The translations under genes were made by a program, and so were the position numbers. DNA of 64,000 bases from Gemmata massiliana (lineage in GTDB: Bacteria; Planctomycetota; Planctomycetia; Gemmatales; Gemmataceae): the NCBI GenBank assembly GCA_000531095.1, contig HG799469.1, positions 254,570 through 318,569 on the forward strand, given 5' to 3'. Each line of letters opens with the position of its first letter. The stretch's first letter is position 1. Below the pieces are notes generated by a model that was given only the letters and a program-made list of their open reading frames with translations, was not told where the DNA came from and made no database searches. Positions 1 to 64,000 of this stretch are shown here, one piece after another.

Positions 1-96
1 GTCGGTGCGGGACACGGGCGCGCAGAGGAGCGTGTACAAGGTGAACGGCCAGAGTCAGAACTCGGCGGGCGTCGGTACCGGCGGCGAGGCCCGCGC
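1..96. other. Short sequence joined artificially to the rest of the window (mate-pair read end)
   Basis: This stretch lies on the far side of the linker at 97-138 and so is probably not contiguous in the genome with what follows. Around 31-85 it resembles the inside of the DUF1559 gene at about 2485-2545: both contain GTGTACAAG, then CAGAG(T/C)CAGAACT, then GGCG..GTCGGT. It may therefore come from another DUF1559 paralogue elsewhere in the genome. The resemblance is short and the reading frame cannot be fixed, so this is a weak assignment. Confidence 0.35.
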
Positions 97-138
97 CGTA
101 ATAACTTCGTATAGCATACATTATACGAAGTTATACGA
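97..138. other. 454 Titanium paired-end linker containing a perfect loxP site (assembly artefact)
   Basis: Bases 101-134 are a perfect 34-bp loxP site: 13-bp arm ATAACTTCGTATA, 8-bp spacer GCATACAT, and the inverted arm. The four bases on each side (CGTA before, ACGA after) complete the 42-bp adaptor used for Cre-lox circularisation in 454 Titanium mate-pair libraries. The linker match is from memory of that published sequence. An untrimmed linker explains both the site and the abrupt change of content across it. It is not expected to be genomic DNA. It happens to be 42 bp, so a reading frame runs straight through it and would produce a false fusion protein. Confidence 0.95.
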
Positions 139-391
139 GTTGGCGGGTTACATCCGCAACCACTGGGGCATCGAGAACGGGTTGCATTGGGTATTGGATG
201 TGGCGTTCCGAGAGGATGATAGCCGCGCCCGAACGGGACACGCGGCCGCGAACTTGGGGATGTTGAGGCGCGTGGCCGTGTCGCTCCTGAAGCGTGCCAA
301 GACCAAGGGCAGCATCAAGACCCGGCGCATGAAAGCCGGGTGGGACGACAACTACCTATTGCAAGTTATCCAAGGAATCACGGCACAATAA
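139..391 (+). CDS. ISAs1-family transposase, C-terminal fragment
   Basis: About 83 residues match the C-terminal end of ISAs1-family (IS4-like DDE) transposases. The sequence opens with IRNHWGIENGLHWVLDVAFR, which carries the catalytic-region Glu, followed by EDDSRARTGHAAANLGMLRR and an end reading KAGWDDNYLLQVIQGI. The N-terminal part and the first two catalytic Asp residues are absent because the sequence starts at the mate-pair linker. An open frame continues upstream through the linker to base 5, but that extension is artificial. Whether the genomic copy is complete cannot be told from this window. Confidence 0.85.
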
Positions 392-405
392 AGTGCGCAC
401 GCCCT
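389..405 (+). repeat. Possible right end (terminal inverted repeat) of the ISAs1-type element
   Basis: Directly after the transposase stop the sequence reads AGTGCGCACGCCCTG. ISAs1-family elements usually end within a few tens of bases of the transposase stop, with an inverted repeat beginning CAGGG on the opposite strand, which this fits. The left end is not in the window, so the repeat pairing and the target duplication cannot be checked. Confidence 0.45.
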
Positions 406-683
406 GGGTCATGTCGTGCCCAGTTGTGGCTATTGATTATCCAGCAATCTTTCCGTCACTTCACGTTCGTGCTTCAGATCACACTCAAAAATCGCATTTC
501 CGACTGGTACGTGAGTGTTTTGTCTAAGTGTAACTATGGTCTCATTTTTGGCGCGAGAATTGCTGTTGTGGCCGGCGCAAAGAATTGTGGTGCGGTCTGC
601 TTCCTCTCCGGCTTCGCCGTGACCGACGGGTTACCGGCGCCAGCCGTCGTTCCCATTTCGTTAGCGGAGTTTAAGGGGGCACT
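406..683. other. Intergenic region upstream of the DUF1549 gene
   Basis: No supported gene. It lies between the IS end and the GTG start at 684 and is more AT-rich than its surroundings around 430-545, so it may carry the promoter for the following gene set. No clear -35/-10 pair or operator could be assigned. Confidence 0.4.
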
Positions 684-2201
684 GTGCGCGTCGCGGTTCT
701 TGTTATTTGTGTGTTGATCGGCTGTGGAACGGCGAGCGCTGCGCCGCCCGATCCGGCCGCGCTCGCGGCACGAATCGACAAACATCTGCAAGCGCGGTGG
801 GACGCCGAGAAGGTGAAGCCCGCGGACCGGGCCGACGACGCCACCTTCGTGCGCCGGGTACATCTCGACCTCGTGGGGCGCATCCCGACCGTTGCGGAAG
901 TTCGTGCGTTCCTCGACGACAAGGACGCGGATAAACGGGCGAAGCTCGTTGCCCGGTTGGTCGATTCCGCCGCGCACGCACGCCACATGGCCACGTTCTG
1001 GCGCCGGCAGTGGGTACCGCAAGCCGACGCCCCACAGTTCGCGAACCTCGCCGACGATTTGGAAAGCTGGATCGCATCAAATCTGCGGTCTGGCGCGTCT
1101 TACGATCGGATCGTGCGTGACCTGCTGACCGCATCGCGTGTCAAAACGGGACCGGGGGCGCCGACCACGTTCCTGACCGCGAGCGAAGCGAAGCCCGAGA
1201 ACCTCGCCGCGAACACGGCCCGCGCGTTTTTGGGGATCAACCTCGATTGCGCCCAGTGTCACGATCACCCGTTCGCGCGCTGGACCCGCGACCAGTTCTG
1301 GCAAACGGCTGCGTTCTTCGTTCGTCCGACCGTACCCGATGGCACGACACCCGCGCGGCTCGAACTTGTGGTCCCCAGTACGAAAAAGCCGATCGGTCCG
1401 CGGCTCCTGAATGACAGCGAACCGAAGTGGCCCGCGGTCCTGAAGGACGATACGGGCCGCGTGGTGCTCGCGGAGTGGGTAACGGCCCGGGATAACCCGT
1501 ATTTCGCCCGGAACGCGGTGAACCGCGTGTGGGCCGAACTCTTCGGTACGGGGATCGTGGAACCGCTCGACGACCTGAGCGGCTCGAACCCGCCCGTACA
1601 TCCAGAATTACTAGATGACCTCGCACGAGCGTTCACGGAGAGCAAGTTCGACTTGAAGTACCTCACCACGGCCCTCGTGCTCACGCGGGCGTACCAGCTC
1701 TCGGCGGTTGTCCCCGCCGGCGGAAGTTCCGACCCGCGGTGGTTCGCGTGCTCCGCGGTGCGCGGGCTGACCGGCGAGCAACTCTATGACAGCCTCCGCG
1801 TCGCGGCGGGGCTGCCCGCGGATCGCGAGGATCTCGATCCGACAATCGCTCCACGCGAACGGAAGCGCTTCGCGGAGAAGTTCCGCGTCGAACGGACCGG
1901 CAGCGCGCAGCGGTCCATTCTGCAATCACTTTCGCTGATGAACGGCAAGTTGACCACCGACTTGACGGACGTCGCGAAGGCCCCCGCCCTGTGCGCGGTC
2001 GCCGGAGCCCCGTTCCTCGACACGAAGGGGAAAGTGGAAGCCCTTTACCTCGCGGTTCTGGGGCGCAAGCCGGCCGACGACGAGTCCGCGCCCTTTGTGA
2101 AGTACGTCGAGAACGGCGGGGCCGACCGCGACGCGAACAAGGCCCTCGCCGACGTTCTCTGGGCGCTACTCAACAGCACCGAGTTCAACACTAACCATTG
2201 A
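684..2201 (+). CDS. DUF1549/DUF1553 domain protein with CxxCH motif
   Basis: This 505-residue protein has an N-terminal signal segment (MRVAVLVICVLIGCGTASA). The Cys in LIGC could be a lipobox. Residues about 25-205 match DUF1549 (planctomycete cytochrome-like, PSCyt2): FVRRVHLDLVGRIPT near 55-69, and CAQCHDHPFARWT at 189-201, where CAQCH is a covalent haem c-type motif. The second half matches DUF1553 (WVTARDNPYFARNAVNRVWAELFG; GLTGEQLYDSLR). Such proteins are abundant in planctomycetes and are usually paired with DUF1501 proteins, as here (6129-7415). Function is unknown; an exported haem-binding role is inferred from the motif. The start is GTG at 684. It is shorter than the 700-1000 residue PSCyt1-containing forms. 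Confidence 0.85.
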   Translation: MRVAVLVICVLIGCGTASAAPPDPAALAARIDKHLQARWDAEKVKPADRADDATFVRRVHLDLVGRIPTVAEVRAFLDDKDADKRAKLVARLVDSAAHARHMATFWRRQWVPQADAPQFANLADDLESWIASNLRSGASYDRIVRDLLTASRVKTGPGAPTTFLTASEAKPENLAANTARAFLGINLDCAQCHDHPFARWTRDQFWQTAAFFVRPTVPDGTTPARLELVVPSTKKPIGPRLLNDSEPKWPAVLKDDTGRVVLAEWVTARDNPYFARNAVNRVWAELFGTGIVEPLDDLSGSNPPVHPELLDDLARAFTESKFDLKYLTTALVLTRAYQLSAVVPAGGSSDPRWFACSAVRGLTGEQLYDSLRVAAGLPADREDLDPTIAPRERKRFAEKFRVERTGSAQRSILQSLSLMNGKLTTDLTDVAKAPALCAVAGAPFLDTKGKVEALYLAVLGRKPADDESAPFVKYVENGGADRDANKALADVLWALLNSTEFNTNH

Positions 2202-2215
2202 AAGGAGCGCGCGAA

Positions 2216-3160
2216 ATGCGCCCCGCCTGCCCACGCCGCCACGCCTTCACCCTCATCGAACTACTGGTGGTGATCGCCATCATCGCCATTTTGATCGGGC
2301 TACTGCTCCCCGCCGTCCAAAAGGTGCGGGCCGCTGCCGCGCGCCTCCAGTGCGCCAACAACCTCAAACAGATCGGGCTCTCGGTTCACAACTACGCATC
2401 GGCCAACGACGACTGCTTCCCCAAGTACATCGGCCTCAACCGGATGGTCAGTTGGACGACGCTGCTGCTCCCGTACCTGGAGCAGGACAACGTGTACAAG
2501 ATGATCGACCAGAGCCAGAACTGGGCGGCGTCGGTCAATGGCTGCCAGAACCGCGCCGCGGGGCAGGTCCGGATGAAGGGCTTCGTCTGTCCGGCGAATC
2601 CGGGCGCGCAGCGCACCGTGCTCGTCTCCGATCCGGAGAACGCCGGTGGGTCGTTCCCCGCGGCGCCGACCGACTACACCGTGGCCGAGGGGTTCTACTA
2701 CACCACCGTCGCCTCGACGAACCCGCCGAACTGGATCGAGGGGACCATCCGGTCGGTCAACGCGATCGGGAAGCGGCGGTTCACCGACGTGACCGACGGC
2801 ATGTCCAACACGCTCGTCATCTTCGAGAACGCGGACGTGCCCAACATCTGGATCAACGGCAAAAGGGTGACGGACAACACGAACACCGTGATGACGTTCA
2901 ATCACAGTAATCACGGCGGGTGGGCGAACCCGAACAACAACAACGTGCGCGGCTGGGACGCGACCGGCACCGTGCAGTTCGGGACGTACATCGTCAACAA
3001 GCGCAACGGGGCCGCGCTCTACGGGTTCCACACCAGCGGTGCGCACGCGCTCCTCGCCGACGGGTCTGTGCAGTTCTTCAGCGAGACCACGACCTCCGAA
3101 ACCATCAAGCGGTTCATCAGTTTCAAGGACGGCGACATCGTTTCCGTGGGCGACCTGTGA
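2216..3160 (+). CDS. DUF1559 protein with type II/IV pilin-like N-terminus
   Basis: About 314 residues. The N-terminus is a prepilin signal: basic leader, then [20 protein letters not shown], where the usual Gly before Phe is Ala. The DUF1559 (SBP_bac_10-type) body follows, with the family's CANNLKQIGLSVHNY and a C-terminal ALLADGSVQFFSE motif. Such proteins are expanded by the dozen in planctomycetes and are thought to be pseudopilin-like secreted or surface proteins of unknown role. ATG 2216 is chosen because AAAGGAG sits 9 bases upstream; an in-frame TTG at 2198 overlaps the previous stop but has no such site. It is followed by a strong hairpin. Confidence 0.9.
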   Translation: MRPACPRRHAFTLIELLVVIAIIAILIGLLLPAVQKVRAAAARLQCANNLKQIGLSVHNYASANDDCFPKYIGLNRMVSWTTLLLPYLEQDNVYKMIDQSQNWAASVNGCQNRAAGQVRMKGFVCPANPGAQRTVLVSDPENAGGSFPAAPTDYTVAEGFYYTTVASTNPPNWIEGTIRSVNAIGKRRFTDVTDGMSNTLVIFENADVPNIWINGKRVTDNTNTVMTFNHSNHGGWANPNNNNVRGWDATGTVQFGTYIVNKRNGAALYGFHTSGAHALLADGSVQFFSETTTSETIKRFISFKDGDIVSVGDL

Positions 3161-3190
3161 GTCGCTAACCCTTATTTCGTCAAGTCAGTC

Positions 3191-3230
3191 GTCACCGCCC
3201 GGGCGCAGCAACGCGCGTCCGGGCGGTGAC
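3191..3230 (+). terminator. Strong hairpin between DUF1559 and lipoprotein genes
   Basis: GTCACCGCCCGG at 3191-3202 pairs with CCGGGCGGTGAC at 3219-3230, with a GC-rich inner extension. No T run follows, so it may be a processing or attenuation structure inside the gene set, or a weak terminator. Confidence 0.5.
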
Positions 3231-3291
3231 CGGCTTACCGGCAATATTCCAACAAACGCGGAGCGCCGGTGCGCTTCCGACAGGAGCAAGC

Positions 3292-3738
3292 ATGCGGACG
3301 AAGGTGGCCCGCGGGTTCACCGCGGGTCTTTGTGTGGCCGTGTTGTGTCTGGCTAGCGGGTGCGGCAAGAAGAAGCGCCCGGGCGAGTTACCCGTGTATT
3401 CGGTGAAGGGCCGCGTGACTCACAAAGGGGAACCGATGCCGTTCGCCGTGGTCACGTTTTGGCCGGCAAACCAGCAGTTCGTTCCGGCGATGAAGTCGCG
3501 CGCCACGGCCGACAAGGACGGCAACTACGAACTGACGACCTACGAACTCAACGACGGCGTGCCGGAGGGCGAGTACGCGGTCATCCTGTACGTGCCGCTC
3601 AAGCAGCCGGACCCCTACGAACTGGAAGGGCCTAACCCACCGGACCGGCTCAACCACGCCTTTTACGATCCGGCAAAATCGAAACTCCGGTTCACGGTGC
3701 GCCCGGAACCGAACACGATCGACATCAAACTCCCCTAA
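3292..3738 (+). CDS. Small lipoprotein with carboxypeptidase-regulatory-like fold
   Basis: 148 residues. The signal peptide ends in the lipobox ASGC (Cys24), followed by KKKR. The mature part starts with VYSVKGRVTHKGEPMPFAVVTFWP and continues with KDGNYELTTYELNDGVPEGEYAVILY. This is the beta-sandwich pattern (G+V...G.P...V.F.P...DG.Y.L.T....G.Y.V) typical of planctomycete lipoproteins encoded beside DUF1559 genes. The function is unknown; the neighbours suggest a surface role with the DUF1559 partners. Start ATG 3292 is preceded by CAGGAG. An upstream in-frame GTG at 3226 would destroy the signal peptide and is rejected. Confidence 0.8.
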   Translation: MRTKVARGFTAGLCVAVLCLASGCGKKKRPGELPVYSVKGRVTHKGEPMPFAVVTFWPANQQFVPAMKSRATADKDGNYELTTYELNDGVPEGEYAVILYVPLKQPDPYELEGPNPPDRLNHAFYDPAKSKLRFTVRPEPNTIDIKLP

Positions 3739-3752
3739 CCACGAGGTCCGCC

Positions 3753-4673
3753 GTGAAAACGTTCCCGCGCCGCGGAGCGACCGCCATCGAGTTACTCGTG
3801 CTGGGCACGCTCGCCACTTTTGCCATTGGGCTAACGCTGCCCGCGATTCAAAAGGCCCGGGCCGCGAGCGCGCGCACGAAGTGTGCGGACAACCTCCGAC
3901 TGCTCGGGACCGGAGCGCGCGAGTACGCCGCGGCCAACGACGACATGCTGCCGCGCAACAGCGGCCCCACGCCCGCGGGGAGCTGGAACACGCAGATCCT
4001 CCCCTTCATTGGCGAAAAGGAACTGGCCCAGAAGTACACGGACGGGCGCGACTGGTGGGACGCGGGCGAGAACGGCAACCGGACGGTGGCTCAAGGTCGC
4101 GTGGCGGCGTTCGTGTGCCCGGCCGCGCCGAACCCGGACCGCTGGGTTCTGACGCGCGACCCGGACAACGAGTCCAAGAGCTTCCGCGCCGCGCCCACGG
4201 ACTACGTCGGGGCCGCGGGCGCGTACTATGAGAACAACGACCAGAAGAACCTGCACCCCGGCGCGATGCACACGCGCACGGTCACCCGGCGGTTGCGCAC
4301 CTCGGACATCGCGGACGGCACCGCACAGACGGTCCTCGTCGTGGAGATGGCCGACAAGCCGAACCACTGGCACACCGGCAAATTGGGCGAAGACCGGCTG
4401 GAGAAGCCGCAGATGACGGCGCTCTCGGGCCAGTGGGCGGCGCCGAACTGGAACCACCTCCGCTCCCACTCCACTGATGGGAAGACGCAGTTCGGGCCGT
4501 GTGCGGTGAACTGCAGCAATCAGGCCGCGATCTACGGCTTCCACGAGGGCGGCGCGAACGTGCTGTTCGTCGACGGCTCGGTGCGGTTCCTGAAGGCCGG
4601 GATGTCGCAAGAAATGCTGATCGCGCTCGTGAGCATCGCGGGCGGCGAAGTCCTGGCTCCGAACGATTTTTAA
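3753..4673 (+). CDS. DUF1559 protein with divergent pilin-like N-terminus
   Basis: 306 residues. The N-terminus is a degenerate prepilin signal ([20 protein letters not shown]): the Gly before the cleavage point and the Glu at +5 are kept, but the usual FTLIE core is lost. The body keeps family marks: [20 protein letters not shown] at about 44-63 and [15 protein letters not shown] near the end. It is the second of three DUF1559 paralogues in this gene set, which diverge substantially from each other. Start is GTG 3753, 15 bases after the previous stop, with ACGAGG upstream. Role unknown. Confidence 0.88.
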
Positions 4674-4692
4674 ATCACAGGGGGTAACAGTC

Positions 4693-5607
4693 ATGCGACG
4701 CCGTTCCGCCTTTACGCTGATCGAACTGCTGGTGGTGATCGCGGTCATCGCGATCCTGATCGGCTTGCTGCTTCCTGCGGTGCAAAAAGTGCGCGAGGCC
4801 GCCGCGCGCATGAAGTGCAGTAACAATTTGAAGCAACTCGGGCTGGCGGTTCACAACTACGAGGGCGTTCACCGCGAGGTTCCCACGCTGGGCACGTACC
4901 GACCGCCGACCAGCATGGGCAAGCACGGGTGGGTGATGTTCCTGCTGCCGTACCTGGAGCAGACCGCCCTCGCGAGCCAGTACCGCTGGGACGTCAGTTT
5001 TTCGGACCCGGTCAACCAGCCCGTCATCAAGACTCAACTCCGGATCTTCCAGTGCCCGTCGACCCCGCGGACGACGTGGACGATCTCGGCCTCGGACTCG
5101 GGTGTGGCCTACGAAGCGGCGGTCGGGGACTACGCCGCGTGTAACGGCGTGAGCAAGGATCTGGCGACGTACCTCGGTAACACCAGCATGAGTCGCGGCG
5201 GGATGTTCTTCGGGGAGATCACACCGCGCGGGGTCCGGTTCGCCGAGGTGACCGACGGGCTTTCCCAGACGTTCATGGTTCTGGAGCACGCGGGCATGCC
5301 GGAGTGGTACGTTCTCGGCACGAAGCAGCCGACGAACGCCCCGGTTCCGGAACGTGCTGCCTGGGGGCACCAGTACCAGTTCAGCCTGCTGCTCCGCGGG
5401 CACAGCACGGACGGAAAGAGCTACTACGGGCCGTGCGCGATCAACTGCAGCAACGACCTCGGGATCTACTCGTTCCACACCGGCACGGTCAACACTTTGT
5501 TCGCCGACGGGAGCGTGCAATCGGTCCGCAGCGGGATGCAGGTGAGTGTGATGGCGGCCCTTGCGACCGTTGGTGGTGGCGAGGTGATCTCGCCCAACGA
5601 TTATTGA
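4693..5607 (+). CDS. DUF1559 protein with type II/IV pilin-like N-terminus
   Basis: 304 residues. It has a canonical planctomycete N-terminus ([20 protein letters not shown]) followed by [15 protein letters not shown]. The DUF1559 body ends with [16 protein letters not shown] and the near-terminal pattern [10 protein letters not shown], which parallels [10 protein letters not shown] at the end of the previous paralogue. The two proteins therefore probably arose by local duplication and then diverged. Start ATG 4693 is 20 bases after the previous stop, with GGGG upstream. Likely exported and assembled or anchored through the N-terminal helix; the actual function is unknown. Confidence 0.9.
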
Positions 5608-5617
5608 GAGGTCACCG

Positions 5618-6076
5618 ATGCCAATCAGTCCGTCCCAGCCGCGATTTGCGGTTATCATAGCCCCGTTGATCGTGGCCGCGGTTCTCGTGATCCCGGCCTG
5701 TAGCTCTCCCACCACCGACTCCCCGCGGGTCGAACCGGTGTCCGGTTCGGTCTTCGTCAACGGGAACCCGGCGGTGGGGGCGGTGGTGACTTTTCACCCC
5801 GCCGCCCCGCAGGGCCAAAACAAGTTGCGGCCGCGCGGCGTGGTTCAGGCCGACGGGACGTTCCGGTTGACGACGTACACCACCGGTGACGGTGCGGCGA
5901 CCGGGGACTACGCCGTTACGCTGTACTGGCCCGAGAAGGACGATCCCGATCTGGAAGCCCGCGGGATCGAGGTGAAGGACCGGTTCCAGAACCGCTTCAA
6001 AGATCCCAGCCGCCCGTTCAAACGGGTGACCGTTCGGGAGGGAGAGAACGCGCTGGAGCGGTTCACCGTTCAGTAA
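5618..6076 (+). CDS. Small lipoprotein, paralogue of the one at 3292
   Basis: 152 residues. Hydrophobic signal with lipobox IPAC (Cys28). The mature domain reads VEPVSGSVFVNGNPAVGAVVTFHP, then ADGTFRLTTYTTGDGAATGDYAVTLYWP, the same beta-sandwich pattern as the lipoprotein at 3292-3738. The gene set therefore shows a repeated DUF1559-lipoprotein arrangement. Start ATG 5618 lies 10 bases after the preceding stop. Role unknown; translational coupling suggests it works with the DUF1559 protein before it. Confidence 0.78.
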   Translation: MPISPSQPRFAVIIAPLIVAAVLVIPACSSPTTDSPRVEPVSGSVFVNGNPAVGAVVTFHPAAPQGQNKLRPRGVVQADGTFRLTTYTTGDGAATGDYAVTLYWPEKDDPDLEARGIEVKDRFQNRFKDPSRPFKRVTVREGENALERFTVQ

Positions 6077-6084
6077 ATACACCG

Positions 6085-6103
6085 ACCCGTCGTTGCGACG
6101 GGT
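6085..6103 (+). terminator. Small hairpin before the DUF1501 gene
   Basis: ACCCGTCG, loop TTG, CGACGGGT: a perfect 8-bp stem in the 52-base gap between the lipoprotein and DUF1501 genes. No T run, so probably an RNA structure between cotranscribed genes rather than a full stop. Confidence 0.35.
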
Positions 6104-6128
6104 GACCACGATCACGTGAGGACCGATC

Positions 6129-7415
6129 ATGTCCGTAACCTTCGATTGCACCCGGCGCGGGCTCTTTCGTGCGGCCCTCGGCGTCGGGGCCGCGGCCGGT
6201 TCGATGTCCGGCTGGCTGCGCGCACTCGCGTCCGAGGCGCCCAAGAAACCCGTTAAGTCCGTCATCGTGCTGTGGCTCAACGGCGGCCCGGCGACCATCG
6301 ACCTGTGGGATCTGAAGCCGGGGCACGAGAACGGCGGGTCGTTCAAGGAGATCAATACAACGGCGCCGGGAATGAAGATCGGCGAGCACCTGCCGAACCT
6401 CGCGAAACACGGCAAGGAACTGGCGCTCGTGCGCTCGATGAAGACTAAGGAGGGCGACCACGGCCGCGCCGCGTTCCTGTTGCGCACCGGGTACACGCCC
6501 CAGGGGGCGGTCCAGTTCCCGGCGGTCGGTGCCGTGCTCGCGAAGGAACTCGGTTCGGAGTCCACCGACCTCCCGAACTTCGTCAGCATGGCCCCGGCGC
6601 GCTACGCGATCGAACTCGGGGGCGGGTTCCTCGGGCCGCATTTCGACCCGCTCGTGGTCGGCGACCAGGCCGCGCCACAAGACGGGCTCAAGGTGCCCGA
6701 TCTGGGCCGCGTACACGGTGTTACCGATGCCGCTCAAAAGGCGCGGCTCGAACTGCTCGCCGGAGTGGAGAACAGGTTCGTCGCGGGGCGCAACAGTTCG
6801 GTTGCCGCGAGCGTTCAAGCGGCCGCGTCGCGCGCGGTGCGACTGATGAAGCCCGAAGCCGCGGCCGCGTTCGATCTCGACCAGGAGAAGCAAAAGACGC
6901 GCGACGCTTACGGACGCGGGCTGTTCGGGCAGGGGTGCCTGCTCGCGCGCCGACTGGTGGAACGCGGGGTACCGTTCGTGGAAGTTACGCTCGACGGGTG
7001 GGACACGCACCAGAACAACTTCGACCGCGTGAAGGAACTCTGCGGCACGCTCGACGCGGGATTCGCCTCTCTGGTCAACGATCTCAAAGATCGTGGGCTG
7101 CTCGATAGCACGCTCGTGGTGTGCCAGGGCGAGTTCGGGCGCACGCCGAAGATCAACGCACAAACGGGGCGCGACCACTGGCCCGCGTCGTGGGCGGTCG
7201 CGCTGGCGGGTGGCGGACTCAAAACGGGCCAAGCGATCGGGAATACGACGAAAGACGGCCTCGCGGTCGAGGAACAGCCCGTATCGGTGCCGGACCTGAT
7301 CGCGACCGTGGCGAAGGCCGTCGGGATCGACCCGCAGAAGCAGAATATGTCCAACGTCGGGCGCCCGATCCGCGTGGCCGACCCGGACGCGAAGCCGATC
7401 AAGGAGCTACTGTGA
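6129..7415 (+). CDS. DUF1501 domain protein with Tat-type signal
   Basis: 428 residues. The N-terminus CTRRGLFRAALGVGAAAG is a twin-arginine type signal, as is usual in this family. The body matches DUF1501 (alkaline-phosphatase/sulfatase-like fold): VIVLWLNGGPATIDLWDLKPG at about 45-65, FVEVTLDGWDTHQNNFDRV at about 285-303, and VCQGEFGRTPKIN...GRDHWP at about 336-355. Members accompany DUF1549/DUF1553 proteins in planctomycetes, here on the same strand with the DUF1549 gene at 684. The catalytic role is unknown. Start ATG 6129 follows GTGAGGACCGATC. It overlaps the next gene by 4 bases, which indicates coupled translation. Confidence 0.9.
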   Translation: MSVTFDCTRRGLFRAALGVGAAAGSMSGWLRALASEAPKKPVKSVIVLWLNGGPATIDLWDLKPGHENGGSFKEINTTAPGMKIGEHLPNLAKHGKELALVRSMKTKEGDHGRAAFLLRTGYTPQGAVQFPAVGAVLAKELGSESTDLPNFVSMAPARYAIELGGGFLGPHFDPLVVGDQAAPQDGLKVPDLGRVHGVTDAAQKARLELLAGVENRFVAGRNSSVAASVQAAASRAVRLMKPEAAAAFDLDQEKQKTRDAYGRGLFGQGCLLARRLVERGVPFVEVTLDGWDTHQNNFDRVKELCGTLDAGFASLVNDLKDRGLLDSTLVVCQGEFGRTPKINAQTGRDHWPASWAVALAGGGLKTGQAIGNTTKDGLAVEEQPVSVPDLIATVAKAVGIDPQKQNMSNVGRPIRVADPDAKPIKELL

Positions 7416-8959
7416 CCCGCGCGTTCCTCGCTCTCGTTGCGTTCGTTGCTGCAATCGCCGTAGTTCCGGCCGCAGATGCACCCAAAGTCAGCCCGCGCGC
7501 CGAGGCCCTTGATCTGCTTCTGGTCGGCGGGGAGAAACCCACGCGGCTCGAACTGCGTGTCGAAATCGGCGAAAAATCGGTCCCCGCGATCTGGGACGAG
7601 ACGTTCGCGAAGTTGTTCGCGTTCTACGACCGCAACGCAGACGGTGCGCTCGACAAAACCGAGGCCGCGCGACTTCCCGCTGCATTCGCGCTGCGCCAGG
7701 TGCTTTGGGGTCAGATCGCCGCGCTTTTAGGCGACGCTCCGGCCTGGGGTGATCTCGATTTGAACAACGACGGAAAAGTGCGCGCGGACGAACTGGCCGA
7801 CTTCTATCGCCGTGCGGGGCTGGGCGGCGTGCTGGTGGGCGTGGGCAAACCACCCGCGACCGACCGGCTCACCGAGGCACTCGTCAAGACGCTCGACACG
7901 AACAAGAACGGCAAGGTGGAGGAGGCCGAGTGGAAGGCCGCGCCGGACGTGTTGCGCAAGCTCGACAAGAACGACGACGAACTGGTCGGGCCGGGCGAAC
8001 TGGTCGATCGCGTTGCCTATCCGGGTGCTCTGGGTTCCTCGCTTCTAATGGCGCCGTCCCCCAACACCAAATCGGACGCGGTGACGGACGCCCTGTCGTT
8101 CGTCGTGCTCCCGCTCCGCACGGCCGACACGCAGTGGGCGAGCACGGTCGCGGTTCGGCGCGAAGCGGGGAAGCTCTCTGCGATCCCTGCTGACGATCTC
8201 CTTGCGTTACGCGCGAAGCCTGCTGCGACCGTGTGGCACGTGAAGCTCGGGGCGGGGAAGGGGACCGTAGTAGAACCCGTTGGTGGAAAACCGCCAGCAA
8301 ACGGGCGACTGGTTCTGGCGGAGGGTAACCTTCGTGTCGAACTGCGTGCCGATGGGGGGAAGCTCGCCGAACAGGTTGTCACTGCACGCAAACGCTTCCT
8401 GACGGCGTTCGCCGAATGCGACGCCGATTCCGACGGCGCACTCGACGCGAAGGAACTCGGAGCAACCAAGGCCGCGCGGTTCCAGCCGTTGCTTTTCGCC
8501 GACCGAAACGGTGACGGGAAACTCGATCAGAACGAACTAACCGCCTGGCTCGACCTCCAGGAGCAGATCGCGAAGGGGCACGTGTTCCTCACGGTTTTGG
8601 ACCACGGCGCGGGGCTGTACGAACTGCTCGACGCGGACCGCGACGGCTCGCTCTCGGTGCGCGAATTGCGGACCGCGTGGGACCGGCTCAAGGCGTCCGG
8701 GTGTGTGACTGGTGGCGCGTTCGATCGGGCAAAACTTCCGCGCCACTTGATGACGACCGTGAGCCACGGTCACCCGCAGCACGCGATCGGCAAGCCGGTC
8801 CGCGGGGGACCGGAGTGGTTCCAGGCAATGGATCGCAACGGCGACGGCGATGTGTCTCCGCGCGAGTTCACGGGCACGCGCGAGGTATTCGATAAACTCG
8901 ATCTCGATAAGGACGGGCTACTGAGTGCGGAAGAGGCGGCCCGCGTCACGAAGTTTTAG
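7412..8959 (+). CDS. Exported protein with nine EF-hand calcium-binding loops
   Basis: 515 residues with a signal peptide (MTRAFLALVAFVAAIAVVPAADA). Nine EF-hand or dockerin-like DxDxDG loops are visible: residues 73-84 (DRNADGALDKTE), 116-127, 162-173, 185-196 (degenerate, DKNDDELVGPGE), 337-348, 364-375, 407-418, 474-485 and 497-508. A central segment of about 140 residues (200-336) lacks them. It probably binds calcium outside the cytoplasm; whether as a sensor or a structural protein is unknown. Start GTG 7412 overlaps the DUF1501 stop (GTGA), so the open frame upstream of it is ignored. It is the last gene of this set. Confidence 0.85.
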   Translation: MTRAFLALVAFVAAIAVVPAADAPKVSPRAEALDLLLVGGEKPTRLELRVEIGEKSVPAIWDETFAKLFAFYDRNADGALDKTEAARLPAAFALRQVLWGQIAALLGDAPAWGDLDLNNDGKVRADELADFYRRAGLGGVLVGVGKPPATDRLTEALVKTLDTNKNGKVEEAEWKAAPDVLRKLDKNDDELVGPGELVDRVAYPGALGSSLLMAPSPNTKSDAVTDALSFVVLPLRTADTQWASTVAVRREAGKLSAIPADDLLALRAKPAATVWHVKLGAGKGTVVEPVGGKPPANGRLVLAEGNLRVELRADGGKLAEQVVTARKRFLTAFAECDADSDGALDAKELGATKAARFQPLLFADRNGDGKLDQNELTAWLDLQEQIAKGHVFLTVLDHGAGLYELLDADRDGSLSVRELRTAWDRLKASGCVTGGAFDRAKLPRHLMTTVSHGHPQHAIGKPVRGGPEWFQAMDRNGDGDVSPREFTGTREVFDKLDLDKDGLLSAEEAARVTKF

Positions 8960-9160
8960 TATTGTCGCACAATATTATGTCATTTAGGTTCGTGGTAGTG
9001 GCTTGATGTAATTTGAGAGTAAATTAAGAACAGCGTGTCGCCACCCATGTTCGAGGTCTGTGGCTTTCTGTTCGCTCGCGCGTTAATTTGTTATGGATCA
9101 GCGGCGTCCGGGCGTTAGACTCGTTACGAGTTTACCCCGCGACGAACCGTGTGACCGCCC

Positions 9161-10405
9161 ATGCCGAAGCCCAATCTCGGTACCCGTTTGGTCCAGGAAC
9201 TGATCGCTTGCCGGACCGAAGGCGGCGATCATTACCCCATCCGCCTGGACCACCTCGTTGCTCGAATCGACCCGGTCCCGGAACCGGCTGCCGTCTTGAA
9301 GGCTGTCAACAGTGCGGTGTTCAAGAAGCAGGCCGTCGCAGCCGTGAATAAGCGGATGGACGCTCGCGTAGCGTTGCCCGAAGATGCGGCCCAACTCGCT
9401 GCCGATCCGCTCACGCTAGAGATCGTGCTGCGGGCGAAGGGCGAAACAAGCACGCCGCCGTGGGCACCGGCCCAACTCGCGGGTGTGGTCCCGGTGCTAT
9501 TGAAACCGGCCTTCGCGGAAGCTCTCGGTCAGCAAATCGCGTCGGACGAATTACCCGCGTTTGCCGTTTGCGTGAAGGTGGGGAAGGGCGTCAAACTTTA
9601 TCACAAGGAACAACCGCCGCCACCGTCGCCGGAAATATTGGACGCGGAGCGGTTGCTTGATTTGCTCAGTCGTCAGCAACTCGGTGTGACGCTGGCGGAG
9701 TTGGAAGCTGTTGCGGAACTGAAGCCGGCCGCTTTTAAGAAGGCTGTGAAGCGGCCTGAGTTCGCTGCGGCGGTAGTGCAAGTGAGGGTGACGTCGAAGG
9801 ACGTATTCGTGGTTCCGCGCGGGGATGCGTTTGGGCGGTTCGTGACCGAGACATTGCTCACCTATCTACTCGGAAAGTGTACGCGGCCGAACGCGCACGC
9901 ATTTCCGGTCAACGAACTGGTCGCGCACGTGAGCAAGGCCGATCGGCCACAGATTGAGCGTTTGCTGAATCACCCCGATCTGGCCGCCGAACTACCGGCC
10001 GGGGTCGGGTGTGTCCTCCTCGGTGGTGGCAAGAGCGGTAGTCAGAACACTTTCTTCTTGCTCGAACACCTCCGCACCGCACAACCGGTTGCACGGAGTG
10101 TCGCAGCACCCAGCCAGGCGCCGCTTCCACCACCGGCCGATTTCGTGGCCACCTTCGACGCGGCGTTCGCCCGGATCGACAGGGAACGCGGATCGAATAA
10201 CTTCGTCAGCCTCGTGGACCTGCGAGCGGCACTCCCGGCCGTCCCACGCGAGACGTTCGACACCTGTTTGCGTCAGTTGCGCCGCGATCGGCGGTACGTG
10301 CTCAGTTCGGACGAGCGGTACGACGGCATCACCCCGGAGCAGCAGGCCGCGGCCATCCGGGAAGAAGGTGAATTCCTGCTCCACGTGTCCCGAGGTCGGC
10401 CATGA
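9161..10405 (+). CDS. Protein of tandem winged-helix-like modules, gene A of a putative nuclease-motor system
   Basis: 414 residues; I do not recognise a named family. Repeated units are visible, each a helix-turn-helix-like stretch followed by a hydrophobic strand: about 25-60 (YPIRLDHLVARI...AVFKKQ), 98-150, 160-220 (LGVTLAELEAVAELKPAAFKKAV), 235-300 (FPVNELVAHVSKADRPQIERLL) and 345-385 (FVSLVDLRAALPAVPRETFDTCLRQLRRDRRYVLSS). Units 1, 3 and 4 share a pattern of ELVA/LAEL followed by an A-x-x-x-P-x-F/L-A-A-like end. There is no signal peptide. The stop overlaps the next start (ATGA), so it is coupled to the ATPase. A DNA-binding adaptor role is inferred from fold pattern and context only. 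Confidence 0.7.
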   Translation: MPKPNLGTRLVQELIACRTEGGDHYPIRLDHLVARIDPVPEPAAVLKAVNSAVFKKQAVAAVNKRMDARVALPEDAAQLAADPLTLEIVLRAKGETSTPPWAPAQLAGVVPVLLKPAFAEALGQQIASDELPAFAVCVKVGKGVKLYHKEQPPPPSPEILDAERLLDLLSRQQLGVTLAELEAVAELKPAAFKKAVKRPEFAAAVVQVRVTSKDVFVVPRGDAFGRFVTETLLTYLLGKCTRPNAHAFPVNELVAHVSKADRPQIERLLNHPDLAAELPAGVGCVLLGGGKSGSQNTFFLLEHLRTAQPVARSVAAPSQAPLPPPADFVATFDAAFARIDRERGSNNFVSLVDLRAALPAVPRETFDTCLRQLRRDRRYVLSSDERYDGITPEQQAAAIREEGEFLLHVSRGRP

Positions 10406-12591
10406 CATCGCCCGCCAGCACAACGGCTTCCGCGACCGAGGCCCGGCCGCACCCGGTCGACAAGTTCCTGAACACGCTCGCACGCACGAACCCGTTCAGC
10501 CACCACCGCGTGACCGCGACCGGTGACCGGCCGGTCGATGTGCCGAGCATTCATGAAACCGAGTTCCGCGCGCTGGTCGCGCTGGCGGAACGGGCACACG
10601 ACCAGAACGAAGCGGTCGGGGCGGTGGTGTGGGGCGAGTCCGGTTCGGGCAAGAGTAACCTGTTGCGGCGGCTCGGTGAATGGGCCGCGGGTGGGCGGGC
10701 GATACTGGTCAACTTCCTCGAACTCCAAGCCGCCCCGGACCGGCTCCACCGAGCCGTGCTGAACGCGGTCATTAGTGCCCTCACCAACGGCATGACGGCC
10801 CCGTGGCACCGCACCCCGCTTTACGCGCTGCTCGAAGAACTGATTCGCCCGGCCGTCACCACCGGTAAGAAGAAACTCTCGCCGGCGGAACTGGATGCGG
10901 CATTCCGGAAGCAAGTGGCCGGTCCGGTCACACTTGTTGGGGCGCAACCCGCCGTTCGTGCGGCGGGCGAACTGCTGCGGTGCTTCTTGAAGACGGCGAT
11001 GCTGGAGCGGTCGCGTCAAGGCGACGGCGAAGCGGCGGGCGCGGCCGTCCGTCGGTTAAGCGGCGACGGGTTGGACGAAGACGAAGCGAAGGCCGTTGGG
11101 CAGCGCCCGGCCGACGTCGAGAACCCGCTCGATGCGGCCGACAGCGCCGGGGTACTGGCGCTGCTGGCTCAGATCGCTCGGGCTGAGGGCAAACCACTCA
11201 TCATCTGTTTCGATCAGATCAACAACCTGCCGCGGCAACAGATCGCGGACGTGTCCCGTCTGCTCCACGACTTAAATGATCGCTTGCGGAACACGCTCCT
11301 GGTTCTCTCTGAAGTGCAAGGCGAACTCGTTAAGTTGACAGAGGCCGGAGTCATTTCGCAGGCGACCTGGGATCGCTTATCTGCAAATAAGGTGGAATTG
11401 CAGCGCGTGATCGTGCCAAAGTGTCGGCGCATTCTCGAAGCGAGGTTGGAACAGTTCCTCGTACCGTTCGAGGGCGAGGAGGAAGTGAAACGGCACTACA
11501 CAGACGATGGTCTGTTCCCGCTCGGAGAAAGCTGGTTTCGTGATCGATTCGGTAAATCCGTCGACGTGCGCCCGCGCCACATGATCGACGCGGCCCGCGA
11601 GCGGTGGGAGGAGCTTCAGAAGTCACTCGTTGCGGCACCGGACAAACGGAAGTGGCTCGACCGGTGGCCGAACGTAGACCGCACCGTTAAAGAGCCCCGC
11701 AAGGTCGAGGAGCTGATCGACGAAGAGGTGGGGAAGGCCGTAAGCGGGCGGATCACGCGGCACACGGCGACTTCCAATGCACTCCCACCGAACGCCGACA
11801 ACTTGTGCGGACTGACAGAAGCTCTACTTGCCGCGAGTGGGGTCGGGCTAGCCGTCAGTCGACCGAAGCACGGCTCCCCTTACGATTTGCTCGTGCGCGC
11901 GTCGCGACCTGGGGGCGGGGAGACGACGACCGGTCTCGTCTTCGTGGCGACCGGCAGTTCAAATAGTGTCACGAGTGCGCTCGCTCGGCTCCTCGGTGAC
12001 AAGAACACGCCCAATCAGGTTATTCTCGTTACCGATCAGCGGCTGCCACTCGCCTTCGGTCGGGCGACAAAGGCTCAAGGGCGCAACCACTACACCGCAC
12101 TAAAGACCGTGCCGGGGTTCGAGCACCTCGAACTGCCACTCACCGAGTACGCTGCTCTCGAAGCGCTCGATACTGTTTCTCGACAGGCGCGCGATCTGGA
12201 GATTCGTCAGCCCGACGGATCGGCGCGGGCGCTCCAGCGAGACGAGGTGATTGCGTCGTGTCGGCGCACCGGGCGATTCAAGACGCATCCGCTCCTCGGG
12301 CGGTTCATCGCGGACGTGCAGCAACCCGAGAAGGTAACCATCACCGATATTGAAGTGCGCACGTTCGTTGATGGGCGGCTCGCGATTACGATGGGAACCG
12401 ACACGCAGGAATTAGCCCGGCAGTTCCTCAACCAGCTTCCGCCCGACCGCCGGGTCGGGCTGGATGTGGCCGGTTGCCGAACACGGATCGAAGCGGTTGC
12501 GAAGGTGATGTCCGAGTCCAAAGACATCGCCATGACGAAGCTCCCCGACGGCTTCTTCTTGCTCCCGAAGCGCCGACCCGCGACGCGCTAG
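10402..12591 (+). CDS. Large P-loop ATPase, gene B of a putative nuclease-motor system
   Basis: 729 residues, cytoplasmic. Walker A is GESGSGKS at 78-85. A Walker B-like strand LIICFDQ at 266-272 has Asp271 followed by Gln instead of Glu, as in some AAA/STAND ATPases. A charged insertion separates the two (about 200-245). The C-terminal 300 residues form at least one further alpha/beta domain (GLVFVATGSSNSV, VILVTDQRLPLA) with no motif I can name. ATG 10402 overlaps gene A's stop by 4 bases; gene C starts 20 bases after its end. It most resembles ATPases of multi-gene defence loci, but I cannot place it in a described system. Confidence 0.75.
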   Translation: MTSPASTTASATEARPHPVDKFLNTLARTNPFSHHRVTATGDRPVDVPSIHETEFRALVALAERAHDQNEAVGAVVWGESGSGKSNLLRRLGEWAAGGRAILVNFLELQAAPDRLHRAVLNAVISALTNGMTAPWHRTPLYALLEELIRPAVTTGKKKLSPAELDAAFRKQVAGPVTLVGAQPAVRAAGELLRCFLKTAMLERSRQGDGEAAGAAVRRLSGDGLDEDEAKAVGQRPADVENPLDAADSAGVLALLAQIARAEGKPLIICFDQINNLPRQQIADVSRLLHDLNDRLRNTLLVLSEVQGELVKLTEAGVISQATWDRLSANKVELQRVIVPKCRRILEARLEQFLVPFEGEEEVKRHYTDDGLFPLGESWFRDRFGKSVDVRPRHMIDAARERWEELQKSLVAAPDKRKWLDRWPNVDRTVKEPRKVEELIDEEVGKAVSGRITRHTATSNALPPNADNLCGLTEALLAASGVGLAVSRPKHGSPYDLLVRASRPGGGETTTGLVFVATGSSNSVTSALARLLGDKNTPNQVILVTDQRLPLAFGRATKAQGRNHYTALKTVPGFEHLELPLTEYAALEALDTVSRQARDLEIRQPDGSARALQRDEVIASCRRTGRFKTHPLLGRFIADVQQPEKVTITDIEVRTFVDGRLAITMGTDTQELARQFLNQLPPDRRVGLDVAGCRTRIEAVAKVMSESKDIAMTKLPDGFFLLPKRRPATR

Positions 12592-12610
12592 ACTTCCGCC
12601 CAGGTGCCCG

Positions 12611-14860
12611 ATGCCGCCCGTTCGCTTCAGCGTGTCGCAGGTGTGCGTGGCCGCGGCCTGTCCGCGCATCCTCTACTTCGATGCCGCCCGCGCCAGAGCC
12701 GATAACGCGGCGCGGCCTGCGGTTACTCGCATCTGGCGCCCGGGCGACGACACAGTTGCGGCCGGGGCGCTGTTCCACGCGGCCGCCGACGCATTTCACC
12801 GTGAACACCGTCGACTTTTTGCTGCCAAGGAACTCGCCGCTCTGCTCACGCCGAGTGTGAACCGCGACGCACTGGCCAGCGCGCTGCTTAACGCCTTCTA
12901 CTGGGAGTGCGTCGACCGCGACGCGCTGGCCGCAAAGGACGGGGAGCAGCAGCGGGCGTTCATGGACGTGTTGCGGAACTACACCACCGAACTAGCCGAC
13001 GTGCTGGCCCACGCGCTCGGTAGCGGGCGCCCGCCGGCCGAGGTGCTCGACGAGTTGTTCGCCGACACCCGGCGCCGGGTGGACGTGACGTTCCCGGTCG
13101 GGCCGGCCGGCGAACCGGTTCACGTCACTGGCGTACTCGACTATGTGTTTCATGACTGGCGGGCGGGGTGCGACCGCGTTCTCGATTACAAACTGCTCCC
13201 GCCGGCCGCGGCCGACAAGTTCCAAGTCGGCATCTACGCCCTGATGCACCACGTTCAGCACGGCACCCAACCGTCGGCCGGGGTGCTCTACCTGCACCCA
13301 CGGCGCGAATTGCACGAACTCTCCTGGGACGAGGTTCGTGGGAGCCGCGCGACCGTGTTCAACCTGTTGGCGTCGATGCGAGAGTGGGTCAAGTTTGAGG
13401 AACCGACCGGTCAGGGGGTGAAGCCGCCCGGCAACCCGGACGTGTGCCCGCGGTGCAGGTGGCGCCACGAGTGCTCGCGTCGGCTCGGTCCGGTGACCGA
13501 AGGCACGCGACTGACCCACTGGACGGACGCAAGTGCTGATCCGGTGCGGCTGGAAGTACGTCCGCCGGTGGAAGACCCAGCCCCAGCCCCGGCCCCGCTT
13601 CCTGACGGGCTGTGGCTCGGTCAGGTCAGCGCCGGCGCTTCAGTCACGGTGCCGCTGACGGCACTTCCGACACACGTCGCGGTGGTCGGTGCGGCCGGGA
13701 GCGGGAAGACGTGGTTGGCGAAGGCGGTTGCGGAAGAGGCGGTGCTGGCCGGAGTCGCGGTGCTGGCGATCGATCCACAGGGGGATCTCGTGCAGTTCCT
13801 TCGTCCGGCAGATCCGGCGAAGTTGCAGCCCGCCGAAATCGAGCGGGCTAGCCGGTTCCGGCAAACCGCGGACGTGCGCATCCTGACCCCCGGAACAGAT
13901 CACGGCACGCGGGTTAGCCTGAATCCGCTGAAACTGTCCGCGGGCAGCGGGGAGGACGCCGACGACTTGCTGGCGACGACCGCCGCGCATCTGGTCACTC
14001 TGGCGAAGGCGACCGGGGAGGTGGAGTCGCAGAAGACGTTCGTGTTTCAGTTGCTGCGTGCGCTCACGCGCGGACCGGCGCGCGAGCTGACTTTGGGGGA
14101 AGTGGCGACCGCTCTCCGCGACCCGACCGCGGCCGGGTTGGACGACCCGGACCGGTTCGTGAAGAAGGCCGAGCGGGAGCGCTTGGCTCGGCAACTCAAC
14201 AATCTGGAGCACGGTCCGGCGGCTCGACTGTTTACCGGTGGGCAACCGCTCGACTTGGGCCGGCTGGCGACTCCACCGGCCGAAGGTCGAGTACCACTGA
14301 ACGTGGTGTACCTGAACGCGCTCGCGGACGACGCCGAGAAACAGGGCTTCGTGGCGGCTTTGGCGGTCGAGGTGTACCGGTGGATGATCGCGTCGGGCGG
14401 CTCGGCCGGTCGGCCGCGTTTGCTGTTCTACCTAGATGAAGCCCGCGACTATCTGCCGGCCGGGACCGCCCAACCACCTGCGAAGAAGCCGCTACTGCGC
14501 CTGTTCGCCCAGGGCCGAAAGTACGGGGTGGCGTGCTTGGTGTGTACGCAGAGTCCGCGGTCGGTAGATTATAATGTGTTCAGTAATTGCAGCACTAAGC
14601 TGATCGGCCGTCTGGAGAGCTCTCAGGACGTGGACCGGGTGCGGGAATGGTTCGCACCGCAGGGGCCGCCTCCGGGGTGGCTGGGTGGTCGCGTGGGGGC
14701 CGCGCCGGGATCGTTCGTTGGTCGTTGGCCCGGGCCAACGACCGATACGGATGGCGTCAGATTCCGGAGCCGCAACTTGCTGACCGCGCACGAGGGGGCA
14801 TGGGCGCCCGATCGCGTGGCGACGGAGGTTGCGGCTGTTGAGAGAGATGTGCGGGTTTGA
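12611..14860 (+). CDS. Cas4-like nuclease fused to HerA/FtsK-type motor, gene C of a putative nuclease-motor system
   Basis: 749 residues. N-terminal half: PD-(D/E)xK nuclease of the RecB/Cas4 type, with Asp177 in GVLDYVF and Asp192-x-Lys194 in RVLDYKLL. Cys17 together with Cys279, Cys282 and Cys288 (CPRCRWRHEC) gives the one-plus-three cysteine layout of the 4Fe-4S cluster in Cas4 and AddB nucleases. After a Pro-rich linker (about 318-331) comes a HerA/FtsK-superfamily motor: Walker A GAAGSGKT at 360-367, IDPQGD at 388-393, Walker B LLFYLDEA at 604-611, and the sensor segment GRKYGVACLVCTQSPRSVD. The fusion puts into one chain the activities usually split between NurA and HerA. Role in DNA-end processing or defence is inferred. 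Confidence 0.85.
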   Translation: MPPVRFSVSQVCVAAACPRILYFDAARARADNAARPAVTRIWRPGDDTVAAGALFHAAADAFHREHRRLFAAKELAALLTPSVNRDALASALLNAFYWECVDRDALAAKDGEQQRAFMDVLRNYTTELADVLAHALGSGRPPAEVLDELFADTRRRVDVTFPVGPAGEPVHVTGVLDYVFHDWRAGCDRVLDYKLLPPAAADKFQVGIYALMHHVQHGTQPSAGVLYLHPRRELHELSWDEVRGSRATVFNLLASMREWVKFEEPTGQGVKPPGNPDVCPRCRWRHECSRRLGPVTEGTRLTHWTDASADPVRLEVRPPVEDPAPAPAPLPDGLWLGQVSAGASVTVPLTALPTHVAVVGAAGSGKTWLAKAVAEEAVLAGVAVLAIDPQGDLVQFLRPADPAKLQPAEIERASRFRQTADVRILTPGTDHGTRVSLNPLKLSAGSGEDADDLLATTAAHLVTLAKATGEVESQKTFVFQLLRALTRGPARELTLGEVATALRDPTAAGLDDPDRFVKKAERERLARQLNNLEHGPAARLFTGGQPLDLGRLATPPAEGRVPLNVVYLNALADDAEKQGFVAALAVEVYRWMIASGGSAGRPRLLFYLDEARDYLPAGTAQPPAKKPLLRLFAQGRKYGVACLVCTQSPRSVDYNVFSNCSTKLIGRLESSQDVDRVREWFAPQGPPPGWLGGRVGAAPGSFVGRWPGPTTDTDGVRFRSRNLLTAHEGAWAPDRVATEVAAVERDVRV

Positions 14861-15030
14861 GCGAGTTCGGTGCGCGCTACCAATGGGCACTGCGCGCCCT
14901 TCGCACGACGAGACCGTTACCACGTTCGGGATGGAGCTTCGATTAGCGAACGGCGCCCCACTGTGCCCGCACGGCACCACTTGTGCTCGATCAGTGCTCG
15001 CACGCAATCTTCAACGGCGAATGTCGTGAT

Positions 15031-17088
15031 TCACGTCGTGTGCCTGTAGAGCATCACGACCGACCGCGGGCCGACGGGATAGGTGTTGCCCGCTACCGGC
15101 GGTGCGCTGCGCCATTCGACGATGTCCTCGGGAGATGGAAGCGCGGTGTCGATCCACCGCAACCACGGTCCGCTCGTGGCCGAGGGTAGCTCGAACTCCA
15201 ACGGTTCCCAGTACGCATTCAGCACCAGGTAGAACGTCAGGTTATCGTTCTTGAGGTCCGCGCTGAACGCGATGCTCCGCGAGTTTTCGCCCCAATCGGG
15301 CTGGTTCAGCTTCACGCCGTGCCAGGACTTCGTTGCCCGGGCGATCAGTTGGGTCAGGCTCACGCGCTGCTGCTCGTTCGTCGCGTCGCGCTGCCCGCGC
15401 CGGGCGAGTAGCAGTTTCAGGAACCGGTGCACGTTCGCGTGCTTGTCCAGCAGCGACCAGTCGAACCAGTTCGCCTCGTTGTCGTGGCAGTAGAAGTTGT
15501 TGTTCCCGCCCTGGGTGCGGCGCACCTCGTCGCCCATCACGATCATCGGCACCCCGAGCGACAGCACCGTGGCCGCGAGGAAGTTCTTCACCTGCCGGTT
15601 CCGCAGCCCCTCGATCGCGGGATCATCGGTCGGCCCCTCGGCCCCGCAGTTCCAGCTCCGGTTGTCGTTCGCGCCGTCGCGGTTCTCCTCCGCGTTGGCC
15701 TCGTTGTGCTTCTGGTTGTAGGAGACGAGGTCGTTCAGGCCGAACCCGTCGTGGCACGTCGCGAAGTTGATGCTCTGTTCCGCCTCGCGGCCCTTGTGCC
15801 CGTACACCTCGTGGCTCCCGAGCATCCGGTCGGCGAACCGCCCCGCTACCCCGGGTTCGCCGCGGAAGAAGTCGCGCGCGTCGTCGCGGAACCGGCCGTT
15901 CCACTCCTTCCACGAGTCGCCCACGAAGCTGCCGACCTGGTACAGCCCCGCGGCGTCCCACGCCTCGGCAATGAGCTTGGTCCCGGCCAGCGCCGGGTCC
16001 GATTCGATGTCCCACAGCACCGGCGGGTTGGGCAGCGGGTGGCCACTGGAATCGCGCGACAGCACGGACGCGAGGTCGAACCGGAACCCGTCGACGTGCA
16101 TTTCGGTCACCCAGTACCGCAGGCTGTCCACGATCATGCGCCGCACCACGGGGTGGTTCGCGTTGAGCGTGTTCCCGCACCCGGAGTAGTCCGCGAACCG
16201 CTCGCCGCCGTCCTCGAGGATGTAGTAGGTGGGGTTGTCGATGCCGCGGAAGCAGAGCGCCGGCCCCTCGTGGTTGCCCTCGGCGGTGTGGTTGAACACG
16301 ACGTCGAGAATGACCTCGATCCCCGCCCGGTGGAGCGCCTTCACCAGATCGCGGAACTCGTTCACCGGGCCGAGCGGCTCCCGGCGCGAACTGTACTGCG
16401 GGTGCGGCGCGAAGTACGAGACCGGCTGGTAGCCCCAGTAGTTGACCAGACCGGCCGGGCACGCATGCGTGTCGAAGGCGTGGACCGGCAGCAACTCGAC
16501 CGCGGTGATACCGAGATCCTTCAGGTACGGGATCTTCTCCGCGAACCCGGCGTAGGTGCCGCGAACCTGCTCTTTGATGCCGGAGTTGGCGTGGCGCGTG
16601 AACCCGCGGACGTGTGCCTCGTAGATGATCGTGCGCGCCGAGGGCAACCGCAACGGGGTGTCGCCCTCCCAGTCGTACTCGGAACTGTCCACGACGACGC
16701 TTTTCATCGCCGTTGCAGCGTTATCGCCGGGCGCGCGGGCCGCACCGGGTGTGTAGCGATCGGGCACCACGATCCCCCGCGCGTAGGGGTCGATTAGCAC
16801 CTTCGTGGAGTCGAAGCGCAGTCCCCGCGCCGGGTCTTGGGGACCGTGAACGCGGTACGCATAGAGCTGCCCCGACTTCACCCCGGGCACGAACGTGTGC
16901 CAGTAGTGGTAGGTCCGGTTCGCGACCGGATCGAGCGCGATCACGCGCGCGGGCCGCGCGTCGTCCTGCCGATCGAACAGCAGCAGCTCCACACCGGTCG
17001 CGGTGCGGGAGAACAGGCTGAAGTTCGCCCCACCGTCCGTGACGGTCGATCCGATCGGGAACGGTTGACTGGTCCGTGCGGGTGTCAT
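15031..17088 (-). CDS. glgX: Glycogen debranching enzyme GlgX (isoamylase type)
   Basis: 685 residues. GH13 glycosidase that hydrolyses alpha-1,6 branches of glycogen, usually acting on the limit dextrin left by phosphorylase. It has an N-terminal CBM48-type domain (GGANFSLFSRTATGVELLLFD) and then the alpha-amylase barrel: YWGYQPVSYFAPHPQY, VILDVVFNHTAEG, the nucleophile strand VDGFRFDLASVL, the acid Glu in KLIAEAWDAAGLYQVG, and FATCHDGFGLNDLV. It is in a long same-strand run with glgP and pgm. Start ATG 17088 is chosen because the GlgX family begins just before this; the open frame upstream overlaps the 3' end of the RND gene. Cytoplasmic. Confidence 0.93.
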   Translation of the reverse strand: MTPARTSQPFPIGSTVTDGGANFSLFSRTATGVELLLFDRQDDARPARVIALDPVANRTYHYWHTFVPGVKSGQLYAYRVHGPQDPARGLRFDSTKVLIDPYARGIVVPDRYTPGAARAPGDNAATAMKSVVVDSSEYDWEGDTPLRLPSARTIIYEAHVRGFTRHANSGIKEQVRGTYAGFAEKIPYLKDLGITAVELLPVHAFDTHACPAGLVNYWGYQPVSYFAPHPQYSSRREPLGPVNEFRDLVKALHRAGIEVILDVVFNHTAEGNHEGPALCFRGIDNPTYYILEDGGERFADYSGCGNTLNANHPVVRRMIVDSLRYWVTEMHVDGFRFDLASVLSRDSSGHPLPNPPVLWDIESDPALAGTKLIAEAWDAAGLYQVGSFVGDSWKEWNGRFRDDARDFFRGEPGVAGRFADRMLGSHEVYGHKGREAEQSINFATCHDGFGLNDLVSYNQKHNEANAEENRDGANDNRSWNCGAEGPTDDPAIEGLRNRQVKNFLAATVLSLGVPMIVMGDEVRRTQGGNNNFYCHDNEANWFDWSLLDKHANVHRFLKLLLARRGQRDATNEQQRVSLTQLIARATKSWHGVKLNQPDWGENSRSIAFSADLKNDNLTFYLVLNAYWEPLEFELPSATSGPWLRWIDTALPSPEDIVEWRSAPPVAGNTYPVGPRSVVMLYRHTT

Positions 17089-17110
17089 GGTGCCCCGGCT
17101 TGTAAAAGAA

Positions 17111-20100
17111 TCAGGTTTTGGGAGCTTGGGTCGGTCCGTTGGTGGCGACCGAATCGGCCGCGACACCGTCGCCGTTCGGGTGCGCGGCGCCCGATCGCTC
17201 TTTCGGTTCCGCACCCGGCGCGACCGGGGTACCAAACAGGAGCGCGAACTTTTCCTGCACGTGGTAGAAGACCGGCGTGAGGAAGATGCCGAACAGCGTC
17301 ACCCCGAGCATGCCGCTGAAGACCGAGATCCCCAGCGCTCGCCGCATTTCGGCCCCGGCCCCGCCGCGAACACGAGCGGCACCACACCGAGGATGAACGC
17401 GAAACTGGTCATCAGAATCGGCCGCAACCGCAACCGGCAGGCTTCCACCGCTGCAGCGTGCGAGGTGCTCCCCTCCGCGCGCTTTTCCTTGGCGAACTCG
17501 ACGATGAGGATCGCGTTCTTCGCGGCCAGACCGACCAGCACCACGAACCCGACCTGGACGAAGATGTTGATGTCCAGTTTCGCGATCGCGACCCCGACGA
17601 CGGAGCAGAGCAGACACATCGGGACCACCAGAATCACCGCCAGCGGCAACCGCAGGCTCTCGTACTGGGCCGCGAGCAACAGGTACACGAGCACCACGGC
17701 CAGCGCGAACACCACAATAGCCGTGTTCCCGGCGCGGATCTGGAGCAGCGTCAGTTCCGTCCACTGGTAGTTCATCCCCTGCGGGAGAGCGTCGGTGGCC
17801 ACTTGATCTATGGACGTGATGACCTGTCCGGAGCTGACGCCGGGGAGCGACGCCCCGTTGATTGCCGCTGCGGTTACGCCGTTGTATCGCGTGACCATGA
17901 CAGGCCCGCCGACGGGCCGCACCTCGGCCACGCTTCCCAGTGGGACCATCGTTCCGTCGTTATTTCGCACCTTGAGTTGTTTGACGTCGTCCGGGGTTAG
18001 TCGCTGACCCGGATCGGCCTGAAGGTTCACCTGCCAGGTGCGCCCGAACTGGTTGAAGTCGTTCGTGTAATAGCCGCCCAAATACACCTGAAGGGTGAGG
18101 AACACATCGTTGAGCGGAACGCCCATTGAGAGGCACTTGGTGCGGTCCACGTCCACGAACAGTTGCGGCGTGTTCGACCGGAACGGCGTGAACAGCCCGA
18201 CGAGGCCCGGGGTCTCGTTCCCCTTCGCGGCCACCACGTCGGTCGCGGCCTGGAGCGGGCTGAGCCCCTGAGCGGCGCGGTCGCGGATCATCACCTTGAA
18301 CCCGCCCGCGCTGCCGAGGCCGTCCACGGGCGGAGGGGGGAACACCGCGACCGAGGCGTTCTCGATCCGCCGGAAGAACTCGGCCCGGAGCTTGCCCGCG
18401 ATGGCGTCCCCGCGCAACTCGGGCTTGTGACGGTTGTGGAACTCGTCGAGCACGATGAACAGGGTCGCGAAGTTCGACCCGTTCGCGTTCTGAATGACCG
18501 ACGTGCCCGGGATCGTGATGGTGTGCGCCACCCCCGGTACGCCCGGGTAATTCTGCTTGTCGTTCTCGTCCCCGCGGGCGAGTCGTTCGATCTCGGACGT
18601 GACGACCGCGGTGCGCTCTAGGGACGCCGCGTCCGGGAGCTGGACGTTGACGACCAGGTAGCCCTTGTCCTGAGTTGGGATGAACCCGGTCGGCACGGTC
18701 GTGAAGCCCTTGTACGTCAGGAACAGCAGCCCGCCGTACACGACGAGTACGACCACGGACACCCGCAGTAACCAGCCGACGCTGCGGGCGTAGCCGGCCG
18801 ATCCGCGATCGAACCCGAAGTTGAACAGCCGGAAGAACCACCCCAGGAGGAGGTTGATCCCCCGCGTCAGCGGGTCGGTCTGCTCGGCCTTCGGCTTGAG
18901 CAGGAGCGCGCAAAGCGCCGGGCTGAGCGTGAGTGAATTGAGCGCGGAGAAGAACGTGGAGACCGCGATCGTGACCGCGAACTGTTTGAAGAACTGCCCG
19001 GTGATCCCGCTGATGAACGCGCACGGGATGAACACGGCCATCAGCACCAGCGAGATCGCCATGATCGGCGACGCCACCTCGTCCATCGCGCGCCGCGCCG
19101 CGTCGATCGGGGCGTAGCCGTGTTCGAGTTTGTGCTCGACCGCCTCGACCACCACGATCGCGTCGTCGACCACGATCCCGATCGCGAGCACCAGCCCCAA
19201 GAGCGACAGATTGTTCAGGCTGAACCCGATCACCGCCATGACCGCGAACGTGCCGATGATCGCGACCGGGACCGCGATGAGCGGGATCAGCGTCGCGCGC
19301 CAGCTCTGGAGGAACACCAGCACCACGATCGCGACAAGGATGATCGCGTCGCGCAGGGCGTGGAACACCTCGGCAATCGACTCCTCGACGAACGGCGTGG
19401 TGTCGTAGACGATGGCGTAATCCACCCCGGCCGGGAAGTCGTTCTTGAGTTGCGTCATGCGGGCGCGGATGCGCTCCGCGGTCTCGATCGCGTTGGACCC
19501 GGGGAGTTGATAGACGGGCACACCGACCGACGGTTTACCGTCGAGGGTACAGCCGGTGTCCTCGCTCTTGGCCCCGAGTTCGATGCCGCCGAGGTTCCGC
19601 TTGGTCCCCGTCGCATCGGTGACCGCTCGGCGATCGGAAACCACGTCCTTGAGGCGCGTCGTCGCACCGTCCGGGTCCGTGCGGATGATGATCTCGCCGA
19701 ACTCTTCCGGTCGGGTCAACCGCCCCTGGGTGCTGAGCGTGTACTGGAACGCCTGCCCGGTCGGGACCGGCGGGCGCCCGAGGCTCCCGGCCGCGACCTG
19801 CACGTTTTGTGCGCGCAAGGCGTTGATGATGTCCGGCGCGGTCAGGTTCCGGGACGCCACCTTCGCCGGGTCGAGCCAGACGCGCATGCTGTAGTCGAGC
19901 TGCCCGAACATGGTCACGTCGCCGACCCCTTCGACCTGCTTCAGCTCGTCCACGATGTTGATCGTCGCGTAGTTGCTCAGGTAGAGCAGGTCGCGGGACT
20001 TGTCCGGGGACGTCAGGTTCACCACGAGCAGGATGTTGGGCGACTTCTTCTTGACGCTCACGCCGGTCTGCTTGACCTCCTCCGGGAGCGTGGGGAGCGC

Positions 20101-20448
20101 GAGGTTGACGCGGTTCTGGACCTGCACCTGCGCGTCGTCCAGGTTGGTGCCGACCTCGAACGTGACCGTGAGGACGTAGGTGCCGTCGTTGGTACACTGC
20201 GACGACATGTACAGCATCCGCTCGACCCCGACGACCTGCTGCTCGACGGGAGCCGCAACGGTTTCGGCCACGACGGTCGCACTCGCGCCGGTGTACGTAC
20301 ACCGTACTTCGACAGTCGGCGGGGCGATCTCCGGGTACTGGGCGATCGGCAAGGCGCGCACGGACACCAACCCCGCGATCACGATCACGATCGAGATCAC
20401 CGCGGCAAAAATGGGTCGATCGATGAAGAACTTGGAAAGCCCGGACAC
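17111..20448 (-). CDS. RND (HAE1/AcrB-type) efflux permease, frameshifted by one missing base
   Basis: Inner-membrane proton-driven drug efflux pump. It starts GTG 20448 with KFFIDRPIFAAVISIVIVIAG and continues through the RND core (QVQVQNRVNLALPTLPEEV; VVDDAIVVVEAVEHKLEHG, carrying the Asp-Asp pair of TM4). The frame breaks after VPLVFAAGPG at about 17359-17362. The following frame resumes exactly with GAEMRRALGISVFSGMLGVTLFGIF, the normal TM12 region, and ends at 17111. One extra G in the four-G run (+ strand C run 17359-17362) restores GAGAEMRRALG and a protein of 1112 residues. This is probably a sequencing error. The adaptor gene is upstream; no TolC gene is seen. Confidence 0.9.
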
Positions 20449-20513
20449 GGTGCGTCCTCGCGGTCGGGTAAGAACTTGGAAAGCCCGGACACGGTGCGTC
20501 CTCGCGGTTGGGT
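20426..20513. repeat. 44-bp tandem duplication covering the RND gene start
   Basis: The segment 20426-20469 is repeated at 20470-20513 with a single base change (CGGTCGGGT versus CGGTTGGGT). It includes the ribosome-binding region, GTG start and first codons of the RND gene. Because 44 is not a multiple of three, the upstream copy of the start is out of frame with the gene. Confidence 0.85.
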
Positions 20514-20543
20514 GACTCGACGTGCGTTACGGTCGCGCGTGAC

Positions 20544-20625
20544 TTGCCTTCTGTAGCCGGCCCCACCGGGGGCCACCGACCTGGGATGTCCCGGTCTCAC
20601 AGGCCGGCTACAGAAAACAGGCAAG
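20544..20625. repeat. REP-like dyad repeat between adaptor and pump genes
   Basis: TCTGTAGCCGG (20550-20560) pairs with CCGGCTACAGA (20604-20614), and the outer TTGCCT and AGGCAA also pair. The inside carries CACCGGGGGCCACCGACC and CCGGTCTCACAGG. The same TCTGTAGCCGG arms recur at 32619 and 32814, so it belongs to a dispersed family. No T run; it may stabilise or separate the two messages. Confidence 0.75.
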
Positions 20626-20640
20626 CCGCGCGATTCGGTG

Positions 20641-21927
20641 TTACTTCTTGGTCGGTTTCGGCTCGACGGTCATGCCCGGTCGGAGCCGCTGGAGCCCGGA
20701 AACGATCACCTGATCGCTCGTGGTGAGGTGGCGCGGTTTGCCCTCGCCGGGAACATCGATGCTCTCGACGACGCGCTCCTCGCCCTCCTGAACACCGAGT
20801 GTCGCGTTCATGCGGACCGCCTTGTTTTCGGGGCCGACGAGGTACAGGAACTTGACCCCCTGGTCCGACCCGAACGCGGACTCGGGTACGAGCATCGCTT
20901 TGATTGGCTCGCCGATCGGGACGCGGATCCGGGCGTACATGCCCGCGGCGAGCAAGCGCTGGCCGGTGGTCGGTTTCGGGTTGTCGAACCGGGCCTTCAT
21001 CCGGACCGTGCCCGTCTTGGGGTTGAACTGGTTGTCCGCAAAATTGATCTTCCCCTTCAGCGGGTACGCCGTTCCGTGCAGCGCCAGCCCCGCCTCTGCC
21101 GGGATCTCACCGGCATCGGCGCTCTTGATTTTTCCGTCCCGAACGGCTTGCTGGATGCGCTGGAGCGTGTTCTCGTCCACGTCGAACGCCACGTCCATTT
21201 TCTCGACCGCGACGACGGTGGTGAGCAGCGTCGTGTTGCCCACGCCCCCGGTGATGAGGTTCCCTTCGGTAACCAGTTTGTCCCCGACGATGCCCGTGAT
21301 GGGGGAGGTGATGGTGCAGTACCCGAGGTTCAGGTCGGCGGACAGAACGGTCGCCCGGGCCTCGTCGATCTTGGCCTTGCTGAGTTTGACTTTGGCTTGC
21401 GCGGACCGGAACGCGGCCGCGGCCTCGTCGTAAGACCCCTTGGCAATGTTCCGGGTCTGTTGCTCGCCCACGCCCTGCTTGAACAGGGCCTCTTGGCGCT
21501 CGTGTTCGGCCTTGGTGGTGGTCACGCGACTATCGGCCTTCTGTTGGTCTGCCTCGGACGTTGCGAGGTCCGCTAGGGCCGTCTCCAGGCTCGCTTTGGC
21601 CCGCGCGAGGTCGGCCTTGTACGGTTCGGAGTCGATCTCGAACAGGAGTTGACCCTTCTCGACCTCCCGGCCCGGCTGGAAGCGAATTGCTTTCAGGTAG
21701 CCGTTAACCCGGGCGCGGATCTCCACCTGTTCGAGCGGCGTCGCCCGGCCGGTGGCCATCTCGTAGCGCGTGACCGTGCGCTCGATCGGGGACGCGGTGC
21801 TCACGATTGGGTGCGGGAGGTCCGCTTTCTTTTCGGCATCGGGTTTACACCCGATGAGGGCGAACAGGGCCGCCGCCAGTCCGGACAGAACGGCCGGCCG
21901 CAGGGTGCGGCGGTTCCACTTCGTCAT
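20641..21927 (-). CDS. RND efflux periplasmic adaptor (HlyD/MexA type) lipoprotein
   Basis: 428 residues. Membrane-fusion protein linking the RND pump to an outer-membrane channel. Lipobox LIGC (Cys27). The lipoyl half-motif is VEIRARVNGYLKAIRFQPGREV, followed by a long alpha-hairpin (about 115-200, with SLETALADLATSEADQQKADS and AAFRSAQAKVKLSKAKIDEA), then SPITGIVGDKLVTEGNLI and the beta-barrel domain (MKARFDNP...LLAAGMYARIRVPIG). It is transcribed just before the permease gene, with the dyad repeat in the 192-base gap. No outer-membrane factor is encoded next to it, so the channel must come from elsewhere. Confidence 0.92.
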   Translation of the reverse strand: MTKWNRRTLRPAVLSGLAAALFALIGCKPDAEKKADLPHPIVSTASPIERTVTRYEMATGRATPLEQVEIRARVNGYLKAIRFQPGREVEKGQLLFEIDSEPYKADLARAKASLETALADLATSEADQQKADSRVTTTKAEHERQEALFKQGVGEQQTRNIAKGSYDEAAAAFRSAQAKVKLSKAKIDEARATVLSADLNLGYCTITSPITGIVGDKLVTEGNLITGGVGNTTLLTTVVAVEKMDVAFDVDENTLQRIQQAVRDGKIKSADAGEIPAEAGLALHGTAYPLKGKINFADNQFNPKTGTVRMKARFDNPKPTTGQRLLAAGMYARIRVPIGEPIKAMLVPESAFGSDQGVKFLYLVGPENKAVRMNATLGVQEGEERVVESIDVPGEGKPRHLTTSDQVIVSGLQRLRPGMTVEPKPTKK

Positions 21928-22038
21928 TGTTCCTTCTCCCCGACGTGCCGGACCATCCCCGAAAGGACGCCCCGGCCCGTTCGTTGGGTCATTCGCTACG
22001 GAAGACGGGCACCGGTCGAACCAGCGCCGCGGCGGTAC

Positions 22039-23364
22039 TCATTTGTTTTCTGTCGGTGAATCGTCTTCGGGCTGCTGAACGCGCACAAGTGTAAACTGCT
22101 GAGAATTGTCCTTCGCGAAGTGGACGAGCATCGTCGTCTCGTCCCGCGTCAGGTTCGCGATCCCGGCCTCGTACACCGGGGTCTTGCGGTCCCCGACCGT
22201 CCACGCGGCGCGCTGCGTCTTCTTGTCCACGGACCCGTACACCGGCTCGGTCGTGTCGGTCAGCGCGTTGTAATAGTTCCCGCGAATGACCCCGGCCTTG
22301 TTCACCGCGAGCTGGAAGATGTTCGTGGACTTCGTTTCGCCCTCGCCGACCATCGCGAACACGCCGAGTGTCTGGAAGTCGTCACTCTTCGCTTCGACTT
22401 GAGCCTCTTTGCCCGCGCCGGCGAGGTCGGTCGCTTGCTGCGCGTACTCCGTCGCGGGAACCTCGGTGTCGCCGTTGATGGTCACGGTGTCGCCCGAATA
22501 GACGACCGTTTCGCCGTAGTCGTAGTAGACCGGTTCCGCCGGGTAGCTGCAGTAACTGGACACGGTGCCCCAAACCGGGGCGGTCCAGATCCGGGCCGCG
22601 GTCCAGCCGGCCGCGAACCACGCCCCGGGGTATTTGGCGTACCAGTTGGGGTTGAACGCGCCGTAGTACCTGAAGTTCGTGCGCACCGCGCCGCCGGTGG
22701 TCGCCAGAGTCGTTCGAGAGGCGTAACGGGTGCCGCCGGCCCCGCCAGCGACGGTCGTTCGGCCCGCCGCGGCCCCGTAAGGACCGACTGCGACCCCGGC
22801 GCGAGTTCCGCCCGAAACCGTGCCGCCCGGCCCGGTCGCGGTTCCAACGCGCGCCCCACCTGCGGTAACTCCCTGCGGTCCAACGGCAACGCCGCCGCGA
22901 CTCGCGGTGCCGAACGATCCGTTGGGACCGCTGCCGACCGTGACGCTACCTTTGGTGCCGACCGCGTTGCCGCCCGGACCGGCGATCCCGCCCGCGGTGC
23001 CGACCTTCGTCGCGGTCTTACCGCCGGGGGTAGTCACGGTGACCCCTCCGACCCCGCGCCCGGCCGTTGCACCGCCCGGACCGGTCGCGGTGCGACCCGC
23101 GCCCGCGTAGTCGACGGTGGTTCCGCGCTGGGTGGTGTACGAGCCGCTCCCGCTCCCGGCCGTCCTCGTTCCTCCGGCCGGGCCGACGACGGTGCTGCTG
23201 GAACGGGTGCCCGTGCCGACAGGCGGGCTGGTGCGCGCGGGTGCGATCGCGCCTCGCCCTCCGCCACCACCGCCCCCGCGCCCGCCACGCTGGGCCAGGG
23301 AGTCGTGCCCCGCCGCGAGTACGACGAGCGCCGCCACACCGGTCACAAAGAGGGTCCGTTTCAT
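22039..23364 (-). CDS. Secreted Gly/Thr/Val-rich low-complexity protein
   Basis: 441 residues. Signal peptide MKRTLFVTGVAALVVLAAG, then a run of RGGRGGGGGGGRG and about 200 residues dominated by G, T, V, A and P in loose repeats (GPGGATAGRGVGGVTVTTPG; VGPQGVTAGGARVGTATGPG). Tyr/Trp-rich segments follow (about 225-300), then a C-terminal globular domain of about 110 residues with DDFQTLGVFAMVGEGE and VYGSVDKKTQRAAWTVGD. Similar planctomycete proteins are often labelled 'mu-protocadherin-like', a name based on composition only. It is probably a cell-envelope protein. It ends 111 bases before the adaptor gene and starts 29 bases after the DUF4440 gene's stop. Confidence 0.7.
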   Translation of the reverse strand: MKRTLFVTGVAALVVLAAGHDSLAQRGGRGGGGGGGRGAIAPARTSPPVGTGTRSSSTVVGPAGGTRTAGSGSGSYTTQRGTTVDYAGAGRTATGPGGATAGRGVGGVTVTTPGGKTATKVGTAGGIAGPGGNAVGTKGSVTVGSGPNGSFGTASRGGVAVGPQGVTAGGARVGTATGPGGTVSGGTRAGVAVGPYGAAAGRTTVAGGAGGTRYASRTTLATTGGAVRTNFRYYGAFNPNWYAKYPGAWFAAGWTAARIWTAPVWGTVSSYCSYPAEPVYYDYGETVVYSGDTVTINGDTEVPATEYAQQATDLAGAGKEAQVEAKSDDFQTLGVFAMVGEGETKSTNIFQLAVNKAGVIRGNYYNALTDTTEPVYGSVDKKTQRAAWTVGDRKTPVYEAGIANLTRDETTMLVHFAKDNSQQFTLVRVQQPEDDSPTENK

Positions 23365-23393
23365 GGCTGGTTCCTCATTAGGTGTGGTTGGAA

Positions 23394-24362
23394 TTAGGGT
23401 TTGGTTTTGACGCGAGTGACCTTAACCGGGGGCAGATCCGGCTGTCCTTCGTCGTTCACCGTGCGCTCCACCGAGTGGAACATGAAGGAGTCCGCGTCGA
23501 TCGGCGTCATGATGTTGGTCGCGGTCAGAGTGCGTCCGTCGGGGGCTGTTCCGCGGGCGGTGATGACCCACTTTTTCCCGTCGCGCGTGATGTCCGCGCT
23601 GCCGATCCCGCCCGAGTCCTCGAACGTCCACTGCTGGAGCTCCGTGTTGGCCGCGTCTCGCACGATCATCTGCATCCCCGTGTGCGTGGCCCCGTCCTGG
23701 GCGACGGAGAACGTGCAGCGGATGAACGCCTTGTTCGCGGTCCACTCGTACTTCGTGCTCACGGTCACGCCGGGGCGCTTCGCCTCCCAGGTTCCGATGA
23801 GCCACTCCAGGTCGCGGAGCGTCAGTCCGTCGCTGGCCCACTCGCGGGCGATGGCAATGCGCCACGCACCGTCCTCGCGCGCGTAGAGCAGGCTGCACCG
23901 GCTGACGACCAGCTCCCCGCCCTTCGATTTGCGGAGCTTGAAGTGCCCCTCGACGACCGCGGTCTCTTTCGACGGGAACCGGACCGAGTCGACCTCGACT
24001 TCTAGCGAGTGGCCCTTGTTCTTCGAGAAGAACTCGGTGTACGCCTTTTCCAGCGCGGCGCGACCGCGGTACGTGGTTCCTTCGTCGTCGGTGTACTCGC
24101 CTTCTGTGGTCCAGGAGCCGGCCACGGCCTTCGCGTCGCCACCACGGAACGCGGCCACGAACCCGTCGAGCGCCTTCTGGACGCTCTCCTTGTCGGCCGG
24201 TCGGTCGTCCGGGGCCGCGCTGATTGGCGCCGCACCCGGTTCCGCGCCTTTGGTGGGCGGAGCGGACCGCGCGGACTCCCCGCCGCTGAACACGAGCCAC
24301 ACCGCAGCGGTGGCCAAGCACCCGTAGCAAAGAACCGCGATGCGCGTCTGTTTCCGACTCAC
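23394..24362 (-). CDS. Exported SnoaL-like/DUF4440 protein
   Basis: 322 residues. The signal/anchor RIAVLCYGCLATAAVWLVFSG is followed by a linker rich in A, P and D. A DUF4440/SnoaL-like domain follows (about 60-175): VQKALDGFVAAFRGGDAKAVAGSWTTEGEYTDDEGTTYRGRAAL. A second domain of about 130 residues is related to lipocalin-like DUF1579 proteins (LEWLIGTWEAKRPGVTVSTKYEWTANKAF; TFEDSGGIGSADITRDGKKW). Function unknown. Start GTG 24362 has AAGGAG 8 bases upstream; the open frame continues far upstream but overlaps the PPK2 gene in another frame and is not used. Confidence 0.78.
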   Translation of the reverse strand: MSRKQTRIAVLCYGCLATAAVWLVFSGGESARSAPPTKGAEPGAAPISAAPDDRPADKESVQKALDGFVAAFRGGDAKAVAGSWTTEGEYTDDEGTTYRGRAALEKAYTEFFSKNKGHSLEVEVDSVRFPSKETAVVEGHFKLRKSKGGELVVSRCSLLYAREDGAWRIAIAREWASDGLTLRDLEWLIGTWEAKRPGVTVSTKYEWTANKAFIRCTFSVAQDGATHTGMQMIVRDAANTELQQWTFEDSGGIGSADITRDGKKWVITARGTAPDGRTLTATNIMTPIDADSFMFHSVERTVNDEGQPDLPPVKVTRVKTKP

Positions 24363-24400
24363 GGCTGAACTCCTTCGCTGATGGAACGGGCCGGGCCGAG

Positions 24401-25297
24401 TTATTCGGCCTCCAACTGTTTCCGGGCGTCTTCCAACCGCTTCTTCTGTTCCGGGGACACGACCGGGTACCTCAGGTCGAGTGCCTGGATCGAGGTCGTC
24501 ACGATGTCCGCTACGACCGACCGGGTGATCCACTTGTGGTCCGCCGGGATCACGTACCACGGTGCCAGGTCCGTGCTCGTGGCGCTGATCGCGTCCTCGT
24601 AAGCGGTCATGTAGTCGTCCCAGTACCCGCGCTCGGCCAGATCCGACGCCGAGAACTTCCAGTTCTTCTCCGACCGGTCGAGGCGCTCGAGGAACCGGCG
24701 CTTCTGCTCCTCCTTCGAGACGTTCAGGAAGAACTTGAGGATCAGCGTCCCGTTCCGAACGAGGTGCCGCTCGAAACTGTTGATGTCCTCGTAGCGGTCC
24801 TCCCAGAACTTCTTCCCGACCTTCTCGCGCGGGAGCTGTGCGCCGAGGAAATCCGGGTGGACCTTCACCACCAGTACGTCCTCGTAGTACGAGCGGTTGA
24901 AGATCCCGATGCGCCCGCGCTCGGGCAGGCTCTTCATGTAGCGCCAGAGGAAGTTGTGGTCGAGTTCCTCGGCCGACGGCTTCTTGAAGCTGAACACCTG
25001 GCACCCCTGCGGGTTCACGCCGGACATCACGTGCCGGATCGTCCCGTCCTTGCCGGCCGCGTCCATCGCCTGGAGCACGATCAGCACCGAGTACCGGTCG
25101 TCGGCGTACAAGAGGTTCTGCGCGTCCGTGAGGGCGCGCAGGTTCTCGTCCAGAGTTTCCTTCGCGCGGGCTTTCAGCGCGTCCTTGCCGAGATCCTTGA
25201 ACTCCTCGGTCTGCTTCCAGCCCGAGTTGTGGTCCTTGAGCCGGAACTTCTTGCCCGCGGGTACGCGGAACAGATCGATGATGTCTTTGCGAATCAT
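24401..25297 (-). CDS. Polyphosphate kinase 2 family protein
   Basis: 298 residues. PPK2 enzymes transfer phosphate between polyphosphate and nucleotides (AMP, ADP or GDP). Walker A is MDAAGKDGT at 78-86, the conserved lid/Walker B region is GIFNRSYYEDVLVVKVHP at 131-148, and YVIPADHKWITR lies near residue 250. Length fits a single-domain PPK2; the Asn in FNRSYYEDV is typical of the class that also acts on AMP, but substrate class cannot be settled by eye. It lies 27 bases after the glycerol-1-phosphate dehydrogenase-like gene, in the glycogen/fermentation run, where it could supply nucleotide triphosphate when respiration stops (inference). Cytoplasmic. Confidence 0.92.
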   Translation of the reverse strand: MIRKDIIDLFRVPAGKKFRLKDHNSGWKQTEEFKDLGKDALKARAKETLDENLRALTDAQNLLYADDRYSVLIVLQAMDAAGKDGTIRHVMSGVNPQGCQVFSFKKPSAEELDHNFLWRYMKSLPERGRIGIFNRSYYEDVLVVKVHPDFLGAQLPREKVGKKFWEDRYEDINSFERHLVRNGTLILKFFLNVSKEEQKRRFLERLDRSEKNWKFSASDLAERGYWDDYMTAYEDAISATSTDLAPWYVIPADHKWITRSVVADIVTTSIQALDLRYPVVSPEQKKRLEDARKQLEAE

Positions 25298-25324
25298 GTT
25301 TCTCTCTCGTTCCGGACCACACCG

Positions 25325-26374
25325 TTATTGAAAGCACCGCACCAGGCGCGGATCGGAGTTCAGGAGGTGCTCCACTTCCGGAACCGCGTCGCGGCTCGAT
25401 AGCACGGTGTAATAGCCTTCTTTGATTGAGGGCGCTTTGCGCACCGCCGTCATCCACTCCTCGCGCGAGAACGGGTCCGCGGCGATCACGTCCCAGAACC
25501 CGGTGGAATCAAACAGCGCTGCGATGCGTTCTGTGTTCTCGCCCTGTAGTACGCTCACGAGGTAGGTCGCGACACCGACCTGGAGCCCATGCAGTCGCGG
25601 CCGCGCCGAAGTCGCGTCGAGTGCGTGCGAAATCAGGTGCTCGCTCCCGCTCGCCGGGCGCGACGAGCCGCAAATCTCCATCGCGATCCCGTTGAGCAGG
25701 AGCGCGGTCGCCAGCAACCGAATCCCCTCCAGATCGATGGCCGGATGGCTCATGAACGAGTAGATGGTCCCGTCCGACATCAGCGTCGCGAAGTCGTCGA
25801 TCGGTTCACCTTTCGCGTGGAACGCGAGCTTCCAGTCGCGGATCGCGGTGAACTTGGCCACCAGGTCGCCGACCCCGGAGAGCGTGAGGACGCGCGGCGC
25901 TCCGAGGCACACGGCGGTGTCCACGATCACGCCGAACGGGAGCGCGGCGGGCAGCGACCGGCGCGCGCCGCGAACCGTCAGGCTCGATTGCGGGCTACAG
26001 AACCCGTCGTTCGAGAGCGAGGTCGGCACCGCGAAGTACGGCAAGCGCCCGAGGAACGCGATGTACTTCGCCACGTCGAGCGCCTTCCCGCCGCCCACGC
26101 CGACGATGGCCGTGACGCCTTTGGGCAGGTCCGCGAACGCGCGCACCGTGGATTCGAGCCCGTTGTCCGCTACTTCGATCCACGCGGCGGCTTCGACGCT
26201 CTGCTCCTTCAGGCTGCTCGTCACGCGGTCCGGCAGTGGTGTGGCCAGTCCCTGGCTCATGGCGACCGCGACCCGGCGGTGCCCGGACCGGTCGAGGTAG
26301 CGCCCGAGCCGGTCCAGCGCGCCGGCCTTCGCGCGGACCAGTGTGGGGATCGCGATCTGCGTCGGTCGGAGCAT
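25325..26374 (-). CDS. Glycerol-1-phosphate dehydrogenase-like protein (AraM/EgsA family)
   Basis: 349 residues. Zinc/nickel NAD(P)-dependent polyol dehydrogenase fold. Motifs: the nucleotide loop GVGGGKALDVAKYIA at 92-106, FAVPTSLSNDGFCSPQSSL at 114-132 (characteristic of the glycerol-1-phosphate dehydrogenase branch), and metal ligands expected at Asp170 (GVGDL), His246 (SEHLISHALD) and His262 (RLHG). Known members reduce dihydroxyacetone phosphate to sn-glycerol-1-phosphate, the archaeal lipid backbone and, in Bacillus (AraM), a precursor of other lipids. One base separates it from the upstream HAD phosphatase gene, indicating coupled expression. Exact substrate not proven. Confidence 0.85.
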   Translation of the reverse strand: MLRPTQIAIPTLVRAKAGALDRLGRYLDRSGHRRVAVAMSQGLATPLPDRVTSSLKEQSVEAAAWIEVADNGLESTVRAFADLPKGVTAIVGVGGGKALDVAKYIAFLGRLPYFAVPTSLSNDGFCSPQSSLTVRGARRSLPAALPFGVIVDTAVCLGAPRVLTLSGVGDLVAKFTAIRDWKLAFHAKGEPIDDFATLMSDGTIYSFMSHPAIDLEGIRLLATALLLNGIAMEICGSSRPASGSEHLISHALDATSARPRLHGLQVGVATYLVSVLQGENTERIAALFDSTGFWDVIAADPFSREEWMTAVRKAPSIKEGYYTVLSSRDAVPEVEHLLNSDPRLVRCFQ

Positions 26375-26375
26375 G

Positions 26376-27050
26376 TCAGTTCCCCCGCCGGAGGAGCACG
26401 CGGGCGATGTCCGACCACGCCTCGAACGGGTGGAACGGGCGCCCCTCCTGGGTCATGACCTGCGCGAGATCGGCGCGGGCGAACCGCAGTTCGTCGGCGA
26501 CCAGACGGGCGGCGTCCGCGTCCGCGAACCCGTCGCCCGCGAAGGCGACTGTGCGGCCCGCGCCCAAATGCCGGCGCACGACCCCCGCCTTGTCGACCCC
26601 CAGGGTCTGAGACAGGTACGGCGAATCCGTGGGCATCTGCATCAGCAGGCCCGCGCCCGTCTCGAACCGCCCGGGGTTGGCATTCACTTCAATCCTTACC
26701 CCCGCGGCAGCGAGCAATCGGTGGATGTACCACGCGCACCCGGCCGACGCGACGACGACGCTCCACCCGGCGCGGCCCAGCTCCTCCACCGCCGCGGGGA
26801 GTTGCGGGTCGAGTTCCATCCCGTCGACCACGGCCAGTACCTCCGCCTCACTCATGCGAATAGAAGCGAAGTAGCGCCGGAGTGCCTCGAAGTGCGTGAT
26901 CGTGCCCGCGCGGTATTCGGCCCAGTAGTTCGGCGTGCCCGGTGGCATCAGTGATTCGACCGCTAACTTGTAGAAGTCGTGTCGCGTCATGGTGCCGTCG
27001 AAATCGCTGACGAGCACGCTCGCCGCGTCCGTGTCGAGTGGCAGTGTCAC
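26376..27050 (-). CDS. HAD-superfamily phosphatase, MtnX/PSP-like
   Basis: 224 residues. HAD subfamily IB-type phosphohydrolase. The nucleophile motif is VSDFDGTMTRHDFYKL, the second motif VVASAGCAWYIHRLL, and the third VAFAGDGFADADAARLVADE, with GDGxxD. The cap is the small helical C1 type seen in MtnX and phosphoserine phosphatase relatives. The substrate is unknown; the tight link to the glycerol-1-phosphate dehydrogenase-like gene (1 base) suggests a phosphorylated product or intermediate of that step. Start GTG 27050 overlaps the stop of the preceding transporter gene (GTGA). Cytoplasmic. Confidence 0.82.
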   Translation of the reverse strand: MTLPLDTDAASVLVSDFDGTMTRHDFYKLAVESLMPPGTPNYWAEYRAGTITHFEALRRYFASIRMSEAEVLAVVDGMELDPQLPAAVEELGRAGWSVVVASAGCAWYIHRLLAAAGVRIEVNANPGRFETGAGLLMQMPTDSPYLSQTLGVDKAGVVRRHLGAGRTVAFAGDGFADADAARLVADELRFARADLAQVMTQEGRPFHPFEAWSDIARVLLRRGN

Positions 27051-27946
27051 GGCTGTCGCTCCTCCAGGGACACGGGAATCGGTACAGAATGCGGTTCGAT
27101 CACTTCGGACGCTCGGCGCGCGAACCACCGCCCCGCCGGGAGCAATACGAGCAGCCCCGCGAGGGTCGATACCAACAGCATCACCACCACGCCGGGTTCG
27201 TCCGAGAAGTTCCGCGTCGCGACGAGGAGCGCTGCGGCCACGTTCCGCTGTCCGGTCCCCAGCGCCAGTACCGATCGCGTGTCCGCGGTCGGACCACCGA
27301 GGGCGAAGCCGGCCGCGGTCGCCAGGGCCACGAACACCACCGCCACCGCAACAGCCCCGCTGCCGAACGTCCCCAGTATCGCGCGGACGTTCAACCCGAC
27401 CAGCAGCGCGACGGTCAGCACCATGCTGATGTTCGACACGCGGGTGAGCACGAATCGCAGTCGCGCCGACCCGTGCTCGAACTGATTCTTGACGACCATT
27501 CCCACCGCGAGCGGGAGCAGCATCGTGAATAGCAGTGGTTGCAACAGCGGCCAGGGCTCCGCCGACAGTTCGGGCATCACCAGTGGCAGCACAAAGGGCA
27601 AAAAGATCGCACTTCCCGCCGTGAGCAACAACACGAGTCCGATCGAGAACGCCAGATCGCCTTTCGCGAGTTCCGCCAGTTTGGGGAGGAACGGCGCGCC
27701 CGCTGCGCCCGCGAGCAGGAGCAGACCGATCGCGTGGGGGCGGTCCAGGTTCACCAGTTCGGTCAGCCCGTATGCGAGTGCCGGCGCGACGACGAAGTTC
27801 GCGATCACGGCAGCGAGTACCAACCGGGGGCGCCGGAACGGTGCGACGAGGGCTTGCGCGCTCAACCCCAGTCCCGCCGCGGCCATACAGGTCACGACGA
27901 AGACCAGAACCGCGACCTTCAGCACGCCCTCCAGAAACTCCACCAT
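27047..27946 (-). CDS. Bile acid:sodium symporter (SBF)-type membrane transporter
   Basis: 299 residues and about nine hydrophobic segments, as in the BASS/SBF superfamily. Family marks are AAVIANFVVAPALAYGLTELVNL, LLLLAGAAGAPFLPKLAELAKGD, and SVLALGTGQRNVAAALLVATRNF (the crossing region GTGQRN). The substrate is unknown; SBF proteins carry organic anions or, in other branches, arsenite. ATG 27946 is chosen as the first Met before the first helix; the longer frame would add 40 charged residues. It sits between the DUF2254 and HAD genes with tight spacing. Confidence 0.82.
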   Translation of the reverse strand: MVEFLEGVLKVAVLVFVVTCMAAAGLGLSAQALVAPFRRPRLVLAAVIANFVVAPALAYGLTELVNLDRPHAIGLLLLAGAAGAPFLPKLAELAKGDLAFSIGLVLLLTAGSAIFLPFVLPLVMPELSAEPWPLLQPLLFTMLLPLAVGMVVKNQFEHGSARLRFVLTRVSNISMVLTVALLVGLNVRAILGTFGSGAVAVAVVFVALATAAGFALGGPTADTRSVLALGTGQRNVAAALLVATRNFSDEPGVVVMLLVSTLAGLLVLLPAGRWFARRASEVIEPHSVPIPVSLEERQP

Positions 27947-27977
27947 CTCTGAACCCAGTAAACGGCATTGTGCCGCG

Positions 27978-29246
27978 TCAGGAATCGGATCCGCCGATCC
28001 CCTGATAGTCCGCGACGGCGGCCCGCTTGCGGTCCTCCTCGTCCTGGAAACTGCGCCCGACTGCACTACCCAGCAGGGCCAGTTCCGCCCGGAGCGGCGC
28101 CCGCCGCTCCTCGGGTAGTGCGGCGATCAGGTGCTCCAGCATCGCGCGCAGCCGCCGGGTGACTTGTAGGCTGCCCTCGCCGTAGTGCCGGATCTCGGTC
28201 ACCGCCAGCGCCACGAAGTCGGGCCAGTCCGGGGTGCCGTAAACAACCCGGAGCTTGCCGTCGCGATCGCGCACTTGGCCCTCGTCGAGCCGGTGCTGCC
28301 CGAGGTGCAGGAGCAAGTTGTCGAGCTGGTCCAGTACGAGGACGGCGGTCGTCGGGTCGTTGATTGCCGGTGAGAGCGCCTTGTTACCGATGTCTACGAG
28401 AATCCGGAACCCGAACCGCGGGTCTTGGTCCAACGTGCGCTCGGTCCCCACGGCCACGCACCCCCGGAGTGCCGCGTAGGGAATCTCGCGCGTCGCGCCG
28501 GAGATGCGGAACAACGGGTCACCGCGAGCTACGGAATCCCCCACTTGCGGGATTAGTTCGATGGTCGCGTCCGCTTCGCGCGCCAAACGGTGGAGGCTGG
28601 TCGCGCCGAACGCCATCAACACGCCCGCTCGTCCAGAAAACTCGACGACCTGCGCGGAGGGCGGGGGCACTTCGTTGGGCGACACTTCCGGGTGGTTAGG
28701 GTCGTACCGCACGGGGTACACCTGTTCGATCACGTGCTCGGTGCGATCGGCCACGAGCTGCAATACGGACGCGGGGCGCAGCCCGTTCGACAACTGTTGA
28801 ACGAACCGGAAGAACACGATGAGACACGCCAGATTCAGGAACACCGCGATGCTCACGTGGAGGTGCGGCACCCGGTCCTCGACCCGCCCCAGCGCCGCGA
28901 GCGTGTAGGCGTAAGTGAACGTGAGCGCCGAGAGCGCGATCTTCACGCCCGGCGTGGCGAGAACTAGCGCAATGATCCGCGGGGTCAACTGCCCGCTGGC
29001 CAATTGCACCACGATCAGCGTCGCCGACAGCACGAACACGATGAACGTGAGCATCGAACTCACGAAGGTGCCGAGCACGGCCCGGGCACCCTCCGGGGTG
29101 TACCGGAACACCGACCAGTCGGTTTCCGCGTCGAGCCACCGGACCGCTGGTGCGCAGACGAGGGCCAATACGAGAGCCAGCACCGCCCACAGCACCAGCG
29201 AGGTGCGGGCCATGTGCCTCAGTCGGTAGCCAAATTCCCAGGTCAT
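27978..29246 (-). CDS. DUF2254 membrane protein
   Basis: 422 residues. Four hydrophobic segments in the first 150 residues (TSLVLWAVLALVLALVCAPA; TFIVFVLSATLIVVQLASGQ; KIALSALTFTYAYTLAALG; IAVFLNLACLIVFFRFV) are followed by a soluble region. The family signature is visible: SQLTPRII-like GQLTPRIIALVL, and RTLDQDPRFGFRILVDIGNKALSPAINDPTTAV near 320-350. Function is unknown. The start ATG 29246 precedes MTWEFGYRLRHMARTSLV. It lies 16 bases after glgP and 31 bases before the SBF gene, so it is likely cotranscribed. Confidence 0.88.
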   Translation of the reverse strand: MTWEFGYRLRHMARTSLVLWAVLALVLALVCAPAVRWLDAETDWSVFRYTPEGARAVLGTFVSSMLTFIVFVLSATLIVVQLASGQLTPRIIALVLATPGVKIALSALTFTYAYTLAALGRVEDRVPHLHVSIAVFLNLACLIVFFRFVQQLSNGLRPASVLQLVADRTEHVIEQVYPVRYDPNHPEVSPNEVPPPSAQVVEFSGRAGVLMAFGATSLHRLAREADATIELIPQVGDSVARGDPLFRISGATREIPYAALRGCVAVGTERTLDQDPRFGFRILVDIGNKALSPAINDPTTAVLVLDQLDNLLLHLGQHRLDEGQVRDRDGKLRVVYGTPDWPDFVALAVTEIRHYGEGSLQVTRRLRAMLEHLIAALPEERRAPLRAELALLGSAVGRSFQDEEDRKRAAVADYQGIGGSDS

Positions 29247-29262
29247 GGGCGCCCCTTGTGCC

Positions 29263-31731
<2,469 letters not shown>

Positions 31732-31763
31732 TGCGGTTCCTCGGAGAAGTTCACGGTGTACGG

Positions 31764-32489
31764 TCAGCCCTGCTTGGCCTTCCACCGGGCGTGGTGCTCG
31801 CGCACGGCGCGCACGATCGACGGCCCGTCGGGGAGGATCTGCGGAATGTTCAGGTCGCCGGGGCTGATGAGCGGGGCGTCCGGCTTGAGCATCACGGCCC
31901 GCGCCCAGTCGAGCAGCCCGTCCCAGAAGTGCCCCGCGAGGATCAGCGGCGTGTCGTGCAGGTGGCGCACCTGGAGGAGCTGCCAGACCATCAGCGTTTC
32001 CAGCACAGTTCCGATGCCCCCGGGCGTGACGATGAAGGCGTCCGACACCAGCACGAAGTGGTGCAGCCGCGTGAAGAACGTTTTGTGCTCGAACGCCTGC
32101 GTCACGAAGGCGTTCACGTCTTGCTCGAACGGCAGTTCGACGCGGATACCCACGGACTGCTGTTGAGTTCCATCCGGGTCGGCGAGTTTCACGCCCTCGT
32201 TCGCGGCCTGCATCAGCCCCGGGCCGCCGCCTGTCACGATGTCGCACCCGAGGCGCGTGAGTTCGGCCGCGGTGTCCCGAACGGCCGCGTACACCCAGTG
32301 GTTCGGATCGACGCGAGCGGAACCGAAGATCGTGACCCGGTAGCGGTCGCGCTTCGTGGGGCGCAGTCGCGTCAGGTTGTTAACCGTGTCCCACAGTCCG
32401 AACACGGTCTTGGTCAGAATGTCGAGCGCCGCCCGCTCGTCCGAGAGCGGGACGGTGGGTTCGCCGGCGGACGAGGTACTCGCACTCAC
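31764..32489 (-). CDS. LOG-family protein (TIGR00730), putative nucleoside 5'-monophosphate phosphoribohydrolase
   Basis: 241 residues. The Rossmann-like 'lysine decarboxylase' fold is really the LOG family, which cleaves ribose-5-phosphate from cytokinin-type or other nucleotides. Motifs: VTIFGSARVDP, IVTGGGPGLMQAANEG and the signature PGGIGTVLETLMVWQ. Bacterial members often accompany stress and nucleotide genes, and the actual substrate is rarely known. First gene of the second half of the minus-strand run (after the dyad repeat), 32 bases before glgP. Start ATG 32489. Confidence 0.88.
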   Translation of the reverse strand: MSASTSSAGEPTVPLSDERAALDILTKTVFGLWDTVNNLTRLRPTKRDRYRVTIFGSARVDPNHWVYAAVRDTAAELTRLGCDIVTGGGPGLMQAANEGVKLADPDGTQQQSVGIRVELPFEQDVNAFVTQAFEHKTFFTRLHHFVLVSDAFIVTPGGIGTVLETLMVWQLLQVRHLHDTPLILAGHFWDGLLDWARAVMLKPDAPLISPGDLNIPQILPDGPSIVRAVREHHARWKAKQG

Positions 32490-32618
32490 GTGACGGCTCC
32501 AGTTCGTTCCATACGTCGCGGGTGTGGTTCGCGATCATCAGATCTTCGTTCGCCCGGTGCGTAGAACCCGGGCAGCATCGGGCACGCAGGCTCTCGGACG
32601 GTCAGTTATTGGCGGCTT

Positions 32619-32824
32619 TCTGTAGCCGGTCTCTGTGAGACCAGGCTACGCTGTGTTGAAAACTTGCGTTTTGTGTTTGGTGGCACGGGCCTCTGGCTTG
32701 TGGAGGCGCTCACACAGGCCAGAGGCCCGTGCCACCAAACCATGAACCAAACGCATCAATTCAACACAGCAACCAGGGTGCCCACTGAGTCTGGCTCACC
32801 GGTCTCCTAGAGGCCGGCTACAGA
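32619..32824. repeat. About 206-bp nested inverted repeat element
   Basis: Three nested pairs of arms share one centre. Outer: TCTGTAGCCGG (32619-32629) with CCGGCTACAGA (32814-32824). Middle: GCTGTGTTGAA (32650-32660) with TTCAACACAGC (32760-32770). Inner: a perfect 22-bp pair, 32676-32697 (TTTGGTGGCACGGGCCTC...) with 32718-32739. All arms match exactly. The outer arms are shared with the element at 20544-20625. It fills most of the 358-base gap between the phosphoketolase and LOG genes, and no gene is visible there. It looks like a composite repeat, or a MITE-like insertion into a REP-like sequence. Confidence 0.85.
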
Positions 32825-32847
32825 AGAGACCGCTCGCGCGATCGGGA

Positions 32848-35301
32848 TCAGTACGGCCACTTCCAGTTCGCCTCTTCGGGCTTATCGACGCCGTGCTCGT
32901 AGGCGTAGTTCTGGCACTGGATCTGCGCGTTGCGGAACTTCTCCTTCGCGTGCGCGCCGGCCACATGGAGCCGCGGCACCCGGTTAATCACGTCGATCGC
33001 CAGTGTGAAGCGGTCGATCTGGTTCTGGATCGCCAGTTCCAGCGGGGTGTTGATGTTGCCCTTCTCCTTGTACCCCCGCACGTGCAGGTTCGGGTGGTTC
33101 TTGCGCCGGTAGGCGAGCCGGTGGATGAGCCACGGGTACCCGTGGAACGCGAAGATGATCGGCTTATCAACCGTGAACAGCGAGTCGAAGTCGGGGTCGG
33201 ACAGGCCGTGCGGGTGCTCGGTGTTGGGCTGGAGCTTGAACAGGTCGACCACGTTCACGAACCGGATTTTCAGGTCCGGGAACTCTTTGCGCAACAGCTC
33301 GGTCGCGGCCAGCGCTTCCTTCGTGGGGATGTCCCCCGCGCACGCCATCACCACGTCCGGCTCCTGGCCCGCGTCGGTGCTCGCCTGCGCCCAGATGCTG
33401 AGCCCCTTCGTGCAGTGGACGATGGCCGCGTCCATGTCGAGGTACTGCAAGTGGTTCTGCTTGTCGGACACGATCACGTTGATGTAGTTCTCGCTCCGCA
33501 GGCAGTGGTCCGCGACCGACAGGAGCGAGTTCACGTCCGGCGGCAGGTAGATGCGCGTCACCGCGGCACTCTTGTTTACCACCACGTCGAGGAACCCCGG
33601 GTCCTGGTGGGTGAAGCCGTTGTGGTCCTGGCGCCACACGGTCGAAGTGATGAGCAGGTTCAGCGACGGTACTTTCGCGCGCCACGACAGGTGGTTGCAG
33701 ATCGTCAGCCACTTGGCGTGCTGGTTGAACATCGAATCGATGACGTGTGCGAACGCCTCGTAGGTGCTGAGGAACCCGTGGCGCCCCGTGAGCAGGTAGC
33801 CCTCCAGCATGCCTTCCAGCGTGTGCTCGCTGAGCATCTCGATGACGCGCCCGTCCGGGGCGAGTTCGGTCCCGTCGGCGTCCTCGGGGAAGTACTCCCC
33901 GAGCCACATCTTCTTGGACACTTCGTAGATCGCGTTGAGCTTGTTCGACGTGTTCTCGTCCGGCCCGAACACGCGGAAGTTCGTCATGTTCGCTTTCATG
34001 ATGTCCCGGAGGAACACGCCGAGCGGCCGGCAGTTCTCGGCCTCGGTCGTCCCGGGCTTATCGACCTTCACGCCGTACTTGCGGAAGTCCGGCAGCCGGA
34101 GCGCCTTCTTCAGGTTCCCGCCATTCGTGTGTGGGTTGGAGCCGAGGCGCCGCGTACCGACCGGGGCGATGGCCTTGAGTTCCGGGCGGAAGTGCCCGCC
34201 GGCGTCGAACAGTTCCTCCGGCTTGTACCCGCGCATCCAGTCTTCGAGTTGCTTCAGGCGCGCCGGGTCTTTCTTCACGTCGGCCATCGGCACCTGGTGG
34301 GCGCGCCAGCTCCCCTCCAGCTTGTGCCCGCCGACCGCGGACGGGCTGGTCCAGCCCTTCGGGGTGCGGAGCACGATCATCGGCCACTTCACGCGGAACG
34401 GTTGACCGGAGCTCCGGGCTTGTTTTTGTGCGGCGCGGATGTCGGCCACGCACTTGTCGATGGTCGCGGCCATCGCCTGGTGCATCGATTCCGGGTCCGA
34501 CCCCTCGACGAAGTAGGGGGTCCAGCCCATGCCGCGGAAGAACGATTCGAGTTCCTCGTGCGGCACGCGCGCCCAGATGGTGGGGTTGTTGATCTTGTAG
34601 CCGTTGAGGTGCAGGATCGGCAGAACGGCCCCGTCGCGCACGGGGTTCAGGAACCGGCCGACGTGCCAGCTCGTCGCGAGCGGGCCGGTTTCCGATTCGC
34701 CGTCGCCCACGACCGCCGCGACGACCAGGTCGGGGTTGTCGAACGCGGCCCCGCACGCATGCGAGAGGACGTAGCCCAGCTCTCCACCTTCGTGGATGCT
34801 GCCAGGGGTTTCCGGGGTGCAGTGGCTCCCGATCCCGCCGGGGAAGGAGAACTGCTTGAAGAACCGCAGCAGTCCGTCTTCGTCCTCGCTACAGTCCGGG
34901 TACACCTCGGAGTACGAGCCCTCGAGGTAGCACGGCCCGATCACCCCCGGCGCGCCGTGCCCCGGGCCGGCCATGAACACTGCGTCGAGGTCGTAGGCTT
35001 TGATGGCCCGACTCACGTGGATGTAGGCGAACGCCAGACCGGGGCTGGCCCCCCAGTGACCGAGCAACCGGTCCTTGACGTGTTCGGGCTTGAGCGGCTC
35101 TTTCAGGAGCGGGTTCGCTCTGAGGTACGTCATCCCCAGCGCGAGATAGTTGCTCGCGCGCCAGAAGGCGTCGATCTTCTGCAACTCGTCCGCATTCAAT
35201 GGAGCGCCCGCGATCGTGGATCGCGCCTTGCCGAACGCGCTGATCGAGAGTGCCGCCTGGCCGTCGGTCGAAGGCGCGTTCGGGGCAAGAGTCGTGGTCA
35301 T
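32848..35301 (-). CDS. xfp: Phosphoketolase (XFP/Fpk type)
   Basis: 817 residues, the normal size. Thiamine-diphosphate enzyme that splits xylulose-5-phosphate (and often fructose-6-phosphate) with phosphate to acetyl-phosphate plus a sugar phosphate. Visible: [29 protein letters not shown], the diphosphate motif [44 protein letters not shown] and [16 protein letters not shown]. No acetate kinase or phosphotransacetylase gene is in the window, so the fate of acetyl-phosphate is unknown. Start ATG 35301 ([10 protein letters not shown]) with GAGGA upstream; 46 bases after ldh. Cytoplasmic. Confidence 0.95.
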
Positions 35302-35347
35302 CACGAAGTTCCTCACAGGTAGTGGGTGCGTCTCACGAGCGGACAGG

Positions 35348-36307
35348 TTAGCCCGGGTTCGGGTCCGGGCGGTCGAGTTCGTCGAGCGCGCCGCGGATCA
35401 CGCGCGCGCTAGTTCGGAGTTGCGCTTGCTCGGTCGCGTTCAGCGGCAGCGGGAACGTTTCGAGCACGCCCGCGCCACCAACGAGCCGCGGAAGGGACAC
35501 GGTCACGTCTTTCACGCCCAGAACGTCCGGGGCCGGGGCGCAGACGGTGAGAATCGAGCGCTGGTCGTGCAGAACCGCGTCCACGATGCGAGCCAGCGCG
35601 CACCCGATGCCGTAATACGTGGCCCCCTTGCCGCCGATGATCGTGTACGCGGCCCGGCGCACCTTCTCGTCGATCGTCGCGCGGGCCGGTTCCGAAAGAT
35701 CCAGGCCGCGCAGTTCCACGAACGCATCCAGCGACATCCCGCCGACCGACACCAGCGACCACGTGAGCACTTCGGAATCGCCGTGCTCGCCGATCACGTG
35801 CCCGTGAACGTGGTGAGAGTCCACGCCGCAGAACGTGCCGAGCAGCGTGCGGAACCGGGCCGTATCGAGCGTGGTTCCGGACCCGAACACGCGCCCGGGA
35901 GGGGCACCCACATCCGCGGCGAACCGGGCCGCGAGGTGAGTCATCACGTCCACCGGGTTCGTCGCCACGACGATGACCGCGTCGGGCGCGTGCCGCAGAA
36001 CGGCCGGCACGACCTCGCGGAAGACCGCGGCGTTCCGGCGCAAGAGCTGGAGCCGGGTTTCTCCCGGCTTCTGCCCGACCCCGGCACAGAGTACGACCGC
36101 GCGACAGCCCGAGAGGTCGGCATAGTCGCCGGATCGCACCTCAAGAGCGTGAGCGAACGGGACCGCGTGCCGGATGTCGTCGGCCTCGGCCGCGGCCCGG
36201 GCCTCGTTCTTATCGACCAGCACGATCTCGCGACCGACGCCCCGCATCACCAGTGCGTAGGCCGCGGTGGAACCGACCAACCCGCTCCCGACGATGCCGA
36301 CTTTCAT
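35348..36307 (-). CDS. ldh: L-lactate dehydrogenase
   Basis: 319 residues. NAD-dependent reduction of pyruvate to L-lactate. It has the Rossmann motif [13 protein letters not shown] (7-19), [10 protein letters not shown] (115-124) and the catalytic His in GEHGDSE (His175). The substrate loop reads [11 protein letters not shown]; the Gln (residue 79) is the lactate-type residue where malate dehydrogenases have Arg, which supports Ldh over Mdh. ATG 36307 begins MKVGIVGSG. It sits between the phosphoketolase gene and an unknown gene, in a fermentative context. Confidence 0.92.
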
Positions 36308-36341
36308 TGGGTGCCCTCGCTGCCGCAGTGGTCGTCTCGGC

Positions 36342-36992
36342 TCACTTGACCGCGATGCCGTTCTGTTGCGCGAACGTGGCCCTAGTAGTGTCGTCGATGA
36401 AGAAGTGCGTCTGCCCGCCGACCTCGAGGCTGGCGCCGGCCGCGAACTTCGGGAACGAGACCTTCGCGACCGGGTCTTCAACGAACTCGGCCTTGTCGTA
36501 GATTTCGCTCTCGTGCATCTGCACGTACAGTTCGACGAACGCGACGATCCGGTCGTCGAGCCACTTGGTCAGCGCGGGGAAGTCCGGGGCCGCGATCGGG
36601 ACGTTGAAGTCCGCGTGCCGGTCGAACTTCCACAGGACCGGTACGATCCGCAGGTCGAACTCGACGACGGCGTTCTTGATCTCCTGGTCCGGCGTGACCG
36701 AGACGGTTAGCGTGATGTACGCCTTGGCGGACTTGAAATCGAACCGGGCGGCGCGGCGCGTGTCGGTGACCAGCGGGGTGACCGACACCCGGCTACCCGA
36801 GCGCCGGGCCAGTGCCTGGAGCCGGGGCTTCGCGATCTCCACGACCTGGGTCTGGACCTTCTCGTACTCGTGGAACAGCTTCTGCCGGTCCAGGTAGTTT
36901 TGCAGTTCCCGCTGTTGCTGCGCTTTGAGTTTGTCTTTCACCGCGGTAAACGTGCCCTCGATGCGGGCCTCTAACTCGTTGATGTCGCTCAC
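36342..36992 (-). CDS. Unknown protein with possible degenerate YHS-like C-terminus
   Basis: 216 residues, no signal peptide or membrane segment. A charged, probably coiled-coil N-terminus (about 1-60: [39 protein letters not shown]) is followed by a beta-rich middle ([34 protein letters not shown]). The end, [20 protein letters not shown] followed by [16 protein letters not shown], resembles the YHS metal-binding pattern (DPVCGM...Y.G..YYFCS..C...F) but lacks the cysteines. Lies 33 and 34 bases from pgm and ldh, so likely cotranscribed. Function not known. Confidence 0.6.
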
Positions 36993-37025
36993 GGCTGCTC
37001 CCGGTTTTGAGGGTTCGATTGGGTA

Positions 37026-38672
37026 TCACTTCCGGTCCACGGCGCCGGCGACGATCCGCGCCGCCTCGCCGACGATGCTTTCCAGGTGCGCTCGGCTCTT
37101 GAAGCTCTCCGCGTAGAGCTTGTACACGTCTTCGGTGCCAGATGGCCGGGCCGCGAACCACCCGCACTTCGTGACTACTTTGAGTCCGCCGATCGGGGCG
37201 TTGTTGCCCGGCGCGCGCGTGAGAACCGCGTCGATCGGCTCACCGGCGAGCACAGATTCCTGCACGTCGGTCGCCGAGAGCTTCTGTAATCGCGTCTTCT
37301 GTTCGTGCGTCGCCGGCGCGTCGACGCGCGTGTAGTGCGGCGCGCCGAACTCGCTCGTGAGTTCGCGGTAGTGCTCGCCGAGATCCGTTCCCGTTCGTGC
37401 GGTGATCTCCGCCGCGAGCAGCGCGAGCAGTAACCCGTCCTTGTCGGTGGTCCAGACCGTCCCGTCACGGCGGAGGAAACTCGCACCCGCGCTTTCTTCG
37501 CCCACGAAACAGCACGAACCATCGAACAACCCGGGGGCGAACCACTTGAACCCGACGGGCACTTCCCACAGTGTTCGGCCGAGCCTCTGCACCACGCGAT
37601 CGATCATCCCGCTGCTGACGAGCGTCTTGCCCACGACCGCTTGTTCGGGCCAGTCGGGGCGGTGCGTCAGCAGGTAGCGGACCGCGACCGCGAGGTAGTG
37701 GTTCGGGTTCATCAGCCCCGCGGACGGGGTAACGATGCCGTACTGGTCGGCGTCCGGATCGTTCGCGAACGCGACCCGGTACCGCTCCTTGAGGCCCACG
37801 AGTCGGGCCATCGCGTAGGGACTGGAACAGTCCATCCGGATCTGCCCGTCGTGGTCGACCGCCACAGACGCGAACGTCGGGTCCACCGCCGGATTAACGA
37901 CATCGATCGCGAGCCCGTAGCGCGCGTTGATGCGGGGCCAATAGTCCGCGGAAGCACCGCCGAGTGGGTCCGCGCCGAGGGACAACCTGGCCCCGCGGAT
38001 GGCGTCCATGTCGATCGCGGTTCGCAGGTCGTCAACGTAAGCGCGCGCGAAATCCTCCTCCCGTGTGCTAGTGGCTCTTCGCGCGGCTGCAAAGGGCACG
38101 CGCCGGATTCCCGCGTTGTCGCGCAGCAGGTACTCGTTGGCACGCTCCTCGATCCACTTCGTCACACCCGTGTCGGGTGACCCGCCGTTGGGCAGGGTGT
38201 ACTTGATCCCGCCGTCGCCGGGTGGGTTGTGCGACGGCGTAACCACGATCCCGTCCGCGAGGTGGTCCGTGCCGCTGCGGTTGTGCGCGAGGATCGCGTG
38301 CGAGATCACGGGCGTCGGCGTAAAGCCGTCGTCGCACTGGATCACCGCCGGCACGCCGTTGGCCGCGAGCACCTCCAGCGCGGTTCGCTGCGCCGGACCG
38401 GACAGGGCGTGCGTGTCCCGGCCCATGTAAAGCGGGCCGTCGATTCCTTTGCTTCGGCGGTAGTCGCAAACGGCCTGGGCCACGGCCATCACGTGCGATT
38501 CCGTGAACGTGCTCCGCAGGGGCGCGCCGCGGTGCCCGCTCGTGCCGAAGCTCACGAGCTGCTCGGTGTCGTCCACGTCGGGCCGACGGTCGTAGTACTC
38601 GCGCTCGAGCCGGGCCGGGTCGATCAGCGACTCGACCGGGGCCGGTTTGCCGGCGAGTGGTGATACGAACAT
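37026..38672 (-). CDS. pgm: Phosphoglucomutase (alpha-D-glucose specific)
   Basis: 548 residues. Interconverts glucose-1-phosphate and glucose-6-phosphate, linking GlgP to central metabolism. Starts with the family-typical MFVSPLAGKPAP; SFGTSGHRGAPLRSTFTESH near 41-60; active serine loop TPSHNPPGDGG at 145-155 (Ser147); metal loop FANDPDADQYG; phosphate-binding AARPSGTEDVYKLYAES near the C-terminus. Start ATG 38672 is preceded by GGAGGGG; the open frame 36 codons further upstream is not family-like. It is the promoter-proximal gene of the minus-strand run and is divergent from the sensor kinase gene. Confidence 0.94.
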   Translation of the reverse strand: MFVSPLAGKPAPVESLIDPARLEREYYDRRPDVDDTEQLVSFGTSGHRGAPLRSTFTESHVMAVAQAVCDYRRSKGIDGPLYMGRDTHALSGPAQRTALEVLAANGVPAVIQCDDGFTPTPVISHAILAHNRSGTDHLADGIVVTPSHNPPGDGGIKYTLPNGGSPDTGVTKWIEERANEYLLRDNAGIRRVPFAAARRATSTREEDFARAYVDDLRTAIDMDAIRGARLSLGADPLGGASADYWPRINARYGLAIDVVNPAVDPTFASVAVDHDGQIRMDCSSPYAMARLVGLKERYRVAFANDPDADQYGIVTPSAGLMNPNHYLAVAVRYLLTHRPDWPEQAVVGKTLVSSGMIDRVVQRLGRTLWEVPVGFKWFAPGLFDGSCCFVGEESAGASFLRRDGTVWTTDKDGLLLALLAAEITARTGTDLGEHYRELTSEFGAPHYTRVDAPATHEQKTRLQKLSATDVQESVLAGEPIDAVLTRAPGNNAPIGGLKVVTKCGWFAARPSGTEDVYKLYAESFKSRAHLESIVGEAARIVAGAVDRK

Positions 38673-38770
38673 CGGCCCCTCCGATCTGCCCCACGGGGCG
38701 GGAGTCGCGGCCCGGATCGCTCGTTCGTGCAGAGTGTGCGGGGAGAGTTTAAACCAATCCATCAAGAACG

Positions 38771-38815
38771 CACCTGTCACTTCTGACAGTTTGAATGGCT
38801 AAATACTGACAGGTG
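38771..38815. promoter_or_regulatory. Dyad-type candidate operator in the pgm / sensor-kinase divergent region
   Basis: CACCTGTCAC at 38771 and CTGACAGGTG at 38806-38815 are inverted copies, and TTCTGACAG at 38781-38789 is an additional half-site. The same CACCTGTCA...TGACAGGTG dyad occurs once more at 44749-44770. This one lies just upstream of a good -35 sequence, so it could be the binding site of a regulator controlling both directions. No such regulator is proven. Confidence 0.45.
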
Positions 38816-38827
38816 TGGGGAAAAATG

Positions 38828-38854
38828 TTGACAATCGGAACGCGGTAGGATAAT
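38828..38854 (+). promoter_or_regulatory. Candidate sigma-70-type promoter for the histidine kinase gene
   Basis: TTGACA at 38828-38833 is a perfect -35 box, and GATAAT at 38849-38854 is a five-of-six -10 box at 15-base spacing, in an AT-rich patch of otherwise GC-rich DNA. The kinase start is about 100 bases downstream. Planctomycete promoter rules are poorly known, so this is tentative. Confidence 0.45.
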
Positions 38855-38956
38855 CGCTTTACGTACCGAAGTAACAAAAATACGGACCCGCGCACGCGAA
38901 GCGCGGTTTGAAATTCTGGCACGGACGCTCCGTCTCGCCCGGTTCCGGGAGGTGGC

Positions 38957-40315
38957 ATGGCGCGTCAATGGACTTGGCGGTCTTTTGTGCCACGGATTTG
39001 TGGACTAGCGCTCGGCGTGGCCGCGTTCCTCCACGCACATCCGGCCCTGGCCGCGGTCAGCCCACATCTACAGCCACAAATCACGGTGCCCGAATCCGGT
39101 GGCGGCACCAGCCCCGGGGGAATTGTCGGGGGCATCCGCGAGTGGCACGTCATTGGGATCGGTTTGTTTTGTCTCGTTGAGGCGCTGCTGATTGTGGGGC
39201 TATTGGTCCGGCGCGAGGCGCGCGTGCGGACCGACGAGTGGTTCCAGCAAGTGGTGGAAACGGCCCCCACCGGAATGCTGATGGTCGATCGGGACGGGAC
39301 AGTTCTTCTGGCCAATGCTCAAGCAGAGGCGCTTTTCGGCTATAACCGGGGAGATTTGCTCGGACGACCGGTGGACCGGCTTGTTCCCGAGTACCTGCTG
39401 GAGCGGTTTCTGACCGGACGCGCCAAGTTTGTTGCGGCCCCCCCAACTCTGTCCGGTGCTCGGATCGACACCTTTGCGCGGCGAAAGGACGGGAGCGCGT
39501 TCCCAGTCGAGATCGGGCTGAGCGCGCTCCGAACGCCCAAGGGAACGTTCGTCCTGGCGACCGTCACCGATCTCACCGAGCGCCGGCGCGTGGAAGAAGA
39601 GTTACGTGCCAGCCAACAGGAACAGCGGGTACTAACGGGGCGCTTGCTGGAGGCCCAGGAAGCCGAACGGCGCCGAATCGCCCGCGAGTTGCACGACGAC
39701 CTCAACCAAAGCCTCGCGCTGTTGTCCATCGAGATGGAACTTTTGGCGTGCGTGCCGCCGACATCGGCTCCCCAAACCTCTCAGCGCATGCGCGAGTTCG
39801 CGGCCCGGGTCAAGGAACTGTCGTCTTCCGTTCACGACCTGTCCCACCAGTTGCACCCGTCGAAACTGGAGCACCTGGGGCTCGTCGCGGCCCTTAAGGG
39901 GCTGTGCAAGGAACGGAACCGCTCTCACGGACTGATCGCCACGTTCAAGTACGACGCGGTTCCGGAATCCGTTCCCGCGGACATTGCACTCTGTGTGTAC
40001 CGTGTCGCGCAGGAGGCTTTGTGGAACGTGGTCAAACACAGCGGAACCCTTCGGGCCACCGTGGAACTGCGCGGGAGCGCGAACGCGATCTGGCTGCGTG
40101 TCTCGGACGACGGCGACGGGTTCGATTCCTCCGTAGTCAACGCGGGATTGGGGCTGGTCAGCATGCGCGAGCGATTGAACCTAGTAGGCGGCGAACTTGT
40201 CATTGATTCGCACCTGGCTGGGGGCACGCGAATCGACGTCCGCGTGCCCGTTCCCGTAGCCCGCGTCCCCGAACCGGAACCCGAACTCGTCTCTACCGCG
40301 GAGAGATTCTCGTGA
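38957..40315 (+). CDS. PAS-domain histidine kinase, NarL/DegS type
   Basis: 452 residues. Signal-like first helix, a short periplasmic segment (about 34-60), a transmembrane helix (63-84), and a PAS domain (about 95-210: FQQVVETAPTGMLMVDRDGTVLLANAQAEALFGY, ending LTERRRVEEEL). The HisKA_3 dimerisation helix has the phospho-acceptor His246 in RRIARELHDDLNQ. The HATPase domain has N-box ALWNVVKHSG, G1 SDDGDGFD and G2 GLGLVSMRERL. The stop overlaps the next gene's GTG (GTGA), giving a cotranslated two-component pair. The sensed signal is unknown; the position divergent from pgm suggests control of that run (inference). Confidence 0.93.
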   Translation: MARQWTWRSFVPRICGLALGVAAFLHAHPALAAVSPHLQPQITVPESGGGTSPGGIVGGIREWHVIGIGLFCLVEALLIVGLLVRREARVRTDEWFQQVVETAPTGMLMVDRDGTVLLANAQAEALFGYNRGDLLGRPVDRLVPEYLLERFLTGRAKFVAAPPTLSGARIDTFARRKDGSAFPVEIGLSALRTPKGTFVLATVTDLTERRRVEEELRASQQEQRVLTGRLLEAQEAERRRIARELHDDLNQSLALLSIEMELLACVPPTSAPQTSQRMREFAARVKELSSSVHDLSHQLHPSKLEHLGLVAALKGLCKERNRSHGLIATFKYDAVPESVPADIALCVYRVAQEALWNVVKHSGTLRATVELRGSANAIWLRVSDDGDGFDSSVVNAGLGLVSMRERLNLVGGELVIDSHLAGGTRIDVRVPVPVARVPEPEPELVSTAERFS

Positions 40316-40959
40316 ATCGACCCCGTGTGCTATTCGCGGACGACCACCGCCTCATTCGCGAGGCGTTCGCGCGCCTCGTGGAGACCGAGTGTGACGTGGT
40401 GGGCGCGGTCGCGGACGGGCTGGCGCTCCTCACCGAGGTTCCGGTGCTGCAACCGGACATCGTTGTAGCCGACATCGCGATGCCGCTCCTCAACGGGCTG
40501 GACGCGGCCCGGCAACTGAGGAAAGATGCGCCGGACGTGAAGGTCATCATCCTCACGATGAACGAGGACGCGGACCTGGCCGCGGAAGCGTTTCGGGTGG
40601 GGGTGTCGGGGTTCCTTCTGAAGAACTCGGCCGCGTCGGAGTTGCTCCAGGCGATCCGAGAGGTCTCGCTCGGGCGCTCGTACATCACGCCGATGGCGAC
40701 CCGGGGGCTGGTCGAGAACCTGCTGCACGTGACCGAACCGATTGTCCGGCCCGTCGAGTTGAGCGTGCGCCAGCGCGAGGTGCTCCAGTTACTCGCCGAG
40801 GGGCACACGATGAAGGAAATCGCGCGGCTCCTGAAGATCACCCCGCGGACGGTCGCGTTCCACAAGTACAGCATGATGGAGCTGCTCGGGGCGAAGACGT
40901 TCGCCGAACTGATCCAGTTCGCCCTGAAGGGCGGCGTGGTGAAAACATATCCCGCGTGA
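40312..40959 (+). CDS. NarL/FixJ-type response regulator
   Basis: 215 residues. The receiver domain has the acidic pair in FADDHR (Asp10, Asp11), phospho-acceptor Asp54 (VVADIAMPLLNGL), Thr82 and Lys104. The LuxR-type HTH is at about 148-195 (LSVRQREVLQLLAEGHTMKEIARLLKITPRTVAFHKYSMM). Partner of the overlapping kinase gene. The last half of the recognition helix (TVAFHKYSMMELLG) is the usual DNA-reading part. Targets are unknown; the dyads at 38771 and 44749 are possible sites, but LuxR-type regulators usually bind shorter, less perfect motifs. Confidence 0.93.
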   Translation: MNRPRVLFADDHRLIREAFARLVETECDVVGAVADGLALLTEVPVLQPDIVVADIAMPLLNGLDAARQLRKDAPDVKVIILTMNEDADLAAEAFRVGVSGFLLKNSAASELLQAIREVSLGRSYITPMATRGLVENLLHVTEPIVRPVELSVRQREVLQLLAEGHTMKEIARLLKITPRTVAFHKYSMMELLGAKTFAELIQFALKGGVVKTYPA

Positions 40960-41020
40960 GTTCTGGGGACGCGACCGGGCTCGCGCAGCGGAAGGGCCTT
41001 CACACCCCTAAGAGAGACGC

Positions 41021-41815
41021 ATGAGACGACTTCTGGGAACCGGGGCCGCCGTTCTCGGTGCGCTCGGGGTGCTGATGTGCGCGGCGGCGATTGGAGGTGG
41101 TTGGTGGACCGCGGTTCGGACCACCGATCGCACGGACCGCGTCGCGTCCCGCCTGAACTACGGGCTGTCCGAAGCGGACGTGCGACTGGAGCGGGTCGAG
41201 AAGCGGCTTGCGGCTATCCGGGCCGATCTCGCCGAAGTGCGCGGCGAGGCCGAACGGCTGATGGCCGAGAACCCGGAACTCCCTCGGGTGCGAGCCGCGA
41301 TCGAGCGCCTCTTCGATCGGCTCCTCCCGACGATCGACCGCGCCGCGGCGCTGGCGGACTCACTCCGGGCCGTGGCCGCCGGGCTACGTGCGGTGGAGGA
41401 CGTCATCGTTCAATTGGGCGGAGAGTTCGAGCAGCCGAGTCGCGCCCGGACCGCGGCCGACACGATCGACCGCGCCGCGGAGGTGCTGAATATCCCGCAA
41501 TCGCGCATCGACGCCGCGAAGTCGGCGGCAGCGGTCCGCTTGACGCGCGAACTGATCGAACTCGTGCGCGAAGCCGTGGCCGGTTCGGAGCGCCTGGCCG
41601 AGGGGCTGGCCGCCGCTCGCCGGGAGATCACCGACGCGCAAGAGCGCGTGGAACAACGCCGCGTGCAGGTCGTGTTCTGGGTCCGTGTCACGGCGGTCGC
41701 GCACACGCTGGTGTGGGTGTGGATCGGATTGGGGCAGGGGTGCTTGGTCGGCTGGGGCCGGCGGTTCGCGAGACGCATTCCGAATGTCGCTCCAACCACC
41801 GTTCGGCCTGCGTAA
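41021..41815 (+). CDS. Membrane-anchored coiled-coil protein
   Basis: 264 residues; no family recognised. One transmembrane helix at the N-terminus (about 5-30, GAAVLGALGVLMCAAAIGGGWWTAV), a long helical region of about 190 residues rich in A, R, E, L and D with heptad character (ADVRLERVEKRLAAIRADLAEVRGEAERL; AEGLAAARREITDAQERVEQRRVQ), then a second hydrophobic helix (VVFWVRVTAVAHTLVWVWIGLG) and a basic tail. The layout suggests a helical rod held between two membrane passes. ATG 41021 follows AGAGAGACGC. Lies between the regulator and the DUF4105 gene. Confidence 0.65.
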   Translation: MRRLLGTGAAVLGALGVLMCAAAIGGGWWTAVRTTDRTDRVASRLNYGLSEADVRLERVEKRLAAIRADLAEVRGEAERLMAENPELPRVRAAIERLFDRLLPTIDRAAALADSLRAVAAGLRAVEDVIVQLGGEFEQPSRARTAADTIDRAAEVLNIPQSRIDAAKSAAAVRLTRELIELVREAVAGSERLAEGLAAARREITDAQERVEQRRVQVVFWVRVTAVAHTLVWVWIGLGQGCLVGWGRRFARRIPNVAPTTVRPA

Positions 41816-41864
41816 ACTAGGCGCCGGTCGTTTGGCGAGCACGTTCGGGTCATTGGAAGTTATC

Positions 41865-42860
41865 ATGGATCGAGTGTTGGAGTGGGTCATCTTCGCCCCG
41901 CTGCTCGTGGTCGCAGCGCTCACAACCTTGTGGACGGCCGGCGCGATCTACTACGACGTCTGCGGCGCCGGGCGGTGGGGGCGCGCGGCCGGGATCGCGT
42001 GGGTCGCGGGTGTTGCCGTGCTGTTCGCGTTGTGGCACCCGCTGTGGTACCCGTTCGCGGTCTTGCTCGGGACCACGGCCCTTTTTCTAGCGTGGTGGAG
42101 CCGGCTGCGACCGAGTCACGACCGCGAGTGGGAGCCGCCCGTGGCCATCTTGCCCCACACGAGCCGCGACGGGGACGTAGTCACCATCGCGAGCGTGCGC
42201 AACTTCGAGTACCGCACGCTCGACGACTTCACCCCACAGTACGAGTCCCGGACGTACCGCCTCTCCGAGCTGCGGGGCGTGGACATCATCTTCTTCAACT
42301 GGGGCATCGCGCTGATGAGCCACCCGGTGCTCACGTTCGACTTCGGCCCCGACGGGCGCGTGTGCATGTCGATCGAGGTGCGGTTCCGCAAGGGTCAACG
42401 GTTCTCCATTCCCCGGAGCCTGTACCGCCAACAGGAACTCGTCATCGTTGCGGCCGACGAGCGCGACATTGTGCTGCGGCGCACGAAACACGGTCCCCCG
42501 CAGGAAGCCCACCTGTACCGGTTCTCGGCCCCGCTCGAGGAGGCCCGGGCCGCGTTCCTCGACTACGCCGGGGCGATCAACGAGCTGCGCGACGCGCCCC
42601 GCTGGTACCACGGCGTCACCGCGAACTGCACCACGACGTTCTACCGGCTGCCCAACAGCCGGTGCCGGCTCGACTGGCGCGTGCTCGCCAACGGCCGGCT
42701 CGACCGCGCCCTGTACGCGGACGGGCGCCTGGACCGCGCGCTCCCGTTCGAGGAGCTCAAGCGCCTCGCGCGCCTGAACGACATTGCCAATGCCGCCCCC
42801 GCGGACGGGTTCGGGGACCACATTCGCCGCGAACTGGAAAGGCGCCGCCGTGAACGATGA
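41865..42860 (+). CDS. DUF4105 (Lnb N-terminal domain-like) membrane protein
   Basis: 331 residues. Three hydrophobic helices in the first 80 residues, then a domain matching DUF4105: VTIASVRNFEYRTLDDFTPQYESRTYRLSELRGVDIIFFNWG and later GVTANCTTTFYRLP, carrying the conserved Cys of the family. DUF4105 is the periplasmic, papain-like part of Lnb, the intramolecular lipoprotein acyltransferase that makes lyso-form lipoproteins, but most members are uncharacterised. Here His/Cys catalytic residues would be His in SHPVLTFDF and Cys in TANCTTTF (inference). The stop overlaps the next gene by 11 bases. Start ATG 41865 follows GGAAGTTATC. Confidence 0.78.
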   Translation: MDRVLEWVIFAPLLVVAALTTLWTAGAIYYDVCGAGRWGRAAGIAWVAGVAVLFALWHPLWYPFAVLLGTTALFLAWWSRLRPSHDREWEPPVAILPHTSRDGDVVTIASVRNFEYRTLDDFTPQYESRTYRLSELRGVDIIFFNWGIALMSHPVLTFDFGPDGRVCMSIEVRFRKGQRFSIPRSLYRQQELVIVAADERDIVLRRTKHGPPQEAHLYRFSAPLEEARAAFLDYAGAINELRDAPRWYHGVTANCTTTFYRLPNSRCRLDWRVLANGRLDRALYADGRLDRALPFEELKRLARLNDIANAAPADGFGDHIRRELERRRRER

Positions 42861-44691
42861 CGTGATCCCGTTACTGAAAATGCACGAGTACTTCCGCAGC
42901 GCGAGCGACGAGGCGCTCCGGGAAGTGGCCTCGCTCGCGCGCGTGACCCAGCACGCGACCGGTGATGTCGTCCACGAGGCGAACGCCCCATTGACCACCG
43001 TGGGGTTCGTCCTCCGCGGTCGGCTGAAGGCCGTGCGGATCGACGCACGCGGGGGCGAGTCCCTGTTCCGGATGATCGAGCGCGGGGAGCAGTTCGGGAT
43101 GATGGTCGGCGCGCTCACCGAACCGGTCCCGATCCGCGTCGTCGCGCTGGAGCCGACGACGGTCCTCAACCTGGACTACGAAGAGGCGATGGAGCTGACG
43201 TTCCGGCACCCGGACCTGCGGCGCCTGTGGCTGTCGACGTTTTCGGGGGGCCTGCGGAAGCACTTCTTCGGCGCGGCCCCGAAACGCGCCCCGACGGTCC
43301 TCGCACTGATCCACGAGTCCGCCGCCGCGCGCGCGGTCGCCGGGCAACTGATCGCGAGGCTGCGCGGGCTGGGCGAGAAGCTCGCCATATTTAGCGACTC
43401 GAACGACTGGCAAAACCTCCCCGACGTTCCGTTCCGCGCGCTCCGCGTGGACGGCCGGGATCTGGAGACAGAGGAGATCCGCCGGCAGGCGGCCGCGTGG
43501 CACGACGTGAACCGCATCGTTTTCGACCTGCACGCGGGCACGAAACCGGAGCGGGTGGCGCAGTTGCTGGCGATCGCGGACCGGGCCGTCTACTTCGTCC
43601 CCGCGGGTCACAGCGGGGGCGCGCTGCGGCACCTCCGGGCGCTCGACGTCCCGGGGCACGGGTGGCGCGACAAGATCGGCATCGCCTGGTTGCTGGAGGG
43701 CGAGAGCCCCGTGGCCCCGGTCGCGCCCGAGCTCCGCGCCCTCGTCGCCCGGGACTTCAAGATCGCCGGGGCGCCGCCCGCGTTCCCGCTCGGCCGGGCG
43801 CTGTCGGCCGGGCTGGAGCGCCTGGTCCACGACCTCCGCGGGGTGCGCATCGGGGTCGCGCTCGGGGGCGGCGCGGCCCGGGGCATGTCGCACCTCGGCG
43901 TCCTCAAGGCGCTCGAGGACCAGGGCATCGTGGTGGACATGATCGCCGGGACGAGCGCCGGGGCGATGACCGGGGTCGTGTACGCCAGCGGCCTGGACAG
44001 CGACTACAGCGCGAACCAGTTCGCGCGCGACCTGCGCCCGTCGTGGGTGTTCCGCCGGCTGCCGCGCGGGGACCACTGGTACCTGCTGTACAAGTACCGG
44101 CGCGGGCACTTCGACCCGATGCTCCGCGAGTACCTGCGCGACTGGCACCTCGAACAGCTCTCCGTGCCGTGCCTGACGGTCACCGTGGACCTCGTGAGCG
44201 GGCGCCCGGTGGTCCGCGATCAGGGCGACGCGACCCACGCGGTGCTCGAGAGCATCAACCTGCCGGTCCTCTCGGTCCCGATCGTCCGCGGGGGACAGGC
44301 CCTCATCGACGGGGGGCTGGCGAACAACATCCCGGCCGACGTACTGGTGGCGCGCGGGTGCAATTTCGTGATCGCGGTCAGCGTGACGGCCAAAATGGAG
44401 GAGGCGTTCTGTGCGATCACCCCGGGCACGCAGGCGCACACCGGGAAGAAGCCGACCGCGGTACAGACGCTCCTCCGCAGCCTGTTGGTGCAGAACCACA
44501 TCCTCAACGCCCAGGGCGTGCTCCCGGCCGATGTGGTGATCGAAACGGACGTGCGCGGGTTCGACCTGACCGCGTTCACGCAGGCGAAGGAGATGGCCGC
44601 GATCGGCCGGGCCGCGGGCCTCGACGCGCTGCCGCGCATCCGCCAGCTCCTGCACCGACTCGATCCGCAGCTCTTCGCGCCCGTTGGGTGA
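42850..44691 (+). CDS. Cyclic-nucleotide-binding / patatin phospholipase fusion (NTE-like)
   Basis: 613 residues. N-terminal cNMP-binding (CAP_ED-like) domain about 5-130 (FRSASDEALREVASLARVTQHATGDVVHEAN). A middle domain about 145-310 looks like a MinD/CpsD-type Rossmann unit that has lost its P-loop (APTVLALIHESAAARAVAGQLIARL). The patatin domain is about 333-530: oxyanion GGGAARG, nucleophile elbow GTSAG (Ser369) and catalytic Asp487 in DGGLANN. It probably hydrolyses lysophospholipids or other membrane lipids, with regulation through the cNMP-like domain. GTG 42850 is in the only frame that keeps the cNMP domain; 11-base overlap with DUF4105 implies coupling. Confidence 0.9.
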   Translation: MNDDVIPLLKMHEYFRSASDEALREVASLARVTQHATGDVVHEANAPLTTVGFVLRGRLKAVRIDARGGESLFRMIERGEQFGMMVGALTEPVPIRVVALEPTTVLNLDYEEAMELTFRHPDLRRLWLSTFSGGLRKHFFGAAPKRAPTVLALIHESAAARAVAGQLIARLRGLGEKLAIFSDSNDWQNLPDVPFRALRVDGRDLETEEIRRQAAAWHDVNRIVFDLHAGTKPERVAQLLAIADRAVYFVPAGHSGGALRHLRALDVPGHGWRDKIGIAWLLEGESPVAPVAPELRALVARDFKIAGAPPAFPLGRALSAGLERLVHDLRGVRIGVALGGGAARGMSHLGVLKALEDQGIVVDMIAGTSAGAMTGVVYASGLDSDYSANQFARDLRPSWVFRRLPRGDHWYLLYKYRRGHFDPMLREYLRDWHLEQLSVPCLTVTVDLVSGRPVVRDQGDATHAVLESINLPVLSVPIVRGGQALIDGGLANNIPADVLVARGCNFVIAVSVTAKMEEAFCAITPGTQAHTGKKPTAVQTLLRSLLVQNHILNAQGVLPADVVIETDVRGFDLTAFTQAKEMAAIGRAAGLDALPRIRQLLHRLDPQLFAPVG

Positions 44692-44954
44692 CATCGGATC
44701 ATGATGATTTGAGGGCATTTCACGTAACCTGTTAGTTTTCCGTTTCTTCACCTGTCACTTTTGACAGGTGTTTCTCCCCACTGTTCGGGTTAGCCTCCTC
44801 CACACCCACGTCCACGAGCACGCGAGCGGGGTGTCGCTGAAAGTATTCGCGGAGTCGTGTGCCCTCGGCTCGCCCGAGCCGGGGGAAACGGACCACGAGA
44901 ACGCGCGGGAGTTCGGAAACTCAAAATCGAGTAGTCACCTATTCGAGGGTACCC
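44692..44954 (+). promoter_or_regulatory. Intergenic region with CACCTGTCA dyad
   Basis: No gene seen. It contains the near-perfect hairpin/dyad CACCTGTCA (44749-44757), CTTT, TGACAGGTG (44762-44770), the same arms as at 38771-38815. It could be the terminator of the patatin gene or an operator for the following secreted protein. TTGACA at 44761-44766 could act as a -35 box, but no convincing -10 follows. Confidence 0.45.
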
Positions 44955-46460
44955 ATGATTACTGTTTTTCGAGTGATGCTGGTCGCCGCGGCCCTCAGCA
45001 CGGGGGCCGGCACACTACGCGCCCAGGAGCGCGTCACGGACCTACTTGGCTGGGTTCCGGCCCGGACCAATTTGGTTCTGTTCGTGGACGCGGACGCCCT
45101 CGGGAAGTCCGCGATCGCGAAGAAAGAAAAATGGGGCGCTGGTGGCGAACCGGTTTCCGGCCTCGATTCGCTCCCGCCCGGCGTGTCCCAGTTGGTTGTG
45201 GCGTCTCAATTCGACCTCCGCTCGGGGCCGAGTGGTGAAACGTTCGTCGCCCGGTTGAAGAAACCGGTGTCCGACGCCGACCTGGTCAAAGTAACCGGCG
45301 GTTCGCCTGACAAGATCGCCGGCAAGAACGTCGTTTTGACCCGCAACGATCGGTTCGTGGTGAACCTCAAACCGGGGATCGCCGGCGGGTACCAGCCCGC
45401 CAACCGCCAGGACACGGGGCGCTGGCTACGAGAAGCGGACGGCACCGTTTCACCCAAACTGTCTCCCGTGTTGGCGACCGTCGGGGCGGGGGTCGGGGCG
45501 AACGCGCCCGTCGTTCTGGTACTCGATACGAGCGACATGTTCTCCCCGGCACAAGTGAAGACCCGACTCGCGGCGACCGCCACGTTCAAGGACAAGGCGG
45601 CGAAAATCGGTCCCGTCGCGGACCTGTTCGGCCAACTCCACTACGTCACCTTGTCCATCCGCGCGACCGACAAGTTGGTGGCGGAAGTGCGGCTGGAATT
45701 CGACGCGCCCGCGGCGCCGCTCGCCGCCGACGCTCAACCGCTCCTGCTCGAAGTGCTCAAGCGATCGGGGTTTCACAGCGCGGAAATGGACCAGTGGACC
45801 GCGACCGTTCGCGGCAACACGGTGACGTTCTCCGGGGCGCTGACGACGGAGAGCGCGAACGAACTCGTGGCCCCCTTTCTTCACCCCTCGCTCGGGGCCG
45901 TCGACCAGACCACACCGGACGAGGTGCCCGTTGAGCAGGCCAAGCGCCAGGCCTCGCAGAAATACTTCCAGGCGGTCCAGAAGAAGATGGGCGAGGTGCA
46001 GAAGACCAGCCCGCCGACGTTTCAGAAGCTGACGGCCGTTTTGAACAGTGGTGCCCGCTACATCGAGGAACTGCCACTGTTGAACGTGGACGAGGAGCTG
46101 CTCCAATGGGGGGCCGCGCTCGCGACCACGTTGCGCACGATGGCGATCATGTCGCAGAAGGCCGGGGGCGCGATCAGTTTGGCGGAAGCGAACAAGGCGA
46201 TGTCCGTGGTGAGCACCCCGAACTACTACACCGGGGGCGGGTACGTCGGCGGGTACTATGGTGGGTACGGTTGGAACTACGCGGTCCCGAGCGGGAGCAC
46301 GTCCACCGCGGTCGTGGACAACTACGCGTCGGTCAACAACCTCCAAACGGTGACCTCGCAGAACGAGGCCCTGTACCGGCGGGAGACGTGGAAGGCCATA
46401 CAATCCGGGACGCTCGACATCCGGCGGAAGATGGTCAAAAAGTACAACGTCGAGTTCTGA
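44955..46460 (+). CDS. Exported planctomycete protein of unknown function
   Basis: 501 residues. Signal peptide MITVFRVMLVAAALSTGAGTLRA, no further membrane helix. The mature region has alternating beta and helix patterns (RVTDLLGWVPARTNLVLFVDADALG; LPPGVSQLVVASQFDLRSGPSGETFVARL) and repeated V-x-V-L-D type strands. Near the C-terminus there is a Gly/Tyr-rich patch (NYYTGGGYVGGYYGGYGWNY). No known domain recognised; long planctomycete proteins of this kind are usually 'hypothetical'. Start ATG 44955 has CGAGGG upstream. A 9-bp hairpin follows the stop. Confidence 0.7.
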   Translation: MITVFRVMLVAAALSTGAGTLRAQERVTDLLGWVPARTNLVLFVDADALGKSAIAKKEKWGAGGEPVSGLDSLPPGVSQLVVASQFDLRSGPSGETFVARLKKPVSDADLVKVTGGSPDKIAGKNVVLTRNDRFVVNLKPGIAGGYQPANRQDTGRWLREADGTVSPKLSPVLATVGAGVGANAPVVLVLDTSDMFSPAQVKTRLAATATFKDKAAKIGPVADLFGQLHYVTLSIRATDKLVAEVRLEFDAPAAPLAADAQPLLLEVLKRSGFHSAEMDQWTATVRGNTVTFSGALTTESANELVAPFLHPSLGAVDQTTPDEVPVEQAKRQASQKYFQAVQKKMGEVQKTSPPTFQKLTAVLNSGARYIEELPLLNVDEELLQWGAALATTLRTMAIMSQKAGGAISLAEANKAMSVVSTPNYYTGGGYVGGYYGGYGWNYAVPSGSTSTAVVDNYASVNNLQTVTSQNEALYRRETWKAIQSGTLDIRRKMVKKYNVEF

Positions 46461-46470
46461 TCCGCTCGCG

Positions 46471-46490
46471 CTCGGGTTCAAGAACCCGAG
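46471..46490 (+). terminator. Terminator-like hairpin after the secreted protein gene
   Basis: CTCGGGTTC, loop AA, GAACCCGAG: a perfect 9-bp inverted repeat 11 bases after the stop codon. No T run follows (CCGTATCAAG), so it may be a weak terminator or mRNA-end stabiliser. Confidence 0.55.
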
Positions 46491-46618
46491 CCGTATCAAG
46501 AGTGGTTACGGGGCGGCCGAAGCGAAACAGAAGAGTACGGAGCGTGCCGGTGCGATTGTAGCGCCGTGCCGAACGTGGTTGACTACCATTAGGCCCTTCG
46601 ATTGGCCCCGGGGTGCGT

Positions 46619-47887
46619 ATGTTCGATCTCGTCTGGGACCAGGTCCGTCACCTACCGCCCCTGGTCCGGTTTTGCATCATGATGCTGATCTTCTTCACGG
46701 TCCCACCACTCTGTCGGCGGGTCCGCCTCCCCGCCGTCGTAGGGCTCCTCGGGGCCGGATTGGTCATCGGCCCGTTTTGTTTGGGTGTGGCCCCGAAGCA
46801 CGGTGAGGCCGTCGAGTTCATCGCCGAACTCGGGAAACTTCTGCTGATGTTCTTTGCCGGGCTGGAGATCGATCTGATCCAGTTCAACGCATCCCGGAAC
46901 CGGTCCGTCGGCTTCGGCCTGCTCACGTTCGGGCTCCCGCTCGTGGCGGGTATGGGCGTCGGGTTCGCGGCCGGGTACCCGCTGATCGGGGCGCTCCTCA
47001 TCGGGTCGCTCCTGGCGTCGCACACGCTGATCGCGTACCCGATCGTGGACAAGCTCGGGAAGTTGGGGAACGAGGCCGTGACGGTCGCGATCGGGGCGAC
47101 AGTGTTCACCGACGTTGCCGCCCTCCTGGTGCTGGCCGTCTGCATCCCGATTCACGCCACCGGCTTCTCTCCGAACCAGTTTGCTGTTCAATTGCTCGAA
47201 CTGGCCGTGTACGTTCCCGCGGTGCTCCTCGGGCTGGGCTGGGTCAGTCGGAAACTGTTCGCCCTCAAACCGGCGAAGGAGGGGCAGTTCGCCCTGTTGT
47301 TGCTGGTGGTGGCGCTGGCCGCGGTCGCGGCGGAGGCGATCAACCTGGAGGGAATCATCGGGGCGTTTCTCGCGGGCCTGGCTGTGAATAGTGCCACCCG
47401 TGACTGCGAGGCCAAGCACGAACTCGAGTTCCTCGGGAACCACCTATTCATCCCGACGTTCTTCCTGACTATCGGGTTCTTGATCGATGTGAACACCTTC
47501 GCCCGGACGCTGGTCGATCACTTCTGGCTGGTGGCCGGGATCGTCGGCGGGTTGATCGGATCGAAGTTCCTGGCGGCGGAGGTGGCGCGCCGGGTGTACG
47601 GCTACACGTGGCACGAGGGGCTGACGATGTGGTCGCTTTCGCTACCGCAAGTCGCCGCGACGCTGGCCGCGGCTCTGGTCGCGTACAACACCACGAACGC
47701 GGCCGGCGAGCGACTGATCGGCGAACCGGTGCTCAACTCCGTTATCGTTCTGCTGGTCGTTACCTCTGTCCTCGGGCCGATCCTCACGGAGCGCTACGCC
47801 AAGCAACTACCGGGCGACCCCGCGCCTCAACCCGCGCCGGCCCAACCCGTAGCGATTCCGGTCGACGAGCACCACGCGCTCGTTTGA
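46619..47887 (+). CDS. Cation:proton antiporter, CPA2 type
   Basis: 422 residues with about 12 hydrophobic segments. It matches the Na+/H+ exchanger domain of the KefB/CPA2 type: LPAVVGLLGAGLVIGPFCLG, LLLMFFAGLEIDL, SLLASHTLIAYPIVDKLG, GATVFTDVAALLVLAV (with the conserved TD), and FLAGLAVNS near residue 260. No C-terminal TrkA-N/RCK domain, so it is a bare membrane unit. ATG 46619 is used; an in-frame GTG at 46613 would add only two residues. The gap before the convergent DUF1579 gene holds a hairpin. Confidence 0.9.
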   Translation: MFDLVWDQVRHLPPLVRFCIMMLIFFTVPPLCRRVRLPAVVGLLGAGLVIGPFCLGVAPKHGEAVEFIAELGKLLLMFFAGLEIDLIQFNASRNRSVGFGLLTFGLPLVAGMGVGFAAGYPLIGALLIGSLLASHTLIAYPIVDKLGKLGNEAVTVAIGATVFTDVAALLVLAVCIPIHATGFSPNQFAVQLLELAVYVPAVLLGLGWVSRKLFALKPAKEGQFALLLLVVALAAVAAEAINLEGIIGAFLAGLAVNSATRDCEAKHELEFLGNHLFIPTFFLTIGFLIDVNTFARTLVDHFWLVAGIVGGLIGSKFLAAEVARRVYGYTWHEGLTMWSLSLPQVAATLAAALVAYNTTNAAGERLIGEPVLNSVIVLLVVTSVLGPILTERYAKQLPGDPAPQPAPAQPVAIPVDEHHALV

Positions 47888-47998
47888 GCGGGATGCGGGT
47901 ACGATTTCTGAACACCTGACACGTGTTCTCTTCAGCAAGAAATGTTTGTGGCTACGAAATGGTGGTGTGGAGGTGGGGCGGTCCGAGGTGCGAAACAC

Positions 47999-48033
47999 GT
48001 GAGGGGCGAACCGTTTTGGCAGTTGCCCCTCAC
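47999..48033. terminator. Shared hairpin terminator between convergent genes
   Basis: GTGAGGGGC (47999-48007) pairs with GCCCCTCAC (48025-48033), with AAC/GTT extending the stem inside. It lies between the antiporter (+) and DUF1579 (-) genes, so it could stop transcription from both sides. Confidence 0.6.
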
Positions 48034-48106
48034 GGTTGCGCCGGGGCGAGCGGCGCGGATTCGATGACGGGTGGCCCGATGGGGCGGGCGCGTATCGGAA
48101 TCGCGG

Positions 48107-48649
48107 TTACTTCTTGCGCTTGCCGGTCATGGTCATGAACGGAACCCACTTGCCATCTTCACCGAGCATGGACGAGGTCAGCACTTTGGTGTCCTTGTCC
48201 TTCAGTTCGATCACGTCGCGCATCTTCACGAGTTTGCCGGTGCTCGGGTTCGGCCCCTCGGTTTCCAGCGTCAGTGTCTGACCTTCCAGGGCGCCTTCGT
48301 ACTTGTACAGGACGTCGCACATCGAACAGACCCAGGTGCCGACGACCTTCTTCTTCTGGGCGTCGTACCCGAGTGTCATCACGCCCGTGACCGGGACGTC
48401 CGCGACCGTTGCCTTCATCTCGCTCACGAGCCAGAGCCCGCCGAGCGAGCGGGCCGCGTCCGTGCCCCGACACTTCACCGGTGGCTTGCCCGGTTCGGTG
48501 ACACCCTCGGACTCGACCTCCCACTGCCCCTCCAGTTGCTTGAGCCACTCGTGCTCCTTTTGGGGCACGGGCGGCTTCGGCGGTTCCGCGCCTACGGAGG
48601 AGAACGCCAGGACCACGGCGACGACACCGGCCACTGTGAACACACGCAT
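48107..48649 (-). CDS. Exported DUF1579-like protein
   Basis: 180 residues. Signal peptide MRVFTVAGVVAVVLAFSSVGA. The mature part is a single DUF1579-like lipocalin-type domain: EHEWLKQLEGQWEVESEG, then SLGGLWLVSEMKATV, VTGVMTLGYDAQKKKVVGTW and a C-terminal MTGKRKK. It has a Cys-x-x-Cys (CSMC). Function is unknown; the same fold type appears in the second half of the DUF4440 protein at 23394-24362. ATG 48649 with AGGAACG upstream. Convergent with the antiporter gene. Confidence 0.8.
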   Translation of the reverse strand: MRVFTVAGVVAVVLAFSSVGAEPPKPPVPQKEHEWLKQLEGQWEVESEGVTEPGKPPVKCRGTDAARSLGGLWLVSEMKATVADVPVTGVMTLGYDAQKKKVVGTWVCSMCDVLYKYEGALEGQTLTLETEGPNPSTGKLVKMRDVIELKDKDTKVLTSSMLGEDGKWVPFMTMTGKRKK

Positions 48650-48852
48650 CGCACGTTCCTCGAAACGGGTGAGGTACTTCCGGTGTTGGAGTAGGCGACC
48701 TCGCACCGGGAACGGGAGAATCGCACGGCGCGTGCGGACAACCAATGTCCGTAGGGCGCTGAATTACGCCCGTCGGACGAACGCGCGAGAGCGGCGCTGG
48801 TTAGAAGTGATGCGCCCGCGCCGCACCGGGAGAGTTGTTGCTGTCAACGACA

Positions 48853-48880
48853 AAAGCCCTGGACCGCGGTCCGGGGCTTT
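48853..48880 (-). terminator. Rho-independent-type terminator after the YTV-type gene
   Basis: On the minus strand AAAGCCCCGGACCG pairs with CGGTCCAGGGCTTT and is followed by TTGT. The 14-bp stem has one mismatch and starts about 25 bases after the stop at 48905. Confidence 0.7.
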
Positions 48881-48904
48881 CGGGCGTGTCAGGCCGGGGT
48901 CACA

Positions 48905-50716
48905 TTACTTGCACGGGTCGCCGCAGTGGGCCGGCGGGCACGGGTCGCACGCGAGGCGGTTCGCGCACAGGCCGCTGAAGAAGTCGCGGATCGGCTTCGG
49001 GCGGCACGGGTCGTTCAGCAGGTTCCGCAGCCCGCCGCCGAGCCCGCTGGAGCAGATCGGCGAGCAGTTGCCGGTGCTGCACGGGTTACCCGCACTGCAC
49101 CCGGTGCTCGGGGTGCCGCACCCGCTGTTGCACGGCACGTAGCGGGCCTTCTTCACAACCACGTCGGTCGCAACTTGAACCGGGACGCGCTTGGTGACCG
49201 TCGTGGGCACCATCTCGGTGGTGGTGTGCGGAACCCGCACGTTCACCGTGTACGGCACCTGCTTCGTGACGGTGTAGGGCACGCACTTGGTGATCACTTC
49301 TTGCTTCATCGTGGTCACCTTCACGGGCACCTTCGTCACGACCACTTCCGGCACGTTGCGGACGACCTTTTCGGCCACCCGGCGCGTTTCGGTCACTTGC
49401 ACGTTGCGGGTCACGTTGTAGGTCACGTCGCGGGACACGCGGAGCCCTTCGACGAACACGCGGTTCGGGCCGTCGGTGTCGTAGGTCGGGGCGTTCGGGT
49501 TGGCCAGAGCGCCCGGGCCGCCGCCGACGATCTTGGCACCCTTCGCGGCCTGGGCCGCGGCGTCGCCGCCGAGAGCCGAGGCGTCGACATAGGCCCCTTG
49601 AGCGTTGCGGCGGGTCGTCACCGGCTCGCGGACGATCTCGGTCACCGGCACGTTGCGAACCACTTGCGTCGGAACCTTCTCGACCACGGTCTTCTGCACG
49701 TTCCGGGTCACCGTCACGGGCACCTTCTCGGTCACGACGGTCTGCACCTTGCGGGTCACCTGGACCGGAACCTTCTCGGTCACGGTGCGCTTCACGTAGT
49801 TGGTCACCTGGACCTGTTCGGTCACGGTGCGGTTGCGGGTCACCTGGCGCTGTTCGGTGTGGGCCGGCTGGCGGACCAGCTTCTTGCGGGTGCCGACCTG
49901 CTTCTGCACGGTGGTGCAGGTGCAGGGGTCGAACTCGCACTTGTAGACCGGGACGCACTCCCAGGTCAGCTTACCGGGCACGCACACCGTTTCGCACACG
50001 GTTTCCGGGACGCACTTGGCCACGCACTTGGTGGTGACGCACGGCTCGCACACCGTCTTGCACACGTCCTTCATCACCGTCTCGCACACGTCCTTGCAGA
50101 CCGTGCGCTGGACGTTCTTGTAGCACGTTTCGGTGACCGGAACGCAGACCGTCTTGCACACGTCGCGGATGACGGTCTCGCACACCGGCTTGCACACGGT
50201 CCGCGGGCACTCCTTGTAGTGCGTCTCGCAGATCGGCTTGCACACGAAGAAGCACTCCTTCCGGGTGTGCGGCTCGCAGATGGTCTTGCAGACCGTCACC
50301 GGGCAGTCCCGGTACACGGTCTCGCACACCTGCTTGCAGACGGTGGTGCGGCACTCCTGCAGCACGGTCTCGCACACCGGCTTGCACACCGTTTCCTGGA
50401 CCTGCTTGTACGCGGTCTCGTTCACCGTCTTGTAGCACGTGCGGGCCTCGCACGAGTACGTCGTCTTGGTGACCGGCTTCATCACCGTTTCGGTGGTCGT
50501 CTGGTAGCAGGTGTGGTACCGCTTCTCGATGACGCTGTCGTAAACGACTTGTTGCCCGCACGGTCCCTGTCCGGCCGCGAAGTTGGTCTGCGCGTCGCAC
50601 GGCGAACAGTTGTTGGCGGAGTACTTGGTGGTCCCGAAGTGCCCGGCGAGCGCAACCGAGCTGACACCCAGCACCGCGACGGCCGCGAGCCACGGAGTGC
50701 CCTTACGAATCGACAT
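48905..50716 (-). CDS. Cys-rich YTV-type cell-wall protein
   Basis: 603 residues. Signal peptide ending SSVALAG. Residues about 65-250 are a ladder of cysteine repeats of the form VCKxVCETVxxDxCxT (VCKPVCETVLQECRTTVCKQ; VCKTVCVPVTETCYKNVQRT). The middle (about 280-370 and 425-520) is built of V/T/K/P-rich repeats such as VTEKVPVQVTRKVQTVVTEK and YTVTKQVPYTVNVRVPHTTT. The C-terminus is again Cys/Gly/Pro-rich (CGDPCK end). YTV/Cys-rich proteins were described from SDS-insoluble walls of the planctomycete Rhodopirellula; this one fits by composition. GGAGGCG precedes ATG 50716. Disulfide cross-linking in the envelope is inferred. Confidence 0.85.
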   Translation of the reverse strand: MSIRKGTPWLAAVAVLGVSSVALAGHFGTTKYSANNCSPCDAQTNFAAGQGPCGQQVVYDSVIEKRYHTCYQTTTETVMKPVTKTTYSCEARTCYKTVNETAYKQVQETVCKPVCETVLQECRTTVCKQVCETVYRDCPVTVCKTICEPHTRKECFFVCKPICETHYKECPRTVCKPVCETVIRDVCKTVCVPVTETCYKNVQRTVCKDVCETVMKDVCKTVCEPCVTTKCVAKCVPETVCETVCVPGKLTWECVPVYKCEFDPCTCTTVQKQVGTRKKLVRQPAHTEQRQVTRNRTVTEQVQVTNYVKRTVTEKVPVQVTRKVQTVVTEKVPVTVTRNVQKTVVEKVPTQVVRNVPVTEIVREPVTTRRNAQGAYVDASALGGDAAAQAAKGAKIVGGGPGALANPNAPTYDTDGPNRVFVEGLRVSRDVTYNVTRNVQVTETRRVAEKVVRNVPEVVVTKVPVKVTTMKQEVITKCVPYTVTKQVPYTVNVRVPHTTTEMVPTTVTKRVPVQVATDVVVKKARYVPCNSGCGTPSTGCSAGNPCSTGNCSPICSSGLGGGLRNLLNDPCRPKPIRDFFSGLCANRLACDPCPPAHCGDPCK

Positions 50717-51708
50717 TGAAACGCCTCCTGCGGTCCAGTCCCGTTCCCGGCCGCTCCGCGGCGCGGGCGCCGCAGCGCGCCCCCGTTCGGCGCTGCTGCG
50801 TACCGACCGACCGTAAATCCGTCCCCCGTTCGCAACGACGAGCGTATTCCGAACGGCTGAATCCCCTCAACAGCTCGTCTGCGTCGTGTATCGGAAGTGG
50901 CGCGAACGCCGAATGACGCGCCCCGGCGCCGAGCGAGCAATTCGGTGCGCACGGGCGACGGGTGGAGGCGCGTGTGCCGACGGTGGCGAGGGGGCCGGTT
51001 GTGCCGCCCGTAGCCCTTGTTCCGGCGCCGGTGAGAACGGATCCGGAGCGCAAGCACGCGACCGTGTCGCTCGGAGCCCGGGATTTCGAGGGAAACTCGC
51101 AGTTGGAGACGTGAACGGGGCTGCAAAAAAGATACGGGCCGGCTGGCTGTCGGAGCCACCGGCCGTGGGAACGTGTCAGCTTGAAGAGGATCGGGGCGGG
51201 TCCGGTTCGGGGGCGCTCCCGAGCCGCCGGGGGAAGTTTGTGTGGGGATGCGAAGTCTCCGACCCGATAACCGGTCGTTCTGTGCGCCACCGACTATGAA
51301 TTGGAGACAAAAAAGTGTAAAGCACCCCTCGTGCCAATTACGGCTGACGCGGAACGCCTCGGGCCACATTTCCCCAAGAATTTCAGGTGTTTGTGAAAAT
51401 TCGCGCGCGCGAACCGAGCGGCCGCGCAGTTCGTTGCCACCAATCGGGAAGTTGAACGCACAGGTTCCCAACTCGGTCCAGGGAAAACTTGCCGTCCGAG
51501 GCACATTCCCCCGGAAAAGCAAGTGCGGGATTTGACCGGATTGTGCGAACAATTCCAATTGACAGCACACCGAGAAACTGAGAGTTGTGGAGTATACGAG
51601 CTTATTCGGCGGTTCACCCTTCTCGGACTCGCTCGACCGCCGCCGCCCGTGAGACCGCCTCTCCGGTCAAATGTGACGGTTCTGTTACGCTTGGAGGACC
51701 CGAAGGTC
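50717..51708. other. About 990-bp region without supported gene
   Basis: Between the divergent YTV-type gene (-) and zinc-ribbon gene (+). Open frames exist on both strands, but their translations are Arg/Ser/Pro-rich with no domain, in line with chance frames in GC-rich DNA. The part around 51290-51560 is noticeably more AT-rich and may contain promoters. No repeat or RNA gene was recognised. Such a long leader upstream of a highly repetitive wall protein may be regulatory. Confidence 0.4.
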
Positions 51709-52017
51709 ATGATGCACTTCTCTTGCGACGTTTGCGGCAAGGACATGACCCAGGACGGGGCCGAACGGTACGTGTTGAAAATGGAAGCGTTCGCGGCCAC
51801 CGACCCGGCCGAACTGACCGAGGACGACCTGGAAACCGACCACGTCGAAGAGATGGCCCGGCTGCTGAGTGACATTGAAGAGGGCGAGGAGCCGCCGCAA
51901 CTGCTCCCGACGTGCAAGAAAATGCGGTTCGACCTGTGCCCCACGTGTTTCCGCAAGTTCGTCAACGACCCGCTCGGGCGCGAGAACGCTTCCAAGTTCG
52001 ACTTCAGCCCGAATTGA
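51709..52017 (+). CDS. Small zinc-ribbon-like protein
   Basis: 102 residues. Two Cys pairs frame it: FSCDVCGKDM at 4-13 and DLCPTCFRKF near 78-87, giving a probable four-Cys zinc site. Between them is an acidic stretch (DPAELTEDDLETDHVEEMARLLSDIEEGEEPP). It resembles short zinc-ribbon proteins in which the ribbon halves close around a helix, but I do not recognise a named family. ATG 51709 has GGAGGA 10 bases upstream; a longer frame starting at 51523 has no family support. Lies 174 bases before zwf on the same strand. Confidence 0.7.
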   Translation: MMHFSCDVCGKDMTQDGAERYVLKMEAFAATDPAELTEDDLETDHVEEMARLLSDIEEGEEPPQLLPTCKKMRFDLCPTCFRKFVNDPLGRENASKFDFSPN

Positions 52018-52191
52018 CGGCGGAACCGGTTTTGCCCCCCGGTCCGGCGTTACATCCGGAACCCGGCGCGACCGGTACGACCCATCAAACGCAAAAACTC
52101 CCGGCACCAAACGCCCGCGAGCGTGTAGCATATCTCCGCGCCCCGCTCCGCGTGCGGGGCGCACACCCTCACGCAACAAAACGGGCCGCAC

Positions 52192-53634
52192 ATGGCACAG
52201 CCGCTCACCGTGGTCATCTTCGGGGCGTCCGGCGACCTCACGTCGCGGAAACTGATCCCCGCGCTGTTCAACCTCGCCCAGAAGGGCAAACTCCCGCCGG
52301 AGGCGCGCGTGGTCGGGGTGGCCCGCAGCGAGTACACGGACGAGGCGTTCCGCGAGCACCTCAAGGGCAAGGCGAAGGAGATCCTGCCCGGCGAGCAGTT
52401 CAGCGAGGAGAAGTGGGCCGCCTTCGCGCCGCGCATCCACTACGTCTCCACCGACGCGACCCAACCGGGCGGCGCGAAGCCCCTCGCCGATTGGTTCGCC
52501 GCGAACGAGAAAGAACCGAACGGCCGGCGCCTCTACTACTTCTCCGTGTCGCCGTACTACTACCCGCCCATCAGCGCGGCGCTGGCCGAGGCCGGGCTGA
52601 ACAAGAGCGACACCGGGTACCGCCGGCTCGTGATCGAGAAACCGTTCGGCACCGACCGGGCCAGCGCGAAGAAGCTCAACGACGAACTGCACAAGCACTG
52701 GGACGAGAGCCAGCTCTACCGCATCGACCACTACCTCGGGAAGGACACGGTCCAGAACATCCTCGTGTTCCGGTTCGCGAACACGCTGTTCGAGCCGCTG
52801 TGGAACGCGCAGTACATCGATCACGTGCAGATCACCGTCGCCGAGAAGGTCACGGTGGAGGGGCGCGGCGACTACTACGACAAGAGCGGCGTGATGCGGG
52901 ACATGCTGCAGAACCACATCCTGCAAGTGCTCACGCTGGTCGCGATGGAGGACCCCAACCGGTACACCGCGGACAACCTGCGCAACGAGAAGATGAAGGT
53001 GCTCTCGACCGTCAACGTGCGCCCCGAAGCGGAGGCCATGAAGGTAATGGCGCTGGGGCAGTACGACGGGTATTTGAACGTGAAGGGCGTGGACCCGAAA
53101 TCGAAGACCCCGACCTACGCGGCGATCAAGTTGGAACTGGACAACCGCCGGTGGCACGGCGTGCCCTTCTACCTTCGTAGCGGGAAGGGGCTCAAAGCTC
53201 GGTACAGCGAGGTGATGATCCAGTTCAAGTGTCCGGCGCGGCTCATGTTTCCGCTGCCGCCCAACGAGATGCTCCAGTGCAACCGGCTGAAGATGGTGAT
53301 CCAGCCGAACGAGTCGATCCAACTGAACTTCCAGACCAAGGTGCCCGACGTGGACGGTGTGTCGCTGCGCCCGCACAACCTCACCTTCGACTACAAGCAG
53401 GCGTACCAGAACCAGACGCTCCCGGAGGCCTACGAACGGCTCCTGCTCGATTCGATCCAGGGCGATGCGTCGCTGTTCATGCGGGCGGACGAGATCGAGC
53501 GCGCGTGGGAGATCATGGACCCGCTGATCGCCGCCGCGGACCACGCCCCGACCCAACCGGAGAAGTACGCGATCGGCTCGAACGGCCCGAGCGGCGCGGA
53601 CAAGCTCCTCGACTGCTGGCAGCCGATCGGGTGA
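52192..53634 (+). CDS. zwf: Glucose-6-phosphate 1-dehydrogenase
   Basis: 480 residues. First step of the oxidative pentose phosphate pathway: glucose-6-phosphate to 6-phosphogluconolactone with NADP+ or NAD+. Nucleotide motif GASGDL (11-16), EKPFG (149-153), and the catalytic/substrate motif RIDHYLGK (177-184). It continues through [20 protein letters not shown] to the end. It connects the glycogen-derived glucose-6-phosphate of the pgm/glgP run with pentose phosphates for the phosphoketolase. No pgl or gnd gene lies beside it. Start ATG 52192. Cytoplasmic. Confidence 0.95.
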
Positions 53635-53655
53635 GGTTTGGTTCGTGATTCTGCC

Positions 53656-53742
53656 CGCCCCAATTGGGGCGGCTGGAAGATGTGCGATTCACCTTCTTGT
53701 GGTCGCCCGGTCGGTGATTCGACCGAGTGGCCACAAAGAAGG
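53656..53742. repeat. Palindrome and dyad after zwf
   Basis: CGCCCCAATTGGGGCG (53656-53671) is a perfect palindrome. Then CCTTCTTGTGG (53692-53702) pairs, with one extra A, with CCACAAAGAAGG (53731-53742) around an inner CGGTCG...CGACCG stem. It lies between the convergent zwf and eboE genes and may end both messages. Confidence 0.6.
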
Positions 53743-53782
53743 ACAAACAGAGCCGAGAAGTCGCAGTAAGACCCGATTCGAC

Positions 53783-54955
53783 CTACCGAGTCGAAATCTC
53801 ATCGATGAGTCGCTGCGTCGCGTTGATTTCGTTTGCCAGGCCCGTGACCAAATCCTGAGCCCCTTCTCCGGGCATTACCGACCACGTATACGTTTCGACC
53901 TCCATGTGCGGAGCGTAATTCAGGGCCGCGATCGCCGCCAGAGCGGGGCGTAGCGCCGATCGGGTGGTGCCGAGCGACCCGAAATGCTCCGCGTCGACCG
54001 GGACGTGGAAGTGAACCCGCCACGTTTCGGCGGCCGTAAACTCCGGTCCCGGGGCGCCCAGGAACTCGGCAGTCAGGTCTACGGCCCCGATCGTTCGGCC
54101 GTCGCGCAACCGAGCGAACACTTGGTGCAGGTATCGCGGCTCGATGAACTGCCGGAGTGCGGCCCGGCCTTCCGCATTTTCAGCCGGGGCGTTCAGTTCA
54201 ATGGCGCAACTCACCTGCACCTTGTTCACCCGCACCCCGGCCCGATCCAGGGAAGCAACGCACGCAGCCGGGGCTTCAAACTCCACCGCCTGGTGGCACA
54301 CGTCGTAGCACACCCCGATGTGTTTCCGGACCGCGTCTTCCGCACCTCTGGTCGAAGACACGCCCCAGAGCAGGCGGAAGAACTCGATCGTTTCTTCCGT
54401 CGTCTCCAGTAGACAGAACGGCTCGGGTTCGATTGCCACACGAATGGTGCGCCCGGTCTCTGCGGCGATCCGGGCAAGGGTCCGGGCACAGTCGGTCAAC
54501 TGCTCGGCCGCTTGGAGGAAGCCGGGCGCGCGGTCGAACCCCTTGAAGCCGATCGGCAGCGTGGAGATGGAGCCCTCACCGCCTTCGGGCAGCAGCCCGG
54601 CCAGTACCGTGGCACACCGCTCCGTGTACGCCAACCGCTCCGACGACGTCCAGTCCGGTCGGTACACGTTTTCCTTCACTCGCGCGGCATGGAAATCGCC
54701 ATACGGGAAGGCATTCAGTGTGTAGACCGTCAGCCCCCGAGCGTTCAGTTCGGTGGCCAACCGCGCGGTACCGTTCGGTGCGGCCAGAACTTCGTCCACT
54801 ACCGGGCGCGCGAGCCACAGGCCCGCGGCCATCGGGCGCCCGACGCGGCGCATCACGGGTACGGTGTAGCGATCGAGGCCGCCGAGGAGTTCGGCAAAGG
54901 TCTGGGCCGGGTGTACGTTGGTGCAATACCCGAGCGGGAGGCTGTTGAGCGCCAT
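53783..54955 (-). CDS. eboE: EboE-like TIM-barrel metabolite traffic protein
   Basis: 390 residues. Xylose-isomerase-like TIM barrel. It matches EboE from the eustigmatophyte/cyanobacterial ebo cluster: LGYCTNVHPAQTFAELLGGLD at the start, LNAFPYGDFHAARVKENVYRPDW near 100, VAIEPEPFCLLETTEETIEF near 195, and CYDVCHQAVEFEAP near 240. Ebo proteins help move secondary metabolites such as the scytonemin precursor to the periplasm in cyanobacteria. The other ebo genes (eboA-D, eboF) are not in the window, so this is an isolated copy, next to an Fsr-like exporter. ATG 54955. Confidence 0.82.
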   Translation of the reverse strand: MALNSLPLGYCTNVHPAQTFAELLGGLDRYTVPVMRRVGRPMAAGLWLARPVVDEVLAAPNGTARLATELNARGLTVYTLNAFPYGDFHAARVKENVYRPDWTSSERLAYTERCATVLAGLLPEGGEGSISTLPIGFKGFDRAPGFLQAAEQLTDCARTLARIAAETGRTIRVAIEPEPFCLLETTEETIEFFRLLWGVSSTRGAEDAVRKHIGVCYDVCHQAVEFEAPAACVASLDRAGVRVNKVQVSCAIELNAPAENAEGRAALRQFIEPRYLHQVFARLRDGRTIGAVDLTAEFLGAPGPEFTAAETWRVHFHVPVDAEHFGSLGTTRSALRPALAAIAALNYAPHMEVETYTWSVMPGEGAQDLVTGLANEINATQRLIDEISTR

Positions 54956-55098
54956 CGGCGGTCCTTGTAACTCTGAGATACCCGGGATACCTCTCGGGCT
55001 GTAAACCCTTGCACCGTGGGGGGTATCCTTTTGTTTCGGTGAACTTCGGTGCGTTCGGCGGTGTCCGAGCGAGGGAGTTTTCTTATGGAGGGCGAGTG

Positions 55099-56298
55099 GT
55101 GGTCGTGACCGAAGAGAAACAGGCACCCGTGGCAGTGACGACGTTCGCGGTGTTAGTGGCGCTCAGCGTGTCTCACTTGCTTAATGATACGATCCAGTCG
55201 CTGATCGCGGCCGTGTACCCGGTGCTCAAAGAGTCCTACGCCCTCACCTACACGCAGATCGGACTCATCACCCTCGCGTTCCAACTTACTGCCTCCTTGC
55301 TCCAACCGCTCGTTGGTCTGTACACCGATCGCCGACCGCTCCCGTTCTCGCTGACGGTCGGGATGAGTGTCACGCTGGGCGGGTTGCTGCTCCTGTCCGT
55401 CGCGGACACTTTTCCCACGATTCTCCTGTCGGCGGCCCTGGTTGGGGTCGGGTCCGCGGTGTTCCACCCGGAGGCGTCGCGCGTGGCGCGGCTGGCGTCC
55501 GGCGGGCGGCACGGGTTCGCGCAGTCCTTGTTTCAAGTCGGCGGGAATGCGGGATCGGCCCTCGGGCCGCTGCTGGCCGCGTTCGTCGTGGTCCCGTGGG
55601 GGCAGGGGAGCCTCGCTTGGTTCGCGGTCGCGGCAGTGGCGGCGATGGTTATCCTGTTCCGGGTCGGGCGTTGGTACCGGGCGCATTTAGCAGAGCGGCT
55701 GGCGAAGAAGACCTCCGCGGTTCCCCCGCCCGTCTCGCCGGGAAAGGCGGCGTTCGCGATCGGGGTGCTGCTGTGCCTGATCTTTTCCAAGTATTTCTAC
55801 ATGGCGAGCCTGAGTAGTTACTACACGCTCTACCTGATCGAAACGTTCGGGGTGGGCGTAGCAGACGCGCAGCTCCGGCTGTTCGTGTTCCTGGGAGCGG
55901 TCGCCGCCGGGACGTTCCTCGGCGGACCGGTCGGGGATCGAGTGGGGTTCAAGGCGGTGATCTGGGGATCGATCCTCGGCGTGCTCCCGTTCACACTGGT
56001 CCTACCCTACGCGAACCTGTTCTGGACGACGGTGCTGACCGTGCCCATCGGGTTGATCCTGGCGTCGGCGTTCTCAGCCATCATGGTGTACGCACAGGAA
56101 CTGCTGCCCAGTCGCGTGGGCATGGTGGCCGGGTTGTTCTTCGGGTTCGCGTTCGGGATGGGCGGGGTCGGCGCCGCAGTCCTCGGGTGGCTCGCGGACC
56201 AGACGAGCATCGGGTACGTGTACAAGGTGTGCTCGTTCTTGCCGCTCATCGGCTTGCTCACGGCCCTGTTGCCGAACCTCCGCTCGCACGCCCGTTAA
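55099..56298 (+). CDS. MFS transporter, fosmidomycin-resistance (Fsr) type
   Basis: About 399 residues and 12 hydrophobic helices. The N-terminal signature HLLNDTIQSLIAAVYPVLKESYALTYTQIGLITLAF matches the Fsr branch, followed by QPLVGLYTDRRPLPFSL and, in the second half, GGPVGDRVGFKAVIWGSILG. Likely a proton-coupled exporter of a small molecule; the substrate cannot be told from sequence. Start is uncertain among GTG 55096, 55099 and 55105, all in frame; 55099 is chosen because GGAGGG lies 6 bases upstream. Divergent from eboE across about 140 bases. Confidence 0.88.
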   Translation: MVVTEEKQAPVAVTTFAVLVALSVSHLLNDTIQSLIAAVYPVLKESYALTYTQIGLITLAFQLTASLLQPLVGLYTDRRPLPFSLTVGMSVTLGGLLLLSVADTFPTILLSAALVGVGSAVFHPEASRVARLASGGRHGFAQSLFQVGGNAGSALGPLLAAFVVVPWGQGSLAWFAVAAVAAMVILFRVGRWYRAHLAERLAKKTSAVPPPVSPGKAAFAIGVLLCLIFSKYFYMASLSSYYTLYLIETFGVGVADAQLRLFVFLGAVAAGTFLGGPVGDRVGFKAVIWGSILGVLPFTLVLPYANLFWTTVLTVPIGLILASAFSAIMVYAQELLPSRVGMVAGLFFGFAFGMGGVGAAVLGWLADQTSIGYVYKVCSFLPLIGLLTALLPNLRSHAR

Positions 56299-56472
56299 AC
56301 AGGTTCACGACCGCGGCGCCGACATTGAAACCGGCTCACACACACCGGGGCGGGCTTCAGGCGCGTCCGCTGCTCGCCGAAGCCGAGGTGGTCGACCGGC
56401 GTTCCCAGGAGCCACGCCAGGAACGCCGGTGGATCGAGTTGCGCGGCGAACGGGTTCTCGGGCACGGCGCCG
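56295..56472 (-). other. Gap between convergent MFS and ABC permease genes, with hairpin and a doubtful small frame
   Basis: A strong inverted repeat CCGGCGTTCC (56396-56405) / GGAACGCCGG (56420-56429) probably serves as terminator for both neighbours. On the minus strand a 56-codon frame (GTG 56465 to 56295) reads VPENPFAAQLDPPAFLAWLL and continues with plausible protein composition, but it lacks a ribosome site and overlaps the MFS stop. It may be a remnant and is not called as a gene. Confidence 0.4.
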
Positions 56473-57450
56473 CTACCTGTGGACCCGCGAGCGCCGGCGA
56501 ATCAGTTCGTCCACAACGGTGCCGATGAGGAGCGTCACGCCGACCACGGCCGGGATCACGTCGCTCTTGTCGCCCCGGAAATTGACGATGCTCTCGATGA
56601 TCGGCAGCACCATCGCGCCGAGCACCATACCCACGGCCGTGCCCTCGCCCCCGCGCAGACTGCACCCGCCGAGCACGGCCCCGAGGATCGCGTACAGTTC
56701 CCAACCGAGCCCCGCGTTGTCGGACTGCACCGAGGGCGAGTTGAGGAACAGGAGCGTCCCCGCCAGGGCCGCGAGCGCCGAGCACGCGACGTACACCGAC
56801 AAGCGGTGCCGGTTCACGTTCACCCCGGCGTACTTCGCGGCCAGTTCGCTGTGCCCGATGGCGTACCAGTAGCGCCCGTAGGCGGTCCGGTGCAGGAAGA
56901 ACCCGATCGCGGCGGCGAGGATCAGGAGCAGGGCGAACTGAGCCGGGAACACGAGTTCGCCGTCGGCCGGGCTCTTACCGACGAGGACGTAGCGGAGGTT
57001 TCGGAGCGCCGGGCCGAACTCGGGCTGGGCCTGGGTCACGCGAGACATGCTTACCGTGTCCCCGAGCAGGCGGGCCACCCCGCGGAAGATGAACATCCCG
57101 CACAGCGTGACCAAGAACGGCTGGAGCCGGAGTCGCGTAATGAGTAACCCGTTGGTGAGGCCGACGCCCGTACCGAACAGGACGACGATCGGCACCGCGA
57201 GGTACGGGTGGACACCCCGGGTCGTCAGGAGCCCGAACAGGACCGCGCCGCACGCGACGACGGACCCGACGGACAAGTCGATACCGCCGGTGATGATGAC
57301 GAGCGCCGCGCCGAGCGTGATGATGCCGTACTGCCCCTGGTAGTTCGCCACGTCGATCAGGTTGCCGACCTCGCCGGCCTTGTCGTGCGAGGCGAACAGT
57401 GCGCCGTACAGCACCAACACCAGCCCCAGCACGCCCAGAATCCGCATCAT
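56473..57450 (-). CDS. Sugar ABC transporter permease (RbsC type)
   Basis: 325 residues and about nine hydrophobic helices. Matches the ribose/xylose permease family: LITLGAALVIITGGIDLSVGSVVAC (the GIDLSVGS motif), LRLQPFLVTLCGMFIFRGVA, AIGHSELAAKYAGVNVNRHRLSVYV and AILGAVLGGCSLRGGEGTAVG, the loop that contacts the ATPase. Forms a complete importer with the ATPase (57447-58961) and binding protein (59093-60193). The start ATG 57450 overlaps the ATPase stop by 4 bases (ATGA). Inner membrane. Confidence 0.92.
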   Translation of the reverse strand: MMRILGVLGLVLVLYGALFASHDKAGEVGNLIDVANYQGQYGIITLGAALVIITGGIDLSVGSVVACGAVLFGLLTTRGVHPYLAVPIVVLFGTGVGLTNGLLITRLRLQPFLVTLCGMFIFRGVARLLGDTVSMSRVTQAQPEFGPALRNLRYVLVGKSPADGELVFPAQFALLLILAAAIGFFLHRTAYGRYWYAIGHSELAAKYAGVNVNRHRLSVYVACSALAALAGTLLFLNSPSVQSDNAGLGWELYAILGAVLGGCSLRGGEGTAVGMVLGAMVLPIIESIVNFRGDKSDVIPAVVGVTLLIGTVVDELIRRRSRVHR

Positions 57451-58961
57451 GTCGCTGGTCCCCCGGTCGCGAGTCGCATCACCGCTTCCTCCGTTAACTT
57501 CGTGCCCGCCAGTTCCCCGGCGACGTGCCCCTCGTGCATCACCACCACGCGATCGGACATGCCGAGCAGTTCTTCCATGTCGCTCGTAATCATCCAGACC
57601 GCGACGCCCTTCCCCGCGAGTTCATCGACCAGAGCGTAGATCTCGGCCTTCGCGCCGACGTCCACGCCGCGCGTCGGCTCGTCGAGAATGAGCAACTTCG
57701 GCCCGCGCGCGAGCCACTTGCCGTACACGACCTTCTGCTGGTTCCCGCCGGAGAGCAGCCCGACCGGTTGGGCCGCGCTCGGCGTCTTCACGCGGAGCCG
57801 GTCGATCCAGGTGCGGTGCAGTTGGGCCTCTTCGCGCCGGTTCACGCCGAAGAGAGAACCGAGTTTATCGAGGTTCGGGAGACTCAGATTGAACCCCACG
57901 CCCTCGGCCAGAACCAGCCCGTGGAGCCGACGATCCTCGGGTACGAGCAGGATGCCCGCGGCGATCGCATCCTGGGGGGATCGCACGCGCAGCGGTTCAC
58001 CGTTAAGCAACAACTCGCCCGCGACGAGTGACCGCACGCCGAAAACGGCTTCCGAAAGTTCGGTGCGCCCGGCGCCGACCAACCCCGCCATCCCCAGAAT
58101 TTCGCCGGCGCGTACCTCAAAATCCGCGGGAGTTGCTGGCCCACCGGTGAAGCGCACGCCGCGTGCGCTGAGCACCGGCGCGCCCCCGGTCCCGGTGCGG
58201 TGGACCTTCGGGTAGAATTGCTTCAGGTCGCGGCCGACCATCAGTTTGACCATATTGTCGTGCGTGATCTCGGCTTTCGCCAACTCGCCCGCGTTGCGCC
58301 CGTCGCGCAATACGGTCACGCGGTCCGCGACGCGCTTCACCTCCGCGAGCCGGTGCGAGATGTACAGCACCGACACGCCCGCCGCTTTGAGCGCGTCGAT
58401 GACCAGATACAGTTGTTCGGTTTCCTTCTGCGTGAGGCTCGACGTCGGTTCGTCCATGATGAGGACGCGGACGTCGGTCCCGAGCGCGCGGGCGATTTCG
58501 ACGAGCTGTTTCTCGCCCGGCGGGAGGCTCTCGACTCGCACGTGTGCGCGGGACTCGGGCAACCCGACACGCGCGAGAAGTCCTACGGCGCGCTCGTTCA
58601 TCGAGCGCCGGTCGAGTACGCGGAGCGCCCCGGCGACCGTCGCCTCGCGCCCGAGGAACAGGTTGTCCGTGACGGTGAGGTTCTCGGCGAGGTTCAGTTC
58701 CTGGTGAATGAGGCTGACGCCCGCGGCGATCGCTTCGGCCGGGCCGCGGAACCGGATCGGCTCGCCGTCCAGTCGCACCTCGCCGTCGTCCGGGATGTAA
58801 ACGCCCGCGACGATCTTCATGAGCGTGGACTTACCGGCCCCGTTCTCGCCGACGACCGCGAGCACCTCGCCGGGAGCGAGCGTGAGCGAAACGCCGTCGA
58901 GCGCCAGGACGCCGGGGAACTGTTTGCGGGCGTTCGTGACTGTGATCCGGGGGGTGGGCAT
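57447..58961 (-). CDS. Sugar ABC transporter ATPase (RbsA type, two ATP-binding domains)
   Basis: 504 residues, the standard length for the fused double ATPase of ribose/xylose-type importers. First half: Walker A GENGAGKST, signature-region LPPGEKQLVEIARAL (degenerate LSGGQ), Walker B VLIMDEPTSSL. Second half: the Walker A region is altered to GLVGAGRTE, as usual in this family, with signature LSGGNQQKVVYGKWL and Walker B LLILDEPTRGVDVG. ATG 58961 (MPTPRITVTN) is chosen at the normal domain start. The binding-protein gene lies 131 bases upstream in transcription order. Confidence 0.94.
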   Translation of the reverse strand: MPTPRITVTNARKQFPGVLALDGVSLTLAPGEVLAVVGENGAGKSTLMKIVAGVYIPDDGEVRLDGEPIRFRGPAEAIAAGVSLIHQELNLAENLTVTDNLFLGREATVAGALRVLDRRSMNERAVGLLARVGLPESRAHVRVESLPPGEKQLVEIARALGTDVRVLIMDEPTSSLTQKETEQLYLVIDALKAAGVSVLYISHRLAEVKRVADRVTVLRDGRNAGELAKAEITHDNMVKLMVGRDLKQFYPKVHRTGTGGAPVLSARGVRFTGGPATPADFEVRAGEILGMAGLVGAGRTELSEAVFGVRSLVAGELLLNGEPLRVRSPQDAIAAGILLVPEDRRLHGLVLAEGVGFNLSLPNLDKLGSLFGVNRREEAQLHRTWIDRLRVKTPSAAQPVGLLSGGNQQKVVYGKWLARGPKLLILDEPTRGVDVGAKAEIYALVDELAGKGVAVWMITSDMEELLGMSDRVVVMHEGHVAGELAGTKLTEEAVMRLATGGPAT

Positions 58962-59092
58962 AAGCGTGTGCGGGAGGTGCGAGACCGGACGGGCGAACCG
59001 CACCCACACGAGCGCCACGGGGGCACTCGTGCGGGCACGACTCGTTAAGTGGTACCCGAGCGGGGCGCCCAGGAGCGCCCGCCGCTCTGTTG

Positions 59093-60193
59093 TTATTTCT
59101 TCGGCACGGAAGCGATGTCGGAACGCAATTTCGCTTCAAATTCCGCGACCTTCGGGAACTTCACGACCAGCCCGTTGACCGTTTCGTCCGCCCTACCGTC
59201 CTTCGTCACGATGCGGTAGGGGATCGGTTCCTTCACGAGCTTCGAGGTGTCGCCCTTCGCGTTCGCCGCGAGCGCCTCCACGGACTTGTAGCCGTATGCG
59301 AACGGGTCCTGCACGACCGTGGCCTCGATTTCGCCCGCGGCAATGCCCTTGAGCGTTTCCCAGTCCTCGTCGAAGCCGATGATCTTGATGTCCTTCGCCA
59401 TCGACTTGGCCTTGGCGTCGTTGAGGATCGCCGGCGGGTTATAGGCATAGAGGCCGACCATACAGAGGTTCGGCAGCCCCTTCACACGGGCCAGAACCGC
59501 CCCGACGGTCTTCTGAGCGTTGTCCGGGCCGTTGTCTTCCTTCGCGGCCCCGTCCACGAGGTGGTACTTCCCATACGTGCGCACTTCGAGATCGCCCTTT
59601 TGCGGGTGCGTGCCCTTCACGCCCGGCGCGTCCTTTTGGCCCGCGAGTTCGTCGAGCACGCCCTGGGTACGGGCCTTGCCGTTAGCCGATTTGGTGCTGC
59701 CGATGAAGACCCCGATGGTACCACCGTTGGGCAGCGCCTTCTTCACCAAGCGCCCGACCGCTTTGCCGCCCTCGTAGTTGTCGATGCCGACGTAGCACAA
59801 CCGCCCGGTCTTATCGGCGTCGTTGTCCATCGTGAGGAGCGGAACCTTCTTGGCGATCCGCGTGAGGTCTTCGGTTTGCCCGTCGGGGTCGATGACACTC
59901 ACCGCGATCCCGTTGAGCCCCTGTTTGGCCCAGGCTTCGACGATGGGCATCTGAACGGCCGCGTCGAACGCCTTTTCCGGCTGGCGGAATTGCAACTCAA
60001 CGCCGTTCTCGCTGGCCGCCTTGTTCGCGCCGGCCTCGCAGATGCTCCAAAAGTCAGCGGTGCAGTTGGTGACGACACCGATCTTGATCTTGCCGTCGCC
60101 ATTTTTCTTCCCGCACGCGGGGAGGCACGCGAGCACGGCCGCGAGGGCCACAACGACCGAAGTGCGAAGGAGCACAGACACGGTTGCACCCAT
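59093..60193 (-). CDS. Sugar ABC transporter substrate-binding lipoprotein (RbsB type)
   Basis: 366 residues. Lipobox LPAC (Cys27) after a hydrophobic signal. It has the periplasmic-binding-protein-like (RbsB/LacI) fold: KIKIGVVTNCTADFWSICEAGANKAASENGVEL, GIAVSVIDPDG, VPLLTMDNDADKTGRLCYVGIDNYEGG, and VQDPFAYGYKSVEAL near the end. The ligand is probably a pentose or other sugar but is not determined. ATG 60193 is used rather than a GTG further up, because it gives a normal signal. First gene of the importer operon. Confidence 0.9.
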   Translation of the reverse strand: MGATVSVLLRTSVVVALAAVLACLPACGKKNGDGKIKIGVVTNCTADFWSICEAGANKAASENGVELQFRQPEKAFDAAVQMPIVEAWAKQGLNGIAVSVIDPDGQTEDLTRIAKKVPLLTMDNDADKTGRLCYVGIDNYEGGKAVGRLVKKALPNGGTIGVFIGSTKSANGKARTQGVLDELAGQKDAPGVKGTHPQKGDLEVRTYGKYHLVDGAAKEDNGPDNAQKTVGAVLARVKGLPNLCMVGLYAYNPPAILNDAKAKSMAKDIKIIGFDEDWETLKGIAAGEIEATVVQDPFAYGYKSVEALAANAKGDTSKLVKEPIPYRIVTKDGRADETVNGLVVKFPKVAEFEAKLRSDIASVPKK

Positions 60194-60286
60194 TTCGATG
60201 GAGAGTGACGGATTTCGTAAAGGGTGTTTACAAATTACCGGGTGCGCCCGAAGTGGCAAGCGCGAAGAACCAGAGAAATGACACGT

Positions 60287-60763
60287 TTACGAACTTCGGC
60301 CCGCGGCACAGTACGGCACCCCTTCGGCCTGAATGATATCGGGCGGGTGGATGATACCGCCATTTGCAACGAAGGAGAATAGTTCCGTGACTTCGTCGCC
60401 GCGCAGCGTGTAGTTCGCGAGTTCGTCGCGCGTGACCAACGTCGCCCCGAGCGACTCGTCGTCCGGTTCGGTCTTGGGCGGTGTGTCGTCCGTCGGTTCG
60501 GCGAGAAAGATGACGCGCATCCGCGCCCCGGCCGGACTGGGCGAGTGCTCCACGCGAATAATGCCCGTCACGCGGACGGGGATGCCGGCCTCTTCGAGCG
60601 TCTCGCGCACGGCGGCGCTCGCGAACGATTCGCCCTGCTCCACGCGCCCGGCCGGCACGTACCAGGGCTGCCCGTATTTGCTCTCTTGCACGATTAAGAA
60701 GTGATCGCCCCTACGCACAACAACGAGGGCGAAGCACCAAGTCGGGATCGGCGCGCGTGGCAT
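60287..60763 (-). CDS. NUDIX hydrolase
   Basis: 158 residues. A complete Nudix box lies at residues 39-61 (GRVEQGESFASAAVRETLEEAG), matching GX5EX7REUXEEXGU with catalytic glutamates. MutT-like fold on the N-terminal side (FALVVVRRGDHFLIVQESKYGQPWYVPAG). It hydrolyses some nucleoside diphosphate derivative; the actual substrate is unknown. Preceded by about 400 bases without a gene. Start ATG 60763. Cytoplasmic. Confidence 0.9.
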   Translation of the reverse strand: MPRAPIPTWCFALVVVRRGDHFLIVQESKYGQPWYVPAGRVEQGESFASAAVRETLEEAGIPVRVTGIIRVEHSPSPAGARMRVIFLAEPTDDTPPKTEPDDESLGATLVTRDELANYTLRGDEVTELFSFVANGGIIHPPDIIQAEGVPYCAAGRSS

Positions 60764-61170
60764 GTGCGGTTCCCCCAGCGCCCGGCGGCGGAGAGGTCAT
60801 TCGCGAGGCTACACCGCACGCTACCACCGATTTCGCGGGACCGCAAGTGGCTGCTCGCGAATGAGAAATACTGTTCAAATTTCCACAAATATGATTGTAG
60901 GCGTTCTTCGCTTGTGGTATTGTTGAAGTGAATGAACAGGCGCCAGATGCAAGTGCATCTGGGTGTCTTTCGGTGCCAAAATGTACTCAAAAAGGCGAAA
61001 TTTGGAGTTATGTTAGCCGTTTGCGGCATCGCACAAAGCATTACGAAGGCACAAAACACCGGAAAAGCTAACATTTAACACACTTGGCCCGCGTCGCATG
61101 CGCCCCGTCTCCGGGAAACGTTAGCAAATGTTAGCCGCGTGCCAGGAAGGGGGGCGGGTTTACCCGAAAA
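60764..61170. promoter_or_regulatory. AT-richer intergenic region with GTTAGC cluster and hairpin
   Basis: No gene supported. A strong hairpin CCAGATGCA/TGCATCTGG lies at 60943-60962. Four GTTAGC-type words cluster at 61012-61018 (GTTAGCC), 61067-61076 (GCTAACATTT, inverted), 61120-61125 (GTTAGC) and 61126-61135 (AAATGTTAGC). The second and last are a perfect 10-bp inverted pair. This could be an operator array or a larger RNA fold. Confidence 0.45.
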
Positions 61171-62172
61171 TCATGGACGCAACTGCGACGTCGCGAGCGG
61201 AGTGTTCTCGCTATTGCTCCCGGAAGCCGGTGTACGATTGGGAGCGGGTTGAGGCGTGGCGGGTGGAAGTGTATGCGCCGGATTGGGCTTCACGGCGCTC
61301 GTGGCCTTGGGCCGCGTCAGTAGCCACGCGGTCGGCGCGATCACGAGTCCAGTTCCGACCAGCGCGATCGTGTTGACGGTGCGGTCGAAGGCCCACACGC
61401 ACATGACCATCACGAACACGATCTGCATCAACCCGACCACGGACACCTTTGCAGGCGCCCCGCGCCCGAACGCCAGCGTGAGGAACACTTGCCCGATCGT
61501 CGCCGAGACACCGATACCAATGAGCCGGAGGAACACGCCGGCTTCAAACACGCGGGTGAGCGGCTGCGTCCGCGGGGTCACAAGGAACGCGACGAAGCAG
61601 AAGATCGTGGCCACCGCGGAGAAGTGGACCACAACGGCGCGCGGGTCCACGTCGTGGAGTCGGTGCAACCCGAGCATCGCGATCGCGGTGAACAGAGCTG
61701 CCGCGAGAGCCGCGAACACACCGAGATTACCGGCCTCGATGTGCGGTTGCTCCACCAGCACCACACCCGCGATTCCGACCAGGATCGCGGCCATCGTCTT
61801 CCAGCCCGGTGCTTGACCGTACAGCGGCCAGGAAAGGAGCGCGACCCAGAGCGGGAACGTGTTGCAAAGCGTCACCACGTCTTCGGCGTGCAGGTGGCCG
61901 AAGGCGTAAAACGTGCCGACCATGCTGCAACTGCCCGAGATGCTCCGCACCCACAGGCGCCACGGGCGGAACCACACGAGGCGCGCCCCGGCCTGCCACG
62001 CGAGCGCGGCGGCGAACACCGTGACCAGCGCGGCCCGGAACACGACCACGGTCTGCCAATCGCAGAGAGTGTCGGGCTTGCGCGTGAGGTACTCGGCCAG
62101 GACCGCCATCACCGCGAACGCAAACGAGCCGCACAGCATCCACACATACGGTCGCGCATCGGACTGGTTCAT
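61171..62172 (-). CDS. EamA/DMT-family membrane transporter
   Basis: 333 residues and ten hydrophobic helices in two EamA repeats (first: WMLCGSFAFAVMAVLAEYLTR ... ILVGIAGVVLVEQPH; second: GVFAALAAALFTAIAMLGLHRL ... IALVGTGLVIAPTAWLLTRP). Drug/metabolite transporters of this type export small metabolites; the substrate is unknown. The last 40 residues are a polar Pro/Thr/Asn-rich tail not needed for the fold. ATG 62172. Confidence 0.87.
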   Translation of the reverse strand: MNQSDARPYVWMLCGSFAFAVMAVLAEYLTRKPDTLCDWQTVVVFRAALVTVFAAALAWQAGARLVWFRPWRLWVRSISGSCSMVGTFYAFGHLHAEDVVTLCNTFPLWVALLSWPLYGQAPGWKTMAAILVGIAGVVLVEQPHIEAGNLGVFAALAAALFTAIAMLGLHRLHDVDPRAVVVHFSAVATIFCFVAFLVTPRTQPLTRVFEAGVFLRLIGIGVSATIGQVFLTLAFGRGAPAKVSVVGLMQIVFVMVMCVWAFDRTVNTIALVGTGLVIAPTAWLLTRPKATSAVKPNPAHTLPPATPQPAPNRTPASGSNSENTPLATSQLRP

Positions 62173-62288
62173 TCAGGAACCTTAGAGCGCCCCGGCGAAC
62201 CGGGTAGGCGGTCCGCGCCGGCTTCAGGTACAATCGGCGCTGCGGTCGTGTGTCGGAGCGACGATTCGCGCGGAGCGAGGGAGCAACG

Positions 62289-62633
62289 ATGTATCCGTCG
62301 GGCCGGTGGGACGGGTTCTGGTTTCAAGACCACGTGGGTCGGCAAGCGATGACGCCGTTCACACTAGCATTCGCTGGTGGAGAGGTAACCGGCAGCGGAC
62401 GCGACGTCGTGGGCGTGTTCACATTCGGCGGCACTTACGACGAAGCGACCGGGAACGTGGTGATGGTGAAGCAGTACCACGGCAAACACCGCGTACTGTA
62501 CGTCGGCCAGTCGGACGGCGAGGGGAGTATTCAAGGAACGTGGTCGATCGGGAAGCACCACACCGGGCCGTTTTTGCTCCGTCCCATTGTGGCAAGGCCC
62601 CGGGGCGATGAGCCGATTCACGAAATCGGTTGA
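62289..62633 (+). CDS. Small conserved-looking protein of unknown function
   Basis: 114 residues, no signal peptide or membrane helix. Beta-rich composition: MYPSGRWDGFWFQDHVGRQ, FTLAFAGGEVTGSGRDVVGVFTFGGTYDEATGNVVMVKQYHGKH, RVLYVGQSDGEGSIQGTWSIGKHHTGPFLLRP. The alternating strands with Gly turns suggest a small beta-barrel (lipocalin- or avidin-like), but I do not recognise a family. ATG 62289 follows GAGGGAGCAACG, a good ribosome site. Confidence 0.65.
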   Translation: MYPSGRWDGFWFQDHVGRQAMTPFTLAFAGGEVTGSGRDVVGVFTFGGTYDEATGNVVMVKQYHGKHRVLYVGQSDGEGSIQGTWSIGKHHTGPFLLRPIVARPRGDEPIHEIG

Positions 62634-62664
62634 GGAACGGAATGTGGCACTCCAAATTAAAGGC

Positions 62665-62780
62665 CCCGGGGTTGAAACCCCGGGCTACTACCGGTGGCCC
62701 CGTTGGGGCCGCGCTGACATTCGTTGCCCTTTGGACCCCGAATGGGGTCACCGGAAATAGCCCGGGGTTTCAACCCCGGG
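62665..62780. repeat. 116-bp inverted repeat with CCCGGGGTTGAAACCCCGGG arms
   Basis: Two 23-base arms, 62665-62687 and 62758-62780, are perfect inverted copies, and each arm is itself nearly palindromic. The inside has two more small hairpins (GCCCCGTTGGGGC and ACCCCGAATGGGGT). This looks like a dispersed planctomycete repeat inserted in the 172-base gap before the last gene. Confidence 0.8.
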
Positions 62781-62805
62781 TGTTTTTGATTGGCATTCGT
62801 AACCG

Positions 62806-64000
62806 ATGACTCCAACTAACGATCCGCGTGCCGCGCTCGCACAACTCGTGGTGCGCCTGCGCGCGGCACCGCCCGCGGACCGCACGCGGATCGTTGGTGA
62901 GCTACTACCGTTTCTGGCCAGCCCCCGCGTTCCGCTGACGGTCCGGTCCGCAGCAGCCGGGCGCGCCCTGGACGCGCTCCCCGATACGCAGCGGGCCGTT
63001 CAGCGCGTCGTGCGAGCACTCACGGGGCGCGTTTCGCCGTCGCGCGGGCTGGCCCGGCTCCGGCACCTTCAGCGCCTCACCGAGCGATCAGACGCGCTCG
63101 ACGCGATCATCGCGCGCCGCGAGCGGAAGATCAAAATGAGCTGCCCCCGGTGCGACGTGCGGTTGTCGCGCCCGGAAATGGCAAAACACTTGTGGCACGA
63201 GCACGGCCTCATGCTCGTTAAAAGTAAGACCCGTTCGCGTGCCCGTGCGGTTGAAGCGATCCGGCGCGAGCACGCGGCGACGGGCGAACCGAATCTCATC
63301 GACCGCGCGGGCGCACTCGACGGCGAGCGCGCGGTGCGGATTTTGGCCGCGGAAACGGCCACCGCGGACGAGACCGTTCTGCTCCGAACGGCCGCACGCG
63401 AACGCGGAGCCGGGCTGTGCCCGACGTGCCTCGCGGACGTGGTTCCCCAAGTGCCCCCGCCGCCGCCCGCGCTCGCGATGGCCAACGGCCGGCTCGCCGG
63501 TGACGGGTTTGTTGCTCGCGGAGGACGGGTGTCACCGGCACGCGCACGGGCGACACTCGCCGCAGGAGCCGCACTCATTGCGTTCTCGCTGCTGACGCCC
63601 GTGCGGGTCGCGCTCATTTTGTCGCTGATCGCTTACGTTCTCACGCGCGTGTTCCTCGGCACGAAAACCACCCCGGCCGACCGCGCCGTCGATGCCGGGT
63701 GGCGAAAGCTCGCGTGGAAGTTAGTGGACCGCCGCGACTCGGCCCGGTTCCTGACGCGGCTGTGTCTCACGAGCGTCGGCCTCGGTGACCCGTTCGAGCG
63801 TGCGAGTGCCCTGAGTGCTGTAATCGCATGTGCTCGCGGCAACGTCACCGAGCGCCAGCTCCTGGCGACGGCCCTCGCGCTGCAAATAGACGACGGCGGG
63901 CGTCTCGGCCGCGATCGTGCAACAGGCATCGCGGAACTCCTCACTCCCGTATTCCGCGGCGACCAACCGGCCGATTTCGCGGAGTTCGTGCTCGCCGTTT
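62806..64000 (+). CDS. Zinc-finger membrane protein of unknown function, cut by window end
   Basis: At least 398 codons, open to the last base with no stop, so the C-terminus is missing. Residues about 1-100 are helical and Arg/Ala-rich. A C2H2-like unit follows (SCPRCDVRLSRPEMAKHLWHEHG, about 112-133) and a second Cys pair (LCPTCLADVVPQ, about 205). Two adjoining hydrophobic helices (about 250-285, AALIAFSLLTPVRVALILSLIAYVLTRVFLG) come next, then a mixed region (WRKLAWKLVDRRDSARFLTRLC). No family recognised. ATG 62806 follows a short gap after the repeat. Confidence 0.75.
   Translation, partial: MTPTNDPRAALAQLVVRLRAAPPADRTRIVGELLPFLASPRVPLTVRSAAAGRALDALPDTQRAVQRVVRALTGRVSPSRGLARLRHLQRLTERSDALDAIIARRERKIKMSCPRCDVRLSRPEMAKHLWHEHGLMLVKSKTRSRARAVEAIRREHAATGEPNLIDRAGALDGERAVRILAAETATADETVLLRTAARERGAGLCPTCLADVVPQVPPPPPALAMANGRLAGDGFVARGGRVSPARARATLAAGAALIAFSLLTPVRVALILSLIAYVLTRVFLGTKTTPADRAVDAGWRKLAWKLVDRRDSARFLTRLCLTSVGLGDPFERASALSAVIACARGNVTERQLLATALALQIDDGGRLGRDRATGIAELLTPVFRGDQPADFAEFVLAV

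Follow-up and report, generated by a model that had tools for sequence, protein, structure and literature searches.

Sequence features at the locus

The window, i.e., the whole stretch of 64,000 bases analyzed here, corresponds to G000:C8:254570-318569 in the assembly of Gemmata massiliana (G000; 22 contigs, 9,269,192 bases). At its left edge lie the remains of an ISAs1-family insertion sequence (IS), within which a 42-base linker sequence is embedded. The following features were distinguished:

1-32, plus strand: fragment of an ISAs1-family transposase gene, in another frame than the open reading frame at 5-391; adjoins a gap of 24 Ns
5-391, plus strand: false chimeric frame of 128 aa, spanning the IS fragment, the orphan DNA, the linker and the 3′ end of the transposase gene
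33-96, no strand assigned: orphan DNA of 64 bp, unrecognisable as IS, with weak matches only
97-138, plus strand: linker, complete and exact (all 42 bases; loxP core at 101-134)
139-391, plus strand: 3′ end of the transposase gene, with the stop codon at 389-391; end of the ISAs1 transposase profile
393-406, plus strand: right terminal inverted repeat, whose partner lies upstream of the window and starts at L040 13558
407-416, no strand assigned: right copy of a 10-bp target-site duplication, the left copy lying upstream of the window, at L040 13548-13557

The segment at 97-138 contains a perfect 34-bp loxP core (101-134), which lies on the minus strand. Allowing up to three mismatches, this was the only loxP match in the 64-kb window, and none was obtained in 100 shuffles. 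No Rfam match was found in the window at gathering scores. The complete 42-mer is what we take to be the 454 Titanium paired-end (loxP) linker. Letter for letter, it is one of two 42-mers in PMC5199103 (the second printed strand); the section of that paper that gives them lists them among mate-pair adapter sequences for removal by screening, and attaches no 454 label to them. The label is supported by PMC3253782, where the text on the Roche 454 long paired-end kit describes it as based on Cre-loxP, the junction being marked by a linker. The preliminary description of this DNA had recognized in these bases a 42-base 454 circularisation adaptor around a perfect loxP site, and the exact identity of the 42-mer and the position of the core bear this out.

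Further into the window, a row of similar frames was observed (2198-3160, 3753-4673 and 4693-5607), two of which have a prepilin-like start. These frames presumably resemble the planctomycete DUF1559 family.

The interrupted ISAs1-family element

Directly before base 1 of the window lies the 24-N scaffold gap (L040 13977-14000, i.e., G000:C8:254546-254569), and the 5′ part of the IS was located on its left, at L040 13558-13976. This part carries an open frame of 115 residues, running from an ATG into the gap, and scores 85.6 bits against the ISAs1 transposase model NF033564 (cut-off 70). An intact copy of the IS on contig C4 (L061) contains a 356-aa frame that reaches 330.5 bits with the same model. 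To the right of the gap, bases 1-32 match a shortened copy of the IS at 97% over 32 bp (G000:C3:632781-632812; L060 982-1013), and bases 4-32 match the intact copy at 83% over 29 bp. Beyond the linker, bases 139-391 fall within a 268-bp match of 100% to G000:C3:632969-633236, and the 3′ end of the transposase gene matches the intact copy at 88% over 265 bp. Apart from the self-match, the 64 bp at 33-96 had a single weak counterpart within G000, at 81% across 43 bp, and another among 18 relatives of the same genus, at 92% across 26 bp. Their score against the intact copy was reached by 79 of 200 shuffles, i.e., it was no better than chance.

Target duplications of the ISAs1 family measure 8-10 bp, and the element at the left edge of the window has the 10-bp repeat GGTCATGTCG on either side. 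In a one-contig relative, G061, the counterparts of its two outer flanks (88% and 94% identity) form a single unbroken stretch, the two alignments sharing exactly the 10-bp target. Since the site is empty in G061 and the target is duplicated, these alignments indicate a real insertion, of which the outer flanks would be correctly joined and only the middle of the element false. The same evidence bears on an alternative in which the 42 bases are likewise a linker contaminant and the whole scaffold join is wrong as well, the DNA upstream of the gap being misplaced. False joins often arise at repeats, and the gap does lie inside a multi-copy IS, but the target duplication and the continuity of both flanks across the empty site in G061 led to the rejection of a wholly false join, which we regard as very unlikely. 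As assembled, the IS comprises 849 bases including the gap, versus 1160 in the intact copy on C4; if the two were of the same length, about 311 bp would be missing.

The earlier statement that the linker and the sequence on its left are not true neighbors is borne out for bases 33-96 and, as to spacing, for bases 1-32. It fails for the scaffold as a whole, given that the 5′ part of an IS of the same kind lies upstream of the gap and that G061 shows no break between the outer flanks, apart from the 10-bp target duplication. The false frame that had been expected to be annotated as a transposase does exist: it opens with a GTG at position 5 and its stop ends at 391, and the 128-aa chimera scores 71.1 bits against NF033564, over residues 42-95 only, which is just above the cut-off of 70. 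As the 5′ part of the IS lies upstream of the gap, the real N-terminus of the transposase would be found there, beyond the gap.

Within this 5′ part, an 18-mer at L040:13874-13891 (G000:C8:254443-254460) was observed that has two mismatches to an end of the linker. It sits in a segment of about 60 bp over which the IS and the C4 copy differ. When 400 kb of control sequence were searched in the same way, with up to three mismatches, three hits were found, two of them in a known linker and one in a probable remnant on stretch L182 (see below). The 18-mer is interpreted as a second, degraded linker remnant.

Linker remnants across the assembly

A search for further copies of the adaptor, as proposed in the preliminary description, revealed at least 58 copies or fragments across the assembly. 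With up to three mismatches, loxP was matched 46 times (24 perfect) and the 42-mer at 23 places (nine exact), while the half-site pattern gave 82 hits. After merging, the remnants consisted of the 46 loxP matches and 12 places with a half-site only, within the 54 stretches covered. The total of 58 is a lower bound. A probable linker remnant of 13 bases, about 50 bp from a gap (L182:18144-18161), was left out of the count.

The genomes of the family were drawn evenly from a larger set. Among the 61 examined, G000 included, no loxP match was found in any of the 60 others, and the exact half-site was absent from the 18 other genomes of the genus (19 examined, again including G000). Within G000, 19 of the 58 remnants lay at most 100 bp from an N gap, versus 42 of 7200 control positions, and 22 lay at most 500 bp from one (versus 122 of 7200).

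These distributions weigh against real bacterial loxP sites, which would have come from a P1-like element or be served by a resident Cre-like recombinase. The perfect loxP sequence in the window would fit such an origin, as would three frames in the genome that are 27-30% identical to P1 Cre. However, a close Cre orthologue was not found in the genome, the best of the three P1 Cre matches having 30% identity and 61.3 bits. Moreover, the match in the window runs through both ends of the 42-mer, whereas 12 of the 14 phage records that match the linker do so at just 33-37 of the 42 letters (37 in the P1 loxP record); the other two, representing one Lactococcus phage, match at 41. The copies also cluster at gaps, a dozen of them are reduced to half-sites, and the sampled relatives have none. 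A natural loxP/Cre system was rejected on account of the flanks, the absence in relatives and the lack of a close Cre, and is considered extremely unlikely. Still less credible is the proposition that the genome contains tens of true, dispersed loxP sites, including one inside a transposase gene, as possible targets for a divergent Cre-like recombinase.

Mate-pair geometry

In 454 paired-end chemistry, sheared fragments are fitted with loxP linkers and circularised by Cre, and a read comprises the end of a fragment, the linker and the start of the fragment. The geometry expected of a circularised library is that the DNA to the left of the linker recurs downstream, and the DNA to its right upstream, on the same strand.

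Some duplication of a flank within 6 kb (at least 25 bp, at least 90%) was detected at 25 of the 58 sites, versus 9 of 200 random positions. Abutting duplications in the predicted order and strand, 1.0-4.5 kb away, were present at 11 of the 58 sites and at none of the 200 random positions, the distance and abutment criteria having been chosen only after the first 6-kb result was known. In four of the 11 the left flank recurred downstream, and in seven the right flank recurred upstream, at distances of 1114 to 3939 bp. Abutting duplications of any other geometry were not found in the 1.0-4.5 kb range. Non-abutting duplications in this range occurred at sites 17, 18, 25, 32 and 47. Site 18 is also among the 11; the direction was as predicted at sites 17 and 32, but not at 25 and 47. 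The 200 random controls yielded two non-abutting entries at these distances.

Two aspects of this analysis count against an untrimmed paired-end linker, namely that 47 of the 58 sites lack the abutting mate geometry, and that the 11 distances have a median of 2095 bp, below the stated library size of 3 kb. Also counting against it are two observations at the window site itself (site 21): neither flank had a duplicate in the surrounding 6 kb, and bases 33-96 have no strong match. The right flank of this site lies inside the multi-copy IS.

Comparison with G061 was informative at another site, L209:6026-6059, where the linker replaces approximately its own length of sequence that is present in the relative (2.1 kb aligned, 93%). 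The site on L226 gave short, weak matches only, such that no comparison with G061 was possible.

An engineered strain, carrying a floxed cassette or a loxP-bearing transposon, would account for loxP as such, a standard site in common use for engineering, but 58 scattered remnants, some of them partial, with mate-pair duplications at 11, leave this a negligible prospect.

Origin of the linker in the assembly

The untrimmed-linker reading is also in keeping with the published sequencing project. In the part of PMC4672568 that deals with it, the genome of Gemmata massiliana IIL30 is described as 22 scaffolds totaling 9,249,437 bp with 64.07% GC, obtained from a 454 Titanium 3-kb paired-end library and a shotgun XL+ library and assembled with Newbler 2.8. 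The GC content of G000 is 64.0% in a 400-kb sample and, judging from the fit of scaffold number, size and GC to that description, the IIL30 project is probably the source of the assembly. The size of G000 exceeds the published figure by 19,755 bp, which counts against this assignment.

The segment at 97-138 almost certainly derives from a 454 Titanium paired-end library, as the internal linker left untrimmed in its reads before assembly. The preliminary description had arrived at the same reading, and it is now joined by at least 58 remnants, none in the sampled relatives, their clustering at gaps, the mate geometry at 11 of the 58, and a 454 project that fits, as far as its description goes. 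In terms of mechanism, the linker would not have been trimmed off the paired-end reads ahead of assembly, and linker-bearing reads would have entered the consensus where other coverage was presumably low, notably at repeat-bounded gaps. The repeat in this case would be the ISAs1-family IS, the middle of one copy having been filled by a linker-bearing chimera beside the 24-N gap. It is thus that untrimmed reads may have caused the lesion at the window site itself.

The missing mate copy in the window, the 47 sites without mate geometry, the short distances and the size difference do not favor a biological loxP, given that the ends of the linker are exact and that the sampled relatives have no copies. 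The segment is an assembly artefact and not a real feature, with no biology at the site.

Occurrence of the linker in other records

In a species-representative collection, the exact 42-mer was present in at least 100 stretches (L067-L166) from nine organisms among the matches listed. These included 35 from the Rickettsia endosymbiont of Diachasma alloeum, 33 from Candidatus Paracaedibacter symbiosus and 20 from Legionella tunisiensis. Kitasatospora cheerisanensis and Litoribacter populi were each represented by three, Clostridium sartagoforme and Agrobacterium genomosp. 13 by two, and a Paenibacillus sp. and Streptococcus macacae by one.

In the record of Lactococcus phage Q33 (JX564242.1; L270:1501-1541), the 3′ end of the annotated portal gene matches the linker at 41 of its 42 letters. 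Because the annotated end of this gene falls inside the linker, the Q33 record is probably contaminated too. The exact linker was also observed in four IMG/VR viral contigs (L275-L278), one of which (L276) equals a contig of Clostridium sartagoforme both in length (25206) and in the position of the match (57-98). A literature search on contamination by this linker found no paper on point.

Implications and comparison with known systems

The findings amount to a data-quality warning of modest weight, resting on the number of remnants in the assembly and on the displacement, at L209, of sequence that the relative possesses. The chimeric frame at 5-391 would pass for a transposase, and similar chimeric proteins are to be expected at other sites. 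Screening for the 42-mer is advisable when loxP sites or odd transposase N-termini are mined.

In comparison with known systems, the element in the window shares with ISAs1-family insertion sequences the transposase profile, the terminal inverted repeats and the 10-bp target duplication; it differs in that only its ends are sound. With the loxP site of phage P1, the 34-bp core is identical. Of the letters beyond the core, three match in the P1 record and the rest of the linker ends are absent from it, and hence the site in the window bears the ends of the linker and not the P1 flanks. With the 454 Titanium linker, in contrast, all 42 bases are the same here, while many of the copies elsewhere in the assembly are truncated or mutated.
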